A stretch of 64,000 bases of DNA, taken from NCBI RefSeq assembly GCF_001427785.1, contig NZ_LMHM01000016.1, positions 211,231-275,230 of the forward strand, read 5' to 3'. Source of the DNA: Lysobacter sp. Root690. GTDB taxonomy: Bacteria; Pseudomonadota; Gammaproteobacteria; Xanthomonadales; Xanthomonadaceae. Numbering within the stretch: position 1 is the first letter of the stretch; every line of letters starts with the position of its first letter. The notes under the pieces are model-generated. The model saw only the letters and a list, made by a program, of their open reading frames with translations. It was not told the origin of the DNA and made no database searches. Shown one piece after another: positions 1 to 64,000 of the stretch. The translations under genes were made by a program, and so were the position numbers.

Positions 1-328
1 GCGACCGCGACACCTCGCTTGCCGGCGCAATCGACACGACCGACACAACCGACGCAAGGCGCGCCGTTCGCCACGCAATCGGCGCACCCGCATCAACAAC
101 GCATCCCACAGCCGTCGCGCGATAACACGGCAGATCCCGCAACCGTCGGGGCGCAAAAACATAAGCGGGCGTTTCCAGCCACCACCACCGGCCCAAAGAA
201 AACGGCAGGCCGTTTCCGACCCGCCGTTATGCATTCGAGAAACCGCCGAGCGCGCTCAATCCATCGCGTCGGTCAATATCCGCATCGCCTCGATCGGTAC
301 GAGCCCGGACGAAGCGATCGCGATCCGA
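1..328. other. Left edge, no supported gene
   Basis: I see no convincing gene here. An open plus-strand frame runs through it but is rich in Arg, Pro and Ser, has no ribosome site and continues across the end of the LprI-like gene on the other strand, as expected for a shadow in GC-rich DNA. The stretch may hold the downstream region of the minus-strand LprI-like gene. Confidence 0.5.
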
Positions 329-718
329 TCAGTTCCAGGACTTCTTGCCGATCATCTCGTCGCGGCAGGTGCCGGCCTTGCACTCGCGGGCGCGGTCGCG
401 CAGGTACTCGGTGCGCTCGCGGTTGACCCGGTAGTTGCAGTCGACGTTGATGCTGCCCGAGGACTCACAGGTGGCGTCGCGGTACTTGATCCAGTCCAGC
501 TGGGTCGCCTTGAGCTTCTGATTGGCGGCTTCCTTGGCCACCGCGCGCAGATCTTTGTAGGCGGTGTTGAGCTCCTTGTCCGACTCCAGGAACAGCTTGG
601 CGAAGCAGTAGGTCTTGTCGTAGCTGGTGCGGTACTTGTCGCACTCGCCCTGGGCGTTGGCGGCGAAAGAGGCGAGGCCGAGCAGGCCGAGCGCCGCGGC
701 GCAGAAGATGGTTTTCAT
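329..718 (-). CDS. LprI-like (DUF1311) secreted protein
   Basis: A small secreted protein of 129 residues. It opens with a clear Sec signal peptide (MKTIFCAAALGLLGLASF, cleavage near ANA-QG). The mature part holds four or more cysteines and the charged helical pattern of the LprI/DUF1311 family, including the segment QLDWIKYRDATCE. Some family members inhibit lysozyme, so a role protecting the periplasm is possible but is inference. An upstream in-frame ATG at 733 exists. I chose 718 because an AGGA ribosome site lies six bases before it and the signal peptide then begins directly. Confidence 0.72.
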   Translation of the reverse strand: MKTIFCAAALGLLGLASFAANAQGECDKYRTSYDKTYCFAKLFLESDKELNTAYKDLRAVAKEAANQKLKATQLDWIKYRDATCESSGSINVDCNYRVNRERTEYLRDRARECKAGTCRDEMIGKKSWN

Positions 719-926
719 GGCGTTCCTGTCCAAAGGGGTACTGAGGTGGCGATCGATACGGGACTAGCCTGTCCCAGCCCGCCGCGGATAACCGAAGCGG
801 GCCCGCGCGAAGTATGCACGCTGTCGCAATACGCAGGCCAGCGCGAGCGGGATCGGGACCACGCTCGGTGCGACGCTCGGGCCCTCGGCGTCTTCGCGAG
901 CGACCGTCGGACCGCTTCGCCGGGAC

Positions 927-1478
927 TCAGGGCAGCAGCTTGTCCATCGGCAAACGCACGTCGGTAACCTGCCAGCTCAGGCCCTTGCGGGTCAGCACGA
1001 ACACCACCGGATCGCCGTCGGCGTTGTTGACCGTGGCGGTGAAGCGCGATGGCGACTCGTAGCGGTAACTCAGGTCCTTGAGCGGCTCGGCCGGCGCCAC
1101 CGGTTCGTAGGCGTCGCGGCGGGCGGCGCTGCCGTCGAAGCGCTTGAACACCTTGCGGCCTTCGAGCACCGCGCCGATGCCCATCGGCGTGGCGATCGCA
1201 TCGACCGCGGTGCCGGCCAGGCCGCTGGCCACGCTCAGGCCCAGCGCGCCGAACAGGCTGGACTGCACCTGCGGACCGGCGCGGCGGACGATGTAGTCCT
1301 CGACCTGGGCCTTCAGGCTGAGCCGGATCGCGGCGAAGTCGACGTGCTTGGACAGCTCGCCGGTGTTGCCTTCCTTGACCGCGGTGCGGATCGCATGGAC
1401 GGTAAGGAACGGGCCCGCGGCGACATAGCCGAGCAGCAGGGCCAGGACGAGGACGAACAGGGCGATCCATTTCTTCAT
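927..1478 (-). CDS. DUF2939 membrane-anchored protein
   Basis: 183 residues. An N-terminal hydrophobic segment (about residues 4-24) acts as an uncleaved anchor or signal, followed by a soluble domain. The motif AIRTAVKEGNTGELSKHVDF followed by the R-L-S-L-K-A-Q segment is typical of DUF2939, a family of unknown function common in gammaproteobacteria. A glycine- and alanine-rich stretch in the middle (about 78-105) may insert in or lie on a membrane. It is transcribed in the same direction as the LprI-like gene, but the 208-base gap suggests separate transcription. Confidence 0.7.
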   Translation of the reverse strand: MKKWIALFVLVLALLLGYVAAGPFLTVHAIRTAVKEGNTGELSKHVDFAAIRLSLKAQVEDYIVRRAGPQVQSSLFGALGLSVASGLAGTAVDAIATPMGIGAVLEGRKVFKRFDGSAARRDAYEPVAPAEPLKDLSYRYESPSRFTATVNNADGDPVVFVLTRKGLSWQVTDVRLPMDKLLP

Positions 1479-1585
1479 CGAAGGCAGTCCGGGTTGCGGA
1501 TGGCCAGAGTAGCGCTGCTGGGGTTACCTGGGCTTAAGCGCAGAGGACGAGCCGCCCCTTGTTTGCATAGAAGCCGTACTCGAGT

Positions 1586-1713
1586 CCTTCTCCCGCTTGC
1601 GGGAGAAGGTGCCCGAAGGGCGGATGAGGGCTGCGCGAATGCTTGAGGCTTGGCAGGTAATTTCGCGTGCCCTCACCCCAACCCCTCTCCCGCAAAGCCG
1701 GAGAGGGGCTTTG
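1586..1713. repeat. Palindromic intergenic repeat, family A
   Basis: Two palindromes built on CTCTCCCGC/GCGGGAGAG arms flank about 60 bases: one at 1586-1609 and one at 1670-1713. The same arm sequences recur at 39791-39829 and 53551-53610. The element begins right after the stop of the DUF4785 gene, so its hairpins may end or protect that transcript (inference). Such elements are common between genes in Xanthomonadaceae. Confidence 0.7.
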
Positions 1714-1718
1714 TTGAA

Positions 1719-2909
1719 TCACCGCGCGATCCGCGCCACCCGCTGACGACGCTCGACCGGTGCCAACCGGCTCTGGTCGTTGAGTTCGACATCGCGCAGC
1801 TCGTACGGCGCGCCATAACCCTTGGCCAGTTGCGCGCGATCGAAGGCGAGTTCGATCCGACCCGCGCCGCCATCCAGCCAGCGTGCGCTGTGCGCGATCG
1901 CGACCGGACGCAGTGCGCGGCCGGGCCCGGTGGCGTACAAGGTGCCGCGCACTTCGTAACGGCCCGGCGAAGCCGCGCGCAATGGCAGATCGAAACTAAG
2001 CTTGGCCGCGTCGAAACGATAGCCGCCATCGAGCTTGGCGGTCGGCTGCGCCACCGCGATCGCGGTGCGCGCGTCGCGCTGGATTTCGCCGTCGCCGGCG
2101 AACACCTGCACTTCCCACAGGCCCGGCGGCTGCTCGCCGGCATCGCTCGGCAAGCTCACCGCCGCGCGCAACCGACCGTCGTCGCCGGCCTTCAGGTTCA
2201 ACGGCCAGCTGCGGCCCGACGGCGCAACCAGCAAGGCGCCACCCTGGGCCTTGAGCCGGGTATCGCCGCGCTGCAGATCGACCACCACTTCGCGGCTGGT
2301 GCCGGCGAGGCCATGGTCGTGACTCAGCGCCGCGAGCAGGCGCACCTCGCTGCGCGGTTCGAACACATGCACCACGTAGCGGCCGCGCGCCTGCGCGACC
2401 TGCACCGCGTAATGCCCGGCGCCGGCCTCGTCGGCGAGCTGCACCGCGGCGGTGCCTTCGCCGACCGCCAGCCCGGCGGACTGCAACTGCGCCGCGTCGG
2501 TGCGCTTGGCCGCGCGGACAGCGCGTCCGGCGCGGCTGATCCGCACCGAATCGGCCGACACCTTGGCCGCGCCGGTGACCGGGCTGACCCGGATCAACGC
2601 GCCCGGCGCGCTGGTGGCGATATCGAGCCCGCGTTGCAGCGCGGCGCCGTCGGTTTCCTGCCAGTACTCGCGGCTTTCGATCACCGCCGGTTTCGCGTCG
2701 CTGGTCAGCGCGGCGTTGGGATCGAGCGCCCAGGAAAACTGCACCGGCGCGCGTTCGGCCGCGCTCTTTGGCGCGGCCAGCACCGCCAGACGTTGCGGCA
2801 CTTGATCGGAGGTCGTCGCCGGCAACATCGGCGCATCGGCTGCATGTGCGTTCGACAGCGCGGCGAGCAGGGCGAGAGTCAAAAGGGTTCGCATGGTCGT
2901 CGGCCTCAT
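1719..2909 (-). CDS. DUF4785 secreted protein
   Basis: 396 residues with a signal peptide (MRTLLTLALLAALSNAHA core), so exported. The remainder is beta-rich and Ala/Arg-rich and looks like two or three immunoglobulin-like domains, matching the DUF4785 family of Xanthomonadaceae. Its function is unknown. The start at 2909 overlaps the stop of the upstream alpha/beta hydrolase as ATGA, which argues for translational coupling. A second ATG at 2894 with a GAGG nine bases upstream is equally possible and gives a cleaner signal peptide. Tight coupling to a secreted hydrolase suggests a chaperone, inhibitor or binding partner role, which is inference. Confidence 0.72.
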   Translation of the reverse strand: MRPTTMRTLLTLALLAALSNAHAADAPMLPATTSDQVPQRLAVLAAPKSAAERAPVQFSWALDPNAALTSDAKPAVIESREYWQETDGAALQRGLDIATSAPGALIRVSPVTGAAKVSADSVRISRAGRAVRAAKRTDAAQLQSAGLAVGEGTAAVQLADEAGAGHYAVQVAQARGRYVVHVFEPRSEVRLLAALSHDHGLAGTSREVVVDLQRGDTRLKAQGGALLVAPSGRSWPLNLKAGDDGRLRAAVSLPSDAGEQPPGLWEVQVFAGDGEIQRDARTAIAVAQPTAKLDGGYRFDAAKLSFDLPLRAASPGRYEVRGTLYATGPGRALRPVAIAHSARWLDGGAGRIELAFDRAQLAKGYGAPYELRDVELNDQSRLAPVERRQRVARIAR

Positions 2910-3799
2910 GGGGTCATGTCGCTGCGCAGGATGGTGTTGAGGTTGAAGCAGGCGCGCCGGCTCTGGTTGTGGCTGAGCGGTTCGGCGCCGGCGGTGCGCT
3001 GCTTGTCCTGGAACCACACGCTGCCCGCGGCCGACTGGCTGGAGCAGTTGAGGAAGCCGTCGGAACAACTGTTCAACCAGTTCTGGGTGGTTTCCAGGCC
3101 GACGTTCTCGGGATAACCGCCGCAGTAGCTGTCGCTGTCGAACGGCGACGAATCCACGTCGGTGCCGACCACGCTGCGGAAGGTCTTCGGCAACGCGGGA
3201 CGACCGGCGGTGCCGTACAGATTGTTGGCGTTGTAGGTCGCCATCCAGCTGACCTGCTGCATCTTCACCGCGTCGGACTTGTAGCCCAGCAGCCAGCCCA
3301 CCGCCTGTTCGAAGCCGTTGCCGTTCATCGCCGCATCGGCCAGCGGCGTGCCGGCCGAGGACGGCGCGATCGCGTTGACCCGCACGATCTTGCTGATGAT
3401 GTTCGGATAGCGGCTGTCGTAAGTCGGATTCGACATGATCCAGCGCATCACGTTGCCGCCGTTGGAATGGGTGATCACGATCAGCTGGGTGATGCCCTTG
3501 GCGCTGATGAAACTGGTCAGTTGCTGGGCGAGACAGCCGGCGGCGCGGCTGTCCCACATGTACTGCTCGAAATCGCAGTTGATGACGACGAAGTTGGACG
3601 GATTGGCCAGGCCGCCGCGCACGCTGTCGACCATCGCCGGCTGCCAGTAATCCTGATACGCGTTGCTCTGATTGCCGGTGCCGTGAACGAAGGCGACGCC
3701 GGTGGCGGCGGCGTTCGCGGCCAGCGGCGCGGCGAGCAACGACGCGGCCGCCAGCATCGCCGCGGCCAAGGGCCGCCGCGCGATTGAAAACTTATCCAT
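2906..3799 (-). CDS. Secreted alpha/beta hydrolase, lipase-like
   Basis: 297 residues. The signal peptide covers about residues 1-32 (MDKFSIARRPLAAAM through AANA), followed by the lipase-type start GVAFVHGTGNQ with the oxyanion-hole HG. The nucleophile elbow reads THSNGG, so the first glycine of the usual GxSxG is replaced by Thr. Later cysteines (in the CGGYP, NSCSDGFLNCSS and ACFNL segments) suggest disulfides in an extracellular enzyme. Substrate is unknown; esterase or lipase is likeliest. The start is supported by GGAGG six bases upstream. It is the first gene of a two-gene unit with the DUF4785 gene. Confidence 0.78.
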   Translation of the reverse strand: MDKFSIARRPLAAAMLAAASLLAAPLAANAAATGVAFVHGTGNQSNAYQDYWQPAMVDSVRGGLANPSNFVVINCDFEQYMWDSRAAGCLAQQLTSFISAKGITQLIVITHSNGGNVMRWIMSNPTYDSRYPNIISKIVRVNAIAPSSAGTPLADAAMNGNGFEQAVGWLLGYKSDAVKMQQVSWMATYNANNLYGTAGRPALPKTFRSVVGTDVDSSPFDSDSYCGGYPENVGLETTQNWLNSCSDGFLNCSSQSAAGSVWFQDKQRTAGAEPLSHNQSRRACFNLNTILRSDMTP

Positions 3800-4188
3800 G
3801 AATCCTCCCCGATTGCCGAGAACGTCCTGCGCCGGCGTCGTGCCCGCATGCCCCCGGTCGTTGGCCGCGGCGTCCCTGCGCGGCGGTCGATCGAGCATAC
3901 GTAGCCGAATGTTGCTGTCATGCGGCAATGCGCCATGCAATCGAAGCAAAGCGTGACCGCGGGTCGATCGCGAAACGACGGTGCGCACAGTTGCGAAAAA
4001 CGCCAGCGCAAGTGGGCGCCGGGGATCATCGCAACACGCCAGGTCAGCGCGGTCGCCGACTAGGCGAGTGCGGCGTGATTCGTCCGACGGCTTTGCTGCG
4101 CAGGCGCGGTGTAGAAGCCGCATGCAGCGATGCGGAAACCGTTTGGACGATCAGGCGGGTCAGCTTTCGCTGTAGAGCGATGCCTATC
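3800..4188. other. Gap between hydrolase and MFS genes
   Basis: 389 bases without a supported gene. It should contain the promoter of the minus-strand hydrolase gene and the 3' end of the MFS transcript. I see no strong hairpin with a T-run and no repeat. Confidence 0.5.
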
Positions 4189-5346
4189 TCAGGCAGGCAC
4201 CGGCCGTGCAAATCGCTGCGTGGCCAGATGCACGCACAACGCGATCAACGCACAAGCCGCACCGGCCACGAACGCCGCGGTGCCACCGCCGTGTTGCCAG
4301 GCGAAGGCCGCCATGCCGGCGCCGAGTACGCCGCCGATACCGCCGCTGAAGCCGTACAGCATGCCTTGCGCGGAGGCCATGTCACGGCGCGCCGGGAACA
4401 GCTCGGCCATGCGTCGCATGCAGCCGGCGTGGAACGCGGCGAAGCTCAGCGCATGTCCGGTCTGCGCCAACGCCATCCAGGCGAAGGAATCGGCGAAGAA
4501 GGCCACCAGCGTCCAGCGCAACGCGGTCGCGATCAGGCACGCCGCCATTAGCTTGTGCGCGCCGAAGCGCTGCACCAGTCGCGGCGCCTGCCAGAACATC
4601 GCGATCTCGCAGATCACCCCGATCGCCCACAGCAGCCCGACCGCGAAACCGTCGTGGCCGTGCGCCTGCAGTTGCAAGGTGTAGAACACATAGAACGGGC
4701 CGAAACCCAGTTGCATCAGCAGCGCGGTGCATAGCAGGCGGCGCGTGCCGGGGCGTCGCCACAGGCGTTCGCGGGCCACGCCCGGATCGATCGCGGGCGC
4801 AGGCGGATCGGCGCGGTGCAGCCACGCGGCCGCGGCGGTCAAAGCCAGCCACGGCAAAGTGAGCCAGATGAAGGCATCGTTGCCGAGCCGGTCGAGCAGC
4901 CAGCCGTAGCTCGCCGCGACCAGCAGAAAACCGACCGATCCCCACATGCGGATCTTGCCGTAGTCGTGATTGCGCGTGCCCAGTGCGTTCAAGGTCATCG
5001 CCTCGAACTGCGGCATCACCGCGTTGAAGAACAGCGCGAACACGCCCATGACCACGAACAGCATCAGGCCGTGGTCGAAGCGGGTGAACGCGGCGAACAC
5101 CGCCAGTGCCAAGGCGCAACCGGCGACCAGCCAGTGCCCCGGCGCGGGACTGCGCGCGACCTGCCGCGCCCAGGTCGGCGGCGCCAGGATGCGGCCGCCG
5201 TACCACAGCGCCAGCATCGCTCCGACCGCATAACCGCCGTGGCCGTTGGCGCTGACCCAGCGGCCGATGTAGGGGGTGTAGGCGCCCAGCGCGCCGTAGT
5301 AGCCGAGGTAGAACAGCGCGTAGCGGCGGAATTCGGCGGGAGACAA
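4189..5346 (-). CDS. MFS transporter, PPP/MFS_1-like family
   Basis: About 385 residues with 10-12 hydrophobic segments. It starts with the family signature YLGYYGALGAYTPYIGRW near residues 14-31, and a pseudo-repeat occurs after the charged middle loop (about residue 185). This matches the MFS_1-like group that includes the 3-phenylpropionate porter HcaT and nucleoside porters, so a small organic molecule symporter in the inner membrane is likely; the substrate is unknown. The frame stays open upstream through repeat-derived sequence, so I place the start at a TTG at 5346, just before the first membrane segment. The ribosome site is weak, so the start is uncertain. Confidence 0.72.
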   Translation of the reverse strand: MSPAEFRRYALFYLGYYGALGAYTPYIGRWVSANGHGGYAVGAMLALWYGGRILAPPTWARQVARSPAPGHWLVAGCALALAVFAAFTRFDHGLMLFVVMGVFALFFNAVMPQFEAMTLNALGTRNHDYGKIRMWGSVGFLLVAASYGWLLDRLGNDAFIWLTLPWLALTAAAAWLHRADPPAPAIDPGVARERLWRRPGTRRLLCTALLMQLGFGPFYVFYTLQLQAHGHDGFAVGLLWAIGVICEIAMFWQAPRLVQRFGAHKLMAACLIATALRWTLVAFFADSFAWMALAQTGHALSFAAFHAGCMRRMAELFPARRDMASAQGMLYGFSGGIGGVLGAGMAAFAWQHGGGTAAFVAGAACALIALCVHLATQRFARPVPA

Positions 5347-5532
5347 GCGCGGCTCGCGGCGGTGTGGGGCGGAGCGGTCACGATACCGGAAGCTTGGGGT
5401 TTGTCGGGGCGATCTGCGGAGCGTTTGCGTAGGTTTATCGCTGGTGTAGCGGGTAAAAGCCAAGCAACTGCAAAAGCAAAAGCGAATCCCCCGCGCTGTG
5501 GAACGCTTCAGCTTCGTGCTCGCGCCGGGCGT

Positions 5533-5665
5533 TTGCCCCCTTTTACAAAGTGGGCGATGGGATTCGCGTGCGATTGCATGACTCAGTGATTCGCTCGGCC
5601 GTGCAGGGTCATGATTTTTGCTGTTCCCCCCTTTGGAAAAGGGGGGCAGGGGGGATTCGCTTTTA
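5533..5665. repeat. Intergenic repeat, family D (CCCCCTTT palindromes)
   Basis: Two palindromes of the form CCCCCTTT...AAAGGGGG, at about 5534-5555 and 5624-5652, with the tail word ATTCGCTTTT. The same words (GCAAATCCCC, AAAGGGGGGC) appear at 23366-23500. This element fills much of the 448-base gap 5347-5794. The rest of that gap must hold the promoters of the MFS gene and the DUF6289 gene. Confidence 0.65.
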
Positions 5666-5794
5666 GCCCCGGAACCCAATCGTCAACAGTGCCCCGCGAA
5701 CCCCATCCCGCGTCCCGGCAACCGCCCCGACACCGCACTGCTAGCATCGACCTCGCCGGCAACCCAGCCGGCATCCACAGCAAGGAGCTGAGAA

Positions 5795-6013
5795 ATGCGA
5801 AGCAAGAAGCTGCTGTTCGGCCTGGGACTGGCCTTGATCGCGATCGTCACCACCGCTTCGGCCAACATCGTCCGGGTCGAGATCGGCGAACGTCATACCT
5901 ATTACCGCAACGGCACTGAAGTGGGCTGGGCGCAGCGCGATTGCGACGGCTTTTTCAACAGCGAAGGCGAGTTCGGCGACTCGGTCCACGTGACCTATCT
6001 CAACTGCCCGTAG
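5795..6013 (+). CDS. Small secreted DUF6289-like protein
   Basis: 72 residues. A signal peptide (MRSKKLLFGLGLALIAIVTT, cleavage near ASA-N) precedes a mature peptide of about 48 residues with two cysteines, one in the middle (RDCDGF) and one near the end (LNCP). Layout and length match the DUF6289 family of tiny secreted proteins seen in Xanthomonadaceae, function unknown. AAGGAG lies about nine bases before the ATG. It stands alone and is followed by a strong hairpin at 6031-6061. Confidence 0.66.
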   Translation: MRSKKLLFGLGLALIAIVTTASANIVRVEIGERHTYYRNGTEVGWAQRDCDGFFNSEGEFGDSVHVTYLNCP

Positions 6014-6030
6014 TCGCGAGCGGTGCGACG

Positions 6031-6061
6031 AATCGGCGGCGGAGAGCACCCGCCGCCGATT
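6031..6061. terminator. Perfect 12-bp hairpin after the DUF6289 gene
   Basis: The arms AATCGGCGGCGG and CCGCCGCCGATT pair perfectly around a 7-base loop. No T-run follows, so it could stop transcription only weakly or could protect the 3' end of the small mRNA. It also lies downstream of the minus-strand DUF2461 gene and could serve both directions. Confidence 0.5.
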
Positions 6062-6138
6062 CGCATCGGGCCTGAGAGATCGACCGTTTGCGGCTCTTCG
6101 CGAAGGTCGTGCGCCGCGATCGCGGATGGAACCCGACT

Positions 6139-6825
6139 TCAGAACTCCAGATCCAACGCGGCGCACAAGTAGTCGGTAAACGGCGCCAGCCCGGCCAGAT
6201 CCTTCTCCAGCGTCTTGAGCAACCGCGGCCCAGTCATGGTGTCGTCGTCGATCGATCGTAACGCCACGAAATTCTTGCGCCGCAGATCCTCGGCGAATTC
6301 GAACTCGGCCGGGAAACCGCGCGGCGCGCGGGTCAGCATCTCGCTGTCGTCGAGGTCGTAGCGCTTGCGGAACTTGGGATCGTGCGCGGCCGCCTTCCAG
6401 CTGCCCGGGTTGTCGAGCACGAAGTGACGGATCTTGCGCAGCGAATCGGGCTCGGGATGCCACACGCCCGAGGCGATGAAGCATTCGCCGCCCTGCAGGT
6501 GGATGTAGAACGACGGCGCTTCGACCTGACGCTTGCGCTCATGGAACAGGCGCGCGCCTTGCCAACTCTTGTACGGCGCCTTGTCGTTGGCGAAACGGGT
6601 GTCGCGATGGATACGGAACAGCGAACCGCCGACGTTCTTGGGCTCGCTGCGGTAATGCGGGCTGATCTCGGCCAGCGCCGGCTGCAGATCGGTCAGCAGG
6701 CGCAGGAACGGGCCACGCACATGGCTCTCGTAGGCGGCCTTGTGCTCGTGAAACCATTCGCGATTGTTGTTGCGCGCCAGCGAACGCAGGAACTTGAAGC
6801 TGGCATCGGAGAAGTATCGGCTCAT
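6139..6825 (-). CDS. DUF2461 family protein
   Basis: 228 residues, no signal peptide, cytoplasmic. It shows the DUF2461 pattern: N-terminal FLRSLARNNNREWFHEHK, central GGSLFRIHRDTRFANDKAPY, then a C-terminal R-G-F-P segment. The family is widespread in bacteria and fungi and has no established function. It is complete for the family (usual length about 210-230). It stands alone between the DUF6289 gene and sbcB. Confidence 0.85.
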   Translation of the reverse strand: MSRYFSDASFKFLRSLARNNNREWFHEHKAAYESHVRGPFLRLLTDLQPALAEISPHYRSEPKNVGGSLFRIHRDTRFANDKAPYKSWQGARLFHERKRQVEAPSFYIHLQGGECFIASGVWHPEPDSLRKIRHFVLDNPGSWKAAAHDPKFRKRYDLDDSEMLTRAPRGFPAEFEFAEDLRRKNFVALRSIDDDTMTGPRLLKTLEKDLAGLAPFTDYLCAALDLEF

Positions 6826-7015
6826 GCGGCAGTCTCGAAAGCTCGGAGCGAAAGGTGGGGCGAACGATGCGGCGCGGCGTCCAGGTCATTGACCTGTGTC
6901 GCGACGGGCCCGGGGCGGATTCGTTCGATCCCCACAAAATAGCGATGGATACGCAAAATCCAAGAGACGCCGAGCCGAATCGCGGCTTTGCGCCCCCGTC
7001 CGCAGACGGCGCGGT

Positions 7016-8467
7016 TCACCCTGAAGCGTTCAGATCGCGCTCGATCGCGCCTGCCCAATCCTCAAGCCGATCGAGCAGGGCCTGCTTGGCTCCGTCTTCG
7101 CCGACCATCGCGCGGGCTTGCTGCAGCTCGATCGCGAAGCGTTCGAAGTTGAACTCCGACAGACCCGAGTCGTCGACCAGGCGATGACGACGATAGGCGT
7201 CCCAACGCTCGCGCTCGGCCGCGCTGAGGGTATGCGGCCAGTTGCGCGCGCGGTAGCGGAACAGCAGTTCGGGCAGGCGCGTGTCGCGGAATTCGAACGC
7301 GGCCTTGGCCAGCGCTTCGGGCGCGGTGGTGCGCACGTTGCGGAACAGGCGCTTATCGCCGTCGCCGATGAAGGCGTCGTACAGCGAGGCGTCGACGTCC
7401 GAGGGATCGCGCGCTCGATCGTTCGCATACACCCGGCGGACCTTTTCGACCAGTTCCGGCCCGGCCTCGCGGATCTGCGCGGCATGGCGTCCGACCTGGG
7501 CCGGATCGATCTGCAGGCGTTCGAAATCGGCCGGTCGCAGATGATTCCACGCGATCAGCGCCGGGCAACGATTCAGATGCACTTCCTTGAGCGCGATGCG
7601 TTCCTCGCCTTCGGGCAGGTCGGCGGTCGGCGTGTACAGGCGGTCGGCGATTTCGTCGGGCGCCAGGCGCAGCAGCGCGGCCGGATCCTGGGCCAGATCG
7701 AACACCAGCACGCGATTGTCGATGCGCGGATGCCGAGCGAGCGGAATCACCGGCGCGGCGCACATCCGCGCGGCGGGATAACGCTGCGACACGTGCAGGG
7801 CCGGGGTCATCGCGATCACGTCGAGCAGCGAGCCGGCGAAGCGCTTGTCGCGCAGACGCAGCGCGTATTCCCACAACTTGGGCTGGGCGGCCTTGAATTT
7901 GCGCGCGATGCCGATCAGCGCGCGCACGTCCGACAGCGCCTCGTGAGCGTCGCCTTCGCGCACGCCGTTGGCCTCGGCCAGGTGTTCGAGCTTGAACGAA
8001 GTCGCGCCGTCCTCGCGTTTGGGCCAGACGACGCCGTCGGGTCGCAGCGCATGCGCCAGCCGCAGCACGTCGAGCAGGTCCCAACGCGAATTGCCGCCGC
8101 GCCACTCGCGTTCGTACGGGTCGTAGAAATTGCGGAACAACCCGTAGCGCACGAACTCGTCGTCGAAGCGCAGCGAGTTGTAGCCGGCGCTGCAAGTCTC
8201 CGGTCGCGCCATTTCGTCGAAGATCAGCGCGAAGATCTCGGCTTCGCTGACGCCGTCGCGCAGCGCGTCCTGCGGCGCGATCCCGGTGATGACGGTGGCG
8301 ATCGGCGAGGGCAGCAGGTCGTCGGCGGGTTTGACGAACACGCTGATCGGCGTGTCGATCTGGTTGAGATCGGCGTCGGTGCGGATCGCCGCGAACTGGG
8401 CGATGCGGGTGGTGCGCGGATCGGAGCCGTAGGTCTCCAGATCGTAGAACAGGAAGCTGGCGGGCAT
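7016..8467 (-). CDS. sbcB: Exodeoxyribonuclease I
   Basis: 483 residues, the usual length for ExoI (about 475). This cytoplasmic 3'-5' exonuclease degrades single-stranded DNA in mismatch repair and recombination. The DnaQ-type fold is visible: FYDLETYG gives the catalytic Asp9 and Glu11, AGYNSLRFDDEF carries the ExoII motif, and HEALSDV carries the ExoIII His and Asp. The SH3-like and helical C-terminal regions follow. It lies 13 bases downstream of kmo in the same direction, so it may be read through from the kynurenine operon although it has no pathway role. Confidence 0.95.
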   Translation of the reverse strand: MPASFLFYDLETYGSDPRTTRIAQFAAIRTDADLNQIDTPISVFVKPADDLLPSPIATVITGIAPQDALRDGVSEAEIFALIFDEMARPETCSAGYNSLRFDDEFVRYGLFRNFYDPYEREWRGGNSRWDLLDVLRLAHALRPDGVVWPKREDGATSFKLEHLAEANGVREGDAHEALSDVRALIGIARKFKAAQPKLWEYALRLRDKRFAGSLLDVIAMTPALHVSQRYPAARMCAAPVIPLARHPRIDNRVLVFDLAQDPAALLRLAPDEIADRLYTPTADLPEGEERIALKEVHLNRCPALIAWNHLRPADFERLQIDPAQVGRHAAQIREAGPELVEKVRRVYANDRARDPSDVDASLYDAFIGDGDKRLFRNVRTTAPEALAKAAFEFRDTRLPELLFRYRARNWPHTLSAAERERWDAYRRHRLVDDSGLSEFNFERFAIELQQARAMVGEDGAKQALLDRLEDWAGAIERDLNASG

Positions 8468-8480
8468 GGTCAGTCGGCGC

Positions 8481-9851
8481 TCATTCGTCCGTGGGCAGGG
8501 GCGACAGACGTTCGCGCACCAGCGCGTCGACGTGGTCCCAGTCGAGCGTGTCCAGGCGTTCGTGGCCGGCGGTCAGTTCGACCAGCAACTCGCGCTGGCG
8601 CTGGCCGCGTTCGAACGCGACCTCGTACGGCATGCGGTGAAAGGTCACCATCGCGTAACGCGGCATGAAGCGTTCGGGGTGGCGCTGGGCGAGTTCGTGC
8701 TCCAGTGCGCGCTGCAGCAGGTAGTCGTCGTTGTCGACGCGGTCGCGCATTTCCAGATAGTTTTCCAGCGCCATCGCCTGGATAGCGCGGGTACTGGGCA
8801 GGCGTTGTTGCTGGAATGCGGCGAATGCATCGGCGCGGTCGTTGCCGGCGAGCAAATGCTCGGCCAGGGCAATGCAGTCCTCGAACGCGCAGTTCATGCC
8901 CTGGCCGTGGAACGGCACCATCGCGTGCGCGGCGTCACCGAGCAGCACCGCGCGATCGTCCAGATGCCAGCGGTCCAGGTACAAGGTCGCCAGCAGACCG
9001 GCCGGGTTGTGTTCGAAATCGTGTTCCAGGTTCGGAATCAACGGCAGCGCATCGGCGAAGTCGCGTTCGAACAAGGCGCGCGCGTCGGCGCCGTCGCGGA
9101 CGGTCTGGAAACTCGGATCGCCTTCGTTGGGCAGGAACAAGGTGACGGTGAAGGTGCGTTCGTCGTTCGGCAGCGCGATGCACATATAACGGCCGCGCGG
9201 CCAGATATGCAGCGCATTGGGTTCGATGCTGAAACCGCCGTCGGGCGAGGGCGGGATTTCCAGTTCCTTGTAGGAATGGCCAAGGAACTCGGTGCGCTCG
9301 CCCAGATCGGTCGCCTGCTTCATCGCTCCACGCAGCGCCGAGCCCGCGCCGTCGGCGCCGACCAGGCTGTCGAAGACGATTTCGTGTGTGCCGCCATCGC
9401 GATCGTCGACGAAGCGGGCGATGCGCTGGTCGAAATCGACCTCGCTCAGGCCGCGATGGAAATGCAGCCTGGCCCCGGCGTCTTCGGCGATCTGCAGCAG
9501 GATCAGGTTCAACTCGCCGCGATGCACCGACCAGATGACCTCGCTGTCGTCGCGGCCGTAGCGCTGCAGATCGGTGCGTCCGTCGAGAAAATGCACCATG
9601 CGCCCGCGCATCATCACCGCCTGCGCCATCACCGCCTCGTCCGCGCCGGCCAGACGCAGTGCGTGGCGGCCGCGCTCGGCCAGGGCGAGGTTGATCGAAC
9701 GCCCGCCCTGATAGCCCTGCAGGCGCGGATCGCCGCGTTTCTCGTACACGTCGACCTGCCAGCCGCGCCGCGCGAGCAGGGTGGCGAGCAGGGCGCCGGC
9801 CAGGCCCGCGCCGATGAGGGTGATGTGCTTGGGGTGGGTGGGTGCGTTCAA
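8481..9851 (-). CDS. kmo: Kynurenine 3-monooxygenase
   Basis: 456 residues. An FAD- and NADPH-dependent hydroxylase that converts L-kynurenine to 3-hydroxykynurenine. The N-terminal dinucleotide fold has GAGLAG at residues 14-19. The family loop GYQGGRSINLALAERG and the second FAD motif GDAAHAMVPFHGQGMNCAFEDC are clear. The C-terminal tail contains two aromatic and basic helices, as in other bacterial KMOs. It is the last pathway gene of the leftward kynurenine operon. The 564 bases between it and kynU hold a GIY-YIG gene and palindromic repeats, so it may be transcribed partly on its own. Confidence 0.95.
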   Translation of the reverse strand: MNAPTHPKHITLIGAGLAGALLATLLARRGWQVDVYEKRGDPRLQGYQGGRSINLALAERGRHALRLAGADEAVMAQAVMMRGRMVHFLDGRTDLQRYGRDDSEVIWSVHRGELNLILLQIAEDAGARLHFHRGLSEVDFDQRIARFVDDRDGGTHEIVFDSLVGADGAGSALRGAMKQATDLGERTEFLGHSYKELEIPPSPDGGFSIEPNALHIWPRGRYMCIALPNDERTFTVTLFLPNEGDPSFQTVRDGADARALFERDFADALPLIPNLEHDFEHNPAGLLATLYLDRWHLDDRAVLLGDAAHAMVPFHGQGMNCAFEDCIALAEHLLAGNDRADAFAAFQQQRLPSTRAIQAMALENYLEMRDRVDNDDYLLQRALEHELAQRHPERFMPRYAMVTFHRMPYEVAFERGQRQRELLVELTAGHERLDTLDWDHVDALVRERLSPLPTDE

Positions 9852-9928
9852 GGAATGGAGTCTCTGGTCGCGACTATAAACTTACTGCAAGAAATCATGG
9901 GCTGAGCGGCAACGAAGCCCCCGAAATC

Positions 9929-9964
9929 GTCATTCCCGCGAAGGCGGGAATCCAGAGACTTCAG
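9929..9964. repeat. REP-like palindrome, family B
   Basis: The palindrome TTCCCGCGAAGGCGGGAA followed by TCCAGAGACTTC. Further copies are at 10272-10301, 10331-10358, 33022-33048 and 33100-33134. This copy lies between kmo and the GIY-YIG gene. Confidence 0.8.
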
Positions 9965-9996
9965 CGTATCGCCACGATGTCGTTCCACAAGTCCCG

Positions 9997-10260
9997 TCAT
10001 TCCGGATTGGTCTGCTCGATCAGCCGAATCTTCCATTCGCGATTCCATTTCTTCAGGCGTTTCTCGCGCAGGATCGCGCTTTCCATGGTTTCGTGCATTT
10101 CGTACCACACTAGCCGGTCCACGTCGTAACGATCGGTGAAGCCCGCCGTCAAGTGTTCCCGATGTTGCCACACTCGTTGAATCAAGTCGGAGGTGACGCC
10201 GGTGTACAAGGTGCCGCGTTTGGCGCTGGCGAGCAGGTAAACGGCGGGCGATCTCGACAC
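9997..10260 (-). CDS. Small GIY-YIG endonuclease (UPF0213-like)
   Basis: 87 residues, a stand-alone GIY-YIG domain like YhbQ/UPF0213. AVYLLAS forms the GIY strand and LYTGVTSDLIQRVWQH carries the YIG motif and the catalytic Arg. YEMHETMESAILREKRLKKW is the usual middle segment with the conserved Glu, and WNREWKIRLIE ends the domain. It probably nicks DNA. I start it at a GTG at 10260 with GAGG five bases upstream. A longer reading from 10335 would translate a palindromic repeat into the N-terminus and is unlikely. It sits between repeats on both sides inside the kynurenine gene run. Confidence 0.8.
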   Translation of the reverse strand: MSRSPAVYLLASAKRGTLYTGVTSDLIQRVWQHREHLTAGFTDRYDVDRLVWYEMHETMESAILREKRLKKWNREWKIRLIEQTNPE

Positions 10261-10271
10261 ATCGGCCTCAC

Positions 10272-10358
10272 TCTGGATTCCCGCCTTCGCGGGAATGACG
10301 ACCTGAAAGTAATGCGTCTCTCCAGTTTTCAACACTCCCGCCTTGGCGGGAATGACGG
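10272..10358. repeat. Two REP-like palindromes, family B
   Basis: Two copies of the ATTCCCGCC...GGCGGGAAT palindrome, at 10272-10301 and 10331-10358, both oriented opposite to the copy at 9929-9964. With that copy they bracket the GIY-YIG gene. Confidence 0.8.
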
Positions 10359-10415
10359 TTTGGAGTTACGTGGTTGTCGGATGTTCTATATTCATGGAGG
10401 TGACATTGTTGAGGA

Positions 10416-11702
10416 TCACGCGGCCCGCCAACCCTCAACCGCCGCCACAAACCTCGACACATCCCCATGCGTGTTATAGAGCGGTGCAGGCGAAATCCGG
10501 ATTACATCCGGTTCGCGCCAATCGCCCAGCACGCCGTTGCGCGCCAAGTAATCGAACAGATCGCGCCCCGCCGCGCGGCCGCTGAGACCACGACCGCCGA
10601 TCACCCGCAACGACAGCTGGCAACCGCGCTGGCCCGGATCGGCCGGGGTCACGATGTCCAAGGTATCGGCCAGACGCGCGCGGATCAGCGTTTCCAGGTA
10701 ACCGGTCAGGCGCAGGGATTTTTCGCGCAGGGCGCGCATGCCGACGCGGTCGAACAGGTCCAACGAGGCGCGCAGCGGCGCCAAGCCGAGGATCGGCGGG
10801 TTGCTCAGTTGCCAGCCTTCCGCGCCTGGGGTCGGCACGAATTGCGGCCCCATGCGGAACCGGGTCGTCGCTTCGTGCCCCCACCAGCCGGCGAAACGCG
10901 GCAGCTCGCTGCGTGCGTGACGGTCGTGAACAAAGCAGCCGGCGACCGCGCCGGGGCCGGAGTTCAGATATTTGTAATGGCACCAGACCGCGAAATCGAC
11001 GCCGCTGTCGTGCAGGCCCAGTTCCAGATTGCCCACGCCATGCGCCAGATCGAACCCGCACACCGCGCCCTGCGCATGCGCCAGCCGCACGATTGCGTCG
11101 AGGTCGAAGGCCTGACCGCTGCGGTACTGCACGCCGGGCCACAGCACCAGGGCCAGGCGCGGGCCGTATTCGGCGATCGCGCGCTCGATGCTCGCCATCG
11201 AGATCAACCCGCCAGGTTCATCGGGCTCGATCTCGATCAGATCGGTGTCGGGATCGAAGCCATGGAAGGCGATCTGCGACGCCACCGCATAACGATCGGA
11301 CGGAAACGAACCGGCCTCAATCAGGATCGCCGGCCGTTCGCGGGTGGGGCGGTAGAAGCTGACCATCATCAAATGCAGATTCGCGGTCAGCGAGTTCATC
11401 GCGATCACTTCGCTCGGCAGCGCGCCGACCAGCCGCGCCAGCGGTTCGCGCACGAGTTCGTGGTACGGCATCCACTGCGCCTGGCCGGTGAAATGGCCTT
11501 CGACCGCTTCCATCGCCCACTTGTCCAGCACTTCCTCGACATGCGCGCGTGCGCCGCGCGGTTGCAGGCCGAGCGAGTTGCCGACGAAGTACGCCTGCTC
11601 TTCATCTGCGTGGCGTGGGATCAGGAACTCCGCGCGCAGCGTCGGCAAGGGATCGGCCGCATCGAGGGCGGCGGCGTGAGCGGGTGAGTGCAATTCGGTC
11701 AT
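10416..11702 (-). CDS. kynU: Kynureninase
   Basis: 428 residues. A PLP enzyme that cleaves 3-hydroxykynurenine (and kynurenine) to 3-hydroxyanthranilate (or anthranilate) plus alanine. Class V aminotransferase fold: FVGNSLGLQPRG near the N-terminus, MNSLTANLHLMM for the cofactor phosphate, LVLWPGVQYRSGQ, FDLAHGVGN with the PLP-pairing Asp, and HYKYLNSGPG with the Schiff-base Lys at about residue 244. It is full length. It belongs to the leftward operon, 82 bases after the unknown 134-residue gene. Confidence 0.96.
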   Translation of the reverse strand: MTELHSPAHAAALDAADPLPTLRAEFLIPRHADEEQAYFVGNSLGLQPRGARAHVEEVLDKWAMEAVEGHFTGQAQWMPYHELVREPLARLVGALPSEVIAMNSLTANLHLMMVSFYRPTRERPAILIEAGSFPSDRYAVASQIAFHGFDPDTDLIEIEPDEPGGLISMASIERAIAEYGPRLALVLWPGVQYRSGQAFDLDAIVRLAHAQGAVCGFDLAHGVGNLELGLHDSGVDFAVWCHYKYLNSGPGAVAGCFVHDRHARSELPRFAGWWGHEATTRFRMGPQFVPTPGAEGWQLSNPPILGLAPLRASLDLFDRVGMRALREKSLRLTGYLETLIRARLADTLDIVTPADPGQRGCQLSLRVIGGRGLSGRAAGRDLFDYLARNGVLGDWREPDVIRISPAPLYNTHGDVSRFVAAVEGWRAA

Positions 11703-11784
11703 GAGTGAGTAGCTTCGCTGCGTGGGCGGGCGTGGCGCGATGGGCGCGGGGACGGGCGGGCGAGGTCGAGGCAGGCGAGTGTGA

Positions 11785-12189
11785 TCAAAGCAAAGCTCCG
11801 AACGGCGCCGCGTGGCGTTCGTAGCGGCGTAGCAACGCGGTGATCCAGGCCGAGTCGATGCCGAGCCGGTCGGATTCGAATATCAGCCCGGCGTCGTCGG
11901 ACAGGTATGCGGCCAATTCGTCGTGCTCACTGACCCGCAACGCCCGCGCGAACGCGGTCTGACGCACTTGCCTGGACTGCGCGTCGATCGTTTCGACGGA
12001 CTGGGGCGAGAGGTCGAGCTTGCGCGCTTGGACCAAGGCATCGGCGGCGGCCCAGTCCGAATCGAAGGGTGGCTGGTCGCGCCAATCGAGATACTGGGCG
12101 ATGAGGTCTTCATCGTCATCTTGGTCGCGCTGGCGCAGGTGCCACGCCGTGGACTCGATCGCGGCGAGCAAGCTATCGGTATCGATCAT
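11785..12189 (-). CDS. Unknown 134-residue protein in kynurenine operon
   Basis: I do not recognise this protein. It is acidic, has no signal peptide or membrane segment, and is predicted mostly helical. Its N-terminal third is rich in Asp and Glu (RQRDQDDDEDLIAQYLDW) and the C-terminus ends with WITALLRRYERH. It lies 25 bases downstream of the ACMS decarboxylase gene and 82 upstream of kynU, all in one direction, so it is very likely cotranscribed with the pathway. A regulatory or accessory role is possible, but nothing in the sequence shows one. Confidence 0.7.
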   Translation of the reverse strand: MIDTDSLLAAIESTAWHLRQRDQDDDEDLIAQYLDWRDQPPFDSDWAAADALVQARKLDLSPQSVETIDAQSRQVRQTAFARALRVSEHDELAAYLSDDAGLIFESDRLGIDSAWITALLRRYERHAAPFGALL

Positions 12190-12214
12190 GAGCGGGCGGC
12201 GCGACCGGACGCGC

Positions 12215-13231
12215 CTAGTCGAACCGTGCTTTCGACAAGCCGAGCCATTCCAGCGCGGTGCCGTGATACAGCCGCGCCTGATCGACCTCGCCTAACTGCA
12301 ACGAAGCGATGCCGGCGCCGGGCGATTGTTCGCCGAGCGGGAACGGATAGTCGGTGCCGAGCATCACCCGCGACACGCCGCAGGTGTCGAGCAGGTATTG
12401 CAGCGCGCGCGGGTCGGCGACCCACGAATCGAAATACAACTGCGACAGATAATCGCGCGGATTGCGCGGGTTGTCGGTGGCGACCAGATCGGGTCGCATG
12501 TTGAAGCCGTGTTCGATCCGGCCGATGGTGTAAGGGAAGCTGCCGCCGCCGTGGGCCAGGCAGATCTTCAACTTCGGCAGGCGTTCGAGCACGCCGCCGA
12601 ACACCAGGCAGCAGGCCGCGCGCGATTGCTCGGCGGGCATGCCGACCAGCCACGGCAGCCAGTACTTGGGCATGCTCGGCGTCCCCATCATGTCCCAGGG
12701 ATGGACCAGGATCGCCGCGCCGAGATCGGCGGCGGCTTCGAAGAATTCGAACAACTCCGGCGCGTCGAGATTCCAGTCGTTGACGTGGCTGCCGATCTGA
12801 CATCCCTGCAGACCCAGCTGATCCATGCAGCGTTCGAGTTCCTGCACGGCCAGACGCGGCGACTGCAGCGGCACCGTGCCGATGCCGGCGTAATGGCGCG
12901 GATGCTCGCGACAGGTCGCGGCCATGTGGTCGTTGAGCGATTGATGCAGGTCCAGCGCCTGATTGGCCTTGGCCCAGTAACTGAACATCACCGGCACGGT
13001 GCTGATCACCTGCACCTGCACGCCGAAACGCGCGTAATCGTCGACGCGTTCCTGCGGGTCCCAGGTCTTCGACCAGATCTCGCGGAAGAACTTGCCGTCC
13101 TTGTAGATGCGATGACGGCCGTCGTCGGTGTGATGGATCACCGGAAAGCGGTCGTCGCCGTACTTGCGCGCCAGGTCGGGCCAGTCGCGCGGCAGGTAAT
13201 GGGCGTGGGTGTCGATCTTGAGCACTGACAT
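12215..13231 (-). CDS. nbaD: 2-amino-3-carboxymuconate-6-semialdehyde decarboxylase
   Basis: 338 residues, amidohydrolase superfamily, matching ACMS decarboxylase. It removes CO2 from 2-amino-3-carboxymuconate semialdehyde to give 2-aminomuconate semialdehyde, pulling 3-hydroxyanthranilate away from quinolinate. The metal site is visible: DTHAHY gives His9 and His11, VHPWDMMG carries the next His, LAHGGGSFPY the fourth and GTDYPFPLG the Asp, in the order and spacing of the Pseudomonas enzyme. Its start lies only four bases after the stop of the AbiJ-like gene, and its ribosome site is weak, so translation may depend on that gene or on an older arrangement with the dioxygenase. Confidence 0.95.
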   Translation of the reverse strand: MSVLKIDTHAHYLPRDWPDLARKYGDDRFPVIHHTDDGRHRIYKDGKFFREIWSKTWDPQERVDDYARFGVQVQVISTVPVMFSYWAKANQALDLHQSLNDHMAATCREHPRHYAGIGTVPLQSPRLAVQELERCMDQLGLQGCQIGSHVNDWNLDAPELFEFFEAAADLGAAILVHPWDMMGTPSMPKYWLPWLVGMPAEQSRAACCLVFGGVLERLPKLKICLAHGGGSFPYTIGRIEHGFNMRPDLVATDNPRNPRDYLSQLYFDSWVADPRALQYLLDTCGVSRVMLGTDYPFPLGEQSPGAGIASLQLGEVDQARLYHGTALEWLGLSKARFD

Positions 13232-13235
13232 AGCT

Positions 13236-14078
13236 CTATGGTTGCTGCGAATTAGCGGAGTTTTCTAGCAGATAGTTAACGAAAGCGGAGCAAACAACCA
13301 GCATGAACTTTGCCTCACTGAATGTTGAATTGGATTGTTCGGTTAGTGCATGTCGTATGCCATTTGCATCGGACGTGTATCCATACAAAGCCTTAAGCCC
13401 TTTCTCAAACGACGGATGAATTGGATGCTGCTTGGATAATTTGCTTAGTGCAGCACCAAGCGTTGCCGAAGCGTCGCCCGTTAGATACTTGACTGCAGAC
13501 TCGACGGCACTAATTGATTCTTTGATGGAGTTCCGATAGTCCGGGGATGGCTTCTTACTTAACAGGTCGAGTGAATGCTGAATGTGTACTTGAGCACTGC
13601 ATCCTGGCACGTTCTGTAACAATGCAGTCTCTATTGCACGAACTTCTGAGACGCTTGTAACTGGAGTGACTCGCTCCCCAACTATTTGATATCCGGCAAT
13701 CTCTCGCTCAAGAACCTTATTGCAATACTTGATAAAATCGCCTTTGTTTTTTTCAAGTGTCGGAATGACGAATTCAATCAAGTCATAGACTTTGAACCAC
13801 TTACTTGTAAAGAAGTGCTCGCGGATAGAGGCTATGGCGTCGCGTGTGCGGAATGGAATCGTATCTGCGGGGATTAGGAAAAAATCGATCCATAAGGAGC
13901 GAAAGAATCTATTGAGGCCGGATCTAGATGTCTGGGAATTAATGCCGTCGTAGCTGTAGATATCCCAAACGAAAATCTGTAACGCATTCCAAAGGGAATT
14001 TCTTAGTGGGTCATCCATAGACTCAAATTGAATGCCTGTCCTGATCGTTGACTGACCGTTGCGTTCAGAAAATCGCAT
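13236..14078 (-). CDS. AbiJ-like (NTD4) abortive infection protein
   Basis: 280 residues. The N-terminus (MRFSERNGQ, then IQFESMDDPLRNSLWNAL) matches my memory of the AbiJ N-terminal domain 4 family tied to phage defence. The C-terminal half has a helical pattern ending in YTSDANGIRHALTE, like HEPN-type domains of toxin or defence proteins. The base composition is very unlike its neighbours: the line 13261-13320 counts 26 GC of 60, and codons ending in A or T are common. This points to recent acquisition. I start at 14078 (AAGGAG about ten bases upstream) rather than at the longer frame beginning at 14114. It interrupts the kynurenine operon between the dioxygenase and decarboxylase genes. 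Confidence 0.75.
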   Translation of the reverse strand: MRFSERNGQSTIRTGIQFESMDDPLRNSLWNALQIFVWDIYSYDGINSQTSRSGLNRFFRSLWIDFFLIPADTIPFRTRDAIASIREHFFTSKWFKVYDLIEFVIPTLEKNKGDFIKYCNKVLEREIAGYQIVGERVTPVTSVSEVRAIETALLQNVPGCSAQVHIQHSLDLLSKKPSPDYRNSIKESISAVESAVKYLTGDASATLGAALSKLSKQHPIHPSFEKGLKALYGYTSDANGIRHALTEQSNSTFSEAKFMLVVCSAFVNYLLENSANSQQP

Positions 14079-14121
14079 ACCTTGCCGTCTCCTTCTGGCA
14101 TAAATGCACCTCACACCTTGC

Positions 14122-14652
14122 TCAGGTGTCGGGCATCACATAGCGGCCCGGCGCCGGGTTCAGATGGCCGCAGTTACCGCAGGTCCGATGCTCGCGCGAG
14201 GAATAGAAGCGTTCGAACACCGGCGGGAAGTCGGTCTCGATGTTGTGCAGGTGGAAATACTCTTCGTAAATCTTGTGGTTGCACTGTTCGCAGAACCACA
14301 TCAAGCCGTCGTCTTCGTGCGCCAGGCGCTTGCGCTCGATCACCAGCCCGACCGAGTCGGGCATGCGCTGCGGCGAATGCGGCACGCGCGGCGGCAGCAG
14401 GAAGATCTCGCCGGCGCGGATCGGGATGTCGCGCACCGCACCGTCTTCCTGGATGCGCAGCACCATCTCGCCTTCGAGCTGGTAGAACCACTCCGGGCCT
14501 TCATCCCAGTGGTAATCGGTGCGCTGGTTCGGCCCGCCGACCACCATGACGATGAAATCGCCGGCATAGATCACCTTGTTGCCGACCGGCGGCTTGAGCA
14601 GGTGGCGGTGTTCGTCGATCCAGGCGGCGAGATTGAGCGGTGCGGGAAGCAT
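14122..14652 (-). CDS. nbaC: 3-hydroxyanthranilate 3,4-dioxygenase
   Basis: 176 residues, a cupin. It opens the ring of 3-hydroxyanthranilate with O2 to form 2-amino-3-carboxymuconate semialdehyde. Iron ligands follow the known pattern: [12 protein letters not shown] gives His48 and Glu54, and RVPHSPQR gives the second His. Arg44 (in GPNQRTD) matches the substrate-binding Arg. The C-terminal rubredoxin-like metal site of the bacterial form is intact (FCEQCNH and CGNCGH). Length is normal. It starts five bases downstream of the Rid deaminase gene. The next gene downstream is the AbiJ-like insert. Confidence 0.96.
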
Positions 14653-14656
14653 GCGG

Positions 14657-15109
14657 TTACTCCGTGGCCGCGCCGCGCAGGCGCGCGATGCATTTGAGTT
14701 CGATCGCAATCGGGGTCGGCAGGGCGGTGATGCCCAGGGTGGTCCGGCACGGGGCGCGGTCGATGTCGGGGAAATACTCCGCCCACACCGCGTTGTAGGC
14801 CGTGAAGTCGCGGGCCATGTCGGTCAGGTACACGGTCACGTCGACCAGATCGTCCCAGCCCGCGCCGCTGGCTTCGAGCACCGCGCGCACGTTGGCGAAC
14901 ACCGCGCGGCATTGCAGTTCGATGTCGTAGGCGATCAGCCGGCCCTGCGCATCGTGGACATTGCCGACGATGGCGTTGCTGGCCGCGTCGCGCGGGCCGA
15001 TCCCGGACAGAAACAACAGCTCGCCGACCCGGCGCGCATGCGGGTACGAGCCGACCGGCTTGGGCGCGCTGTCGGCGCGGACGCTGCCGTTGCCGTGCGA
15101 ATCGCTCAT
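14657..15109 (-). CDS. nbaF: Rid family 2-aminomuconate deaminase
   Basis: 150 residues, YjgF/RidA fold. Conserved segments are [14 protein letters not shown], the central [31 protein letters not shown] and the C-terminal [10 protein letters not shown]. Within a kynurenine cluster this type hydrolyses 2-aminomuconate to 4-oxalocrotonate with release of ammonia. The role rests on family and neighbours, since general RidA imine deaminases look similar. Its start overlaps the stop of the carbonic anhydrase gene as ATGA, so the two are translationally coupled. Confidence 0.86.
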
Positions 15110-15834
15110 CGCGGCGATCCGCCGTGGGTGGCATGAACCGTGGCGATCGCGCGGGCGTAGGCCGACTGCAGGGTGTCGAACGAATCCACGTCCATGCCGG
15201 TGTTGTGGACCCGGCCGTTGCGCAGGCTGTAGACCCAGCCATGCACGCTGAGCGGCTGGCCGCGGCTCCAGGCGTCGCGCACGATCGTGGTCAAGCATAC
15301 GTTCTGCACCTGCTCGATCGCGTTGAGTTCGCACAGGCGATCGTGGCGCTCACTTTCATGGACGTGGGCGATGCAGTCGGCGTGCTTGTCGGCGACGTCG
15401 CCGACATGACGGATCCAATTGTCGGCCAGGCCGACGCGCAGCCCGTGCAATGCCGCATGCACGCCGCCGCAGCCGTAATGGCCGACCACGATGATGTGCT
15501 TGACCTTGAGCACGTCGACCGCGAACTGGATCACCGACAGGCAGTTGAGATCGGTGTGGACCACGACGTTGGCGATGTTGCGATGGACGAACACTTCGCC
15601 CGGAGCCATGTCGATGATCTGGTTGGCCGGCACCCGCGAATCCGAGCAGCCGATCCACAGGTACTCGGGCGCCTGCTGTTGCGACAGGCGATTGAAGAAG
15701 TCCGGGTCTTCGGCGTTGACCCGCTCGGACCACTCGCGGTTGCGTTCGAGCAGTTCGTCCAAGGTGATGGAGGAGCCGGCGTCGACCGCGCCGGTCACGT
15801 TGGAACCCTCGGAATTTGAATCCTTAGCACTCAT
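15106..15834 (-). CDS. can: Beta-class carbonic anhydrase
   Basis: 242 residues. It hydrates CO2 to bicarbonate. The zinc site is complete: IGCSDSR gives Cys and the Asp-Arg dyad, and GHYGCGG gives the His and second Cys. The family segment EVFVHRNIANVV is present. The first 20 residues are a Ser/Gly-rich tail without a signal peptide, so the enzyme is cytoplasmic. It lies between the aldehyde dehydrogenase gene and the Rid deaminase gene, and overlaps the latter by four bases. Its place in this operon fits handling of CO2 from the ACMS decarboxylase step, which is inference. Confidence 0.94.
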   Translation of the reverse strand: MSAKDSNSEGSNVTGAVDAGSSITLDELLERNREWSERVNAEDPDFFNRLSQQQAPEYLWIGCSDSRVPANQIIDMAPGEVFVHRNIANVVVHTDLNCLSVIQFAVDVLKVKHIIVVGHYGCGGVHAALHGLRVGLADNWIRHVGDVADKHADCIAHVHESERHDRLCELNAIEQVQNVCLTTIVRDAWSRGQPLSVHGWVYSLRNGRVHNTGMDVDSFDTLQSAYARAIATVHATHGGSPR

Positions 15835-15841
15835 GCAGCAC

Positions 15842-17269
15842 TCATCCCAGATGAAGGCCGACGTTCTTGGCGTCGGTGAAGAAACGCATCGCCTCGGCGC
15901 CGCCTTCGCGGCCGAGGCCGGACGCGCCGGTGCCGCCGAACGGCGTGCGCAGGTCGCGTTGCAGCCAGGTGTTGATCCAGACCATGCCGACGTTGAGCCG
16001 CGCGGCCAGGCGATGGGCGCGGTTGAGATCGCGGGTCCACAGCGAGGCGCACAGGCCGTAGTCGCTGGCGTTGGCCAGGGCCAGCGCATGTTCGTCGTCG
16101 TCGAAGGCTTGCAGGGTCGCCACCGGGCCGAAGATTTCTTCGCGATTACTGGCGCAGTCCGGGCCCAGGCCCTCGATAAGGGTCGGCGCGACGTACCAAC
16201 CGGGACGGTCGAGCGCGTGGCCGCCGCACAGCACCTGGCCGCCTTCGGCGCGGGCCCGATCGAGCGCGGCCACGACCTTGTCGTAATGCGCCTGCGACAC
16301 CAGTGGGCCGAGCGCGGCGGTTTCGTCGGATGGTTCGCCGATCTTCAATGCCTTGACCCGTTCGACCAGCGCATCGCGGACCTCGTCGTAGATCGAACGC
16401 TCGATCAAAATGCGCGAGCCGCACAGGCAGATCTGCCCGGAGTTCTGGAACGCCGAGCGCACCAGGGTGTCGAGGTTCGCGCGCCAGTCGCTGTCGGCGA
16501 AGATCAGGCTCGCGTTCTTGCCGCCCAGTTCCAGCGAGACCTTGCGCAGCAATGGCGCGGCGATGGCGGCGATGCGGCGACCGACCGCGGTGCTGCCGGT
16601 GAAGGAGACCGCGCGCACGGCCGCATGGCCGATCAGCGGTTCGCCGACCTCCGGTCCCAGCCCGTGCACGATATTCAGCACGCCGCGCGGGAAGCCGATC
16701 TGCGCGGCGAGTTCGCCGAGCATGGTCGCGGTGGCCGGGGTGATTTCAGACGGTTTAGCGACCACGGTGTTGCCGGCCGCGAGCGCGGGCGCGATCTTCC
16801 AGGTAAACAGATACAGCGGCAGATTCCACGGCGAAATCGCGGCGACCACGCCCAGCGGCGCGCGCAGGGTGTAGTTGAGCCCGGCCTGGCCGTGGTGGGA
16901 TTCGCTGGCGAACTGGGCCGCGGCCTGGGCGAAGAACCGCAGATTGGACACGGCGCGCGGAATCTCGGCGTTGCGGGCCAGCGCGATCGGCTTGCCGCCG
17001 TCGCGCGATTCGGCCTGGGCGAAGGCTTCCAGATTCGCTTCCAGCGCATTGGCCAGCGTGTCCAGCCAGTGCGCGCGTTCGCTGTTGGGCAGGCCCGACC
17101 AAGCCGGGAATGCGGCCTGCGCGGCGGCGACGGCGGCCTCGACATCGGCCGCTTCGCCGCGGGCGACCTGGGCATACGCCTGCGCATTGGCCGGATCGTG
17201 GACGTCGAGCCAACGGCCGCCGGCCGCATCGCGCGCCTGACCGTCGATCCAGTGCCGGAATTTCTGCAT
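15842..17269 (-). CDS. nbaE: 2-aminomuconate-6-semialdehyde dehydrogenase
   Basis: 475 residues, NAD-dependent aldehyde dehydrogenase. It should oxidise 2-aminomuconate semialdehyde to 2-aminomuconate. Motifs are ISPWNLPLYLFTWKIAPAL (cofactor site), VSFTGSTAVG, LELGGKN with the catalytic Glu, and NSGQICLCGSR with the nucleophilic Cys281; the CLC pair is also found in known aminomuconate semialdehyde dehydrogenases. The C-terminal EEIFGPV and PFGGTGASGLGREGG are typical. It is the first gene of the leftward operon, seven bases before the carbonic anhydrase gene, so the operon promoter should lie in 17270-17848. Confidence 0.93.
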   Translation of the reverse strand: MQKFRHWIDGQARDAAGGRWLDVHDPANAQAYAQVARGEAADVEAAVAAAQAAFPAWSGLPNSERAHWLDTLANALEANLEAFAQAESRDGGKPIALARNAEIPRAVSNLRFFAQAAAQFASESHHGQAGLNYTLRAPLGVVAAISPWNLPLYLFTWKIAPALAAGNTVVAKPSEITPATATMLGELAAQIGFPRGVLNIVHGLGPEVGEPLIGHAAVRAVSFTGSTAVGRRIAAIAAPLLRKVSLELGGKNASLIFADSDWRANLDTLVRSAFQNSGQICLCGSRILIERSIYDEVRDALVERVKALKIGEPSDETAALGPLVSQAHYDKVVAALDRARAEGGQVLCGGHALDRPGWYVAPTLIEGLGPDCASNREEIFGPVATLQAFDDDEHALALANASDYGLCASLWTRDLNRAHRLAARLNVGMVWINTWLQRDLRTPFGGTGASGLGREGGAEAMRFFTDAKNVGLHLG

Positions 17270-17848
17270 GCGCCAAGCTTAACGCGTGGGCGCGGACACG
17301 CCCATAGCCCGGGCTGGCGGTCGCGCCGGGCGCGAGCGTTGGAGACGTTGGGTTTGATGAACGACCGCTCGATTGGGACTTGCGACGGTGGTTGTGGTTT
17401 GCGCTGACGTGATGGCGATCGCGCCCCACCAAAAACCGACGACCTGCGAATGCATGACGTCTTCGTCCGGGTGGAAGCTTCAGTCCCGACGTCTTTCTGT
17501 CCGATCGCGGCGCCTGAGCGCAGAGCGCAGAGCGCAGAGCGCAGGGTCGAAGCTCTCACCCGTAAAAGACGTGGAGGCATTGGAACAGCTCGGCTGCCCG
17601 AGTTTGCCGATCATGGCCTGTGCAATGTCGTCTAGGTCGAAAGTCATGCTCCGAATGCATGAGCCGCGAAACAACGCGTAATTCATGCGCAGATGGATGC
17701 GTCGCGCGCGGCATGGTCATGGTCATGCGCGCCTCTCGGCACTTGACGCGCAAGTACGACGCTGCGCACATTCCGGCGGGGTCACTTTCATCCATGCCTG
17801 GCGATCGCCGAAGCGCGCTTGCGGGGCTCACTACGGCGGAACCATCAC
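17270..17848. other. Divergent promoter region, kynurenine and tld operons
   Basis: 579 bases between two divergent operons, so it should hold both promoters. I cannot pick out a confident sigma-70 promoter. The short open frames here look like shadows. A four-copy 7-base tandem repeat is at 17517-17544. No regulator gene is present nearby. Confidence 0.55.
17517..17544. repeat. Four tandem copies of AGCGCAG
   Basis: The heptamer AGCGCAG repeats four times without error. It lies in the divergent intergenic region and could vary in copy number by slippage. Confidence 0.85.
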
Positions 17849-19477
17849 GTGGATAGACGCAATTTCCTCAGCATGTCCGGGCTCGGCATCGCCGGGCTCA
17901 TGATTCCCTTCGGCAACGTGATCGCCGCGGAGGCCTTGCTGGTGCCGTTGGACGTGGCCAGGAAGAAGACCCTGGCCGACATCGCGCTCAATGCGGCCAA
18001 GGCCGCCGGCGCGAGCTACTGCGACGCGCGCATCGGCCGTTATCTGCGCCAGTTCGTGATCACCCGCGAGGACAAGGTCCAGAACGTGGTGAACACCGAA
18101 TCCACCGGCATCGGCATCCGCGTGCTGGTCGACGGCGCCTGGGGCTTCGCCGCCACCAATCAGCTCAACAACGACGCCGTTGCCAAGGCCGCGCAGCAGG
18201 CCGCCGCGATCGCGCGCGCCAACGCCAAGACCCAGACCTCCAAGGTCGAACTGGCCAAGGCGCCGGGCGTGGGCGAGGTCGCCTGGAAGACCCCGATCCG
18301 CAAGAACGCGATGGAAGTGGCGATCAAGGAAAAGGCCGACCTGCTGCTCGGGGTCAACGCCGCGGCGATCAATGCCGGCGCCAGCTTCGTCAACTCGATG
18401 CTGTTCCTGGTCAACGAACAGAAGTACTTCGCCTCCACCGACGGTTCCTACATCGACCAGGACGTGCATCGCATCTGGGCGCCGATGACGGTCACCGCGA
18501 TCGACAAGGCCAGCGGCAAGTTCCGCACCCGCGACGGGCTGTCCGCGCCGATGGGCATGGGCTTCGAATACCTCGACGGCGACGCCTCGGGCAAGGTCGT
18601 GCTGCCCAACGGCGCGGTCGCCTACAACAAGTCCTACGACATGCGTGCCGACGCGGTCGCCGCGGCCAAGCAGGCGCAGCAGAAACTCACCGCGCCCACG
18701 GTCAAGCCGGGCAAATACGACCTGGTGCTCGATCCCTCGCACACCTGGCTCACCATCCACGAATCGATCGGCCATCCGCTCGAACTCGACCGCGTGCTCG
18801 GCTACGAAGCCAATTACGCCGGCACCAGCTTCGCCACCCTCGACAAGCAGAAGTCCGGCTTCAAGTACGGCAGCGACCAGGTCACGGTGTTCGCCGACAA
18901 GACCCAGGAAGGCAGCCTCGGCGCGGTCGGCTTCGATGACGAAGGCGTCAAGACCAAGCGCTGGAACCTGATCAAGGACGGCATCCTGGTCGACTACCAG
19001 ACCATCCGCGATCAGGCCCACATCCTGGGCAAGACCGAATCCGACGGCTGTTGCTATGCCGACTCGTGGTCGTCGGTGCAGTTCCAGCGCATGGCCAACG
19101 TCTCGCTGGCGCCGGGCAAGAACAAGCTCAGCGTCGCCGACATGGTCAAGGACGTGGAGAATGGCATTTACATCGTCGGCGCCGGTTCGTTCTCGATCGA
19201 TCAGCAGCGCTACAACGCCCAGTTCGGCGGCCAGCTGTTCTACGAGATCAAGAACGGCAAGATCACCGGCATGCTCGAGGACGTGGCCTACCAGATCCGC
19301 ACGCCGGAGTTCTGGAATTCCTGCGTCGCGGTCTGCGACGACAGCGATTACCGCATGGGCGGTTCCTTCTTCGACGGCAAGGGCCAGCCCGGCCAGGTCT
19401 CGGCGGTTTCGCATGGTTCGAGCACGGCGCGTTTCAACGGCGTCAACGTCATCAACACCGCCCGCAAGCTCGGCTGA
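17849..19477 (+). CDS. tldD: Tat-exported TldD-like metallopeptidase
   Basis: 542 residues. The N-terminus from the GTG start (RRNFLSMSGLGIAGLMIP) is a twin-arginine signal, so the folded protein should be exported to the periplasm; ordinary TldD is cytoplasmic. The peptidase half carries HESIGH at residues 304-309, the HExxxH zinc motif of the TldD/PmbA family, followed by the PLELDRVLGYEANYAGTSF segment. Family members form a TldD-TldE heterodimer that degrades unfolded or leader peptides. The next gene, 20 bases downstream, is the TldE partner. A longer frame begins upstream at 17819, but only 17849 puts the Tat motif at the start. Confidence 0.88.
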   Translation: MDRRNFLSMSGLGIAGLMIPFGNVIAAEALLVPLDVARKKTLADIALNAAKAAGASYCDARIGRYLRQFVITREDKVQNVVNTESTGIGIRVLVDGAWGFAATNQLNNDAVAKAAQQAAAIARANAKTQTSKVELAKAPGVGEVAWKTPIRKNAMEVAIKEKADLLLGVNAAAINAGASFVNSMLFLVNEQKYFASTDGSYIDQDVHRIWAPMTVTAIDKASGKFRTRDGLSAPMGMGFEYLDGDASGKVVLPNGAVAYNKSYDMRADAVAAAKQAQQKLTAPTVKPGKYDLVLDPSHTWLTIHESIGHPLELDRVLGYEANYAGTSFATLDKQKSGFKYGSDQVTVFADKTQEGSLGAVGFDDEGVKTKRWNLIKDGILVDYQTIRDQAHILGKTESDGCCYADSWSSVQFQRMANVSLAPGKNKLSVADMVKDVENGIYIVGAGSFSIDQQRYNAQFGGQLFYEIKNGKITGMLEDVAYQIRTPEFWNSCVAVCDDSDYRMGGSFFDGKGQPGQVSAVSHGSSTARFNGVNVINTARKLG

Positions 19478-19497
19478 CCGGCGCAGGAGAATCACTA

Positions 19498-20832
19498 ATG
19501 AGCATCTTTACCGAAGCGCAGTCCAAGGCCATCCTCGACAAAGTCATCGCCCTGTCCAAGGCCGATGAATGCACCGCGACCCTGACCGGTTCAATCGACG
19601 GCAACATCCGGTTCGCCCTCAACAACGTGTCGACCAGCGGCATCGTCAGCAACGCCGATCTCGCCGTGCAGGTGGCCTTCGGCAATCGCACCGGCACCGC
19701 GACCATCAACGAGTTCGACGACGCCGCGCTCGAACGCGTGGTCCGCCGCGCCGAGGATCTGGCGCGACTGGCGCCGGAAAACCCCGAGTTCATGCCGGCG
19801 ATCGACAAGCAGAGCTACAAGCCCAGCTCGACCTTCAGCGCCGCCACCGCGGCGATCACGCCCGAGTTCCGCGCCAAGGTCGCGACCGACTCGATCGCGC
19901 CGTGCCGCGATGGCAAGCTCGTCGCCGCCGGTTTCCTCGAGGACGGCCAGAGCTTCGTCGCCTTCGCCAACAGCAAGGGCAACTTCGGCTATCAGCAGGC
20001 GACCAACTTCAACTACACCTGCACCGTGCGCACCGAAGATGGCCGCGGTTCGGGTTGGGTCGGGCGCAATCTGCAGGACTCGGGCCAGTTCAAGACCGAT
20101 GCCGACGTGCGCATCGCCATGCGCAAGGCCACCGAATCGGCCGAAGCCAAGGCGCTGGAGCCGGGCAAGTACACGGTGATCCTGGAACCGGCCGCGGCCG
20201 CCGGCCTGATCTCGTTCATGATGAATTTCTTCGACGCGCGCCAGGCCGACGAAGGCCGCAGCTTCCTGTCCAAGAAGGGCGGCGGCAACAAGCTCGGCGA
20301 ACTGGTCTACGACCCGCGCGTCAACATCAGCGCCGATCCCTGGGACCCGCGCGCCTCGGTGCTGCCGTGGGACAACGAAGGCCTGCCGCGCGAGAAGATG
20401 GCGATCATCGACAACGGCAAGGTCGCCGCGCTGGATTATTCGCGCTTCTGGGCGAAGAAGCAGGGCAAGAAGGCGATCGGCTCGCCGGGCAACCTGCTGA
20501 TGGCCGGCGGCGACAAGTCCACCGCCGAGCTGATCAAGGGCACTCAGAAGGGCATCCTGGTCACCCGCACCTGGTACATCCGCATGGTCGATCCGCAGAC
20601 CGTGCTGCTGACCGGCCTGACCCGCGACGGCACTTTCTACATCGAGAACGGGGTGATCAAGCATCCGGTGAAGAATTTCCGCTTCAACGAATCGCCGGTG
20701 ATCATGCTCAACAACATCGAGGAACTCGGCCGCCCGGTGCGCGTGGCCGGCGACGAGTCGGGCTTCGTGATGATGATCCCGCCGATGAAGTTGCGCGATT
20801 TCACCTTCACCTCGCTGTCGGACGCGGTCTGA
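19498..20832 (+). CDS. tldE: TldE/PmbA-like subunit
   Basis: 444 residues, the inactive-partner half of the TldD/TldE peptidase. It has no HExxxH motif. The C-terminal portion contains GSPGNLLMAGGDKS and TRTWYIRMVDPQTVLLTGL, typical of TldE. It has no signal peptide of its own although both TldD paralogs beside it carry Tat signals, so it may be carried out as a complex (hitchhiking) or stay in the cytoplasm. AGGAG lies about eight bases before the ATG. It is flanked by the two tldD-like genes, so it could pair with either. Confidence 0.88.
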   Translation: MSIFTEAQSKAILDKVIALSKADECTATLTGSIDGNIRFALNNVSTSGIVSNADLAVQVAFGNRTGTATINEFDDAALERVVRRAEDLARLAPENPEFMPAIDKQSYKPSSTFSAATAAITPEFRAKVATDSIAPCRDGKLVAAGFLEDGQSFVAFANSKGNFGYQQATNFNYTCTVRTEDGRGSGWVGRNLQDSGQFKTDADVRIAMRKATESAEAKALEPGKYTVILEPAAAAGLISFMMNFFDARQADEGRSFLSKKGGGNKLGELVYDPRVNISADPWDPRASVLPWDNEGLPREKMAIIDNGKVAALDYSRFWAKKQGKKAIGSPGNLLMAGGDKSTAELIKGTQKGILVTRTWYIRMVDPQTVLLTGLTRDGTFYIENGVIKHPVKNFRFNESPVIMLNNIEELGRPVRVAGDESGFVMMIPPMKLRDFTFTSLSDAV

Positions 20833-20930
20833 CCGATGCCGGGCGGGTGGCGCGGCCGCATCGCGGTCCGCCACTCGCCATCGCCGCGTGACTTTCCCGA
20901 TGTATCCGATCCAATGAGTGCGAGCCGCCT

Positions 20931-22556
20931 GTGCAACGACGCGATTTCCTGAGCTTCACCGGTCTGGGCCTGGCCGGCCTGGCGCTTCCCTACGGCCGCG
21001 CGATCGCGGCCGATGCGCTGTTGGAACCGGCCGACCAGGCCAAGCGCCGGCTACTGGCCGACACCGCGTTGAGCGCGGCGCGCGAAGGCGGCGCGAGTTA
21101 TTGCGATGTGCGCATCGGGCGTTATCTGCGCCAGTCGGTGATCACCCGCGAGGCGCAGGTGCGCAATATCGTCAACGGTGAATCCGCCGGTGTCGGTATC
21201 CGCGTGCTGTGCGAAGGCGCATGGGGCTTCGCCGCCACCGCGTCGTCGAACGCCGACGCGGTGGCCGCCGCGACCCGCCAGGCCGTGGCGATCGCGCGCG
21301 CCAATGCGCGGGCGCAGACCCGCAAGGTCGAACTCGCGCCAGTCACCGGCGTGGGCGAGGTCGCGTGGAAAACCCCGATCCGCAAGAACGCGATGGCGGT
21401 TCCGATCAAGGACAAGGTCGACCTGCTGCTCTCGGTCAACGCGGCCGCGCTCAAGGCCGGCGCCGACTACGTCAATTCGACCTTGTTCGTGATCAACGAA
21501 CAAAAATATTTCGCGTCCACCGACGGCAGCTACATCGACCAGGATGTGCATCGCATCTGGTTGCCGTTAACCGCGACCGCGGTCGACAAGGCCACCGGCA
21601 AGTTCCGCACCCGCGACGGGCTGTCGGCGCCAATGGGCATGGGCTACGAATACCTCGACGCCGATCCGGCGGGCCGGGTGTCGCTGCCCGGTGGTCTGGT
21701 CGGCTATGGCCGCTCCTACGATGTGATGGCCGACGCGGTCGCCGCGGCCGGCCACGCCCGCGCCAAACTCAAGGCGCCGTCGGTGAAACCGGGCAAGTAC
21801 GATCTGGTGCTCGATCCGTCGAATCTGTTCCTGACGATCCACGAGAACGTCGGCCATCCGCTCGAACTCGACCGCGTGCTCGGCTACGAAGCCAATTACG
21901 CCGGCACCAGTTTCGCCACCCTGGACAAGCGCGATCAGGGTTATCGCTACGGCAGCGAGGTGGTCAATTTCGTCGCCGACAAGACCCGCCCGGGCAGCCT
22001 GGGCGCGGTCGGTTACGACGATGAAGGCGTCAAGACCCGCGAATGGGACCTGATCCGCGACGGCATCCTGGTCGACTATCAGGCGACGCGCGATGAGGCG
22101 CATATCCTCGGTCACAAGCAGTCGCACGGGTGCAGCTACGCCGATTCGTGGTCGAGCGTGCAGTTCCAGCGCATGGCCAATGTCTCGCTGAAGCCGGGCA
22201 AGACCCCGTTGAGCGTGGCGCAGATGATCAAGGGCGTGGAGCGCGGCCTGTACGTGCATGGCCGCGGTTCGTATTCGATCGATCAGCAGCGCTACAACGC
22301 CCAGTTCGGCGGCCAGTTGTTCTTCGAGATCAAGAACGGCGAAGTGACCGGGATGATCGAGGATGCGGCGTACCAGATCCGCACGCCGGAGTTCTGGAAC
22401 GCTTGCGTGGCGGTGTGCGACGAACGCGATTTCCGTCTCGGCGGCTCGTTCTTCGACGGCAAGGGCCAGCCCAGTCAGGTCTCGGCGGTGTCGCACGGCT
22501 CGAGCACGACGCGGTTCAACGGTATCAATGTCATCAACACCGCGCGTGCGCTGTAG
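20931..22556 (+). CDS. Second Tat-exported TldD-like metallopeptidase
   Basis: 541 residues from a GTG start. It is a close paralog of the first TldD gene over the whole length: same twin-arginine signal (QRRDFLSFTGLGLAGLALP), and the zinc motif HENVGH also falls at residues 304-309. The segments NEQKYFASTDGSYIDQDVHR and RIRTPEFWN-type endings are shared. This is a local duplication flanking tldE. Differences are spread through the protein, so both copies look functional and may form alternative heterodimers with one TldE. Confidence 0.86.
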   Translation: MQRRDFLSFTGLGLAGLALPYGRAIAADALLEPADQAKRRLLADTALSAAREGGASYCDVRIGRYLRQSVITREAQVRNIVNGESAGVGIRVLCEGAWGFAATASSNADAVAAATRQAVAIARANARAQTRKVELAPVTGVGEVAWKTPIRKNAMAVPIKDKVDLLLSVNAAALKAGADYVNSTLFVINEQKYFASTDGSYIDQDVHRIWLPLTATAVDKATGKFRTRDGLSAPMGMGYEYLDADPAGRVSLPGGLVGYGRSYDVMADAVAAAGHARAKLKAPSVKPGKYDLVLDPSNLFLTIHENVGHPLELDRVLGYEANYAGTSFATLDKRDQGYRYGSEVVNFVADKTRPGSLGAVGYDDEGVKTREWDLIRDGILVDYQATRDEAHILGHKQSHGCSYADSWSSVQFQRMANVSLKPGKTPLSVAQMIKGVERGLYVHGRGSYSIDQQRYNAQFGGQLFFEIKNGEVTGMIEDAAYQIRTPEFWNACVAVCDERDFRLGGSFFDGKGQPSQVSAVSHGSSTTRFNGINVINTARAL

Positions 22557-22618
22557 GCGATGAAGCCGATGGGCGAGGGTGCGTCATTGCCGATTATCGC
22601 GCGCAAGGATGCATCGCG

Positions 22619-23320
22619 GTGAATCGCGCGCAGTTCCTGCGCCTGATGCTCGGCGGCGTGGCCGGCGCCTGGCTCGCGCGTTCGCCGCTGGCGCAGGCCG
22701 CGGCCGATTACGACTTCTGGTTCACCCGGCTCAAGTACGACTCCGGCGACTGGGACGTCGACCAGCGCATGCCGGCCAATCTGATCACTTCGCTGATCGA
22801 TTACACCAACCTGCGCGTCGATCCGAAGGAGCATGTGCTGGCGCTGGCCGATCCGAAGATGTTGGCGGCGCCGTTCTGTTACCTGGCCGGGCACAAGCTG
22901 GTCGAGTTCAACCCCGACGAGCGGCGCAACTTCGAACGCTACGTGCGCAACGGCGGCTTCGTCTTCGTCGACGACTGCAACCACGACATCGACGGCCTGT
23001 TCGCCAAGTCGTTCGAGGCGCAGATGGGCAAGATCTTCGGCGCCAAGGCGCTCAAGCGACTGCCGAAGAATCACCCGATCTACCGCAGCTTCTTCGTGTT
23101 CGACGGCCCGCCGGCGACCGGTTTCGAATTGAACGGCTGGGGCGACGACCTGGTTCACGACTACCTGCAGGGCATCGAGATCGACGGCCGGCTGGGTGTG
23201 CTGTACAGCAACAAGGATTACGGCTGCGAATGGGATTACGACTGGCGCAACAAGCGGTTTTTGGCTGAGGACAATACCAAGTTCGGGGTCAATATCGTGA
23301 TGTATGCCTTAGGGACGTGA
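22619..23320 (+). CDS. DUF4159 exported protein
   Basis: 233 residues from a GTG start, with AAGGA about ten bases upstream. The N-terminus (NRAQFLRLMLGGVAGAWLA) resembles a Tat signal but has Asn-Arg rather than Arg-Arg, so it may be a Sec or variant Tat signal. The body matches DUF4159: FTRLKYDSGDWD, then an ELxxGGFVFVDDCNHD-like core (here RNGGFVFVDDCNHDIDGL) and a late DYDWRNKRFL. DUF4159 is related to glutamine amidotransferase-like folds and commonly accompanies MoxR, DUF58 and BatA genes. Exact function is unknown. Confidence 0.82.
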   Translation: MNRAQFLRLMLGGVAGAWLARSPLAQAAADYDFWFTRLKYDSGDWDVDQRMPANLITSLIDYTNLRVDPKEHVLALADPKMLAAPFCYLAGHKLVEFNPDERRNFERYVRNGGFVFVDDCNHDIDGLFAKSFEAQMGKIFGAKALKRLPKNHPIYRSFFVFDGPPATGFELNGWGDDLVHDYLQGIEIDGRLGVLYSNKDYGCEWDYDWRNKRFLAEDNTKFGVNIVMYALGT

Positions 23321-23321
23321 T

Positions 23322-23500
23322 TCGGGATTTGGTATTCGAGATTGGTAAATCAGCAGCGGGTTGTTGCTTTTGCCCCCTTTGAAAAAGGGGGCGGCGACCG
23401 CGCGGCGGACGCGGGGGATTTGCTTTTGATTTTGCTTTGGCTGTTGGCTCTGAAGGCAAAAGCAAATCCCCTTAACCTCCCTCAACAAAGGGGGGCTTTG
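23322..23500. repeat. Intergenic repeats, families C and D
   Basis: The first part (23322-23346) carries the words ATTCGGGATTTGG and ATTCGAGATTGG of family C, also found at 50349-50491 and 55151-55236. The second part (23366-23500) is a long imperfect inverted repeat of family D, with CCCCCTTTGAAAAAGGGGGC at one end and CAACAAAGGGGGGC at the other, enclosing GCAAATCCCC/GGGGATTTGC words. It separates the tld part of the operon from moxR. Confidence 0.7.
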
Positions 23501-23540
23501 ACGTGGTGACTGATGTGGCGTTGGCTTCCGGGACGATGAA

Positions 23541-24563
<1,023 letters not shown>

Positions 24564-24582
24564 GCACGGCGCGGACAGCACG

Positions 24583-25464
24583 GTGAACGACCTGATTCCT
24601 CCCGAGGTGCGGGCGCGCTTGCGCAGCCTGCAATTGCTGTCGCGCCGCGCGGTCGGCAACCATGGCATCGGCCTGCACAGCAGCCGCAGTCGCGGCGCGG
24701 GGCTGGAATTCGCCCAATACCGCGCCTACGAGCCCGGCGACGAACTGCGTCAGGTCGATTGGAAACTGTACGCACGCTCCGACCGCTTCTTCGTCCGCGA
24801 GGCCGAACGCGAAAGTCCGCTCGCGGTGTGGCTGTTGCTCGATGCGACCGCGTCGATGAGCCAGGGCGATGCGACGCGGCCAGGCTGGTCGCGCTTGCAC
24901 GCGGGCAAGGCGCTGGCGGCCTGCGTGGCCGAACTGGCGCTGCGTCAGGGCGACCGGTTCGGACTGATCGCATTGCGCGGCGACGGCCTGCGCTTGGTCG
25001 CGCCCGCGGCCGGTGTGCGGCAGCGCGATCGCCTGCTGCTGGAATTACATGGCTTGTCGGCGCAGGGCGCCTGGCCCGCGGCCGACAGCCTGCGGCCGTT
25101 GTGGGAACGCATCGGCGCCGGCGACTTGGTGATCATGATCGGCGACGGCTTCGACGAAGGCGCGCTCGCAGTCGCCGAACGGCTCGCCGCGGCACGGCGC
25201 GAAGTGCTGAGCATCCGCATCCTGACCGCCGAGGAACGCGATTTCCCGTTCCGCGGCGGCTACCGCTTCCGCGATCAGGAAACCGGCGAGGAGTTGCTCG
25301 GCGACGGCACCGCCTTGCGCGAGGACTTCCTGCGCCGCTTCGCCGCCGCGCGCGCCGCACTTGACGCGCGCCTGGACGCCAGCGGCATTCGTCACGCCGA
25401 GTACGTGCTCGACGAAGCGCTGGATCTGCCTTTGCGGCGATTGTTCGGCGCGGGGGCGGCGTGA
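24583..25464 (+). CDS. DUF58 (vWA-like) protein
   Basis: 293 residues from a GTG start, 19 bases after moxR. It has the DUF58 signature RAYEPGDELRQVDWKLYARSD-type segment (about residues 48-66), then a von Willebrand A-like fold whose LLLDATASMSQGD is the metal-site (MIDAS) loop. No membrane segment is visible, unlike many DUF58 proteins with two N-terminal helices, so this is the short soluble form. It is the standard partner of MoxR. It overlaps the next gene by four bases (GTGA). Confidence 0.9.
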   Translation: MNDLIPPEVRARLRSLQLLSRRAVGNHGIGLHSSRSRGAGLEFAQYRAYEPGDELRQVDWKLYARSDRFFVREAERESPLAVWLLLDATASMSQGDATRPGWSRLHAGKALAACVAELALRQGDRFGLIALRGDGLRLVAPAAGVRQRDRLLLELHGLSAQGAWPAADSLRPLWERIGAGDLVIMIGDGFDEGALAVAERLAAARREVLSIRILTAEERDFPFRGGYRFRDQETGEELLGDGTALREDFLRRFAAARAALDARLDASGIRHAEYVLDEALDLPLRRLFGAGAA

Positions 25465-26669
25465 ACTCGATCCTGTTGCTGCCGATCGGTCTAGTCGCGC
25501 TGGCCGCGTTGATCGTGCCGTTGCTGATCCATCTGGCCCGGCGCAGCGAACAGCGTCCGACCGATTTCGCCGCCCTGCGCTGGCTGCGGCAGCGACCCAC
25601 GCCGCGCCACCGCATTCGCTTCGACGAATGGCTGCTGCTGGCGGTGCGTTTGTTGTTGTTGGCCTTGCTGGCGCTGTTGCTGGCGCGGCCGGCGTTGTAC
25701 GGCGCGCAGAGCGAGGCACCGTGGATTGCAGTGGTGCCGGGTGTGCAGGCGCAGGCAGTGGCGGCGCTGGAACGGACCGCGGATGCACGCGTGCGTTGGC
25801 TGGCGCCGGGATTTCCCGAGTTCCATCCGGCCGCGCCTGTACCGCCGACGTCTTCGGAATTGCCGGTATCGAGCCTGCTGCGCGAACTCGATGCCACGTT
25901 GCCGGCGCAAGTCGTCGTGACCGTGCTGGTGCCCGAGCAACTGCAAGGCGCCGACGCGCAGCGGCCGCGCTTGTCGCGACAAGTCGAATGGCGGGTGCTG
26001 CCGGGCGCGATGCCGGCGCGCAACGCGCAAGCCATTGCCGTGCCCGATCCCTCGATCCGCTACGCCGCCGATCGCGCGGCGGCGCTGCCGTACCTGCGCG
26101 CGGCGATCGCGTCGTGGCGCGAGCCCGGCGCGGTAGCGGCGGGTCGCGTCAATGGTTCGATCGCGCTCGACACGCAACCGCTGGACGCGTCGTCCAGGCA
26201 ATTGATGTGGCTCAAGCCCGGCCCGCTGCCGGACGCGGTGAGCGAATGGATCGCCAATGGCGGCACGGTTCTGCTCGATGCCGCCAGCGCCTGGCCGAGC
26301 GGCGAGGGCGCAGGCGAGAGCAAGGCGATCGTACCGGTGCCGCTATGGCGCAATGCCGACGGCGCGGTCCTGGTCGAAGGCGCGCGTTACGGCCGCGGCA
26401 AGGTCATGCGCTGGACCCGCGCCTTGACGCCGCAGGCATTGCCGGAATTGCTTGAATCCGGATTCGCCGGTCACTTGCGCAACTTGTTCGAACCGCCGCG
26501 CGAACCGCCGTCGCGGGTGATGGCGCGCGAGCATGTGCCGTCGACCGGCGCGGCCGCGTTCGCGTTGCCGCCGCGCGATCTACGGCTGTGGCTGGCATTG
26601 TTGATCGCGCTGGTTTTCCTGGTCGAACGTTGGCTGGCGACGCGGCCGCGGCGTGGAGCGGCGCCATGA
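25461..26669 (+). CDS. BatA N-terminal domain membrane protein
   Basis: 402 residues from a GTG overlapping the DUF58 stop. The N-terminus has the BatA signature: a first membrane segment (about 4-24), PLLIHLARRSEQRPTDFAAL, a short basic stretch and a second segment rich in Leu and Ala (about 57-75). A periplasmic domain follows, and a last membrane segment lies near residues 374-392 before an Arg-rich end. The vWA-type MIDAS loop is not evident, so it is a BatA-like scaffold rather than full BatA. It is coupled to the next gene by an ATGA overlap. Confidence 0.8.
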   Translation: MNSILLLPIGLVALAALIVPLLIHLARRSEQRPTDFAALRWLRQRPTPRHRIRFDEWLLLAVRLLLLALLALLLARPALYGAQSEAPWIAVVPGVQAQAVAALERTADARVRWLAPGFPEFHPAAPVPPTSSELPVSSLLRELDATLPAQVVVTVLVPEQLQGADAQRPRLSRQVEWRVLPGAMPARNAQAIAVPDPSIRYAADRAAALPYLRAAIASWREPGAVAAGRVNGSIALDTQPLDASSRQLMWLKPGPLPDAVSEWIANGGTVLLDAASAWPSGEGAGESKAIVPVPLWRNADGAVLVEGARYGRGKVMRWTRALTPQALPELLESGFAGHLRNLFEPPREPPSRVMAREHVPSTGAAAFALPPRDLRLWLALLIALVFLVERWLATRPRRGAAP

Positions 26670-28858
26670 ACGCCAGCGAACAACTACGCGACATGTTGCG
26701 CGGCGTACGCACTCGGCGCGGGCTCGATCTGGCGCTGAGCTGCGCGCCGTGGGCTGGGGTCGTCGCGGCGATGGTGTGGCGTTTCCATGGCATAGCGGCC
26801 GCATTGATCGCGTTGATCGTCGCGCTCGCGTTGATCGCGGTGTTAAGTGCGCAACGCGCTCGGCGCCTGGATACGCTGTGGCTGATCCGCCGTCTCAACA
26901 CGCTGCGCGCGGACATGGACGACAGCGCCGATCTGCTGTTCGCGTCGCCGCAGGGGCTCAGCGGCTTGCAGACCTTGCAGCTTGCGCGCTTGCAGGACCG
27001 TCTCGTCCGCGGAGCGCCGGCGGAGCTGCGACCGATGTGGTCGACTAAGCGATCGCTGCTCTCGCTGCTGATAGCCGCGCTGGTGTTCGCAACCATAGTG
27101 CTATGGCCGGCGCCCAAACCCACCGCGCCGACGTTGGACGCGCTGTCGCCCGCGCCGGCCGTCGCCGCGCTTCCGGGTCAGCCGCGATTGACCGAGCAGG
27201 CATTGCGGGTCGATCCACCAGCCTATACGCGCTTGCCGCCTAGCAGCGAACCGACGCTCGAAGCGCGCGTGCCGCAGGCCTCGAACCTGCGCTGGACCCT
27301 GCGTTTCCAACCGCAACCGGCCAGCGCCGCATTGGTATTCCACGATGGCCTGCGCCTGCCGCTGCGCCGCCAGGGCGAGGACTGGATCGCCCAGCGCAGC
27401 CTGCCCAAGTCGGCGCTCTACCGGATCGAAGCGGCTGGCGCGGCGCCCGCTCAGTCGCGACGCCTGTATCGACTCGACGTGACCCCCGATCGCGCTCCGC
27501 AATTGCGCGTGCTCGAACCCGATCGCGGCCTGACCCTGATGGCGCAAGGGCAGCGCGTGTGGCCGCTGGTGTTCGAAGCCACCGACGATTACGGTCTGGC
27601 CGCCACCGCGCAGTTGCGCATCACCCTGGCCCAGGGCAGCGGCGAGAACATCACCTTCCGCGAACAGCGCATCAGCCTGCGCGGCACCGGCGCAGCTATA
27701 CAGAAACGCTATGCGCAGCGGTTGGATCTGGCCGCGCTGGGGTTCGCGGTCGGCGACGATCTGATCGTGCAGCTCAGCGTCGACGACAACCGCAGCCCGC
27801 AGCCGCAGACTGCGTTGAGCCCGAGCCTGATCCTGCGCTGGCCGGCCGATCTGGGCAGTGAAGCCACCGGCATCGAGGGCATGGTCAAGACCACCTTGCC
27901 GGCGTATTTCCGCAGCCAGCGGCAGATCATCATCGACGCCGAAGCCTTGATCCCGCAGCGGCGCAAGCTCGGCGCCGACGAGTTCCTCAAGCGCTCCGAC
28001 GCGATCGGCGTCGACCAGCGCCTGTTGCGTCTGCGCTACGGCCAGTTCCTCGGCGAAGAGGCCGAAGGCGAGCCGCGTTTGCCGACCAACGACGAAGCGC
28101 CCGCGGCCGAGGGCGAGCATCACGACGACGAGCACGGCGACAAAGCCGATGCGACGTCGGCCGCGCCGCACGACGATCACGATCATGCGCCCAACGCGGC
28201 ACCGGCGAAGTTCGGCGAAGAAGGCGCGGTGCTCGAGGAATACGGCCACACCCACGATCACGCCGAGGCCGCGACCTTGCTCGATCCGGGAACACGCAAG
28301 TTGCTCAAGGCCGCGCTCGACGAGATGTGGCAATCCGAGCTGCATCTGCGCCAGGGCGAGCCGAAGGCGGCCTTGCCGTACGCGTACAAGGCGTTGGGAT
28401 TCATCAAACAGGTGCAGCAGGCCAGCCGCATTTATCTGGCGCGGGTCGGGCCGGAGCTGCCGCCGATCGACGAGAGCCGGCGGCTGAGCGGCGACCGCAA
28501 AGGTCTGGCGCGGCGCGACGATGCCTTGATCGCGGCGAATGCGGCCGATCCCTTGCTCGGATCACTGTGGCTGCAACTGCAGGCCGCGCCGGGCAGCGGC
28601 GATGCGGCGGCCATCGATTACGGCGCGCTTGAACGCTGGCTTGGCGAGCACGATGCGCGAGTCGCCGATCCGCTCGCGTTCGCGGCCGCGCTCGACAGCC
28701 TGCGCAATCAACCCGATTGCGCCTCGTGCCGCGCGCAACTGCGCAGTCTGCTGTGGCCGTTGCTGACCCGGCCGCCGGCTTCGGTCACGCCGCGCGATGC
28801 TGGCGATGCGATCGACCGGCGCTATTTCGAAGCGCTGCAAGGCGAGGGCGGACGATGA
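26666..28858 (+). CDS. DUF4175-like membrane protein with His-rich insert
   Basis: 730 residues. Two membrane segments lie near residues 33-57 and 124-145, followed by a large periplasmic part with beta-rich segments (FEATDDYGLAATAQLRITL) as in DUF4175/TIGR02302-like proteins. A stretch at about residues 488-540 is packed with His, Asp and Glu (for example EHHDDEHGDK, HDDHDH and HTHDHAE) and may bind metal. The rest is helical. It overlaps both neighbours by four bases, so it is a fixed part of the MoxR, DUF58 and BatA operon. Its biochemical role is unknown. Confidence 0.72.
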   Translation: MNASEQLRDMLRGVRTRRGLDLALSCAPWAGVVAAMVWRFHGIAAALIALIVALALIAVLSAQRARRLDTLWLIRRLNTLRADMDDSADLLFASPQGLSGLQTLQLARLQDRLVRGAPAELRPMWSTKRSLLSLLIAALVFATIVLWPAPKPTAPTLDALSPAPAVAALPGQPRLTEQALRVDPPAYTRLPPSSEPTLEARVPQASNLRWTLRFQPQPASAALVFHDGLRLPLRRQGEDWIAQRSLPKSALYRIEAAGAAPAQSRRLYRLDVTPDRAPQLRVLEPDRGLTLMAQGQRVWPLVFEATDDYGLAATAQLRITLAQGSGENITFREQRISLRGTGAAIQKRYAQRLDLAALGFAVGDDLIVQLSVDDNRSPQPQTALSPSLILRWPADLGSEATGIEGMVKTTLPAYFRSQRQIIIDAEALIPQRRKLGADEFLKRSDAIGVDQRLLRLRYGQFLGEEAEGEPRLPTNDEAPAAEGEHHDDEHGDKADATSAAPHDDHDHAPNAAPAKFGEEGAVLEEYGHTHDHAEAATLLDPGTRKLLKAALDEMWQSELHLRQGEPKAALPYAYKALGFIKQVQQASRIYLARVGPELPPIDESRRLSGDRKGLARRDDALIAANAADPLLGSLWLQLQAAPGSGDAAAIDYGALERWLGEHDARVADPLAFAAALDSLRNQPDCASCRAQLRSLLWPLLTRPPASVTPRDAGDAIDRRYFEALQGEGGR

Positions 28859-30756
28859 ACTCGCCGATGAACTGGGCCGCTAACGTGCCGATCGTTATTG
28901 CCGGGGTGCTAGGCCTGGCGGTGTTGATCGCGATGGCGAGCCTGATCCATCGCCAGCGCCGCAGCGATCGGCCTGCGCGTTCGCGCGGCTGGCGCCTGGC
29001 GTTGTTGCTCGCGGCGCAGCCGATCCTCGCGGTCTTGTTGTATCTGAGCTTGCCGCCGCCGCCGTTGCGCACCCAGGCCGGCACGATGGTGGTCGCGACC
29101 GCGGGCGCGGCGCAAAGCGGTGCTGCGATCGTGGGCGAGGTGCAGATCGGACTGCCGGAAGCGCCGTTGTCGGCGGAGCGCGAGCGCGTACCCGATCTCG
29201 CTACGGCTCTGCGGCGTCATCCCGGAACACAACGATTGCGGGTGATCGGCGCGGGACTGGAAGCGCGCGATCGCGACGCCGCGCGCGGACTGGCGATCGA
29301 ATTCCAGCCGCCCGCGTTGCCGCGCGGCGTGGTCGGTGTGTGGGCGCCGTCGCGGGTCGGTGTCGGCGCGACCTTCGCGGTACATGGCCGAGTGCAGGGC
29401 TTGCAGGACGGCACGGTCGAACTGCTCGATCCGGGCCGGCAGCGCGTGGACCGGATCGCGCCCGATCGCGATGGCGGATTCGCGCTCAGCGCGGTCGCGC
29501 GTGGTCCCGGACTGACCGGATTCACCCTGCGGCTGCGTGATGCTCGCCAACGTGTGATCGAAAAGATCGAGTTGCCGATTTCGGTATTGCCCGATGCACA
29601 GCCTAAGGTATTGGTGCTGGCCGGCGCGCCCGGGCCGGAACTCAAATACCTGCGACGCTGGGCCCTGGATGCGGGGCTGAAGCTGCAGACTCAGATCAGC
29701 GTCGGCGCCGGCATGCAATTGGGCGATGCGCCGGTTGCGCTGAATGCCGCGACCCTGGCCGGGTTCGATCTGGTCGTGCTCGACGAACGCGCCTGGGATG
29801 CGTTGGGCGCGCCGCAGCGCGAGGCGTTGATGGCGGCGATGCGCACGGGGTTAGGCGTAATACTGCGCATCGCCGGGCCGTTGTCGCCGCGCATGCGCGC
29901 ACAACTGCGCGAACTGGGATTCGAACTGGGCGTGGGCGCGGATTCGATCGCGATGCGGTTGTCGGCGCCGGCGATCGACGAAGACGCGATACGCGCTCGA
30001 CTCGGACCCGGCAGCGAACACGCGCCGCGTTCGCGCGATCAACCGGTCGCGGCTGTGCCGGCCCTGACCCGGCGGAATCTATCGCTGGCCGGGCCCAAGG
30101 TGCAAACCCTCCTGCGCGATGCCGACGGCAATGCCTTCGCCGTCTGGCGCGCGAACGGGCAGGGCCGCATCGGCCTGTGGAGCCTGGGCGACAGCTTCGT
30201 GCTGGCCTTGGCCGGGCGCGACGATCTGCATGCGCAGTTGTGGAGTCAGGCGTTCGCGACCTTGGCGCGGGCCAAGCCGCGCGACACATTGCGTATCGAA
30301 GGCGTGGCGCGGCAGGGCGAACGCATGGCGCTGTGCGGGCTGGCCGACGATGCGCAGGTTTCGGATCCGCAAAATAAATCGCTGAGTTTGTTGATCGACC
30401 CGGTGCGCGGCGCCGAGCGTTGCGCCGCATTCTGGCCCGATGCGGCCGGCTGGCATGGGTTGAAACAAGGCGAGCGTACGACCGCGTTCTTCGTGCTCGG
30501 CCGCGACGATGCGCCTGGATTGCGTGCGAACGAATTGCGCGAAGCGACGTTGGCGCTGGTGTCGTCGCAGTCCAACACCGCCCCCGCCGCCGATGCCTCG
30601 TCGCGCGATCGAGCGAAAAGCATGTTCGCGAGCGACGTGCCGCGCGGTACCGCGTGGCCATGGTTCCTGGCCTGGCTGATCTGCGCCGCGGGGCTGTGGT
30701 GGCTGGAGCGCTCGCGCCTTGGCCGCTATGGCGCCGCGGCCGCCGAGCAGACGTGA
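28855..30756 (+). CDS. Membrane-anchored protein at end of MoxR operon
   Basis: 633 residues. It has N-terminal membrane segments near residues 11-30 and 44-62 and a C-terminal one near residues 600-618 followed by a short basic tail. The middle is periplasmic: a beta domain (about 150-250), then PKVLVLAGAPGPELKYLRRW, which resembles the start of a glutamine amidotransferase-like Rossmann fold seen in other BatA-linked proteins. I do not recognise a catalytic residue. It starts on the ATGA overlap with the DUF4175-like gene and closes the operon. Confidence 0.68.
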   Translation: MNSPMNWAANVPIVIAGVLGLAVLIAMASLIHRQRRSDRPARSRGWRLALLLAAQPILAVLLYLSLPPPPLRTQAGTMVVATAGAAQSGAAIVGEVQIGLPEAPLSAERERVPDLATALRRHPGTQRLRVIGAGLEARDRDAARGLAIEFQPPALPRGVVGVWAPSRVGVGATFAVHGRVQGLQDGTVELLDPGRQRVDRIAPDRDGGFALSAVARGPGLTGFTLRLRDARQRVIEKIELPISVLPDAQPKVLVLAGAPGPELKYLRRWALDAGLKLQTQISVGAGMQLGDAPVALNAATLAGFDLVVLDERAWDALGAPQREALMAAMRTGLGVILRIAGPLSPRMRAQLRELGFELGVGADSIAMRLSAPAIDEDAIRARLGPGSEHAPRSRDQPVAAVPALTRRNLSLAGPKVQTLLRDADGNAFAVWRANGQGRIGLWSLGDSFVLALAGRDDLHAQLWSQAFATLARAKPRDTLRIEGVARQGERMALCGLADDAQVSDPQNKSLSLLIDPVRGAERCAAFWPDAAGWHGLKQGERTTAFFVLGRDDAPGLRANELREATLALVSSQSNTAPAADASSRDRAKSMFASDVPRGTAWPWFLAWLICAAGLWWLERSRLGRYGAAAAEQT

Positions 30757-30816
30757 TCGTTGAGCAATGGCGTCGACGCTATAAAACACCCGCGCGATCG
30801 CTCAATCTGGCAATCC

Positions 30817-31602
30817 TCAGATCGACTGCATCCGCCCGCCATCCACCGCCAGACTCACGCCATTGACGTAACCCGCCGCCGGCGAGCACAGGAAGGCGAT
30901 GCAGGCGGCGATTTCGGACGCGTCGGCGAAGCGGTTGAGCGGCACGGTCTTGCGCATCGCGTCCATCACGGCTTCCTCGGATAAGCCGGTAGTGCGCGCG
31001 CGATCGCCGACGATCTGTTCGATACGCGCGGTCCGGGTGTAACCGGGCAGCACGTTGTTGACGGTGATGCCGTCGCCGCCGAGCTCGCGCGACAAGGTCT
31101 TGGCCCAGCTCGCGACCGCGCCGCGAATCGTGTTGGATACGCCCAGGCCGACGATGGGTTCCTTGACCGAGGTCGAGATCACGTTGACCACGCGGCCCCA
31201 TTGCGCCGAACGCATGCCCGGCAACACCGCGCGCACCAGGGTCTGGTTGGCGAGCAGATGGCGGGCGAATGCATCGAGATAGGCCGTGTCGGTCGCCGAA
31301 TGCGCCGGTCCGCCCGGCGGGCCGCCGGTGTTGTTGATCAGGATCTGCACCGGCTTGCCGGCGGCGAGCGCCTCGACCTGCGCGCCCAGCGCGGCGGCAT
31401 CGGCGACGTCGGCGGCGATCCAGCCGTGCGCCTGCGCGCCGCTGCGCGGCAAGGCCTCGGCGACCGCGGCCAGGACCTCGGCGCGGCGCGCCAGCACGGT
31501 CACGTCGCAGCCGAGCAGGGCCAGTTCGTGCGCGGCGGCGCGGCCGATGCCTTCGGACGCGCCGCAGACCAGGGCGTGTTTGCCGGTGAGGTTGAGGTCC
31601 AT
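30817..31602 (-). CDS. SDR oxidoreductase with altered active site
   Basis: 261 residues, short-chain dehydrogenase fold. The NAD(P) motif GASEGIG is at residues 14-20, the NNTGG loop is present, and the end SLAVDGGRMQSI is standard. The usual YxxxK is missing: the matching place reads GVSNTIRGAVASWAK, with Ser for Tyr and Arg for Lys. A subgroup of SDRs shares an SN-x-x-R pattern here, so this is a family trait rather than decay. Substrate unknown. GGAG lies six bases before the ATG. It is the last gene of a leftward group with the PaiB-like gene, 68 bases away. Confidence 0.85.
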   Translation of the reverse strand: MDLNLTGKHALVCGASEGIGRAAAHELALLGCDVTVLARRAEVLAAVAEALPRSGAQAHGWIAADVADAAALGAQVEALAAGKPVQILINNTGGPPGGPAHSATDTAYLDAFARHLLANQTLVRAVLPGMRSAQWGRVVNVISTSVKEPIVGLGVSNTIRGAVASWAKTLSRELGGDGITVNNVLPGYTRTARIEQIVGDRARTTGLSEEAVMDAMRKTVPLNRFADASEIAACIAFLCSPAAGYVNGVSLAVDGGRMQSI

Positions 31603-31670
31603 GTCGATCTCCGATGACGGCAGCGTGATCCGCGGTGCGATACGCGCCGCGAGTGGAAGATGATGCGCGG

Positions 31671-32306
31671 TCAATCGTCCGCGACGGTGTTCCGCATGCG
31701 TTCACGCATCAACGCGGCGACCGCGCGGCTGTCGTCGCGATCCTGTGCCTGCAACTGCGCGGCGACGTTTTCGCGATTGGCCAGGGGATGGTTCTGGCTG
31801 AGCTTGAACTTGAGTTCGATGCGCTCGACCCGGAAGCGAAAGCCGACGATGCCGCGCAGTTGCCGGCGCAATTCCTCGCGCTCGACTTCGAAGCGCCAGT
31901 CGCTGCCGATGCGGGTTTCGTGGCGCACGCTCAGATCGTCGACGACCTGGGCCAGTCCGGCCTCGTCGTCGAAGGTTTCCAGTTGGCCGTGCAGATGCGC
32001 GATCGCGTAGTTCCAGGTCGGTACCCGCGCCGCGGTTTCCTTGTCGGGGTACCAACCCGGCGAGATATAGGCCTGAGGGCCTTGCAGGATCGCCAGGGCC
32101 GGGCCGGCGTGCCGCGCCTGCGGGTTCGGCCGTGCCCAGTGGCCACGCAGTTCGACTTGGTCGCCGCCGCGGCGGTACAGCAGCGGCAGATGGCTTACCG
32201 TCGGCAGTTCGCCGCGCACCGTGATCAAGGTGCCGAAGTCGTACTGCTCGGCGAGGCGATCGAGCGCGCCCAGGTCGGTTTCGGCGAAGGCGCGCGGCAG
32301 GTACAT
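31671..32306 (-). CDS. PaiB-like FMN-binding protein
   Basis: 211 residues. It shows the PaiB family pattern: start MYLPRAFAETD, then THLPLLY-like VSHLPLLYRR, GHWARPNPQ, IYISPGWY-like AYISPGWYPDK, VPTWNYAIAHLHG and the C-terminal GFRFRVERIELKFKLSQN. PaiB proteins are split-barrel flavin-binding proteins; in Bacillus PaiB was described as a negative regulator of sporulation and protease genes, but the general role is unsettled. Cytoplasmic. It lies eight bases downstream of the 102-residue unknown gene. Confidence 0.9.
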   Translation of the reverse strand: MYLPRAFAETDLGALDRLAEQYDFGTLITVRGELPTVSHLPLLYRRGGDQVELRGHWARPNPQARHAGPALAILQGPQAYISPGWYPDKETAARVPTWNYAIAHLHGQLETFDDEAGLAQVVDDLSVRHETRIGSDWRFEVEREELRRQLRGIVGFRFRVERIELKFKLSQNHPLANRENVAAQLQAQDRDDSRAVAALMRERMRNTVADD

Positions 32307-32314
32307 GGCCGGGC

Positions 32315-32623
32315 TCAGTGCGATTGCGGCAGTTTCTGGATCATCAGCGGCGCCAGCGCGGCATCGTCGCCGGCCCGCGGCGGCGTCAACTCGGCCAGGG
32401 CGAAACCGCGCGCCTGCGCATCCTCGTCGTCCAGGCCGTTGAGCTCGACGAACTCGGCGTCCATCAACGCCGCGCGCGCGGTGTCTTCGCTGTCGTAGGG
32501 CAGGATCTTGCCGTCGCTGTCGAAGACCTCGGCGGTACCGGCCTCGCGCACGCGCAGCCGCGCCCACACCACGGTCCGGCCCAAGGTCGCCAGCCACCAG
32601 CTCTCGTCGGAATATTCGCTCAT
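32315..32623 (-). CDS. Unknown 102-residue cytoplasmic protein
   Basis: I do not recognise it by name. It is acidic and soluble. The first half looks like a small beta barrel (WWLATLGRTVVWARLRVRE, AEVFDSDGKILPYDSEDTAR) and suggests a short nucleic-acid or ligand-binding fold. The start codon overlaps the stop of the upstream membrane protein by one base (TGATG), so the two are coupled. It also sits eight bases before the PaiB-like gene, making a probable three- or four-gene unit. Confidence 0.68.
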   Translation of the reverse strand: MSEYSDESWWLATLGRTVVWARLRVREAGTAEVFDSDGKILPYDSEDTARAALMDAEFVELNGLDDEDAQARGFALAELTPPRAGDDAALAPLMIQKLPQSH

Positions 32624-32928
32624 CACGCCACCACCGCAGACAGGATCCACAACACGCCGGCGCAGGCCAGCGACACGAAAACGATTAGCAACGAGACCCG
32701 CGCCGGCGTGGCCAGGCCGTCGAGATTGCGATCGCTGGCGGCGCGGTAACGCTGGCGCAGCAGCCAGCTCCATGCCGACGGATTGACGAAGGCCGCGTCG
32801 CCGAGCGCGTGCCGCAGCGGCGGATGGCGATCGCGCAGATGCACCAGCGCCAGCGGCCAGAAGATCGCGAACGCGCAGAAGGCCGATATCGCGATGCCTA
32901 CGAAGGTCAGGGCCAGGAACAGGATCAC
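32623..32928 (-). CDS. Small two-helix membrane protein, unknown
   Basis: 101 residues. Two membrane segments, at about residues 3-27 and 79-99, flank a basic Arg-rich loop (RDRHPPLRHAL ... LLRQRYRAASDR), so the loop should face the cytoplasm. No family recognised. It is coupled by a one-base overlap to the unknown 102-residue gene and likely heads the small leftward operon that continues to paiB and the SDR gene. Confidence 0.65.
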   Translation of the reverse strand: MILFLALTFVGIAISAFCAFAIFWPLALVHLRDRHPPLRHALGDAAFVNPSAWSWLLRQRYRAASDRNLDGLATPARVSLLIVFVSLACAGVLWILSAVVA

Positions 32929-33021
32929 GCTGTTTTACCTCATGGGCGGGGCGAAGCGGCTACTAGGGAAGGCCGCGTTGCTTCGCAATCGCCGCGTTAT
33001 TTCAGACCGTCATTCTTTTGG

Positions 33022-33134
33022 GCCGTCATTCCCGCGAAGGCGGGCTCCGCTTTACTTCGGCGCTGCCGAACATCCAAAGCATCACCCAGGCATGACTCTG
33101 AAGTCTCTGGATTCCCGCCTTCGCGGGAATGACG
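33022..33134. repeat. Inverted pair of family B palindromes
   Basis: Two REP-like palindromes in opposite orientation, at 33022-33048 and 33100-33134, separated by about 50 bases. They lie between asnS and the small membrane protein gene and could fold into one large stem. This is the paired form of the element seen singly around 9929-10358. Confidence 0.78.
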
Positions 33135-33209
33135 AGCAAAAGCAAATGACGAGCCAAAGTGAAAGCAAAAGCAGGCGCACGACGGATCAATGTCAGCGCG
33201 CCTCTCCAA

Positions 33210-34610
<1,401 letters not shown>

Positions 34611-34729
34611 GTCGTGCCGCCTTGAGCGCGTTGCGTGTGAGGGACGGCGATCATAACGGATGATTCCGGCGAAGCGCGCCGGCGCGCGCGATCGTAGACT
34701 GCGCAGTCGATCACGGGCGGGGACGCGGC

Positions 34730-35947
34730 ATGGGCAAGGGCGGGGCAGGTCGGACGTGGGCGAACGGGTGGGGTGCGACCTTGCGACGCAGCCTGATCTT
34801 GGCAGTAGTGATGTGGACGGGCGCGGCCATCGCGCAGCAGCAGGAGGCCGTGCCCAAGGCCCTGCCGATCCCGGCGCCGGCGCCGGATGTGGTGCTCGAC
34901 GAAGCCCACGCGGCCCATTTCGCCGGATTGGCGCTGAGCTGCGTCGGTCGCGAATACCCGAACAAGATCGCCCACCGCCTGGACAACGCGCGCGACGTGC
35001 AGGCGCCGAGCCAGCTGTATCCGGCGTTCTACGGTTGCTACGACTGGCATTCCTCGGTCCATGGCCATTGGCTGCTGGCGCGCCTGGCCCAGCGCTTCCC
35101 GCAGGCGGCGTTCGCGGCGCCCGCGCGCGAGGCGCTGGCGCGCAACCTGACCGCGCAGAACATCGCCGGCGAGCTGGCCTATCTGCGCCGCCGCGACGAC
35201 GACAGTTTCGAACGGCCCTACGGCCTGGCCTGGCTGCTGCAACTGGGCGCGCAACTGCGCGGCTGGGACGACCCGCAGGCGCGGCAATGGGCGGCGGCGC
35301 TGGAGCCGCTGGAACGCGAGGCCGCCGGCCGCCTGCTGCGCTGGCTGCCCAAGCTGACCAAGCCGATCCGGGTCGGCGAACACAGCCAGACTGCGTTCGC
35401 GTTCGGGCTGGCCCTGGACTGGACCCGGGTCAGCGGCGATCAGGTTCTGCGCGATGCGCTGATCGCCCGTTCGCGCTACTACTACCTGGCCGACCGCAAT
35501 TGCCCGCTGGCCTACGAGCCGTCCGGCCAGGACTTCCTGTCGCCGTGCCTGGCCGAGGCCGACCTGATGCGGCGAGTGCTGGCACCGGAGGAATTCTCGC
35601 GCTGGCTCAAGACCTTCCTGCCGCAGATCCCGCGCCGCAGCCGCAGCGACTGGCTGACGCCGGGACTGGTCCTGGACCCGGCCGACGGCAAGCTGGCCCA
35701 TCTCGACGGCCTCAACCTCAGCCGTGCCTGGATGCTGGAAGGCATCGCCCGCGGGCTGGCCCCGGGCGACCGCCGGATCCCGGCCTTGCGTGCGGCCGCG
35801 ACCGAGCATCGCAAGCTCGGCCTGATCGCGGTCGGCGACACCCATTACGCTGGCGCGCATTGGCTGGGCAGCTTTGCGACCTATCTGCTGGCGCCGCCGG
35901 AGGTGCCGGCAGCGGCGGCGGGCGCGGCGGGCGGTCGCGGGGACTGA
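34730..35947 (+). CDS. DUF2891 exported protein
   Basis: 405 residues. A signal sequence follows a basic start ([17 protein letters not shown], cleavage near AQQQ at residue 36). The mature part matches DUF2891, which looks like an alpha/alpha barrel: [41 protein letters not shown], and near the end [14 protein letters not shown] followed by [15 protein letters not shown]. The family may act on sugars but has no proven activity. It stands alone, divergent from asnS. Confidence 0.82.
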
Positions 35948-36270
35948 ATGGGGGCGGGGCGGCCGATCCGACCGTTCCTGTGGAATCGGCGCACGGAGCG
36001 GCGCAGGGCAGGCTGAAGCCGGCGCGACCGCCCGCGGCCAGCCATGCAGATCTGGCCACGCCTTGAACCCGCGACGCATGCCGCCATATCGGGTACAGCC
36101 CGTGGATGCCGGGCTGCTACCATTCCGGCATCGTCTGATTAATGCATGTCCCGCATGGGCATGCGCGAGACCATCGCGGCGGATGCGATCTGATCGAGAA
36201 TCGATCGGTCGGCCAGCCGCTCAGCGCCACCGGTTGTCGCGCCGCCCATGCCAACCCTACGAGTACCGCC
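35948..36270. other. Gap before the IscA-like gene
   Basis: 323 bases without a gene. Open frames here are shadows running on from neighbours. The 3' end of the DUF2891 transcript and the promoter of the IscA-like gene should be here, but I see no clear motif. Confidence 0.5.
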
Positions 36271-36609
36271 ATGTCCGTGACCCTCGCTCCCGCCGCGCTT
36301 GCCCGCGTCCAGCACTTCCTGACGGAAACGCCGACCGCCCTGGGCCTGCGTTTCGGCGTGACCCGCACCGGCTGCTCGGGCTGGCAGCACACCGCCGACC
36401 TCGCCCGCGAACAGCGCGAAGGCGACACCGTGTTCGAACAGGACGGCGTGCGCATCTACGTCGACCCGATCAGCCTGCCGCTGGTCGAAGGCACCCGCAT
36501 CGATTTCCTCAAGCAGGGCCTGGGCGAGATGTTCGTGTTCCAGAACCCCAACGCCACCGCCGAATGCGGCTGCGGCGAGAGCTTCACCACTCAGGCCGAC
36601 GCGGCCTGA
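36271..36609 (+). CDS. IscA-like A-type Fe-S carrier
   Basis: 112 residues, HesB/IscA/SufA fold. The three conserved cysteines are Cys35 (RTGCSGW) and Cys99/Cys101 (ECGCGESF), the C-x63-CGC pattern that holds an iron-sulfur cluster or iron before delivery to apoproteins. It is cytoplasmic. The common ends VTLAPAALARV and FVFQNPNATAECGCG fit. Not in an isc or suf operon here. The ribosome site is weak, and the frame is open upstream to 36142, but homologs begin at this MSVTLAP. Confidence 0.9.
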   Translation: MSVTLAPAALARVQHFLTETPTALGLRFGVTRTGCSGWQHTADLAREQREGDTVFEQDGVRIYVDPISLPLVEGTRIDFLKQGLGEMFVFQNPNATAECGCGESFTTQADAA

Positions 36610-36877
36610 TCCATCGGCCCGCGTAAAACGCAGCGACCTGAGTCAAACCGCCGCGCCGTCGCCCCTGCATCAGCGGCGCAAGCCGCGACCGCGATCCAAC
36701 CCGCCTGATCGAAACCCGCACCGGCCCGCGTGAATTCGCAGTCGCAGCTCGCGCAGCTCTTGCAGTCGGATACGCAACGGCCGCCGCAGGCCACCCCGCA
36801 CCCAGCCCAACTTTCGCCATGCGGCGCCCCCGCGCCACCGGGCTAGACTCGGACGCTGACTCCGAGGGGAATTCCGC

Positions 36878-38683
36878 ATGCTCCGTCCCGTCCTGCTCGC
36901 CACGGCGATCGCCGCCGTGGTGCTGGCCGCATCGCCCGTCACCTTCGCCGCGCCCGCATCGACCACCACCGCCGGCCCGGTCGCGCGCAAACCCAGCGCG
37001 TTGGCGCTGCACGCCCTGTTCGATGCCGAATGGGAACGCGGCCTGCGCGAGAGCCCGGAAAACGCCAGCTACAACGGCGACAAGCGCTTCAACGACCGCT
37101 GGGCCGATTACAGCCTGACCGCGATTCAAGCGCGCAACCAGGCCGATCGCGACGCGCTGGCCAAACTCAAGGCCATCGACCGCGGCGACCTGTCGGTCGC
37201 CGATCAGCTCAATTACGACGTGTTCGCCTGGGACCTGGAGCGAAGCATCGAGCGGCAGAAATTCCGCGAATACCTGTCGCCGGTCGGGCAGGCCGGCGGC
37301 GTGCAGAGCGCCGACGGCATGGTCGAGGTGCTGCAGTTCGATCAGGTCAAGGACTACCGCGACTGGCTCGCGCGCATGCGCGCCTTGCCCGCGGTGATCG
37401 AGCAAAACCAGGCGCTGATGCGCGAGGGCGTCAAGGCCGGCATCACTCCGCCGCGCGTGTTGATGCAACGCGTGCCGGCGCAGATCGCCAAGCAGGTGGT
37501 CGCCGATCCGACTCAGAGCCCGTTCTACAAACCGTTCAACCGTTTCCCCGACAGCATCGCCGCCGCCGATCGCGCCGCCTTGCAGACCGAAGCGAAAAAA
37601 GTCATCGCCGACACCTTGGTGCCCGCGTATCGCCGCTTCGGCGAATTCTTCGACAAGGACTATCTGCCGCACACCGTCACCAGCATCGCGGTCAGCGATC
37701 TGCCCGACGGCAAGGCCTATTACGACTTCCTCGCCGCGTACTACACCACCACCGACCTGAGCGCCGATGCGATCCACCAGATCGGTCTGAAGGAAGTCGC
37801 GCGCATCCGCGCCGACATGGAAAAGATCAAGACCGAAGTCGGGTTCAAGGGCAGCCTAAGCGAATTCTTCACCTACCTGCGCAGCGATCCCAAGTTCTAC
37901 CACAAGACCCCGGCCGAGCTGCTGGAGGCTTACCAGGCCACCGCCAAGCGCATCGACCCGGAACTGGTGAAAGTGTCGAAGATCATCCCGCGCCAGCCCT
38001 ACGGCGTGCGCCCGATCCCCGACAACGTCGCGCCCGACACCACCACCGCGTACTACCAACCCGGCGCGGTCGATGGAAGCCGGGCCGGTTTCTACTACGT
38101 CAATCTGTACAAGCCCGAAGTGCGGCCGACCTGGGAAATGATCCCGCTGTCGCTGCACGAAGCGGTACCCGGCCACCATTTCCAGTTCGCCCGCGGGCTG
38201 GAGCTGCCGGACGCGCCGATGTTCCGCCGCACCGGCTATTTCGTTGCTTACGGCGAAGGCTGGGGCCTGTACGCCGAACGTCTCGGTTACGACATGGGCT
38301 TGTACGACGACCCGTACGACCGCATGGGCCAGCTGGCTTACGACATGTGGCGCGCGGTGCGGCTGGTGGTCGACACCGGCATGCATGCCAAGGGCTGGAG
38401 CCGCGACAAGGCGATCGCGTATTTCACCGACAACGCGCCCAAGACCGAGCAGGACATCGTCAACGAAATCGACCGGTACATCGGTACCCCGGGTCAGGCG
38501 CTGGCCTACAAGATCGGCCAGCTCAAGATCTCCGAACTGCGCGAGCGCTCGCAGCGGGCGCTGGGCGAGGGCTTCGACGTGCGCGACTTCAACGACGAAG
38601 TGCTCTCGACCGGTTCGGTGCCCCTCAGCGTGCTGGAAAAGCACATCGACGAGTGGATCGTCAGCAAGAAAGCCGGGCGCTGA
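36878..38683 (+). CDS. DUF885 exported metallopeptidase-like protein
   Basis: 601 residues with a signal peptide (MLRPVLLATAIAAVVLAAS, cleavage near TFA-A), so periplasmic or secreted. The DUF885 core holds LHEAVPGHHFQ with His427 and Glu428, an HExxxxHH-type zinc motif, then FRRTGYFVAYGEGWGLYAE, whose Glu is the likely third ligand, and IGTPGQALAYKIGQLKI. Family members resemble M32-like zinc carboxypeptidases, but activity is seldom shown. GAGGGG lies ten bases before the ATG. It stands alone. Confidence 0.88.
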   Translation: MLRPVLLATAIAAVVLAASPVTFAAPASTTTAGPVARKPSALALHALFDAEWERGLRESPENASYNGDKRFNDRWADYSLTAIQARNQADRDALAKLKAIDRGDLSVADQLNYDVFAWDLERSIERQKFREYLSPVGQAGGVQSADGMVEVLQFDQVKDYRDWLARMRALPAVIEQNQALMREGVKAGITPPRVLMQRVPAQIAKQVVADPTQSPFYKPFNRFPDSIAAADRAALQTEAKKVIADTLVPAYRRFGEFFDKDYLPHTVTSIAVSDLPDGKAYYDFLAAYYTTTDLSADAIHQIGLKEVARIRADMEKIKTEVGFKGSLSEFFTYLRSDPKFYHKTPAELLEAYQATAKRIDPELVKVSKIIPRQPYGVRPIPDNVAPDTTTAYYQPGAVDGSRAGFYYVNLYKPEVRPTWEMIPLSLHEAVPGHHFQFARGLELPDAPMFRRTGYFVAYGEGWGLYAERLGYDMGLYDDPYDRMGQLAYDMWRAVRLVVDTGMHAKGWSRDKAIAYFTDNAPKTEQDIVNEIDRYIGTPGQALAYKIGQLKISELRERSQRALGEGFDVRDFNDEVLSTGSVPLSVLEKHIDEWIVSKKAGR

Positions 38684-39080
38684 TCGGCGTCCACGAATCG
38701 CATCGCGCGAGCGGCGGATCGGTTCCGTCGCTCGTGCGAGGCGATGTCGCAGCTGGTCTTGAGACGTTGGTATCGAGTCGCCGGGCCGGTACGGATCGCG
38801 ACTAAGTCATCAGTCGCATAGGATTGCGCGACGGAACGGAGTCTTCGCCCAAACCGGCATCGTTGCTCCGTCAAACGGACCCGCTTACGGGGCTGCCTGC
38901 GCCCGCGCCAAGCCACGATTTGCTCCCAGCCGGCAAACACCGCCATAATACGCGGCTCCCAAGAGGCCACTGACCTCCTGGGACCTTGCTCCACCGCATC
39001 CGCTACCGGACGTCGGGGGGCTGAACCGGGTTGCCGACGGGTTCGCCGTTGGCGATCCATCATCCACAAGGAATCACACC
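38684..39080. other. Upstream region of the rpsF operon
   Basis: 397 bases. It ends with AAGGA about nine bases before the rpsF start and must contain the ribosomal protein promoter and any autoregulatory leader. A GCGCGAGCGG...CCGTCGCTCGTGC pairing at about 38704-38738 could form a hairpin but has no T-run. I see no gene. Confidence 0.5.
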
Positions 39081-39509
39081 ATGCGTCATTACGAAGTCGT
39101 GTTCCTGGTCCATCCGGACCAGAGCGAGCAGGTGCCGGCCATGATCGAGCGCTACAAGTCGCTGATCGAAACCGGTGAAGGCAAGATCCACCGTCTCGAA
39201 GACTGGGGCCGCCGCCAGCTGGCGTACCCGATCGAGAACCTGGTCAAGGCTCACTACGTCCTGCTGAACATCGAAGTCACCCAGGCCGTGCTCAACGAGC
39301 TGGTCGACGGTTTCCGTTTCAACGATGCGATCCTGCGTCACTTGGTCATGAAGCGCGACGATGCCGACACCGAGCAGTCGCTGATCATGAAGTTCAAGGA
39401 CGAGAAGGGCGACAAGCCCGAGCGCGGTGAGCGCCGTCGTCGTGACGACGACAGCGACAACGCAGTCGGCACCGCCGACAGCGCCGAAGACAACGCCGAA
39501 GCCGCCTGA
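39081..39509 (+). CDS. rpsF: 30S ribosomal protein S6
   Basis: 142 residues. S6 binds S18 and 16S rRNA in the platform of the small subunit. The core [18 protein letters not shown] ... [19 protein letters not shown] is typical. The acidic and basic C-terminal tail ([15 protein letters not shown] and the following Asp/Glu/Ala run) is longer than in many species but usual in this family. It heads the rpsF-rpsR pair; the next gene starts 11 bases downstream. Confidence 0.97.
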
Positions 39510-39520
39510 GGATCGATCCC

Positions 39521-39751
39521 ATGTCCAAATTTTTCCGTCGCCGCAAGTTCTGCAAGTTCACCGCCGAAGGCGTCAAAGAGATCGACTACAAGGATCTCAA
39601 CACCCTGCGCCAGTACCTGACCGAGACCGGCAAGATCGTGCCGAGCCGCGTCACCGGCACCAAGTCGAAGTACCAGCGCCAGCTGGCCACGGCGGTCAAG
39701 CGCGCGCGTTTCCTCGCGCTGATCCCGTACACCGACAACCACAACGCCTGA
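39521..39751 (+). CDS. rpsR: 30S ribosomal protein S18
   Basis: 76 residues. It binds 16S rRNA as a pair with S6. The sequence [17 protein letters not shown], with [19 protein letters not shown] near the end, is the canonical S18. A cysteine at residue 11 is kept, as in zinc-type S18, but the others are missing. It is cotranscribed with rpsF and followed by a family A repeat. Confidence 0.97.
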
Positions 39752-39790
39752 AACAAGCAGTTCGTCCGCTAAACGGACGAACTCTTTGTC

Positions 39791-39829
39791 TCCCTCTCCC
39801 GCCCGCGGGAGAGGGCAGGGGTGAGGGCC
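39791..39829. repeat. Palindromic repeat, family A
   Basis: A palindrome with arms CCCTCTCCCGC and GCGGGAGAGGG, followed by CAGGGGTGAGGG. It lies in the 202 bases between rpsR and rplI, in the middle of a ribosomal operon, and could attenuate or process the transcript. Confidence 0.75.
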
Positions 39830-39953
39830 AAGGTCGCGACGCTCTGCATCGCGTCCCGCCATACACCCCCAGCGCGACTCATCGATTCCAGCTCTTCGGA
39901 CAGCGAATCCCGCTGCGGACCTAAAGGCCCGCTAACGAACACGGAGCAAGACC

Positions 39954-40406
39954 ATGCAATTGATCCTCCTGCAGAACGTCACCAACCTCGGCAAGCTCGG
40001 CGACAAGGTCAACGTCAAGCCGGGTTACGGCCGTAACTTCCTCGTGCCGCAGGGCAAGGCCGTTCCGGCCACCGCCTCGAACCTGGCCGATTTCGAAACC
40101 CGTCGCGCCGAGTACGAAGCCAAGGCCAAGTCGCAGCTCGACGGTGCCGAAGGCCGCAAGGCGCAGCTGGAAGGCGCGGCCGTCACGGTCCACGCCAACG
40201 CCGCGACCGAAGGCAAGCTGTACGGTTCGGTGACCCCGCGCGACATCGCCGAGGCGCTGACCAAGGCCGGCTTCCCGGTCAACAAGTCGGAAGTGATCAT
40301 GGGCGAAGGCCCGATCCGCCGCACCGGCGAATACGACGTGCTGATCCACCTGCACGCCGACGTCGAAGTCACGGTCAAGGTCACGGTCGCCGGCGAAGTC
40401 GCCTGA
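39954..40406 (+). CDS. rplI: 50S ribosomal protein L9
   Basis: 150 residues. It binds 23S rRNA at the base of the L1 stalk. The N-terminal domain [17 protein letters not shown] and [16 protein letters not shown] is diagnostic. The connecting helix and C-terminal domain ([15 protein letters not shown]) complete the protein. It follows the usual rpsF-rpsR-rplI order, though with a wider gap filled by a repeat, and is ended by a terminator at 40434-40460. Confidence 0.97.
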
Positions 40407-40433
40407 TCGCAGCCTGATCGCGGTACTTACGAG

Positions 40434-40460
40434 AGGCGCCGCAAGGCGCCTTTCGTTTTT
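40434..40460 (+). terminator. Rho-independent terminator after rplI
   Basis: The arms AGGCGCC and GGCGCCT pair around a GCAA tetraloop and are followed by TTCGTTTTT. It ends the ribosomal operon and separates it from dnaB. Confidence 0.9.
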
Positions 40461-40571
40461 GTGGCGATCGCGCGGTGGGCGGACATTCGCGCTTCGGACG
40501 ATCGCCCGGCAATGAAGTCTCATGCACTGAGACCCAGGCCTGGCATAACGATGCGCATAACTGCCCACCTG

Positions 40572-40580
40572 TTATCCACA
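40572..40580 (+). promoter_or_regulatory. Consensus DnaA box upstream of dnaB
   Basis: TTATCCACA, an exact match to the strong DnaA box TTATNCACA, 186 bases before the dnaB start. It lies in the 359-base gap 40407-40765, between the rplI terminator and dnaB, which otherwise shows no gene. It suggests that DnaA binds the dnaB promoter region. A single box could occur by chance. Confidence 0.55.
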
Positions 40581-40765
40581 GCTTGGCCACAGTTCTGTAT
40601 GCAACGCATGGCAGCGCAACGCGACTACCCTGTGCGTCCGGTACCGATTTGCCGTCCGGCGCTGCCCGCGCCGGCCGGGGACAGGCCGCACGCCACCGAA
40701 TCCCTGGGCCTTGATTGGCTCGATTGGCTGTGCAGACGGCCGAACGACGAGGATCGTCATCCCCG

Positions 40766-42181
40766 ATGAGCGCACGTAGTTCCGGATTCCGCGGCGAAAA
40801 ACGTTTCGAGACCCGCGCCGAGCAGCGCATCGACCAGTTGCGCGTGCCGCCGCAGTCGATCGAGGCCGAGCAGGCCGTGCTTGGCGGGCTGATGCTCGCG
40901 CCCGACGCCTACGACCGCGTCGCCGACCAGATCGTCGAGGAAGATTTTTATCGCCGCGATCACCAGCTGATCTACCGCGCCATCCGCGAACTGGCGGAAA
41001 AGAGCCGGCCGTTCGACGCGGTGACCCTGGGCGAGTGGTTCGAATCGCAGGGCCTGGTCGAAGAGGTCGCCGGCGGCGCCTATCTGATCGAACTGGCCAG
41101 CACCACGCCGTCGGCCGCCAACATCACCGCCTACGCCGAGATCGTTCGCGACAAGGCGGTGATGCGCAAGCTGATCGAAGTCGGCACCGAGATCGTCAAC
41201 GACGGTTTTCAACCCGATGGCCGCGACAGCGGCGAGATCCTGGCCAAGGCCGAGCAGCAGGTGTTCGCGATCGCCGAAGCCGGCTCGCGCGGGCGCACCG
41301 ATTTCACCCCGGTCACCAAGGCGTTGTCGGAAGCCTTCGATGTGCTGCAGACGCGCTACGCCAACGGCGGCTCGGTCACCGGCATTCCGACCGGCTACAC
41401 TGAATTCGACGAGATGACCGCCGGTCTGCAGAACACCGACCTGCTGATCCTGGCCGCGCGTCCGGCGATGGGCAAGACCGCGTTTGCGTTGAACATCGCC
41501 GAGCACGCCGCGTTCCGGACCAAGAAAGCAGTCGCGGTGTTCTCGATGGAAATGTCGGCCAGCCAGCTCGCGCTGCGTCTGATCTCCTCGGTTGGCCGGG
41601 TCAACGCGCAGCGCCTGCGCTCGGGCCAGCTCGAGGACGAGGATTGGAGCCGCGTCACCGGCGCGATCCGGCAATTGCGCGAAGCCAAGATCTTCATCGA
41701 CGACACCCCGGGCCTGTCGCCGGAAGTGCTGCGCGCCAAGTCGCGCCGGCTCAAGCGCGAGCACGACCTGGGACTGATCGTGATCGACTACCTGCAGCTG
41801 ATGTCGGTGCCGGGCAACAACGAAAACCGCGCGACCGAAATCTCCGAGATCTCGCGCTCGCTCAAGCATCTGGCCAAGGAACTCAACCTGCCGGTGATCG
41901 CGCTGTCGCAGCTCAACCGATCCTTGGAACAACGCGCCGACAAGCGCCCGGTGATGGCCGACTTGCGTGAATCGGGCGCCATCGAGCAGGACGCCGACGT
42001 GATCGTGTTCATTTACCGCGACGATTACTACAACAAGGAAACCTCGCCCGACAAAGGTCTGGCCGAGGTCATCATCGGCAAGCAGCGTTCCGGCCCGACC
42101 GGTTCGCTCAAGCTCAAGTTCTTCGGCGAATACACCCGCTTCGACAATCTCGCCCACGATTCGATCGGCAGTTTCGAATAG
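40766..42181 (+). CDS. dnaB: Replicative DNA helicase DnaB
   Basis: 471 residues. A hexameric 5'-3' helicase at the replication fork. The N-terminal primase-binding domain is PPQSIEAEQAVLGGLML; the RecA-like domain has Walker A ARPAMGKTAF and Walker B LGLIVIDYLQLM, followed by FSMEMSASQL and RESGAIEQDADVI. It is complete. I start at 40766 (MSARSSGF); an in-frame upstream start at 40715 would add 17 residues without support. A DnaA box lies upstream. In many gammaproteobacteria alr follows dnaB directly; here about 8.3 kb separates them. Confidence 0.97.
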   Translation: MSARSSGFRGEKRFETRAEQRIDQLRVPPQSIEAEQAVLGGLMLAPDAYDRVADQIVEEDFYRRDHQLIYRAIRELAEKSRPFDAVTLGEWFESQGLVEEVAGGAYLIELASTTPSAANITAYAEIVRDKAVMRKLIEVGTEIVNDGFQPDGRDSGEILAKAEQQVFAIAEAGSRGRTDFTPVTKALSEAFDVLQTRYANGGSVTGIPTGYTEFDEMTAGLQNTDLLILAARPAMGKTAFALNIAEHAAFRTKKAVAVFSMEMSASQLALRLISSVGRVNAQRLRSGQLEDEDWSRVTGAIRQLREAKIFIDDTPGLSPEVLRAKSRRLKREHDLGLIVIDYLQLMSVPGNNENRATEISEISRSLKHLAKELNLPVIALSQLNRSLEQRADKRPVMADLRESGAIEQDADVIVFIYRDDYYNKETSPDKGLAEVIIGKQRSGPTGSLKLKFFGEYTRFDNLAHDSIGSFE

Positions 42182-42704
42182 CGGCGAGTTGGTTCGAGTC
42201 GCACACCTGCGCCGCGCTGAGCGGCGCGGGCAGGCCCAGGGCGGTGTGAAGTTCGCCGGCGTTGGCCATTCTCGATCAGGTCGCCGCTGGCGAGATATTG
42301 CCGTCGAGATATAGCCGCGGAATCGCTAGCCACTCGCGTCGGCGCTCGCTGCCGCGGCCTAGCTTGAGATCGGCGCCGGCATCAACCTGCGCATGGTCCA
42401 GGCCGATATCGTCGAGCAACCCGCACAGCCTGAGCGAAAGACCGCAGCGCAATGTGGCCGGCGCCCCATTCGTGAGCAGCACCAAGCGATGCCTGGGCGC
42501 AGTGCATCGATGCGCTGGCGCGTTGAGGTAGACAGGTTCGGATGAGACACGGCCGCGTCCTTCGTTCGGCTCGCGCGGACTTTATCGCAATGCCTCGCCG
42601 CGGCCGAGTCCTCGGCCGGGCCGCTGTCGGGATTGGCGCCACGCCGCGGAAACATGGATCATTCGGCGAGTGCCCAAGGCCGGGCCGCCGCGGATGCTGA
42701 GCGC
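42182..42704. other. Gap after dnaB
   Basis: 523 bases with no supported gene. Several open frames on both strands are short, Arg-rich and lack ribosome sites. It may be remnant or regulatory DNA at the left boundary of the stretch separating dnaB from alr. No repeat or T-run hairpin seen. Confidence 0.5.
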
Positions 42705-43376
42705 ATGACGATCGTCGACAATGCCGCTTACGAATGGCGCGTCTACAACGCCAAGGCGATTCACCGCCTGGAGAATGCGCGTGGCCGGAACGAGTCTCTC
42801 ATCAAGGGCCGGATCTTCGGCCTGCGCCAGGCCGGGTCGAAGAAAGGCGTCTATCGCCTGATCGTGCGCGAATTGGGCCCGCGCCTGGTGTTTTCCCTGT
42901 CCGAACAGGATGTGCTCGGCCTGCTCAAGAAAAGCAGCCCGCTGGCGGAGGCTTCGCCGCATTCGCATCCGAGGGCGAAAACGCTGCGGTCGCGCCTGCA
43001 AAAGACCGACCCCAAGGATTTCTGGGCGGTGGTCGCGGCGCTGAACTGGCCGAAATTCGCTCAGGACGCCGACTACGCCGACACGGTCAGATCGGTCCTG
43101 CGCGAATGCTATCGGCTGCAGGACGTAAACCGACTGCTGCGCACCGCCGTGCGCAAGCGGCGCGAGCTGCAACGCGCGGTGGAGAAGGCGGAAAAAGCCG
43201 CGCGGCGCCAGTTGTTTCTCGGTGGCGACGACAGTCTCTACGACGCCCTGGCGTATGCGGTTTCCAGTGGTCAGGCGCGTTTCGAAGGATTCTTGCTCAA
43301 GCCGGAATCCTTCGTGAAGAAATTCAACGCGCTGCCGATGGAGCAACAGAATTTCGAGTATTGCTTCGAGGAATGA
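42705..43376 (+). CDS. Unknown protein, weakly DUF4240-like
   Basis: 223 residues from the ATG at 42705; earlier in-frame ATGs at 42633 and 42654 are possible. It is basic, soluble and mostly helical. The N-terminal third contains a beta stretch (KGRIFGLRQAG, VYRLIVRELGPRLVFSL). The C-terminal part, with DFWAVVAALNW early and DDSLYDALAYAVSSGQARFEGFLLKPESF late, resembles the order of motifs in DUF4240 proteins, but I hold this loosely. It lies 412 bases upstream of the RiPP locus in the same direction, and nothing shows that it belongs to it. Confidence 0.62.
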   Translation: MTIVDNAAYEWRVYNAKAIHRLENARGRNESLIKGRIFGLRQAGSKKGVYRLIVRELGPRLVFSLSEQDVLGLLKKSSPLAEASPHSHPRAKTLRSRLQKTDPKDFWAVVAALNWPKFAQDADYADTVRSVLRECYRLQDVNRLLRTAVRKRRELQRAVEKAEKAARRQLFLGGDDSLYDALAYAVSSGQARFEGFLLKPESFVKKFNALPMEQQNFEYCFEE

Positions 43377-43788
43377 CGGGTTCATGTCGATGCACGCGGC
43401 GATGACGCGTTGCCGTCTCCAGCGCGAATTCACCTAGGTTTTCTCGGCGCTCGCTGGCCATCGTCTCCGTCTGCGTCGCGCAATCGCGACGATGAACTGG
43501 CACTCGCCTCGGCCGAACATGCGCGTGGCGCAATGCATCATTGTGTGATTTTGCGCGTTGTATCGCGTTTTTCTCGCTGAATCGCGCATGACGCACTCGG
43601 TCGAATGTCGCATATCGGCGATGCGACGCACGACCTTGTTGCTTTGCGATCGGCGTCGCCTATGCGCGTGACGCGTTCTTGTTATAAGCCAAGCAAGTAG
43701 ATGAAGGCCGCGCAGCGATCCATCGGCATCCGTCGCCGCGCTCGCCATTCCGACTCGAACGCTGGATGCGCAAGGACAGGGTCTTGAG
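43377..43788. other. Upstream region of the RiPP locus
   Basis: 412 bases, visibly richer in A and T than the genes around it, especially 43520-43690. It should hold the promoter for the HExxH operon. TTGTTATAAG at 43679-43688 could include a -10 element but I see no convincing -35 partner. Short frames here give no credible precursor peptide. Confidence 0.5.
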
Positions 43789-45306
43789 ATGAAAGATCTG
43801 ATCGAGCAAGTCGACGCCAATCTGCAGGCTCACGAAGAATTCGGAAATTCGCGACAGATCATCGCGCTCAATATCGAACGCTATAAATTCGCCCTGGCGG
43901 TGCTCGCGCGGAACGACGCGAAACTGCAGGCCTTGTTGCCGCAGGTCGAGCAATGGGATCAGCCGCTCGCTAACAAGATCCTCGGCGATCTGTTGGTCCG
44001 GGCCGAACTCGAAGCGGCCATCGAATGCCTGGAAACCGATGCTTCGGCGACTCAGGACACGCAACGTCTGGTGTGGTGCCTGGAGCGCAGCCTGGCCATC
44101 GCAGACGGAACCAGAAGCCTGTCCGCGGGCGCGATGGAACGCGATTTTCAGGTTGGGCCGGAGATCGACGGCAGGCGGATCTGGGTCTGGGACCTTGCCG
44201 ATGGATCCGAACCGGTGGCCGATGCGCTGCGTGAGGCGCTACGACTGGGGTTCATGCCCGGCGGGCATTGCGAGGCGCAGATCATCCGGCCGACGCCGGA
44301 AATGGTTCGGCAACTCGACCGCGCCTGCAACTTGCTGCAGGCGCTGGCACCGCAGGTCGCGCACAGCGTGTTCTCGCACCTGCATTCGGCCGTGATCGCG
44401 CACATGCGCAACGAACGCGGGCCGATGCTCACCGCCTCCGGCGGCGATTCCACGCCATGCATGATCTTCATCGCGCCGGAGGAGCTGGCCAATCCCTGGG
44501 ACACGGCCGTTCACATCATGCACGAAGCGGTGCATCTGAAATTGTCGGACATGGTGCGCACCAGCGCGGCGGTCGTCGACGAGGCGATGGTGACCTTGCC
44601 GTGGGGCCGGGAGATCACGGTATCGAATTGCCTGTTCGCATTTCACGCCTACGTGCATCTGCAGGTGTTCCGCACCGCGGTCGAACAACTGGGGCCGCGG
44701 TACTACGCGGACTACGGCGCACCGGAATCGTATCTGGCCAACACGCGTCCGCATGCGATGTCGGTGGTCAACACCGCCGCGACCACGCCGTTCTCGCGCG
44801 GCCATCAGCGCATGATCTACCTGGGCGAGCAGTTCAGGACCACCTGGGCGTCGTACCTGACCCCGGCCGCGCGCCGCATGGTCGATTGGTTGTGTGAAGC
44901 GATCGGTCCGATGGTCGACATGCGTATCGAACGGCCCGACGAGGCGCGGGCCGCAGGCGAGGCGCAGGCCGCTACCGCGCCGGCACCGACGATCCGCTAC
45001 ACGAAGAATCCCAAGCTGCATCTGCGCCCGCTGAAAGAGCACGGCATCCTGTTCGCGTCGGTGATCGAACAGCCGCAGATCCGCAAGCTCAACACCGCCG
45101 CTTGGCTGATGTTCGAGTTGTGCGACGGCCGCAACGAGCGCGACCTGGCCCAGGCCTATGCGCAGATCACCGGCGTCGCCGAGGATCGCGCCTGGCAGAA
45201 GATCGAACCGATGCTGGAGCATCTTGTCGCCAGCGGCATGATCGTGCCGATCGACGACGTAGCGATCGACGACGCGACGACGGTGCGTGAAGGCAGGGCG
45301 GCATGA
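43789..45306 (+). CDS. HExxH peptide-modifying enzyme fused to PqqD domain
   Basis: 505 residues in two parts. Residues 1 to about 390 form a HExxH-motif domain: ASGGDSTPCMIFIAPEELANPWD leads into HEAVH at residues 245-249, then FHAYVHLQVF and RPHAMSVVN. This is the pattern of the HEXXH modification family found in RiPP clusters, where it is also fused to radical SAM enzymes. I recall that some members are iron and 2-oxoglutarate dependent hydroxylases rather than peptidases. Residues about 405-495 are a PqqD-like precursor-recognition domain (LNTAAWLMFELCDGRNERD). It heads the operon. AGGG lies ahead of the ATG. The next gene overlaps by four bases (ATGA). Confidence 0.8.
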   Translation: MKDLIEQVDANLQAHEEFGNSRQIIALNIERYKFALAVLARNDAKLQALLPQVEQWDQPLANKILGDLLVRAELEAAIECLETDASATQDTQRLVWCLERSLAIADGTRSLSAGAMERDFQVGPEIDGRRIWVWDLADGSEPVADALREALRLGFMPGGHCEAQIIRPTPEMVRQLDRACNLLQALAPQVAHSVFSHLHSAVIAHMRNERGPMLTASGGDSTPCMIFIAPEELANPWDTAVHIMHEAVHLKLSDMVRTSAAVVDEAMVTLPWGREITVSNCLFAFHAYVHLQVFRTAVEQLGPRYYADYGAPESYLANTRPHAMSVVNTAATTPFSRGHQRMIYLGEQFRTTWASYLTPAARRMVDWLCEAIGPMVDMRIERPDEARAAGEAQAATAPAPTIRYTKNPKLHLRPLKEHGILFASVIEQPQIRKLNTAAWLMFELCDGRNERDLAQAYAQITGVAEDRAWQKIEPMLEHLVASGMIVPIDDVAIDDATTVREGRAA

Positions 45307-46466
45307 GCACGACCGCGAAGGTCGTCGCCACCGCCGATCGGATCCTGTCCGAGCATCCGAACTTCGGCGATTCCAATCGGATCCTGGCCAAGGTGTACGC
45401 GCGCTATCGGTTCGGCGCGGAACTGTTCGCCGAGCGCTTGCCCGGGGTCGCGGCGACGCTTGAGCGCCTGGACACGATGCCCGACGCCGACGTGCGGCGC
45501 ATCTTCTTCGATCCGCTGGTTCGTCTGGCGACCGAAGATGCCTTCACCGAGTTGGAAACCGGGCAACTGGCATCGCCGCATCGGCTCGAAGATCTGTTGC
45601 CGAAGGCGATCGCCGCGTTGCCGTCGGGCCTGTGCCAGTCGCATATGCTGGCGCGTTGGGATCTGAGTTCGGACGAACGCCATTGGATGTGGGCGATCGC
45701 CGGCAGTTCCGATCCATACGCAGCGCAGTTGCAGACCGCGTTCGACGGCATTTTCTCGGCCAGCCCGGCCAACCGCGGCACCTTGCTCAATCCCGATGCC
45801 GTCGCGCAATCCAAGGTGCAGGACGCGATCGCGCTGTTGTCGATGCTGTTGCCGAACGCCGGCGCCGCGGCGCTGCGTCATGTCGGCGCCATCGCGCTGC
45901 TGGATGCGCAGCTCGAGGGCGGCATCGTGCTGTCCGCCGCGGGCGGCGATCTGACGCCGTCGACCGTGTTCATTTCGCTCGAGCAACTCGGCAACCCCTG
46001 GGACATCGCCGGCTGCCTGCTGCACGAAGGCCTGCACATGAAGCTGTTCGATGCGGCGCGTTCGGTCTCGCTGGCAAAGGCTCCGGAGGAAACCATCCAG
46101 GTGCCGTGGCGCAACGTGCGTTGGTCGATCGTGCGGGCGATCTTCGCCTATCACGTCTACGTGCACCTGTCCTTGTTCAAGGCCGCGGCGCTGTGCGCGG
46201 ACAAGCGCAGCTTCGAGCTGTTCGGCGATCCGTCGGCGTACGTGATCCGGCCGCATGCGATGTCGGTGGTCAACAACGACACCGCCGCGCAGTACGGCCG
46301 CTCCATCGACCGCGCCCGCTATCTGGGCCACATGTTGCAGACGCAGTGGTCGCCGCTGCTGTCGGCCGGCGGGATCGACTTCGTGGGGTGGCTCAAGAGC
46401 TCGCTCGACCCGGTCGACGAGGCGGTGTTCAGCGAGGCGCCGGAGGCTCTATGCGCGACGAATTGA
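45303..46466 (+). CDS. Second HExxH peptide-modifying enzyme
   Basis: 387 residues, a paralog of the first protein's HExxH part. Shared landmarks in the same order are SAAGGDLTPSTVFISLEQLG, NPWDIAG, HEGLH at residues 241-245, FAYHVYVHLSLFK and RPHAMSVVNND. It lacks the PqqD domain, which is encoded by the next gene in another frame. It starts on an ATGA overlap with the first gene, so the two are made together. It may modify a different residue of the precursor or form a complex with the first enzyme. No signal peptide, so it acts in the cytoplasm. Confidence 0.78.
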   Translation: MSTTAKVVATADRILSEHPNFGDSNRILAKVYARYRFGAELFAERLPGVAATLERLDTMPDADVRRIFFDPLVRLATEDAFTELETGQLASPHRLEDLLPKAIAALPSGLCQSHMLARWDLSSDERHWMWAIAGSSDPYAAQLQTAFDGIFSASPANRGTLLNPDAVAQSKVQDAIALLSMLLPNAGAAALRHVGAIALLDAQLEGGIVLSAAGGDLTPSTVFISLEQLGNPWDIAGCLLHEGLHMKLFDAARSVSLAKAPEETIQVPWRNVRWSIVRAIFAYHVYVHLSLFKAAALCADKRSFELFGDPSAYVIRPHAMSVVNNDTAAQYGRSIDRARYLGHMLQTQWSPLLSAGGIDFVGWLKSSLDPVDEAVFSEAPEALCATN

Positions 46467-46738
46467 CGGTGCGCAAGGCGAGTGGATTGCGCTCGCGTCC
46501 GGTGCCGCAGGCCGATTGCCTGATGGTGTTCTCGCCGCAGTCGGGAAAGATCCACTGGCTCGGTCTCAACACCTGGCTGGTGTTCGAGCTGTGCGACGGC
46601 CGCACGGTCGAGCAAGTGGAGCGCGGCTATGCCGAACTCGCCGGCGACAAGTTGAACGAAGACGGCGCGCGCCGACAGGCGCAGCGCGGACTCGAATCGT
46701 TGCTGGGCAGCCGGCTGATCGAAGCCGCGCCTGCGTGA
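46451..46738 (+). CDS. Free PqqD-like RiPP recognition protein
   Basis: 95 residues. It matches the PqqD fold in length and layout: LTVRKASGLRSRPVP, FSPQSGKIHWLGLNTWLVFE, CDGRTVEQVERGYAELAG and a closing helix. The words LNTWLVFELCDGR nearly repeat LNTAAWLMFELCDGR of the first protein's C-terminus, so the two domains are related by duplication. PqqD domains bind leader peptides of RiPP precursors and present them to modifying enzymes. GGAGG sits four bases before the ATG. The first 16 bases overlap the end of the second HExxH gene in a different frame. Confidence 0.82.
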   Translation: MRDELTVRKASGLRSRPVPQADCLMVFSPQSGKIHWLGLNTWLVFELCDGRTVEQVERGYAELAGDKLNEDGARRQAQRGLESLLGSRLIEAAPA

Positions 46739-46755
46739 CGGACGAGCCGGCCTGA

Positions 46756-46786
46756 AGCAGAACAGTCATGCAGCAGAACAGTCATG
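46756..46786. repeat. 15-bp direct repeat before the precursor gene
   Basis: AGCAGAACAGTCATG occurs at 46756-46770 and again at 46772-46786, with one base between. It lies just after the PqqD stop and about 80 bases before the precursor start. It may be a local slip duplication or a binding site pair. Confidence 0.8.
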
Positions 46787-46863
46787 GAGCAGGGGAGTCA
46801 GCCGACACGGATGTCGCGACCGTAGCAAAGCAAGCAGTACTTCCACCACAGAGGAGATAGTTC

Positions 46864-47016
46864 ATGAACAATGAATCAACTTGCCTGGAGACGCTGAAGA
46901 GCCTCCTGAGCAACAAGAAGACTCTAGAAGAATCGGAAGTGACCACCGGCTCCGCCGATGAACGTCGCTGGTGGCCTCCGTACAGCGTTGCGCCGACCCA
47001 GGCGGCGAGTTCCTAG
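46864..47016 (+). CDS. Candidate RiPP precursor peptide, 50 residues
   Basis: A short gene between the PqqD gene and the methyltransferase gene. GAGGAG lies seven bases before the ATG, one of the best ribosome sites in the window. The likely leader (residues 1-31) starts MNNESTCLETLKSLLSNKK and can form an amphipathic helix with LETLKSLL, suited to binding a PqqD domain. The likely core (about 32-50) is DERRWWPPYSVAPTQAASS, with Trp36, Trp37, Pro38, Pro39 and Tyr40. Placing, size, leader-core contrast and the terminator right after it all fit a precursor. The cleavage site is not obvious; GS-A at 29-31 is one option. No homolog comes to mind. Confidence 0.8.
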   Translation: MNNESTCLETLKSLLSNKKTLEESEVTTGSADERRWWPPYSVAPTQAASS

Positions 47017-47027
47017 GTAACGGGGAT

Positions 47028-47067
47028 CTGCCGCGCTCGCAACCACGAGTGCGGCAGGTTTTCTTCT
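47028..47067 (+). terminator. Strong hairpin terminator after the precursor gene
   Basis: A 12-bp stem (arms CTGCCGCGCTCG at 47028-47039 and CGAGTGCGGCAG at 47046-47057, with one G-T pair) closes a 6-base loop and is followed by GTTTTCTTCT. It begins 11 bases after the precursor stop and lies before the methyltransferase start. This should make a short, abundant precursor mRNA and lower read-through to the methyltransferase. Confidence 0.88.
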
Positions 47068-47086
47068 GCTTGCAAGGACTGGCGAT

Positions 47087-47935
47087 TTGAGCGCTCCGCC
47101 GACCGTGGGCGAGATATGGCGCCCCTTGAACGACAGCGACAAGGCCGTCGTGGTAGTGCGATGCTCGGACGCAACGATCGACTACGCTTGGCTGGACGGC
47201 GAGTCCGACTGCGACGGCAGCGCCCCGGCCGCGCAGTGGCATTCGCGGTTCGCGATCGTGCTGGAACAGTCGGATCACGCCCACGCGACGCCGGTGCGGC
47301 GCCGGCATCTGATCGACGACTGCGCGGCATGGTTGCGCGGCAAGTCGGTACTGGAACTCGGCGCGCATACCGGCGGGCTGACCGAATCGATCCTCGGCTA
47401 CGCCGCTTCTGTCACCGCCCTGGAAAACAACCCGCGCTGCGTCGCCCATCTGCGCGGGAAATTCGGTGATCGTGTGGAGGTCGTCGAAGGCGATATGCAC
47501 CACGAGCTGTGGCGGATCGAACCGCATCGCTTCGATGTGGTGGTCTGCGCGGGCGTGCTGTATCACTCCGCGCATCCGTTCCTGTTGCTCGAGGCGATGG
47601 CCCATCTCGCGCCGCAGCGGATCCTGATCGACACCTTGAACCATGGGGTCGACGAGCTGCGGGTGGTGGTGCCGCACATGATCAACAGCTGCAATTACCG
47701 CTACAACCAACGTCCCGACTGCGGTTTCTCGCTGGTGCTCGGCGATCGGCTTATCGAGCAGGCGATGGCGACCCTGGGCTATGCGCAGCGAGTGCCGGTG
47801 GACAAGCGATCGGCGACGATCGCGCCCAAACTCGACAGCGCATATTTCCGCGAATGGAAAAACAGCTACGCTGCGTGGTTCCATCGGCCGGGTTTCGCTC
47901 CAGCCGATGCGCAAGCCGAGTCGCTGCTGGAATGA
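47087..47935 (+). CDS. Class I SAM-dependent methyltransferase
   Basis: 282 residues from a TTG start with AAGGA about nine bases upstream. The SAM motif VLELGAHTGGLTESILGYA (about residues 88-106) is followed by VTALENNPRC, an acidic VEVVEGDMH and FDVVVCAGVLYHSAHPF, a typical Rossmann methyltransferase with a UbiE/Methyltransf_23-like active loop. No membrane segment. In this setting it may methylate the modified peptide, at a hydroxyl, the C-terminus or a side chain, which is inference. It converges with the FAD oxidoreductase gene, with 10 bases between their ends. Confidence 0.82.
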   Translation: MSAPPTVGEIWRPLNDSDKAVVVVRCSDATIDYAWLDGESDCDGSAPAAQWHSRFAIVLEQSDHAHATPVRRRHLIDDCAAWLRGKSVLELGAHTGGLTESILGYAASVTALENNPRCVAHLRGKFGDRVEVVEGDMHHELWRIEPHRFDVVVCAGVLYHSAHPFLLLEAMAHLAPQRILIDTLNHGVDELRVVVPHMINSCNYRYNQRPDCGFSLVLGDRLIEQAMATLGYAQRVPVDKRSATIAPKLDSAYFREWKNSYAAWFHRPGFAPADAQAESLLE

Positions 47936-47945
47936 CGAGGTGTTG

Positions 47946-49400
47946 TCAGGCCCAGGTCTGACGAACCTGCGCGTAATAGTCGCGGAAAAACGGGACCATC
48001 CTCGCGCGATCGCTGGCGACGATCGCCAGCAGCTCCGGCGGCAACACATATTCGTCCTCGCCCAGGTCCTCGTACAGGCCATTGAGCATCTGCTCGTAGA
48101 AACGCGGAAAAGCCTGATGCCAGCCGACCCGCGGCAAACGGATACCGTGTTCCGAGCCCATCGCGAGGTAGTGCTTGAGCGCTTCGGCGCGGGCCTGCTC
48201 CTGGGTGTACAGGCGGATCGGCTTGCGCTCGGGCCGGAAGGTTTCTTCGAACAGTCCCGCTCCGCCGCAGACGCGGTCGGCCATGTGCTGGGCGAGTAAC
48301 GGCGACAGGAACAGGCCGTCGCGGTAGGTGCCGGTCAGCAGCCACAGACCCTCGACCGAGGTCGGACCGATCAGCGGACAGGTGTCGATCGCGACCGGCC
48401 GATTGCCCGCTTGCCAAGTCACGAGCTGCGCCGCGCACAGGTCCTGATCGAGCTGATCCAGCGCGCATTCGAGCAGGAAGAACATATCGGCGGGCGAGGT
48501 CCGCAGCATCGGTTGCGCGAACAAGGTATTGGTCGCGCCGATATAGAGCTGGCGGCCGCCGCGCGGCACCGCGTGCAGTCCGCAGGCGAAGGCGCGGTTG
48601 GGCGTGCGCAATACGTGTTGCTGCGCGGTCGCCGTCGCGGTTTCCAGCACCAGCGAGGTTCCGCCGCCGGAGAACAGGCGCGGGATGCGCCGCGCCAGAT
48701 CGGGGTGCGCGTCGAGAATCGTCTGGGTCCACACGCCGGCCGCCAGCACCACCTGCGGGGCCGACACCACGCTGTCGTCTTGAAGCCGCACGCCCTTGAT
48801 CTGACCGCCCTGAATGTCGAGCGCCTTCACCGTGGCGTCGACGAAACTCAAGTTCGCCGAGCGCTCGATCAGCGTGGTCATCGCCTGCAGCAGCCTGGCG
48901 GCGTCGATCGAGCCTTCGCCGGGCAGGAACAGTGCGCGCGAGGGGCGGCAATCCTCCGCCGGGTTCAGGCCGGGGATGCGGTTGGGATCGAGTTCTTCCC
49001 AGGCCTCGCCGCTTTCGCGCAGGGCCTGCTGGATGGCGGCATAGTTTTCGTCTTCGATGGTGCCGGACTTGGCGTTGCTGAAGACCACCGTGCCCGGCGT
49101 CATCGATACCCGCTCGGTTTCGGCCAGTTCGACGTTGATGCCATCCAGCCAGTCCGGCCAATGCCGCGTCGCGAGCTTGCCTTTCGCCAGCTTGGCCCGG
49201 CCCGCATCGGTGCGCAGCAATTGCGCGGTGACTTCGCCGTAGCAGCCCATCATCGCGCCCGCGGCCGCCGAGGCCGCGCCGCCGCGCCCGATCGGGCCGA
49301 TCACCGCCACACGCAAGCGCGGGTCGCGCAATTGCAAGGCGCGCGCGGTCGCCATGCCGAGCACTCCGTTGCCTGCTACTACGACGTCATAAGTCGACAT
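47946..49400 (-). CDS. FAD-dependent oxidoreductase, DAO family
   Basis: 484 residues. The N-terminal VVVAGNGVLGMATARAL is the FAD dinucleotide motif (G-N-G-V-L-G) and VVLAAGVWTQTIL is the second FAD segment of the D-amino-acid oxidase family. The middle has substrate-domain sequences such as GGGTSLVLET. GTYRDGLFLSPLLAQHMAD near residues 363-381 matches the flavin end motif, as in glycine oxidase ThiO-like proteins. A C-terminal extension of about 90 residues (from about 395) is unusual. Substrate unknown. It converges on the RiPP methyltransferase gene, so it may be part of that locus or just a neighbour. Confidence 0.8.
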   Translation of the reverse strand: MSTYDVVVAGNGVLGMATARALQLRDPRLRVAVIGPIGRGGAASAAAGAMMGCYGEVTAQLLRTDAGRAKLAKGKLATRHWPDWLDGINVELAETERVSMTPGTVVFSNAKSGTIEDENYAAIQQALRESGEAWEELDPNRIPGLNPAEDCRPSRALFLPGEGSIDAARLLQAMTTLIERSANLSFVDATVKALDIQGGQIKGVRLQDDSVVSAPQVVLAAGVWTQTILDAHPDLARRIPRLFSGGGTSLVLETATATAQQHVLRTPNRAFACGLHAVPRGGRQLYIGATNTLFAQPMLRTSPADMFFLLECALDQLDQDLCAAQLVTWQAGNRPVAIDTCPLIGPTSVEGLWLLTGTYRDGLFLSPLLAQHMADRVCGGAGLFEETFRPERKPIRLYTQEQARAEALKHYLAMGSEHGIRLPRVGWHQAFPRFYEQMLNGLYEDLGEDEYVLPPELLAIVASDRARMVPFFRDYYAQVRQTWA

Positions 49401-50007
49401 GTTCGCTCCATCGAGCTGGCCGTTATCGGGCCTTCCATAATGCGGGTGTGTTCACGCCGATGTGAGCGACCGATTGCGCAGAATGCGGACTGCGTTCGGA
49501 CGGCGCTCGGGCCGCGATGCTCGGGTGCGTACGTGGGCGAGGGGACTTGTCTCACCTGTGACAAGGCGAGCGGCAAACGCCGACAGCGGCCTCGGCCCGC
49601 CGCTCCCGATCAGTAAGTGCAGGTTGACGAATACCGAACAGAGTTGCAGACACTATCCACTTCCATCGCAGCGCGGATGCCGTGGTCCGCGTCGCTGTGC
49701 AACGTCGATTGATCACGAAAGTGCGTCGTGCAAAGGCTCCGCGCAATCAGCCCGCGCCTTCGCGCATCGATGCGGCCGCGAGACAGTTCCAACGCCGCCA
49801 ATTCGCCGCCGATCCCCGCGATCCTTGACTCCGCGCACGCTCCACCTCGCCGATTTCGCGACCGCTGGCGCGCACATGCGCCCGTTCAGCTGTAGCGGAC
49901 TAGCCTGATCGCTCGGCAATGCCCGCGGCGCCCCACACGGGGTTTGACGTTCTCGTGACGAGCCGCGGCGCATGGTGACCGTTGCCCATAACCCAATCGG
50001 TGAGTCC
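49401..50007. other. Gap between FAD oxidoreductase and glycine-zipper genes
   Basis: 607 bases. It should hold promoters for both divergent genes. Open frames on both strands are Arg- and Ser-rich without ribosome sites. I see no repeat, no T-run hairpin and no second precursor-like peptide. Confidence 0.5.
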
Positions 50008-50346
50008 ATGAACACCCAACTGAAATCCGTGATCGCCGCCGCGCTGATGTCCTGCGTCATGGTGACCGGCGCCGCTACCGCGCAGAGCAAGTCCTCCAAG
50101 TCGAAGACGCCGCGTTGCTACGACGTCGAAGTGCAGCGTCCCAAGCAGGTCAAGGACCAGCACAAGATCGCCGGCACCGCGATCGGCGCGGTCGCGGGTG
50201 GTCTGCTCGGCAATCAGGTCGGTGGCGGCAACGGCAAGAAGCTGGCCACCGCGGCCGGCGCGGTCGGCGGTGCGTTCGCCGGTCGCAAGATCCAGGAAAA
50301 CCAGCAGAACAAGACCGAGACCGTGATCGAGCGCCGGTGTGATTGA
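50008..50346 (+). CDS. Glycine-zipper 2TM envelope protein
   Basis: 112 residues. A signal peptide (MNTQLKSVIAAALMSCVMVT, cleavage near ATA-Q) precedes a mature protein with a basic Ser/Lys stretch, a Cys, and a glycine-zipper pair: AGTAIGAVAGGLLGNQVGGG and ATAAGAVGGAFAGRKIQ. This is the outer-membrane 17 kDa antigen-like 2TM pattern thought to insert in or lie on a membrane. No lipobox is clear. The last residues contain another Cys (ERRCD). An upstream ATG at 49972 would add 12 residues before the signal and is less likely. Confidence 0.82.
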   Translation: MNTQLKSVIAAALMSCVMVTGAATAQSKSSKSKTPRCYDVEVQRPKQVKDQHKIAGTAIGAVAGGLLGNQVGGGNGKKLATAAGAVGGAFAGRKIQENQQNKTETVIERRCD

Positions 50347-50348
50347 AG

Positions 50349-50491
50349 CCGGGATTTGAGATTCGCGATTCGCGATTCGGGATCGGCGCAAGCCGGTCCC
50401 GATTTCGTTATGGGGGAAGGATCGCGGACTGGCCTAGTGGCGTCGGCTTTGCCGAATCCCAAATCTCGAATCCCCAATCCCGGCACTTCAC
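50349..50491. repeat. Inverted intergenic repeat, family C
   Basis: Two arms face each other: GGGATTTGAGATTCG with tandem CGATT words on the left, and GAATCCCAAATCTCG on the right, with GGCGCAAGCC/GGCTTTGCC inside. A sister copy is at 55151-55236 and half a copy at 23322-23346. Confidence 0.72.
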
Positions 50492-50536
50492 ATTCGCCTC
50501 ATCGGCGCGCGAAGCCGTCTCGCTAGAATGTGCGCC

Positions 50537-51628
50537 ATGGCACGACCGACTTCCGCACTCATTCACACCGACGCCCTGCGTCACAACCTCGCCCAGGCCC
50601 GCGCGCTCGCCCCCCACAGCCGGGTGATGGCGGTGGTCAAGGCCGACGGCTACGGCCACGGGCTCGAACGCGTCGCGCGCGCGCTCGAAGGCGCCGACGC
50701 CTTCGGCGTGGCCTCATTGTCCGACGCCGACCGCCTGCGCGCGGCCGGGCTGTCGCAGCCGATCGTGCTGCTGTCGGGTTTCGACGAAGCCGACGATCTG
50801 CCGCAACTGCGCCGGCTCGGGGTCGAAACCGTGGTCCACCACATCAGCCAGGTCGAGATGCTGGAACAGGCCGCCGACGGCGATCCGATCCGCTGCTGGC
50901 TCAAGGTCGACACCGGCATGCACCGGCTCGGCTTCGCGCCCGAACACTTGCACGAAGCGCACGCGCGGCTGAGCGCGGCGGCCAGCGTCGCCGACGGCAT
51001 CGTGCTGATGAACCATTTCGCCAGCTCCGACGAATTCGACGGCGACTCGCCGGGCAACCGCCAGACTCGCGAACAGCAGCGCGAATTCGCCGCCGCGATC
51101 GATGGCCTGAGCGGCGCGCGCTCGCTGGCCAATTCGGCCGCGGTGCTCGGCTGGCCGGACGCGCATGCCGACTGGATCCGTCCGGGCGGCCTGCTGTACG
51201 GCATCAGCGCGGTCGAAGGCCGCAACGGCGAGGACTTCGGCCTGCGCCCGGCGATGACCCTGTCGACCCGCCTGATCGCGGTCAACGCGGTCCGCAAGGG
51301 CGAACGCGTCGGCTATGCGGCGACCTGGGAATGCCCAGAAGACATGCTGATCGGCGTGGCCGCGATCGGTTACGGCGACGGCTACCCGCGCGCCGCGCCC
51401 TCGGGCACGCCGGTGCGCGTGGCCGGGCACGACACCCAGGTCATCGGCCGGGTCTCGATGGACCTGATGACCATCGACCTGCGCGGCATTCCGCAGGCCA
51501 AGGTCGGCGACCCGGTGGTGCTGTGGGGGCCGGAGCTGCCGGTCGAACGCATCGCCCAGGTCAGCGGCACGATCGGGTACGAGCTGACCTGTTCGATCAC
51601 CCGACGGGTCCGTTTCGTCGAGAGCTGA
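50537..51628 (+). CDS. alr: Alanine racemase
   Basis: 363 residues. A PLP enzyme that interconverts L- and D-alanine for peptidoglycan. The Schiff-base lysine is Lys35 in VVKADGYGHG. RVGYAATW carries the catalytic Tyr on the other side of the PLP, GDGYPRAAPSGTPV and GRVSMDLMTIDL follow, and the C-terminal domain ends with TGTIGYELTCSITRRVRF-like sequence. The start at 50537 (MARPTS) matches homologs; an ATG nine bases earlier is also in frame. In many relatives alr sits next to dnaB. Confidence 0.96.
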   Translation: MARPTSALIHTDALRHNLAQARALAPHSRVMAVVKADGYGHGLERVARALEGADAFGVASLSDADRLRAAGLSQPIVLLSGFDEADDLPQLRRLGVETVVHHISQVEMLEQAADGDPIRCWLKVDTGMHRLGFAPEHLHEAHARLSAAASVADGIVLMNHFASSDEFDGDSPGNRQTREQQREFAAAIDGLSGARSLANSAAVLGWPDAHADWIRPGGLLYGISAVEGRNGEDFGLRPAMTLSTRLIAVNAVRKGERVGYAATWECPEDMLIGVAAIGYGDGYPRAAPSGTPVRVAGHDTQVIGRVSMDLMTIDLRGIPQAKVGDPVVLWGPELPVERIAQVSGTIGYELTCSITRRVRFVES

Positions 51629-51882
51629 GCCGGCCGGACGCTGCGGTCACTGCATCCGTGTTCGGCCTGCAGCGAACCAGCCGGGTCGATACCTGCAATG
51701 CATGCGTGTTCTGTGCATCAGGTCCGTCTTTTGTGCCTCGTGATGCTCGGATTGGTCTGAAAAGGCGATTTCTGGGTAGGGGTGCTCATCCATCGGCCCG
51801 TTTGCACCCATGTCGGGCGCGCGATGCGCGCCGGCGGCCGCTCCGCCCGGAGTCCGGCCCATGGTTGCAAGCAGGGGGATCG

Positions 51883-53532
51883 ATGAAGCAGAGCAAGTTG
51901 GTATGCGCGTTGGGCCTGGGTCTGGCCGCGATGGTGTCGTCGGCGACTTCGATGGCGCAGGAACAGCCCAATCCGAACCGCGTGTGGGTCAAGTTCAAGC
52001 AGAACAACACCACCGCGGCCGGCGCCCTGGGCAAGAGCGCGGGCGCGGTTCCGCTCAGCCTGCAGCAGCGGGTGAGCGCATTGCGCGGCAAGCTGGCCGC
52101 CTTGAAGGCCGGCGATGCGGCGGTGAACTTCCAGTTCGACAAGCTCAATGCTGCGGTGCTGACCCTGCCGTCGGCCGACGCGATCAAGGCCTTGCGCGCC
52201 AATCCCGATGTCGAATCGGTCGAGATCGACTACCCGCGATATCCGATGGCGCAGAGCGTTCCCTACGGCATCGACCAGGTCCAGGCGCGCGACGCGTGGG
52301 ACGTCAACCGCGACGGCGTGATCGACGCGGGCGCGGCGAGCGGCGCCGGCATCAAGGTCTGCGTGATCGACTCGGGCATCAATTCCACCCACGAGGATTT
52401 CGCCGGCGTCGCCCTGACCGGTTACCCGACCGGCTGGAACACCGACACCTGCGGCCACGGCACCCATGTCGCCGGCACCATCGCCGCGGCCAACAACGCC
52501 ACCGGCGTGGTCGGCGTCAGCCCGGGCAAGGTGTCGCTGCACATCGTCAAGATCTTCGGCAGCAACGGCTACAACGGCAGCGGCCACGGCCAGTGCTCGT
52601 GGACTTACAGCTCGACCCTGGTCGACGCGGCGCAGCGCTGCGCCAGCGCCGGCGCCAAGGTCATCAACATGAGCCTGGGCGGGGCGAACAGCTCCACCAC
52701 CGAACGCAACGCGTTCCAGACCCTGGCCAACAACGGCGTGCTCAGCATCGCCGCGGCCGGCAACGACGGCAACGCGACCCTGAGCTATCCGGCGTCCTAT
52801 CCGAGCGTGGTGTCGGTGGCCGCGGTCGATCAGAACAACGTCAAGGCCAGCTTCTCGCAGTTCAATGCCGAGGTCGAACTGTCCGGCCCGGGCGTGGACA
52901 CCTTCAGCACCACGCCGCTGGCCAACGACCCGCTGGTCGTCGGCAACAGCCAGTTCGCCGCCAATCCGATCTCCGGCTCCAAGCAGACCACCGCCAGCGC
53001 GGGCTGGGTCAACGGCGGCCTGTGCACGGCTTCTTCGTCGGCGTGGCGCAACAAGGTCGTGCTGTGTCAGCGCGGCACCAACACCTTCAACGACAAGGTC
53101 ACCCGGGTCAAAACCGGCGGCGGCCTGGCCATGGTGATCTACAACAACGTCGACGGCCCCTTGCTGGCCGGGTTCTACAACACCGCCACGCCGCCGCAGC
53201 CGGTGACCAACACCCTGCCGGCGGTCGGCATCAGCAAGGTTGACGGCGAGACCATCATCGCCAGCCTGGCCGGGCAGACCGCCACCGTCGACGCCACCCC
53301 GTCGGTCAGCAACGTCGCCTACGAGAACAAGAGCGGCACTTCGATGGCGACCCCGCACGTGGCCGGCGCCGCCGCTGTGGTGTGGAGCAGCAAGCCGGCC
53401 GCGACCGCGCAGCAGGTGCTCGAGGCGCTGGAAACCACCGCGCTCGACATCGACGCGGCGGGCCGCGACAACAACACCGGCTGGGGGCTGGTGCGGATCC
53501 CGGCCGCGATCGCCGAGTTGCAGTCGCAGTAA
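51883..53532 (+). CDS. Secreted subtilase (S8) with PA insert
   Basis: 549 residues. Signal peptide (residues 1-25), a propeptide with an I9-like fold (about 30-120, VWVKFKQNN ... VESVEIDYPR), then the catalytic domain: Asp163 in CVIDSGIN, His192 in GHGTHVAGT, oxyanion Asn in AAAGNDGN, Ser487 in GTSMATPH. A PA-domain insert lies between them (about 350-450, SAWRNKVVLCQRGTNTF), as in larger subtilases, and may bind protein substrates. An extracellular protease fits a bacteriolytic Lysobacter. The frame stays open far upstream, but only this ATG gives the signal peptide; GGGG lies six bases before it. Confidence 0.93.
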   Translation: MKQSKLVCALGLGLAAMVSSATSMAQEQPNPNRVWVKFKQNNTTAAGALGKSAGAVPLSLQQRVSALRGKLAALKAGDAAVNFQFDKLNAAVLTLPSADAIKALRANPDVESVEIDYPRYPMAQSVPYGIDQVQARDAWDVNRDGVIDAGAASGAGIKVCVIDSGINSTHEDFAGVALTGYPTGWNTDTCGHGTHVAGTIAAANNATGVVGVSPGKVSLHIVKIFGSNGYNGSGHGQCSWTYSSTLVDAAQRCASAGAKVINMSLGGANSSTTERNAFQTLANNGVLSIAAAGNDGNATLSYPASYPSVVSVAAVDQNNVKASFSQFNAEVELSGPGVDTFSTTPLANDPLVVGNSQFAANPISGSKQTTASAGWVNGGLCTASSSAWRNKVVLCQRGTNTFNDKVTRVKTGGGLAMVIYNNVDGPLLAGFYNTATPPQPVTNTLPAVGISKVDGETIIASLAGQTATVDATPSVSNVAYENKSGTSMATPHVAGAAAVVWSSKPAATAQQVLEALETTALDIDAAGRDNNTGWGLVRIPAAIAELQSQ

Positions 53533-53550
53533 CCGACCCGTCGCAGCTTC

Positions 53551-53610
53551 AGCCCCTCTCCCATCACGGGGAGAGGGGTTCGGCGAGGGGGCGGGGCGGG
53601 CGAGGGCCCG
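53551..53610. repeat. Palindromic repeat, family A
   Basis: CCCCTCTCCC...GGGAGAGGGG with a short loop, followed by a G-rich tail to 53610. It is the third copy of the family seen at 1586-1713 and 39791-39829. It lies right after the subtilase stop and may end its transcript. Confidence 0.72.
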
Positions 53611-53721
53611 CTGCATCCGCGCGCGACCCGGACCCGCGCCCACACCGCCGCGATAGCGCGTCCCGACCACGCGCGCCGACGACACGGCATACTGCCGGTC
53701 TCTTCCATCACGGTCGTCGCG

Positions 53722-55152
53722 ATGCCCGATACCAACGCCATCGCCTTGGTCTGGTTCCGCAACGACCTGCGCCTGTGCGACAACCCGGCCCTGCGCGCCG
53801 CGCTGGACGCGGGCTATATCCCGGTTCCGATCTACATCCATGCGCCCGACGAGCACGGCAGCTGGCGCCCCGGCGCCGCCTCCGATGCCTGGCGCCATCG
53901 CTCGCTCGATGCACTCGATCGCGACCTGCGCGAACGCGGCTCGCACCTGCGCCGTTTCTTCGGCCCGAGCCTGGCCACGCTGCAATCGCTGGTCCTCGCG
54001 ACCGACGCCAAGGCGGTGTTCTGGAACCGCCGCTACGAGCCCTACATCGAAAAGCGCGACACCAGGATCAAGCAGGCGCTGCGGCGCATGGACCTGGAGG
54101 TCGAAAGCTTCAACAGCGCGCTGATGTTCGAACCGTGGACCTTGCGCACCAAGCAAGGCGGCCCATTCAAGGTGTTCACCCCGTTCTGGCGCAGCGCGCT
54201 GGCGAACTGGAAGGACGAACCGCTGTGGGACCCGCCGGCTTCGCTGCCGAGCACCCGCGAAGGGCCCGAAGGCGTGCCGCTGGCGGCGCTGCGCCTGTCG
54301 CCGCGGCGCGATTGGGCCGATGGGTTCTGGGAAGAGTGGACACCCGGCGAAGCCGGCGCGCATGCCGCGCTCGAGGTATTCGTCGACGGCGCCTTGCGCG
54401 GTTACGGCGAACAACGCGACCGGCCCGACCGGGTCGGCACCTCGCGCCTGTCGCCGCACCTGCATTTCGGCGAGATCGCGCCGTGGCGCGCGGCCGCGGT
54501 ACTGCGCGAGCACCGCACCGCGGCCAATGCCGGCGATGTCGACTCGGCGGTGCGCGAACTGGGCTGGCGCGAATTCGCCCATCACCTGCTGCATCATTTT
54601 CCGGACACGCCGGAACAGAACTTCAACCCGCGCTTCATCGATTTCGATTGGGCGAAGGTGTCGGAGCCGAAGCTCGAAGCCTGGCAGCAAGGCCGCACCG
54701 GCGTGCCGATCGTCGACGCCGGCCTGCGCGAGTTGTGGGCCACCGGCTGGATGCACAACCGCGTGCGCATGATCGTCGCCAGTTATCTGACCAAGCACCT
54801 GCGCTATCACTGGCGCCATGGCGCGCGCTGGTTCTGGGACACCCTGGTCGATGCCGACCTCGCCAGCAATACCCTCGGTTGGCAGTGGGTGGCCGGCACC
54901 GGCGCCGACGCCGCGCCGTACTTCCGTGTGTTCAACCCGGTGACCCAGGCCGAGAAGTTCGACCCCGACGGCGACTACATCGCGCGCTGGGTGCCGGAAC
55001 TGGCGCCATTGCCCGCGCCGTTGCGGCATGCGCCGTGGCGCGAACCGCGCACTCTGCAGCGCGTGGCCCCCGACTATCCGCCGCAACCGCTGGTCGATCT
55101 GGCGGCCGGGCGCGATGCGGCGTTGGCGGCGTATCGCAAGATGCGGGATTAG
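53722..55152 (+). CDS. phr: Deoxyribodipyrimidine photolyase
   Basis: 476 residues, class I CPD photolyase of the cryptochrome family. It repairs UV-made pyrimidine dimers in DNA using blue light. The N-terminal Rossmann domain begins LVWFRNDLRLCDNPAL; the FAD domain contains TSRLSPHLHFGEIAPW, NPRFIDFDWAK-type sequence, RTGVPIVDAGLRELWATGWMHNR and the closing ASNTLGWQWVAGTGADAAPY. It appears complete and has no unusual insert. It stands alone between repeats. Confidence 0.96.
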   Translation: MPDTNAIALVWFRNDLRLCDNPALRAALDAGYIPVPIYIHAPDEHGSWRPGAASDAWRHRSLDALDRDLRERGSHLRRFFGPSLATLQSLVLATDAKAVFWNRRYEPYIEKRDTRIKQALRRMDLEVESFNSALMFEPWTLRTKQGGPFKVFTPFWRSALANWKDEPLWDPPASLPSTREGPEGVPLAALRLSPRRDWADGFWEEWTPGEAGAHAALEVFVDGALRGYGEQRDRPDRVGTSRLSPHLHFGEIAPWRAAAVLREHRTAANAGDVDSAVRELGWREFAHHLLHHFPDTPEQNFNPRFIDFDWAKVSEPKLEAWQQGRTGVPIVDAGLRELWATGWMHNRVRMIVASYLTKHLRYHWRHGARWFWDTLVDADLASNTLGWQWVAGTGADAAPYFRVFNPVTQAEKFDPDGDYIARWVPELAPLPAPLRHAPWREPRTLQRVAPDYPPQPLVDLAAGRDAALAAYRKMRD

Positions 55153-55236
55153 GGATTCGGGATTCGGGATTGGCAAAAGCGGGTTGCGCGGCGTCGGCTT
55201 TTGCGAATCCCTAATCTCCAATCCCGAATCCCGGCT
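55151..55236. repeat. Inverted intergenic repeat, family C
   Basis: Arms GGGATTCGGGATTCGGGATT and AATCCCGAATCCC, with GGCAAAAGC and GGCTTTTGC facing each other inside. It overlaps the photolyase stop codon and separates phr from the acyltransferase gene. Confidence 0.75.
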
Positions 55237-55297
55237 GTTCGCGTTGACGTCGCTCACGAGCGCGTGATTCACTCGCTGGACTCGCTTGGGAGGGCGC

Positions 55298-56767
55298 ATG
55301 GCCACTGCAGAAAACGCCGGTTCGGAAGCACCATCGCGCAAGCGCGCGCGCCGCGAAGCGATGTCGCGGGTCGATACGGCCTGGCTGCGGATGGAACGTC
55401 CGACCAATCCGATGATGATTACCGGCGTGTTGATGTTCGCCGAGCCGATGTCGGTCGATGCGCTCAAGCGCGTGGTCAAGCAACGTTTCCTCGCCTATTC
55501 GCGCTTCCGCCAGAAGGCCGTCGACACCGCGGCCGGCGCGTACTGGCAGACCGACGAGGATTTCGAACTGGACTGGCATGTCCAGCACACGGCGTTGCCG
55601 GGGCGCGGCGGCAAGCGCGCGCTGGAGCGTTTCGTGAGCCAGCTCGCGTCGAGTCCGCTCGATGCCAGCCGGCCGTTGTGGCAGTTCCATCTGGTCGAAC
55701 GCTACAACGGCGGTTCGGCGCTGGTCGCGCGCATCCACCACAGCTACGCCGACGGCATCGCCCTGGTGCAGGTGCTGTTGTCGCTGACCGATACCACCGC
55801 GCAACCGGCCAAGGGCAGCGATCTGGCCCATGCCTGGCTCAAGCAGGACGGCGCCGACGTGGCCCGGCGCGTGGGCGCGGTCGATCGCTACATGAAGCTC
55901 GGCAGCCGCGCGATCGAAAAAGGCATGGAGATGTACCGCGACCCGACCCTGGCCGCGATGCTGGCGAAGGAGGGCGGCGAGATCGCGCGCGAGCTGTTGC
56001 ATGCGCTGTCGCTGTCGGACGATCCGCCGTCGATGCTGCGCGGCAAGCTCGGGGTCAGCAAGCGCGTGGCCTGGGCCGAGCCGCTGAACCTGGAAGAGGT
56101 CAAGGCGGTTGGACGCGCCTGCGATTGCACGGTCAACGACGTGCTGATGGCGACCGCGGCCGGCGCGCTGCGCAGCTACATGATCGAACGCGGCGATCAG
56201 GTCGACGGGCTGACCCTGCGCGCGACCGTGCCGGTCAACCTGCGACCGCTCGAACACGCGCGCAAGCTCGGCAACCACTTCGGCCTGGTGTTCCTGGACC
56301 TGCCGGTTGGCGAGAGCAATCCGATCCGCCGGGTCGAACGCGTCGCCGAGTGCATGAATAATCTCAAGAATTCTCGCCAAGCCATTGTCGCATTTGGGCT
56401 TTTGGCCGCGCTCGGCATGGCACCGGCGCAGGTCCAGGGGCTGGCGCTGGAGCTGTTCAGCCGCAAGGCGACGGCGGTGGCGACCAACGTGCCCGGTCCG
56501 CAGCAGCCGCTGTACATGGCCGGCAGCCGCCTGGACGAGATGATGTTCTGGGTGCCGCAGACCGGCTCGATCGGCGTGGGCATCTCGATCCTGAGTTACA
56601 ACGGCCGGGTCCATTTCGGCCTGATCGCCGACGCCAAGTTGATCCCGGATCCGGACGAAGTCATCAGCCGCTTCGGCGCCGAGTTCGACAAGCTGCTGTA
56701 CTTGGCGCTGATGGGCAATTGGGACGTGACCCTGGATGCCGACGCTGCGGATGCGTTGATCGCCTGA
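55298..56767 (+). CDS. WS/DGAT acyltransferase
   Basis: 489 residues, wax ester synthase/diacylglycerol acyltransferase family, which joins acyl-CoA to alcohols or diacylglycerol to form storage lipids. The active site HHSYADG gives His147, His148 and Asp152 (HHxxxDG). The start SRVDTAWLRMERPTNPMMI is typical, as are the later NDVLMATAAGALRSY, NLRPLEH and TNVPGPQQPLYMAG. GGGAGG lies four bases before the ATG. No neighbouring lipid genes. Some family members in Xanthomonadaceae prefer other acceptors, so the product is uncertain. Confidence 0.92.
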   Translation: MATAENAGSEAPSRKRARREAMSRVDTAWLRMERPTNPMMITGVLMFAEPMSVDALKRVVKQRFLAYSRFRQKAVDTAAGAYWQTDEDFELDWHVQHTALPGRGGKRALERFVSQLASSPLDASRPLWQFHLVERYNGGSALVARIHHSYADGIALVQVLLSLTDTTAQPAKGSDLAHAWLKQDGADVARRVGAVDRYMKLGSRAIEKGMEMYRDPTLAAMLAKEGGEIARELLHALSLSDDPPSMLRGKLGVSKRVAWAEPLNLEEVKAVGRACDCTVNDVLMATAAGALRSYMIERGDQVDGLTLRATVPVNLRPLEHARKLGNHFGLVFLDLPVGESNPIRRVERVAECMNNLKNSRQAIVAFGLLAALGMAPAQVQGLALELFSRKATAVATNVPGPQQPLYMAGSRLDEMMFWVPQTGSIGVGISILSYNGRVHFGLIADAKLIPDPDEVISRFGAEFDKLLYLALMGNWDVTLDADAADALIA

Positions 56768-57064
56768 GGCTTCAACGCAGGGTTCACGGCAGCCGGCGAC
56801 GCCCTGACTGTGTCGCCAGCAGACTTTGGCGACTGAAAAGTCGGCTCGCTGTGTAGGCGTGCGGGCAGGGCGTACGGGACGTGGCGACATACGACGCAGT
56901 TGATCCACGCCGTTGCTAGCGCTCGCACAACACCCCACGCCTTCAAGACACCTGAAAACGGTTTACGCCTGCCGTCGCCTGAACAGGCGGCCGGCCTCGT
57001 CACTCGTCCCCCACGGCGACGTGATTAGCTTGTGTGCGCTCCGCCACACAGACGAGGATTCCCC

Positions 57065-57799
57065 ATGAAGACCCAACTCAAGCTCGCGCTTGCGGCCGCC
57101 ACCATGACCGCGCTGCTCGCCGGCTGCGCCACCGGCGGTGGCGGCTACTACGGCGGCCAGCAACAGCCTTACCCCAATAATCAGTACCCGCAGGGCCAAA
57201 ACCAGCCGCAGCAGCAGGGCGGCATGAACCGCACCCAGAAGGGCGCCCTGATCGGCGCGCTCGCCGGTGTCGCGGCCGGTCTGCTCAGCGGCGACGATGC
57301 GACCGAACGTCGTCAGCGCGCCCTGATCGGCGCCGGCGTCGGCGGCCTCGCCGGCGGTGCGATCGGCAACTATCAGGACCGCCAGGAACGCGCCTTGCGC
57401 GATCGCATGGCCGGCACCGGCGTCGACGTGGTCCGCCAGGGCGACAACATCACCCTGAACATGCCCAGCAACATCACCTTCGCCTTCAACAGCGCCAACC
57501 TCGACCCGCAGTTCTACGGCGTGCTCGACAACGTCGCCAGCACCCTGACCGAGTACAACCAGACCATCGTCGAAGTCGCCGGCCATACCGACAGCATCGG
57601 CACCGACGCGGTCAATCAGCGCCTGTCCGAACAGCGCGCGGCGAGCGTCGGCAATTACCTGATGTCCAAGGGCCTGGTGCGCGACCGCTTCATCCTGACC
57701 GGCGCCGGCAAGACCCGTCCGATCGCGAGCAACGACACTGATGCCGGCCGTGCGCAGAACCGCCGCGTCGAGATCACCCTGGTTCCGGTTCGTTCGTGA
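57065..57799 (+). CDS. OmpA-family outer membrane lipoprotein
   Basis: 244 residues. The lipobox LLAGC puts the lipidated Cys at residue 21. A Gln-, Asn- and Gly-rich stretch follows, then a glycine zipper (about 59-120, GALIGALAGVAAGLL and ALIGAGVGGLAGGAIGNY), then the OmpA C-terminal domain that binds peptidoglycan (ITFAFNSANLDPQF, VEVAGHTDSIGTDAVNQRLSEQRA). YiaD-like. It likely ties the outer membrane to the wall. GAGGA lies nine bases upstream. It is followed by a terminator at 57875-57905. Confidence 0.93.
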   Translation: MKTQLKLALAAATMTALLAGCATGGGGYYGGQQQPYPNNQYPQGQNQPQQQGGMNRTQKGALIGALAGVAAGLLSGDDATERRQRALIGAGVGGLAGGAIGNYQDRQERALRDRMAGTGVDVVRQGDNITLNMPSNITFAFNSANLDPQFYGVLDNVASTLTEYNQTIVEVAGHTDSIGTDAVNQRLSEQRAASVGNYLMSKGLVRDRFILTGAGKTRPIASNDTDAGRAQNRRVEITLVPVRS

Positions 57800-58610
57800 C
57801 TTGATCGCGGCATGAGCTTCGGCCAAGACGGACGCAAGTTCCGTCGCGGCGAAGCCGATATCGTGGAAGCAGTAAAACGGGCCGCGCATGCGGCCCGTTT
57901 GTTTGCATGACGCCGTGGTCTCGCCGCGCATGGCGATGACGAGTATCGGATCGGCCGGCCAGGCGGATCCTGATCCTATCGATAAGCCGCCGGCCTTGGC
58001 GATCGAATCGTCATCGCCGCCACGCCGGACTTCGTCGAATTCAGCATGCGACCCGAGCGGGATCGCACGAGCCCGCGCTGGATAAATCCCGCGCCACGAG
58101 CCTGCAGAGCCACCGCCGAATCGATCTTCGGCCATGGATGTCCGCCTTCGGACGAAATCCACGATTACCCCTGTTGATCCGCCACCACCCGGCCGCTCCA
58201 GGACTTCGCCTATCTGCCCATTCATCGCCGCCGCCCACGCCCATGCCTGTGGCTTCTACGCAATGTGCCGCAAATGTCCGCAGATGGTGTCCTGATTGAT
58301 GCGCAAGCCACGATGAGTGAGATAAGTCCGCCAACTTTCGATCCAGGCGGGCAGGCGATAGAGCAAGCCACCGCAGTCGCAGCGCGCCACCAAACTGCCC
58401 GCCATCGCCACGGTCGCCCAGGCCGGGAATGCGCGGCGCGCAGGTGGAGCGGAGAAGCGTCGGACCGCGGCACCGTGTCACCAGCGCCAACCGGATCAAC
58501 GACCGTCGCCGCGGAGTCGGCACTCGAATCCCCGAATCGGGATTTCGAACTGAAAAACCAGGCGATCCGGCGGGTGGTCATCCGTCAAGAGAATTCACTG
58601 TGAGCCTTGC
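57800..58610. other. Gap between OmpA and response regulator genes
   Basis: 811 bases. It holds the OmpA terminator at 57875-57905 and the promoter region of the two-component operon. Open frames at 57888-58085 and 58265-58603 have no ribosome site and are Arg/Pro/Ser-rich, so I do not call them genes. No repeat family member is seen. Confidence 0.55.
57875..57905 (+). terminator. Rho-independent terminator after OmpA gene
   Basis: An 11-bp stem (arms AAACGGGCCGC and GCGGCCCGTTT) closes a GCAT loop and is followed by GTTTG. It ends the OmpA-family gene about 75 bases after its stop. Confidence 0.85.
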
Positions 58611-59258
58611 ATGAGTCTGCGCATCGCCCTATCCGACGATCATCCCGTGGTTCGCGCAGGCGTGCGCGCGCTGCTCGAAACCGCTTCGGGTCTCAACGAA
58701 GACTGGAAAGTGGTGGCTGAAGCGGCCAACGCCGACGAACTGCTGAACCTGCTGGCCGAAACCCAGCTGGATCTGTTGATCACCGATTTCTCGATGCCCG
58801 GCAGCCGCGCCGGCGACGGGCTGACCCTGATCGGCATGATCCGCCGCCGCTATCCCAATCTGCCGGTGATCGTGCTGACGATGATCAGCAACGTGCCGGT
58901 GCTGCGCGCGATCGCCGACGCCGGCGTGCGCGGCCTGCTCGACAAGGCCGCCGCGGCGACCGAGTTGCCGAACGTGGTGCGCTCGGTGATGCAGGGCCGC
59001 GAGTACTACGGCGAAGCGCTGCGCGGCGCGCTGGAAGGCAGCGGCGGCGAGCGCGAGGAACACCAGGCGCTGTCGCCGCGCGAAACCGAGGTGCTGCGCC
59101 TGTTCGTGGCCGGCAATTCGGTCTCGGAAATCGCAGCCAAACTGCACCGCAGCAAGCAGACCATCAGTCGCCAGAAGACCGATGCGATGGACAAGCTCGG
59201 CTTGAAGAACGATCTGGACATCTACGACTACGCCCGCTCGATGGGCCTGGTGTCCTGA
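58611..59258 (+). CDS. NarL/LuxR-type response regulator
   Basis: 215 residues. The receiver domain has the acidic pair in ALSDDHPVVR, the phosphorylation site Asp59 in LLITDFSMPG, the Thr in VIVLTMISN and the Lys in GLLDKAA. The LuxR-type helix-turn-helix is at about 150-205 (LSPRETEVLRLFVAGNSVSE then SKQTISRQKTDAMDKLG), close to RcsB. It likely controls genes on command of the hybrid kinase encoded 10 bases downstream in the same operon. Confidence 0.94.
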   Translation: MSLRIALSDDHPVVRAGVRALLETASGLNEDWKVVAEAANADELLNLLAETQLDLLITDFSMPGSRAGDGLTLIGMIRRRYPNLPVIVLTMISNVPVLRAIADAGVRGLLDKAAAATELPNVVRSVMQGREYYGEALRGALEGSGGEREEHQALSPRETEVLRLFVAGNSVSEIAAKLHRSKQTISRQKTDAMDKLGLKNDLDIYDYARSMGLVS

Positions 59259-59268
59259 GCCGGTAGGG

Positions 59269-63333
<4,065 letters not shown>

Positions 63334-63384
63334 ACCAGGCCGCCGCGGTGTTTCGCGCCTGCCCGAAACCGCAGGCCAGCCGCG

Positions 63385-64000
63385 TCAGCGTTCGCCGCGC
63401 TCGAACGAAAACAGACGCGCCAGTGGATGCTTGCGGCGCTCGATCTGCGCCCGCACCAGGCCGGCGCCGATCATGCTGTAGGTGATGCCGTTGCCGCCGT
63501 ACGCCATCGCGAACTGCACGCGCGGGCCGTGTTGCTCATGCGGACCAAACCAGGGGAGGCCGTCGGCGGTCTCGGCGAAGGTGCCGGCCCAGGCGAAGGC
63601 CGGTTTCAATTGCAGGCGAGCGAAACGCTTGCCGACTTTCTTGACCAGTTCCTGCGCCTTCGACTCGACCCGGCGATCGCGTCGCGCCGGCAGATCGATC
63701 GCATCGTCGCAACCGCCGACCACCAACCGGCCGTCGCCGGTGCTGCGCATGTACAGATACGGCCGCGCCGATTCCCACACCATGGTGGTGTCGAGCGCCT
63801 GCAGCTCGTCCTTGTGCAGCGGATCGGTGACGAAGGCGTAGCTGCTGCGGTTGCGCGCCAGGCGCTGATCGATCCACTTCTGCGAAGCGTAGCCGGCGCA
63901 GATCACCGCATGCTCGGCCTGTACGCGCAGACCATCTTCGGTGCGCAATTCGACCGAGCGTTGAGTCGCGCGCATGCTCTGCACCTTGGTGCGATCGAAC
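63385..64000 (-). CDS. FAD-dependent oxidoreductase, partial
   Basis: The C-terminal part of a D-amino-acid oxidase (DAO)-family protein cut by the right edge of the window; about 205 residues are visible. VICAGYASQKW is the second FAD segment, SARPYLYMRSTGDGRLVVGGCDD is a typical DAO-domain stretch, and the end WAGTFAETADGLPWFGPHEQ with FAMAYGGNGITYSMIGAGL is the flavin end motif. It resembles GlcD/PuuB-like amine or amino acid oxidases. It converges with the kinase gene. The N-terminal FAD motif lies outside. Confidence 0.85.
   Translation of the reverse strand, partial: FDRTKVQSMRATQRSVELRTEDGLRVQAEHAVICAGYASQKWIDQRLARNRSSYAFVTDPLHKDELQALDTTMVWESARPYLYMRSTGDGRLVVGGCDDAIDLPARRDRRVESKAQELVKKVGKRFARLQLKPAFAWAGTFAETADGLPWFGPHEQHGPRVQFAMAYGGNGITYSMIGAGLVRAQIERRKHPLARLFSFERGER

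Follow-up and report, generated by a model that had tools for sequence, protein, structure and literature searches.

What product could be made by a RiPP locus that has two HExxH enzymes and PqqD domains but no radical SAM enzyme? We studied such a locus in a 64,000-nucleotide stretch of Lysobacter sp. Root690 (hereafter the window). A sequence-only reading had placed it at 43789-47935, described its first three genes as overlapping, and proposed hydroxylation by the HExxH enzymes followed by methylation. The gene content was recovered as described. In order along the + strand lie HP1 (a HExxH-PqqD fusion), H2 (a HExxH paralogue), a free PqqD-like gene, a 50-aa peptide gene, a terminator and a methyltransferase gene, with overlaps of 4 bp for HP1/H2 and 16 bp for H2/free PqqD. 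No radical SAM, YcaO, LanM, transporter or peptidase gene was found in the locus, which supports this part of the reading. The limits, however, were too narrow and missed a sixth gene at 47946-49400 on the - strand, which encodes an FAD enzyme. We give a probability of roughly 55% to a six-gene RiPP pathway of PqqD leader binding, HExxH hydroxylation, methylation, leader removal and N-terminal capping.

HP1 (43789-45306, + strand, 505 aa) combines a HExxH domain of the aKG-type peptide beta-hydroxylase family with a C-terminal PqqD domain, a leader-binding RRE. H2 (45303-46466, + strand, 387 aa) is its sister paralogue in the tree and has no PqqD domain. A profile search proposed earlier for the two proteins placed both above the curated cutoff (40 bits) of TIGR04267 (aKG-HExxH peptide beta-hydroxylase), HP1 at 63.4 bits over residues 176-333 and H2 at 61 bits. 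H245, E246 and H249 of the HP1 motif HEAVH (residues 245-249, 44521-44535, + strand) were invariant across HP1, H2 and Streptomyces homologues; in H2 these columns are H241, E242 and H245 of HEGLH (residues 241-245, 46023-46037, + strand). When the predicted models were searched with Foldseek, the top match for both was the ChlB HExxH domain (8s5f; E 5e-9 for HP1, 1e-8 for H2). The target TM was 0.61-0.68, with a HP1 model of modest confidence (pLDDT 64). The only matches at E <= 0.001 for either model were 8s5f and 22ob (SjiH). Ordinary metallopeptidases, the outcome that would have undone the earlier reading, were therefore rejected as the default. Family and predicted fold support HP1 and H2 as the obvious primary tailoring enzymes, members of the aKG-hydroxylase family. 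As iron/2-oxoglutarate enzymes, they would hydroxylate side chains, probably at beta-carbons, in the invariant ...GSADERRWWPPY block of the peptide.

One or both HExxH proteins might instead mainly cleave the peptide backbone, oxidatively or by hydrolysis. Oxidative cleavage at ARMD is known for the HEXXH enzymes PflC/PosC, and PflC also hydrolyses peptide without its leader (PMC12636437). The Lysobacter unit contains no protease, and the tail C-terminal to PPY is variable, with Ala or small residues. On the other hand, the published PflC/PosC-type members also hydroxylate side chains (PMC12636437) and nothing like the ARMD tail motif occurs in the invariant block; we consider cleavage as the main activity unlikely.

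Stand-alone HExxH enzymes in RiPP clusters have already been published (PMC12636437, PMC12257519). Like the present locus, the pfl/pos clusters are proteobacterial RiPP clusters that contain a stand-alone HExxH enzyme and have neither radical SAM nor protease genes. They carry a single HExxH enzyme, a leader of the NHLP type, a fused MNIO-nitroreductase, a GNAT gene and transporters (PMC12636437), whereas the Lysobacter unit combines two paralogous HExxH proteins and PqqD domains with a short precursor outside the NHLP type, a methyltransferase and the FAD enzyme. BpmH, an aKG-HExxH hydroxylase of the biphenomycin cluster, likewise stands alone in a RiPP cluster, but the MNIO, arginase, JmjC hydroxylase and TldD peptidase of that cluster (PMC12257519) are not in the Lysobacter unit. 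With the HExxH domain of ChlB and the FxsB-type radical SAM-HExxH systems, HP1 and H2 share fold and motif at 14-16% sequence identity; the Lysobacter unit differs from these systems in having no radical SAM enzyme and no cyclophane step. No radical SAM/SPASM enzyme, as an FxsB/XyeB-type radical SAM cyclophane RiPP would require, was found between dnaB and alr.

The precursor gene (46864-47016, + strand), preceded by an AGGAG ribosome-binding site (46852-46856, + strand) kept in its orthologues, encodes the 50-aa peptide MNNESTCLETLKSLLSNKKTLEESEVTTGSADERRWWPPYSVAPTQAASS. As the sequence-only reading expected of homologous loci, the peptide gene was kept in seven Lysobacter species. Residues 21-40, LEESEVTTGSADERRWWPPY (46924-46983, + strand), the proposed core region, were identical in 7/7. 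The peptide gene had a dN/dS of 0.0-0.15 across these species, the lowest in the unit (0.0-0.47 across its genes). These 20 invariant residues, with this low dN/dS while synonymous sites reach a dS of about 1, indicate that the precursor is constrained at the amino-acid level. By these sequence comparisons, the 50-aa peptide is a real precursor. Downstream of it, a terminator/attenuator hairpin (47022-47063, + strand) had a fold z-score of -5.9 and a stem of 12 bp that was paired in 7/7 species, with two doubly compensated pairs. The peptide profile found matches only in Lysobacter; its run on the G553 relatives, without a positive control, gave none. Plasmid searches returned no matches for the Lysobacter peptide or for the methyltransferase. 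A scan of viral contigs gave 42 matches to the peptide motif, which we attribute to chance since none had a unit gene nearby.

The PqqD domain at the C-terminus of HP1 (residues 427-485, 45067-45243, + strand) scored 27.5 bits against Pfam PqqD (PF05402; cutoff 23.4). The free 95-aa protein (46451-46738, + strand), whose gene overlaps the end of H2, scored 13.3 bits, below the cutoff, which counts against our explanation. Its gene was kept in the seven species, and the protein is homologous to the PqqD domains of HP1 and HP1 orthologues, with 32-39% identity. The PqqD domains, fused in HP1 and free beside H2, may bind the N-terminal leader of the precursor. A protease encoded elsewhere would then take off the leader, with GSADERRWWPPYSVAP and ADERRWWPPYSVAP as examples of candidate leader-free forms. 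Double-glycine (C39) processing at GS fits poorly because position -4 is Thr.

We scored HP1/H2 and the FAD gene in 20 Lysobacter species, and read the whole site in the seven positive and in seven negative species. All six genes occurred together in 7/20 species of these soil bacteria, which share a single insertion point flanked by dnaB and alr. The FAD gene was present in 7/7 unit-positive and 0/13 negative species (Fisher p 1.3e-5). G205, which is nested in a positive clade of the alr tree, had a clean deletion of the whole block. This co-distribution and deletion rule out the FAD gene as an unrelated neighbour; it is part of the unit. Gene order and peptide were conserved in the seven species, and, together with the dN/dS of 0.0-0.47, this indicates that the unit is more than a chance assembly. 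The gene at 42633-43376 was excluded as a member, as it was found in no clade other than that of the window.

The methyltransferase (47087-47935, + strand; exact start uncertain), found in the seven species, is a class I SAM enzyme (Pfam Methyltransf_25, 38.7 bits, 1.6e-9). On the basis of its co-occurrence with the precursor, it would act on the peptide, so that the Lysobacter product is probably methylated. Hydroxylation and methylation, as first proposed, are part of the likely chemistry but only part, since the sixth gene is homologous to N-formimidoyl/iminoacetyl synthases.

The FAD enzyme matched N-formimidoyl fortimicin A synthase and Orf1 of BD-12, an N-formimidoyl/iminoacetyl synthase, at full length (330 bits to 8gri/7xqa; 40% identity to Orf1 over 475 columns). 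Orf1 residues C281, H284, Y294, T298, F316, R342, R368 and E426 were conserved. Its glycine-site residues H284, Y294, R342 and R368 correspond to H276, Y286, R334 and R360 in 7/7 orthologues, and the second-site residues C281 and E426 to C273 and E417, again in 7/7. The Cys273 codon (48582-48584, - strand) aligns with Cys281, the cysteine of the N-O-S bridge. Both reaction centres of Orf1 (PMC10156733; 7xqa, 8gri) are conserved. The setting differs, a ribosomal peptide instead of an aminoglycoside or streptothricin, and the known acceptors include aminoglycosides and streptothricins but no peptides (PMC10156733). The acceptor residue E312 of Orf1 is Ala in 7/7 orthologues; this and the range of known acceptors count against our explanation. 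Since Orf1 E312A still formimidoylates glycylthricin, the change to Ala bears on the acceptor and not on the chemistry. The enzyme may oxidise glycine and attach a formimidoyl (+27.01 Da) or iminoacetyl (+71.00 Da) unit to the N-terminal amine that leader removal sets free. No precursor has Lys beyond position 19, so no other amine would remain. After leader removal, the Lysobacter product is probably capped at its N-terminus by one of these glycine-derived groups. We infer that the FAD enzyme and the methyltransferase act on the peptide, and likewise the substrates, sites and order of the steps and the leader cleavage point.

The FAD enzyme could also work elsewhere, as a glycine or amino-acid oxidase giving imine or peroxide or by capping another small molecule, with the peptide only hydroxylated and methylated. 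It does match the glycine oxidase ThiO at 114.7 bits, short of the NCBIfam cutoff, and its gene lies on the opposite strand. Homologues also occur in non-RiPP settings, for example an NRPS setting in S. finlayi. The full-length Orf1-type match and the second-site residues make a plain ThiO unlikely; Orf1 needs C281 and E426 for group transfer, not for glycine oxidation. The FAD gene also shares the gains and losses of the other five genes. Action away from the peptide seems improbable, and capping of the peptide remains our reading. A search of 15 other proteobacterial genomes with HExxH proteins gave no full-length Orf1-like homologue.

PQQ and mycofactocin arise from short precursor peptides in pathways that use a PqqD-type carrier. 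By analogy, the product might not be secreted and might stay inside the cell as a cofactor or a metal-binding small molecule derived from the peptide. The six-gene unit contains no gene for a transporter, a protease or immunity; this counts against our explanation, and a product made without exporter or immunity gene would suit a cofactor. So would the small precursor with its invariant core including Tyr, the PqqD carriers and an FAD enzyme that belongs to the amino-acid oxidase superfamily. We nevertheless regard a cofactor as quite unlikely, as no dedicated cofactor-using oxidoreductase adjoins the unit, its distribution is patchy with clean loss, and it lacks a PqqE/MftC-like radical SAM enzyme.

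In our literature search, the combination of two HExxH enzymes, a methyltransferase and an Orf1-type enzyme on a peptide was not found described. The unit ties the young aKG-HExxH family and the unusual glycine-derived capping of aminoglycoside-type antibiotics to one tiny encoded peptide, and is small enough for rebuilding in a laboratory host. If our reading is true, formimidoylation would extend to ribosomal peptides.

Related pairs were present in Streptomyces (NZ_CP030864, NZ_CP011665), beside FDLD lanthipeptide genes. Their HExxH-PqqD fusions aligned over 95% of the length at 28-29% identity, and directly upstream of them lies a peptide gene encoding ERxWxPxY, a motif common to the Lysobacter invariant block and the Streptomyces peptides. 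Unlike in Lysobacter, there is a single HExxH-PqqD copy, which adjoins LanB/LanC/sulfotransferase genes. No Orf1-like gene was found within the Streptomyces stretches read; capping is therefore not general to the ERxWxPxY family, which also counts against our explanation. The best reading of these sequences is a small family of RiPPs whose ERxWxPxY core may be hydroxylated by HExxH-PqqD enzymes. More tentatively, ERxWxPxY precursors with HExxH-PqqD enzymes might form a new RiPP class spanning two phyla, whose Lysobacter branch would make the first ribosomal peptide to which N-O-S bridge chemistry adds a glycine-derived formimidoyl or iminoacetyl cap at the N-terminus. The Streptomyces pairs sit inside clusters annotated as lanthipeptide, and we suggest that the HExxH-PqqD genes read as parts of those clusters serve a separate, unnoticed peptide.

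Every gene that the sequence-only reading had listed for 43789-47935 was present at its place. HP1 (43789-45306), a HExxH protein with a PqqD domain at its C-terminus, is followed by the paralogous HExxH protein H2 (45303-46466), a free PqqD-like protein (46451-46738), a 50-amino-acid precursor peptide gene (46864-47016; AGGAG at 46852-46856), a strong hairpin (47022-47063) with T-rich sequence after it, and a class I SAM methyltransferase (47087-47935). The assignment as a RiPP-type locus held, but not its limits, since the gene of an FAD enzyme on the opposite strand (47946-49400) also belongs to the unit. The locus is genuine, and larger and chemically richer than first pictured.

The family-level assignments of its proteins are well supported. 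In family profile searches, HP1 and H2 scored 63.4 and 61 bits for TIGR04267, both above the cutoff of 40, and HP1 27.5 bits for Pfam PqqD. The free PqqD-like protein scored 13.3 bits for Pfam PqqD, under the cutoff; it could be aligned to the HP1 domain over its length, with a F-E-L-C-D-G-R block common to both. We infer the order of steps, the modification sites, leader cleavage, the peptide as substrate of both the methyltransferase and the FAD enzyme, and the biological role. Stand-alone HExxH enzymes of RiPP clusters have been published, namely PflC/PosC (PMC12636437) and BpmH (PMC12257519). In the open-licence full-text literature we found neither a meaningful link of HExxH enzymes to Lysobacter nor one of formimidoyl groups to RiPPs; such absence is weak evidence.

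Among 20 Lysobacter species compared, HP1 and H2 were present in seven. A full-length FAD enzyme ortholog (81-100% identity) was found in exactly these seven, and the 13 others had partial matches of about 30% or none (Fisher p = 1.3e-5). The neighborhood survey recovered the same gene set at one site: the six genes are collinear in all seven species, flanked by dnaB and by a small glycine-zipper gene, then alr. At this site, read in seven negative species, dnaB and alr were both present and none of the six genes was found. On a single-gene alr tree, the pattern implied at least two changes, best three, and the negative species G205 was nested in a positive clade. Both flanks of the G205 site align with L. 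enzymogenes, separated by a gap of ~6.3 kb whose ends lie ~500 bp upstream of HP1 and just beyond the FAD gene. Together, the co-occurrence, the shared site and this gap indicate that the six genes behave as a single unit. The gene at 42633-43376, between dnaB and HP1, was rejected as a member because it was found only in the window's own clade; it encodes a 247-amino-acid protein that resembles DUF4240 and KMPT-N weakly. Among 369 sampled Gammaproteobacteria, no HP1/H2-like genes were found except in the window's own genome.

In the seven species, precursor residues L21 to Y40, LEESEVTTGSADERRWWPPY, are unchanged, and the first 20 residues and the tail are more variable. The precursor dN/dS was 0.0-0.15, with a between-clade dS of ~1; for the enzymes it was 0.0-0.47. 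The precursor profile matched in Lysobacter only (297 genomes of the family searched). The hairpin is kept in all seven species, with all stem cells paired and two pairs doubly compensated. This conservation fits a terminator between the peptide and methyltransferase genes, which would let the precursor transcript exceed that of the methyltransferase.

Among solved structures, the FAD enzyme matched best those of Orf1, proteins of the N-formimidoyl fortimicin A synthase type (330 bits over residues 3-482); glycine oxidases scored far lower, at 56 bits. In Orf1, glycine is oxidized at FAD, and an amine receives a formimidoyl or iminoacetyl group via an N-O-S link at C281 (PMC10156733). Its residues C281, H284, Y294, T298, F316, R342, R368 and E426 are kept in all seven Lysobacter enzymes (C273, H276, Y286, T290, F308, R334, R360 and E417 in the window). 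E312, which recognizes the streptothricin acceptor, is replaced by Ala, and an Orf1 E312A mutant retained glycylthricin formimidoylation (PMC10156733). Orf1-type chemistry is therefore likely kept and the acceptor changed, as judged from these residues. No precursor has Lys beyond position 19, so once the leader is removed the new N-terminus would be the sole primary amine of the invariant block. Speculatively, a cut before Gly29 would yield a glycyl amine resembling the known acceptors. Elsewhere, Orf1-like genes adjoin a 2-oxoglutarate/iron oxygenase on a Pseudomonas syringae plasmid (L120, 4739-7230) and an NRPS on a Streptomyces finlayi plasmid (L118). These settings suggest that the capping chemistry may extend beyond aminoglycosides.

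AlphaFold models of H2 and HP1 (pLDDT 73 and 64; shallow alignments of six sequences) matched with E below 0.001 only the HExxH domain of ChlB (8s5f; E 5e-9 to 5e-8), an aKG-dependent oxygenase, and SjiH (22ob). H245, E246, H249, H286 and H290 of HP1 are invariant across HP1, H2 and Streptomyces relatives. A plasmid search found these relatives to share the HP1 architecture (95% coverage, 28% identity), and in a tree HP1 and H2 were sister paralogs relative to them. As HExxH and PqqD are fused in the Streptomyces proteins, the simplest scenario would be that a fused gene was duplicated and that its second copy is now split into H2 and the overlapping free PqqD gene.

The Streptomyces genes adjoin FDLD class I lanthipeptide, LanB, LanC and sulfotransferase genes. 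Directly upstream of the HExxH-PqqD gene lies a 45-amino-acid gene whose product ends in RDAAEERAWVPAYWATPAAA and shares A-x-E-R-x-W-x-P-x-Y with the Lysobacter precursor. The Lysobacter profile ranked the Mg1 peptide first of 1,241 ORFs (E 0.007). In 20,000 trials with shuffled versions, the alignment score was reached 15 and 4 times. No further frame with [ED]ERxWxPxY was found in 1.87 million translated residues. This peptide link is significant but short, and suggests that the substrate of the Streptomyces enzyme may be the ERxWxPxY peptide rather than the lanthipeptide. Unlike the Lysobacter unit, the Streptomyces stretches read had no Orf1-like gene. On the Streptomyces sp. ADI95-16 plasmid (L137, 6001-6548), an ERxWxPxY-type peptide gene is kept, followed only by a 109-amino-acid ORF; this plasmid gave no HExxH match, and the locus has perhaps decayed.

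The window's own genome has a second, conventional RiPP locus (L019, 6939-11886; G000:C17 ~397938-402886), with a 55-amino-acid GG-leader precursor, a C39-type ABC exporter, a stand-alone HExxH enzyme (82 bits) and a XyeB/FxsB-like radical SAM enzyme (320 bits). One more PqqD of this genome (57 bits; L021, ~9200-10914; G000:C13) is probably part of PQQ synthesis, because genes near it look like pqqB and pqqC.
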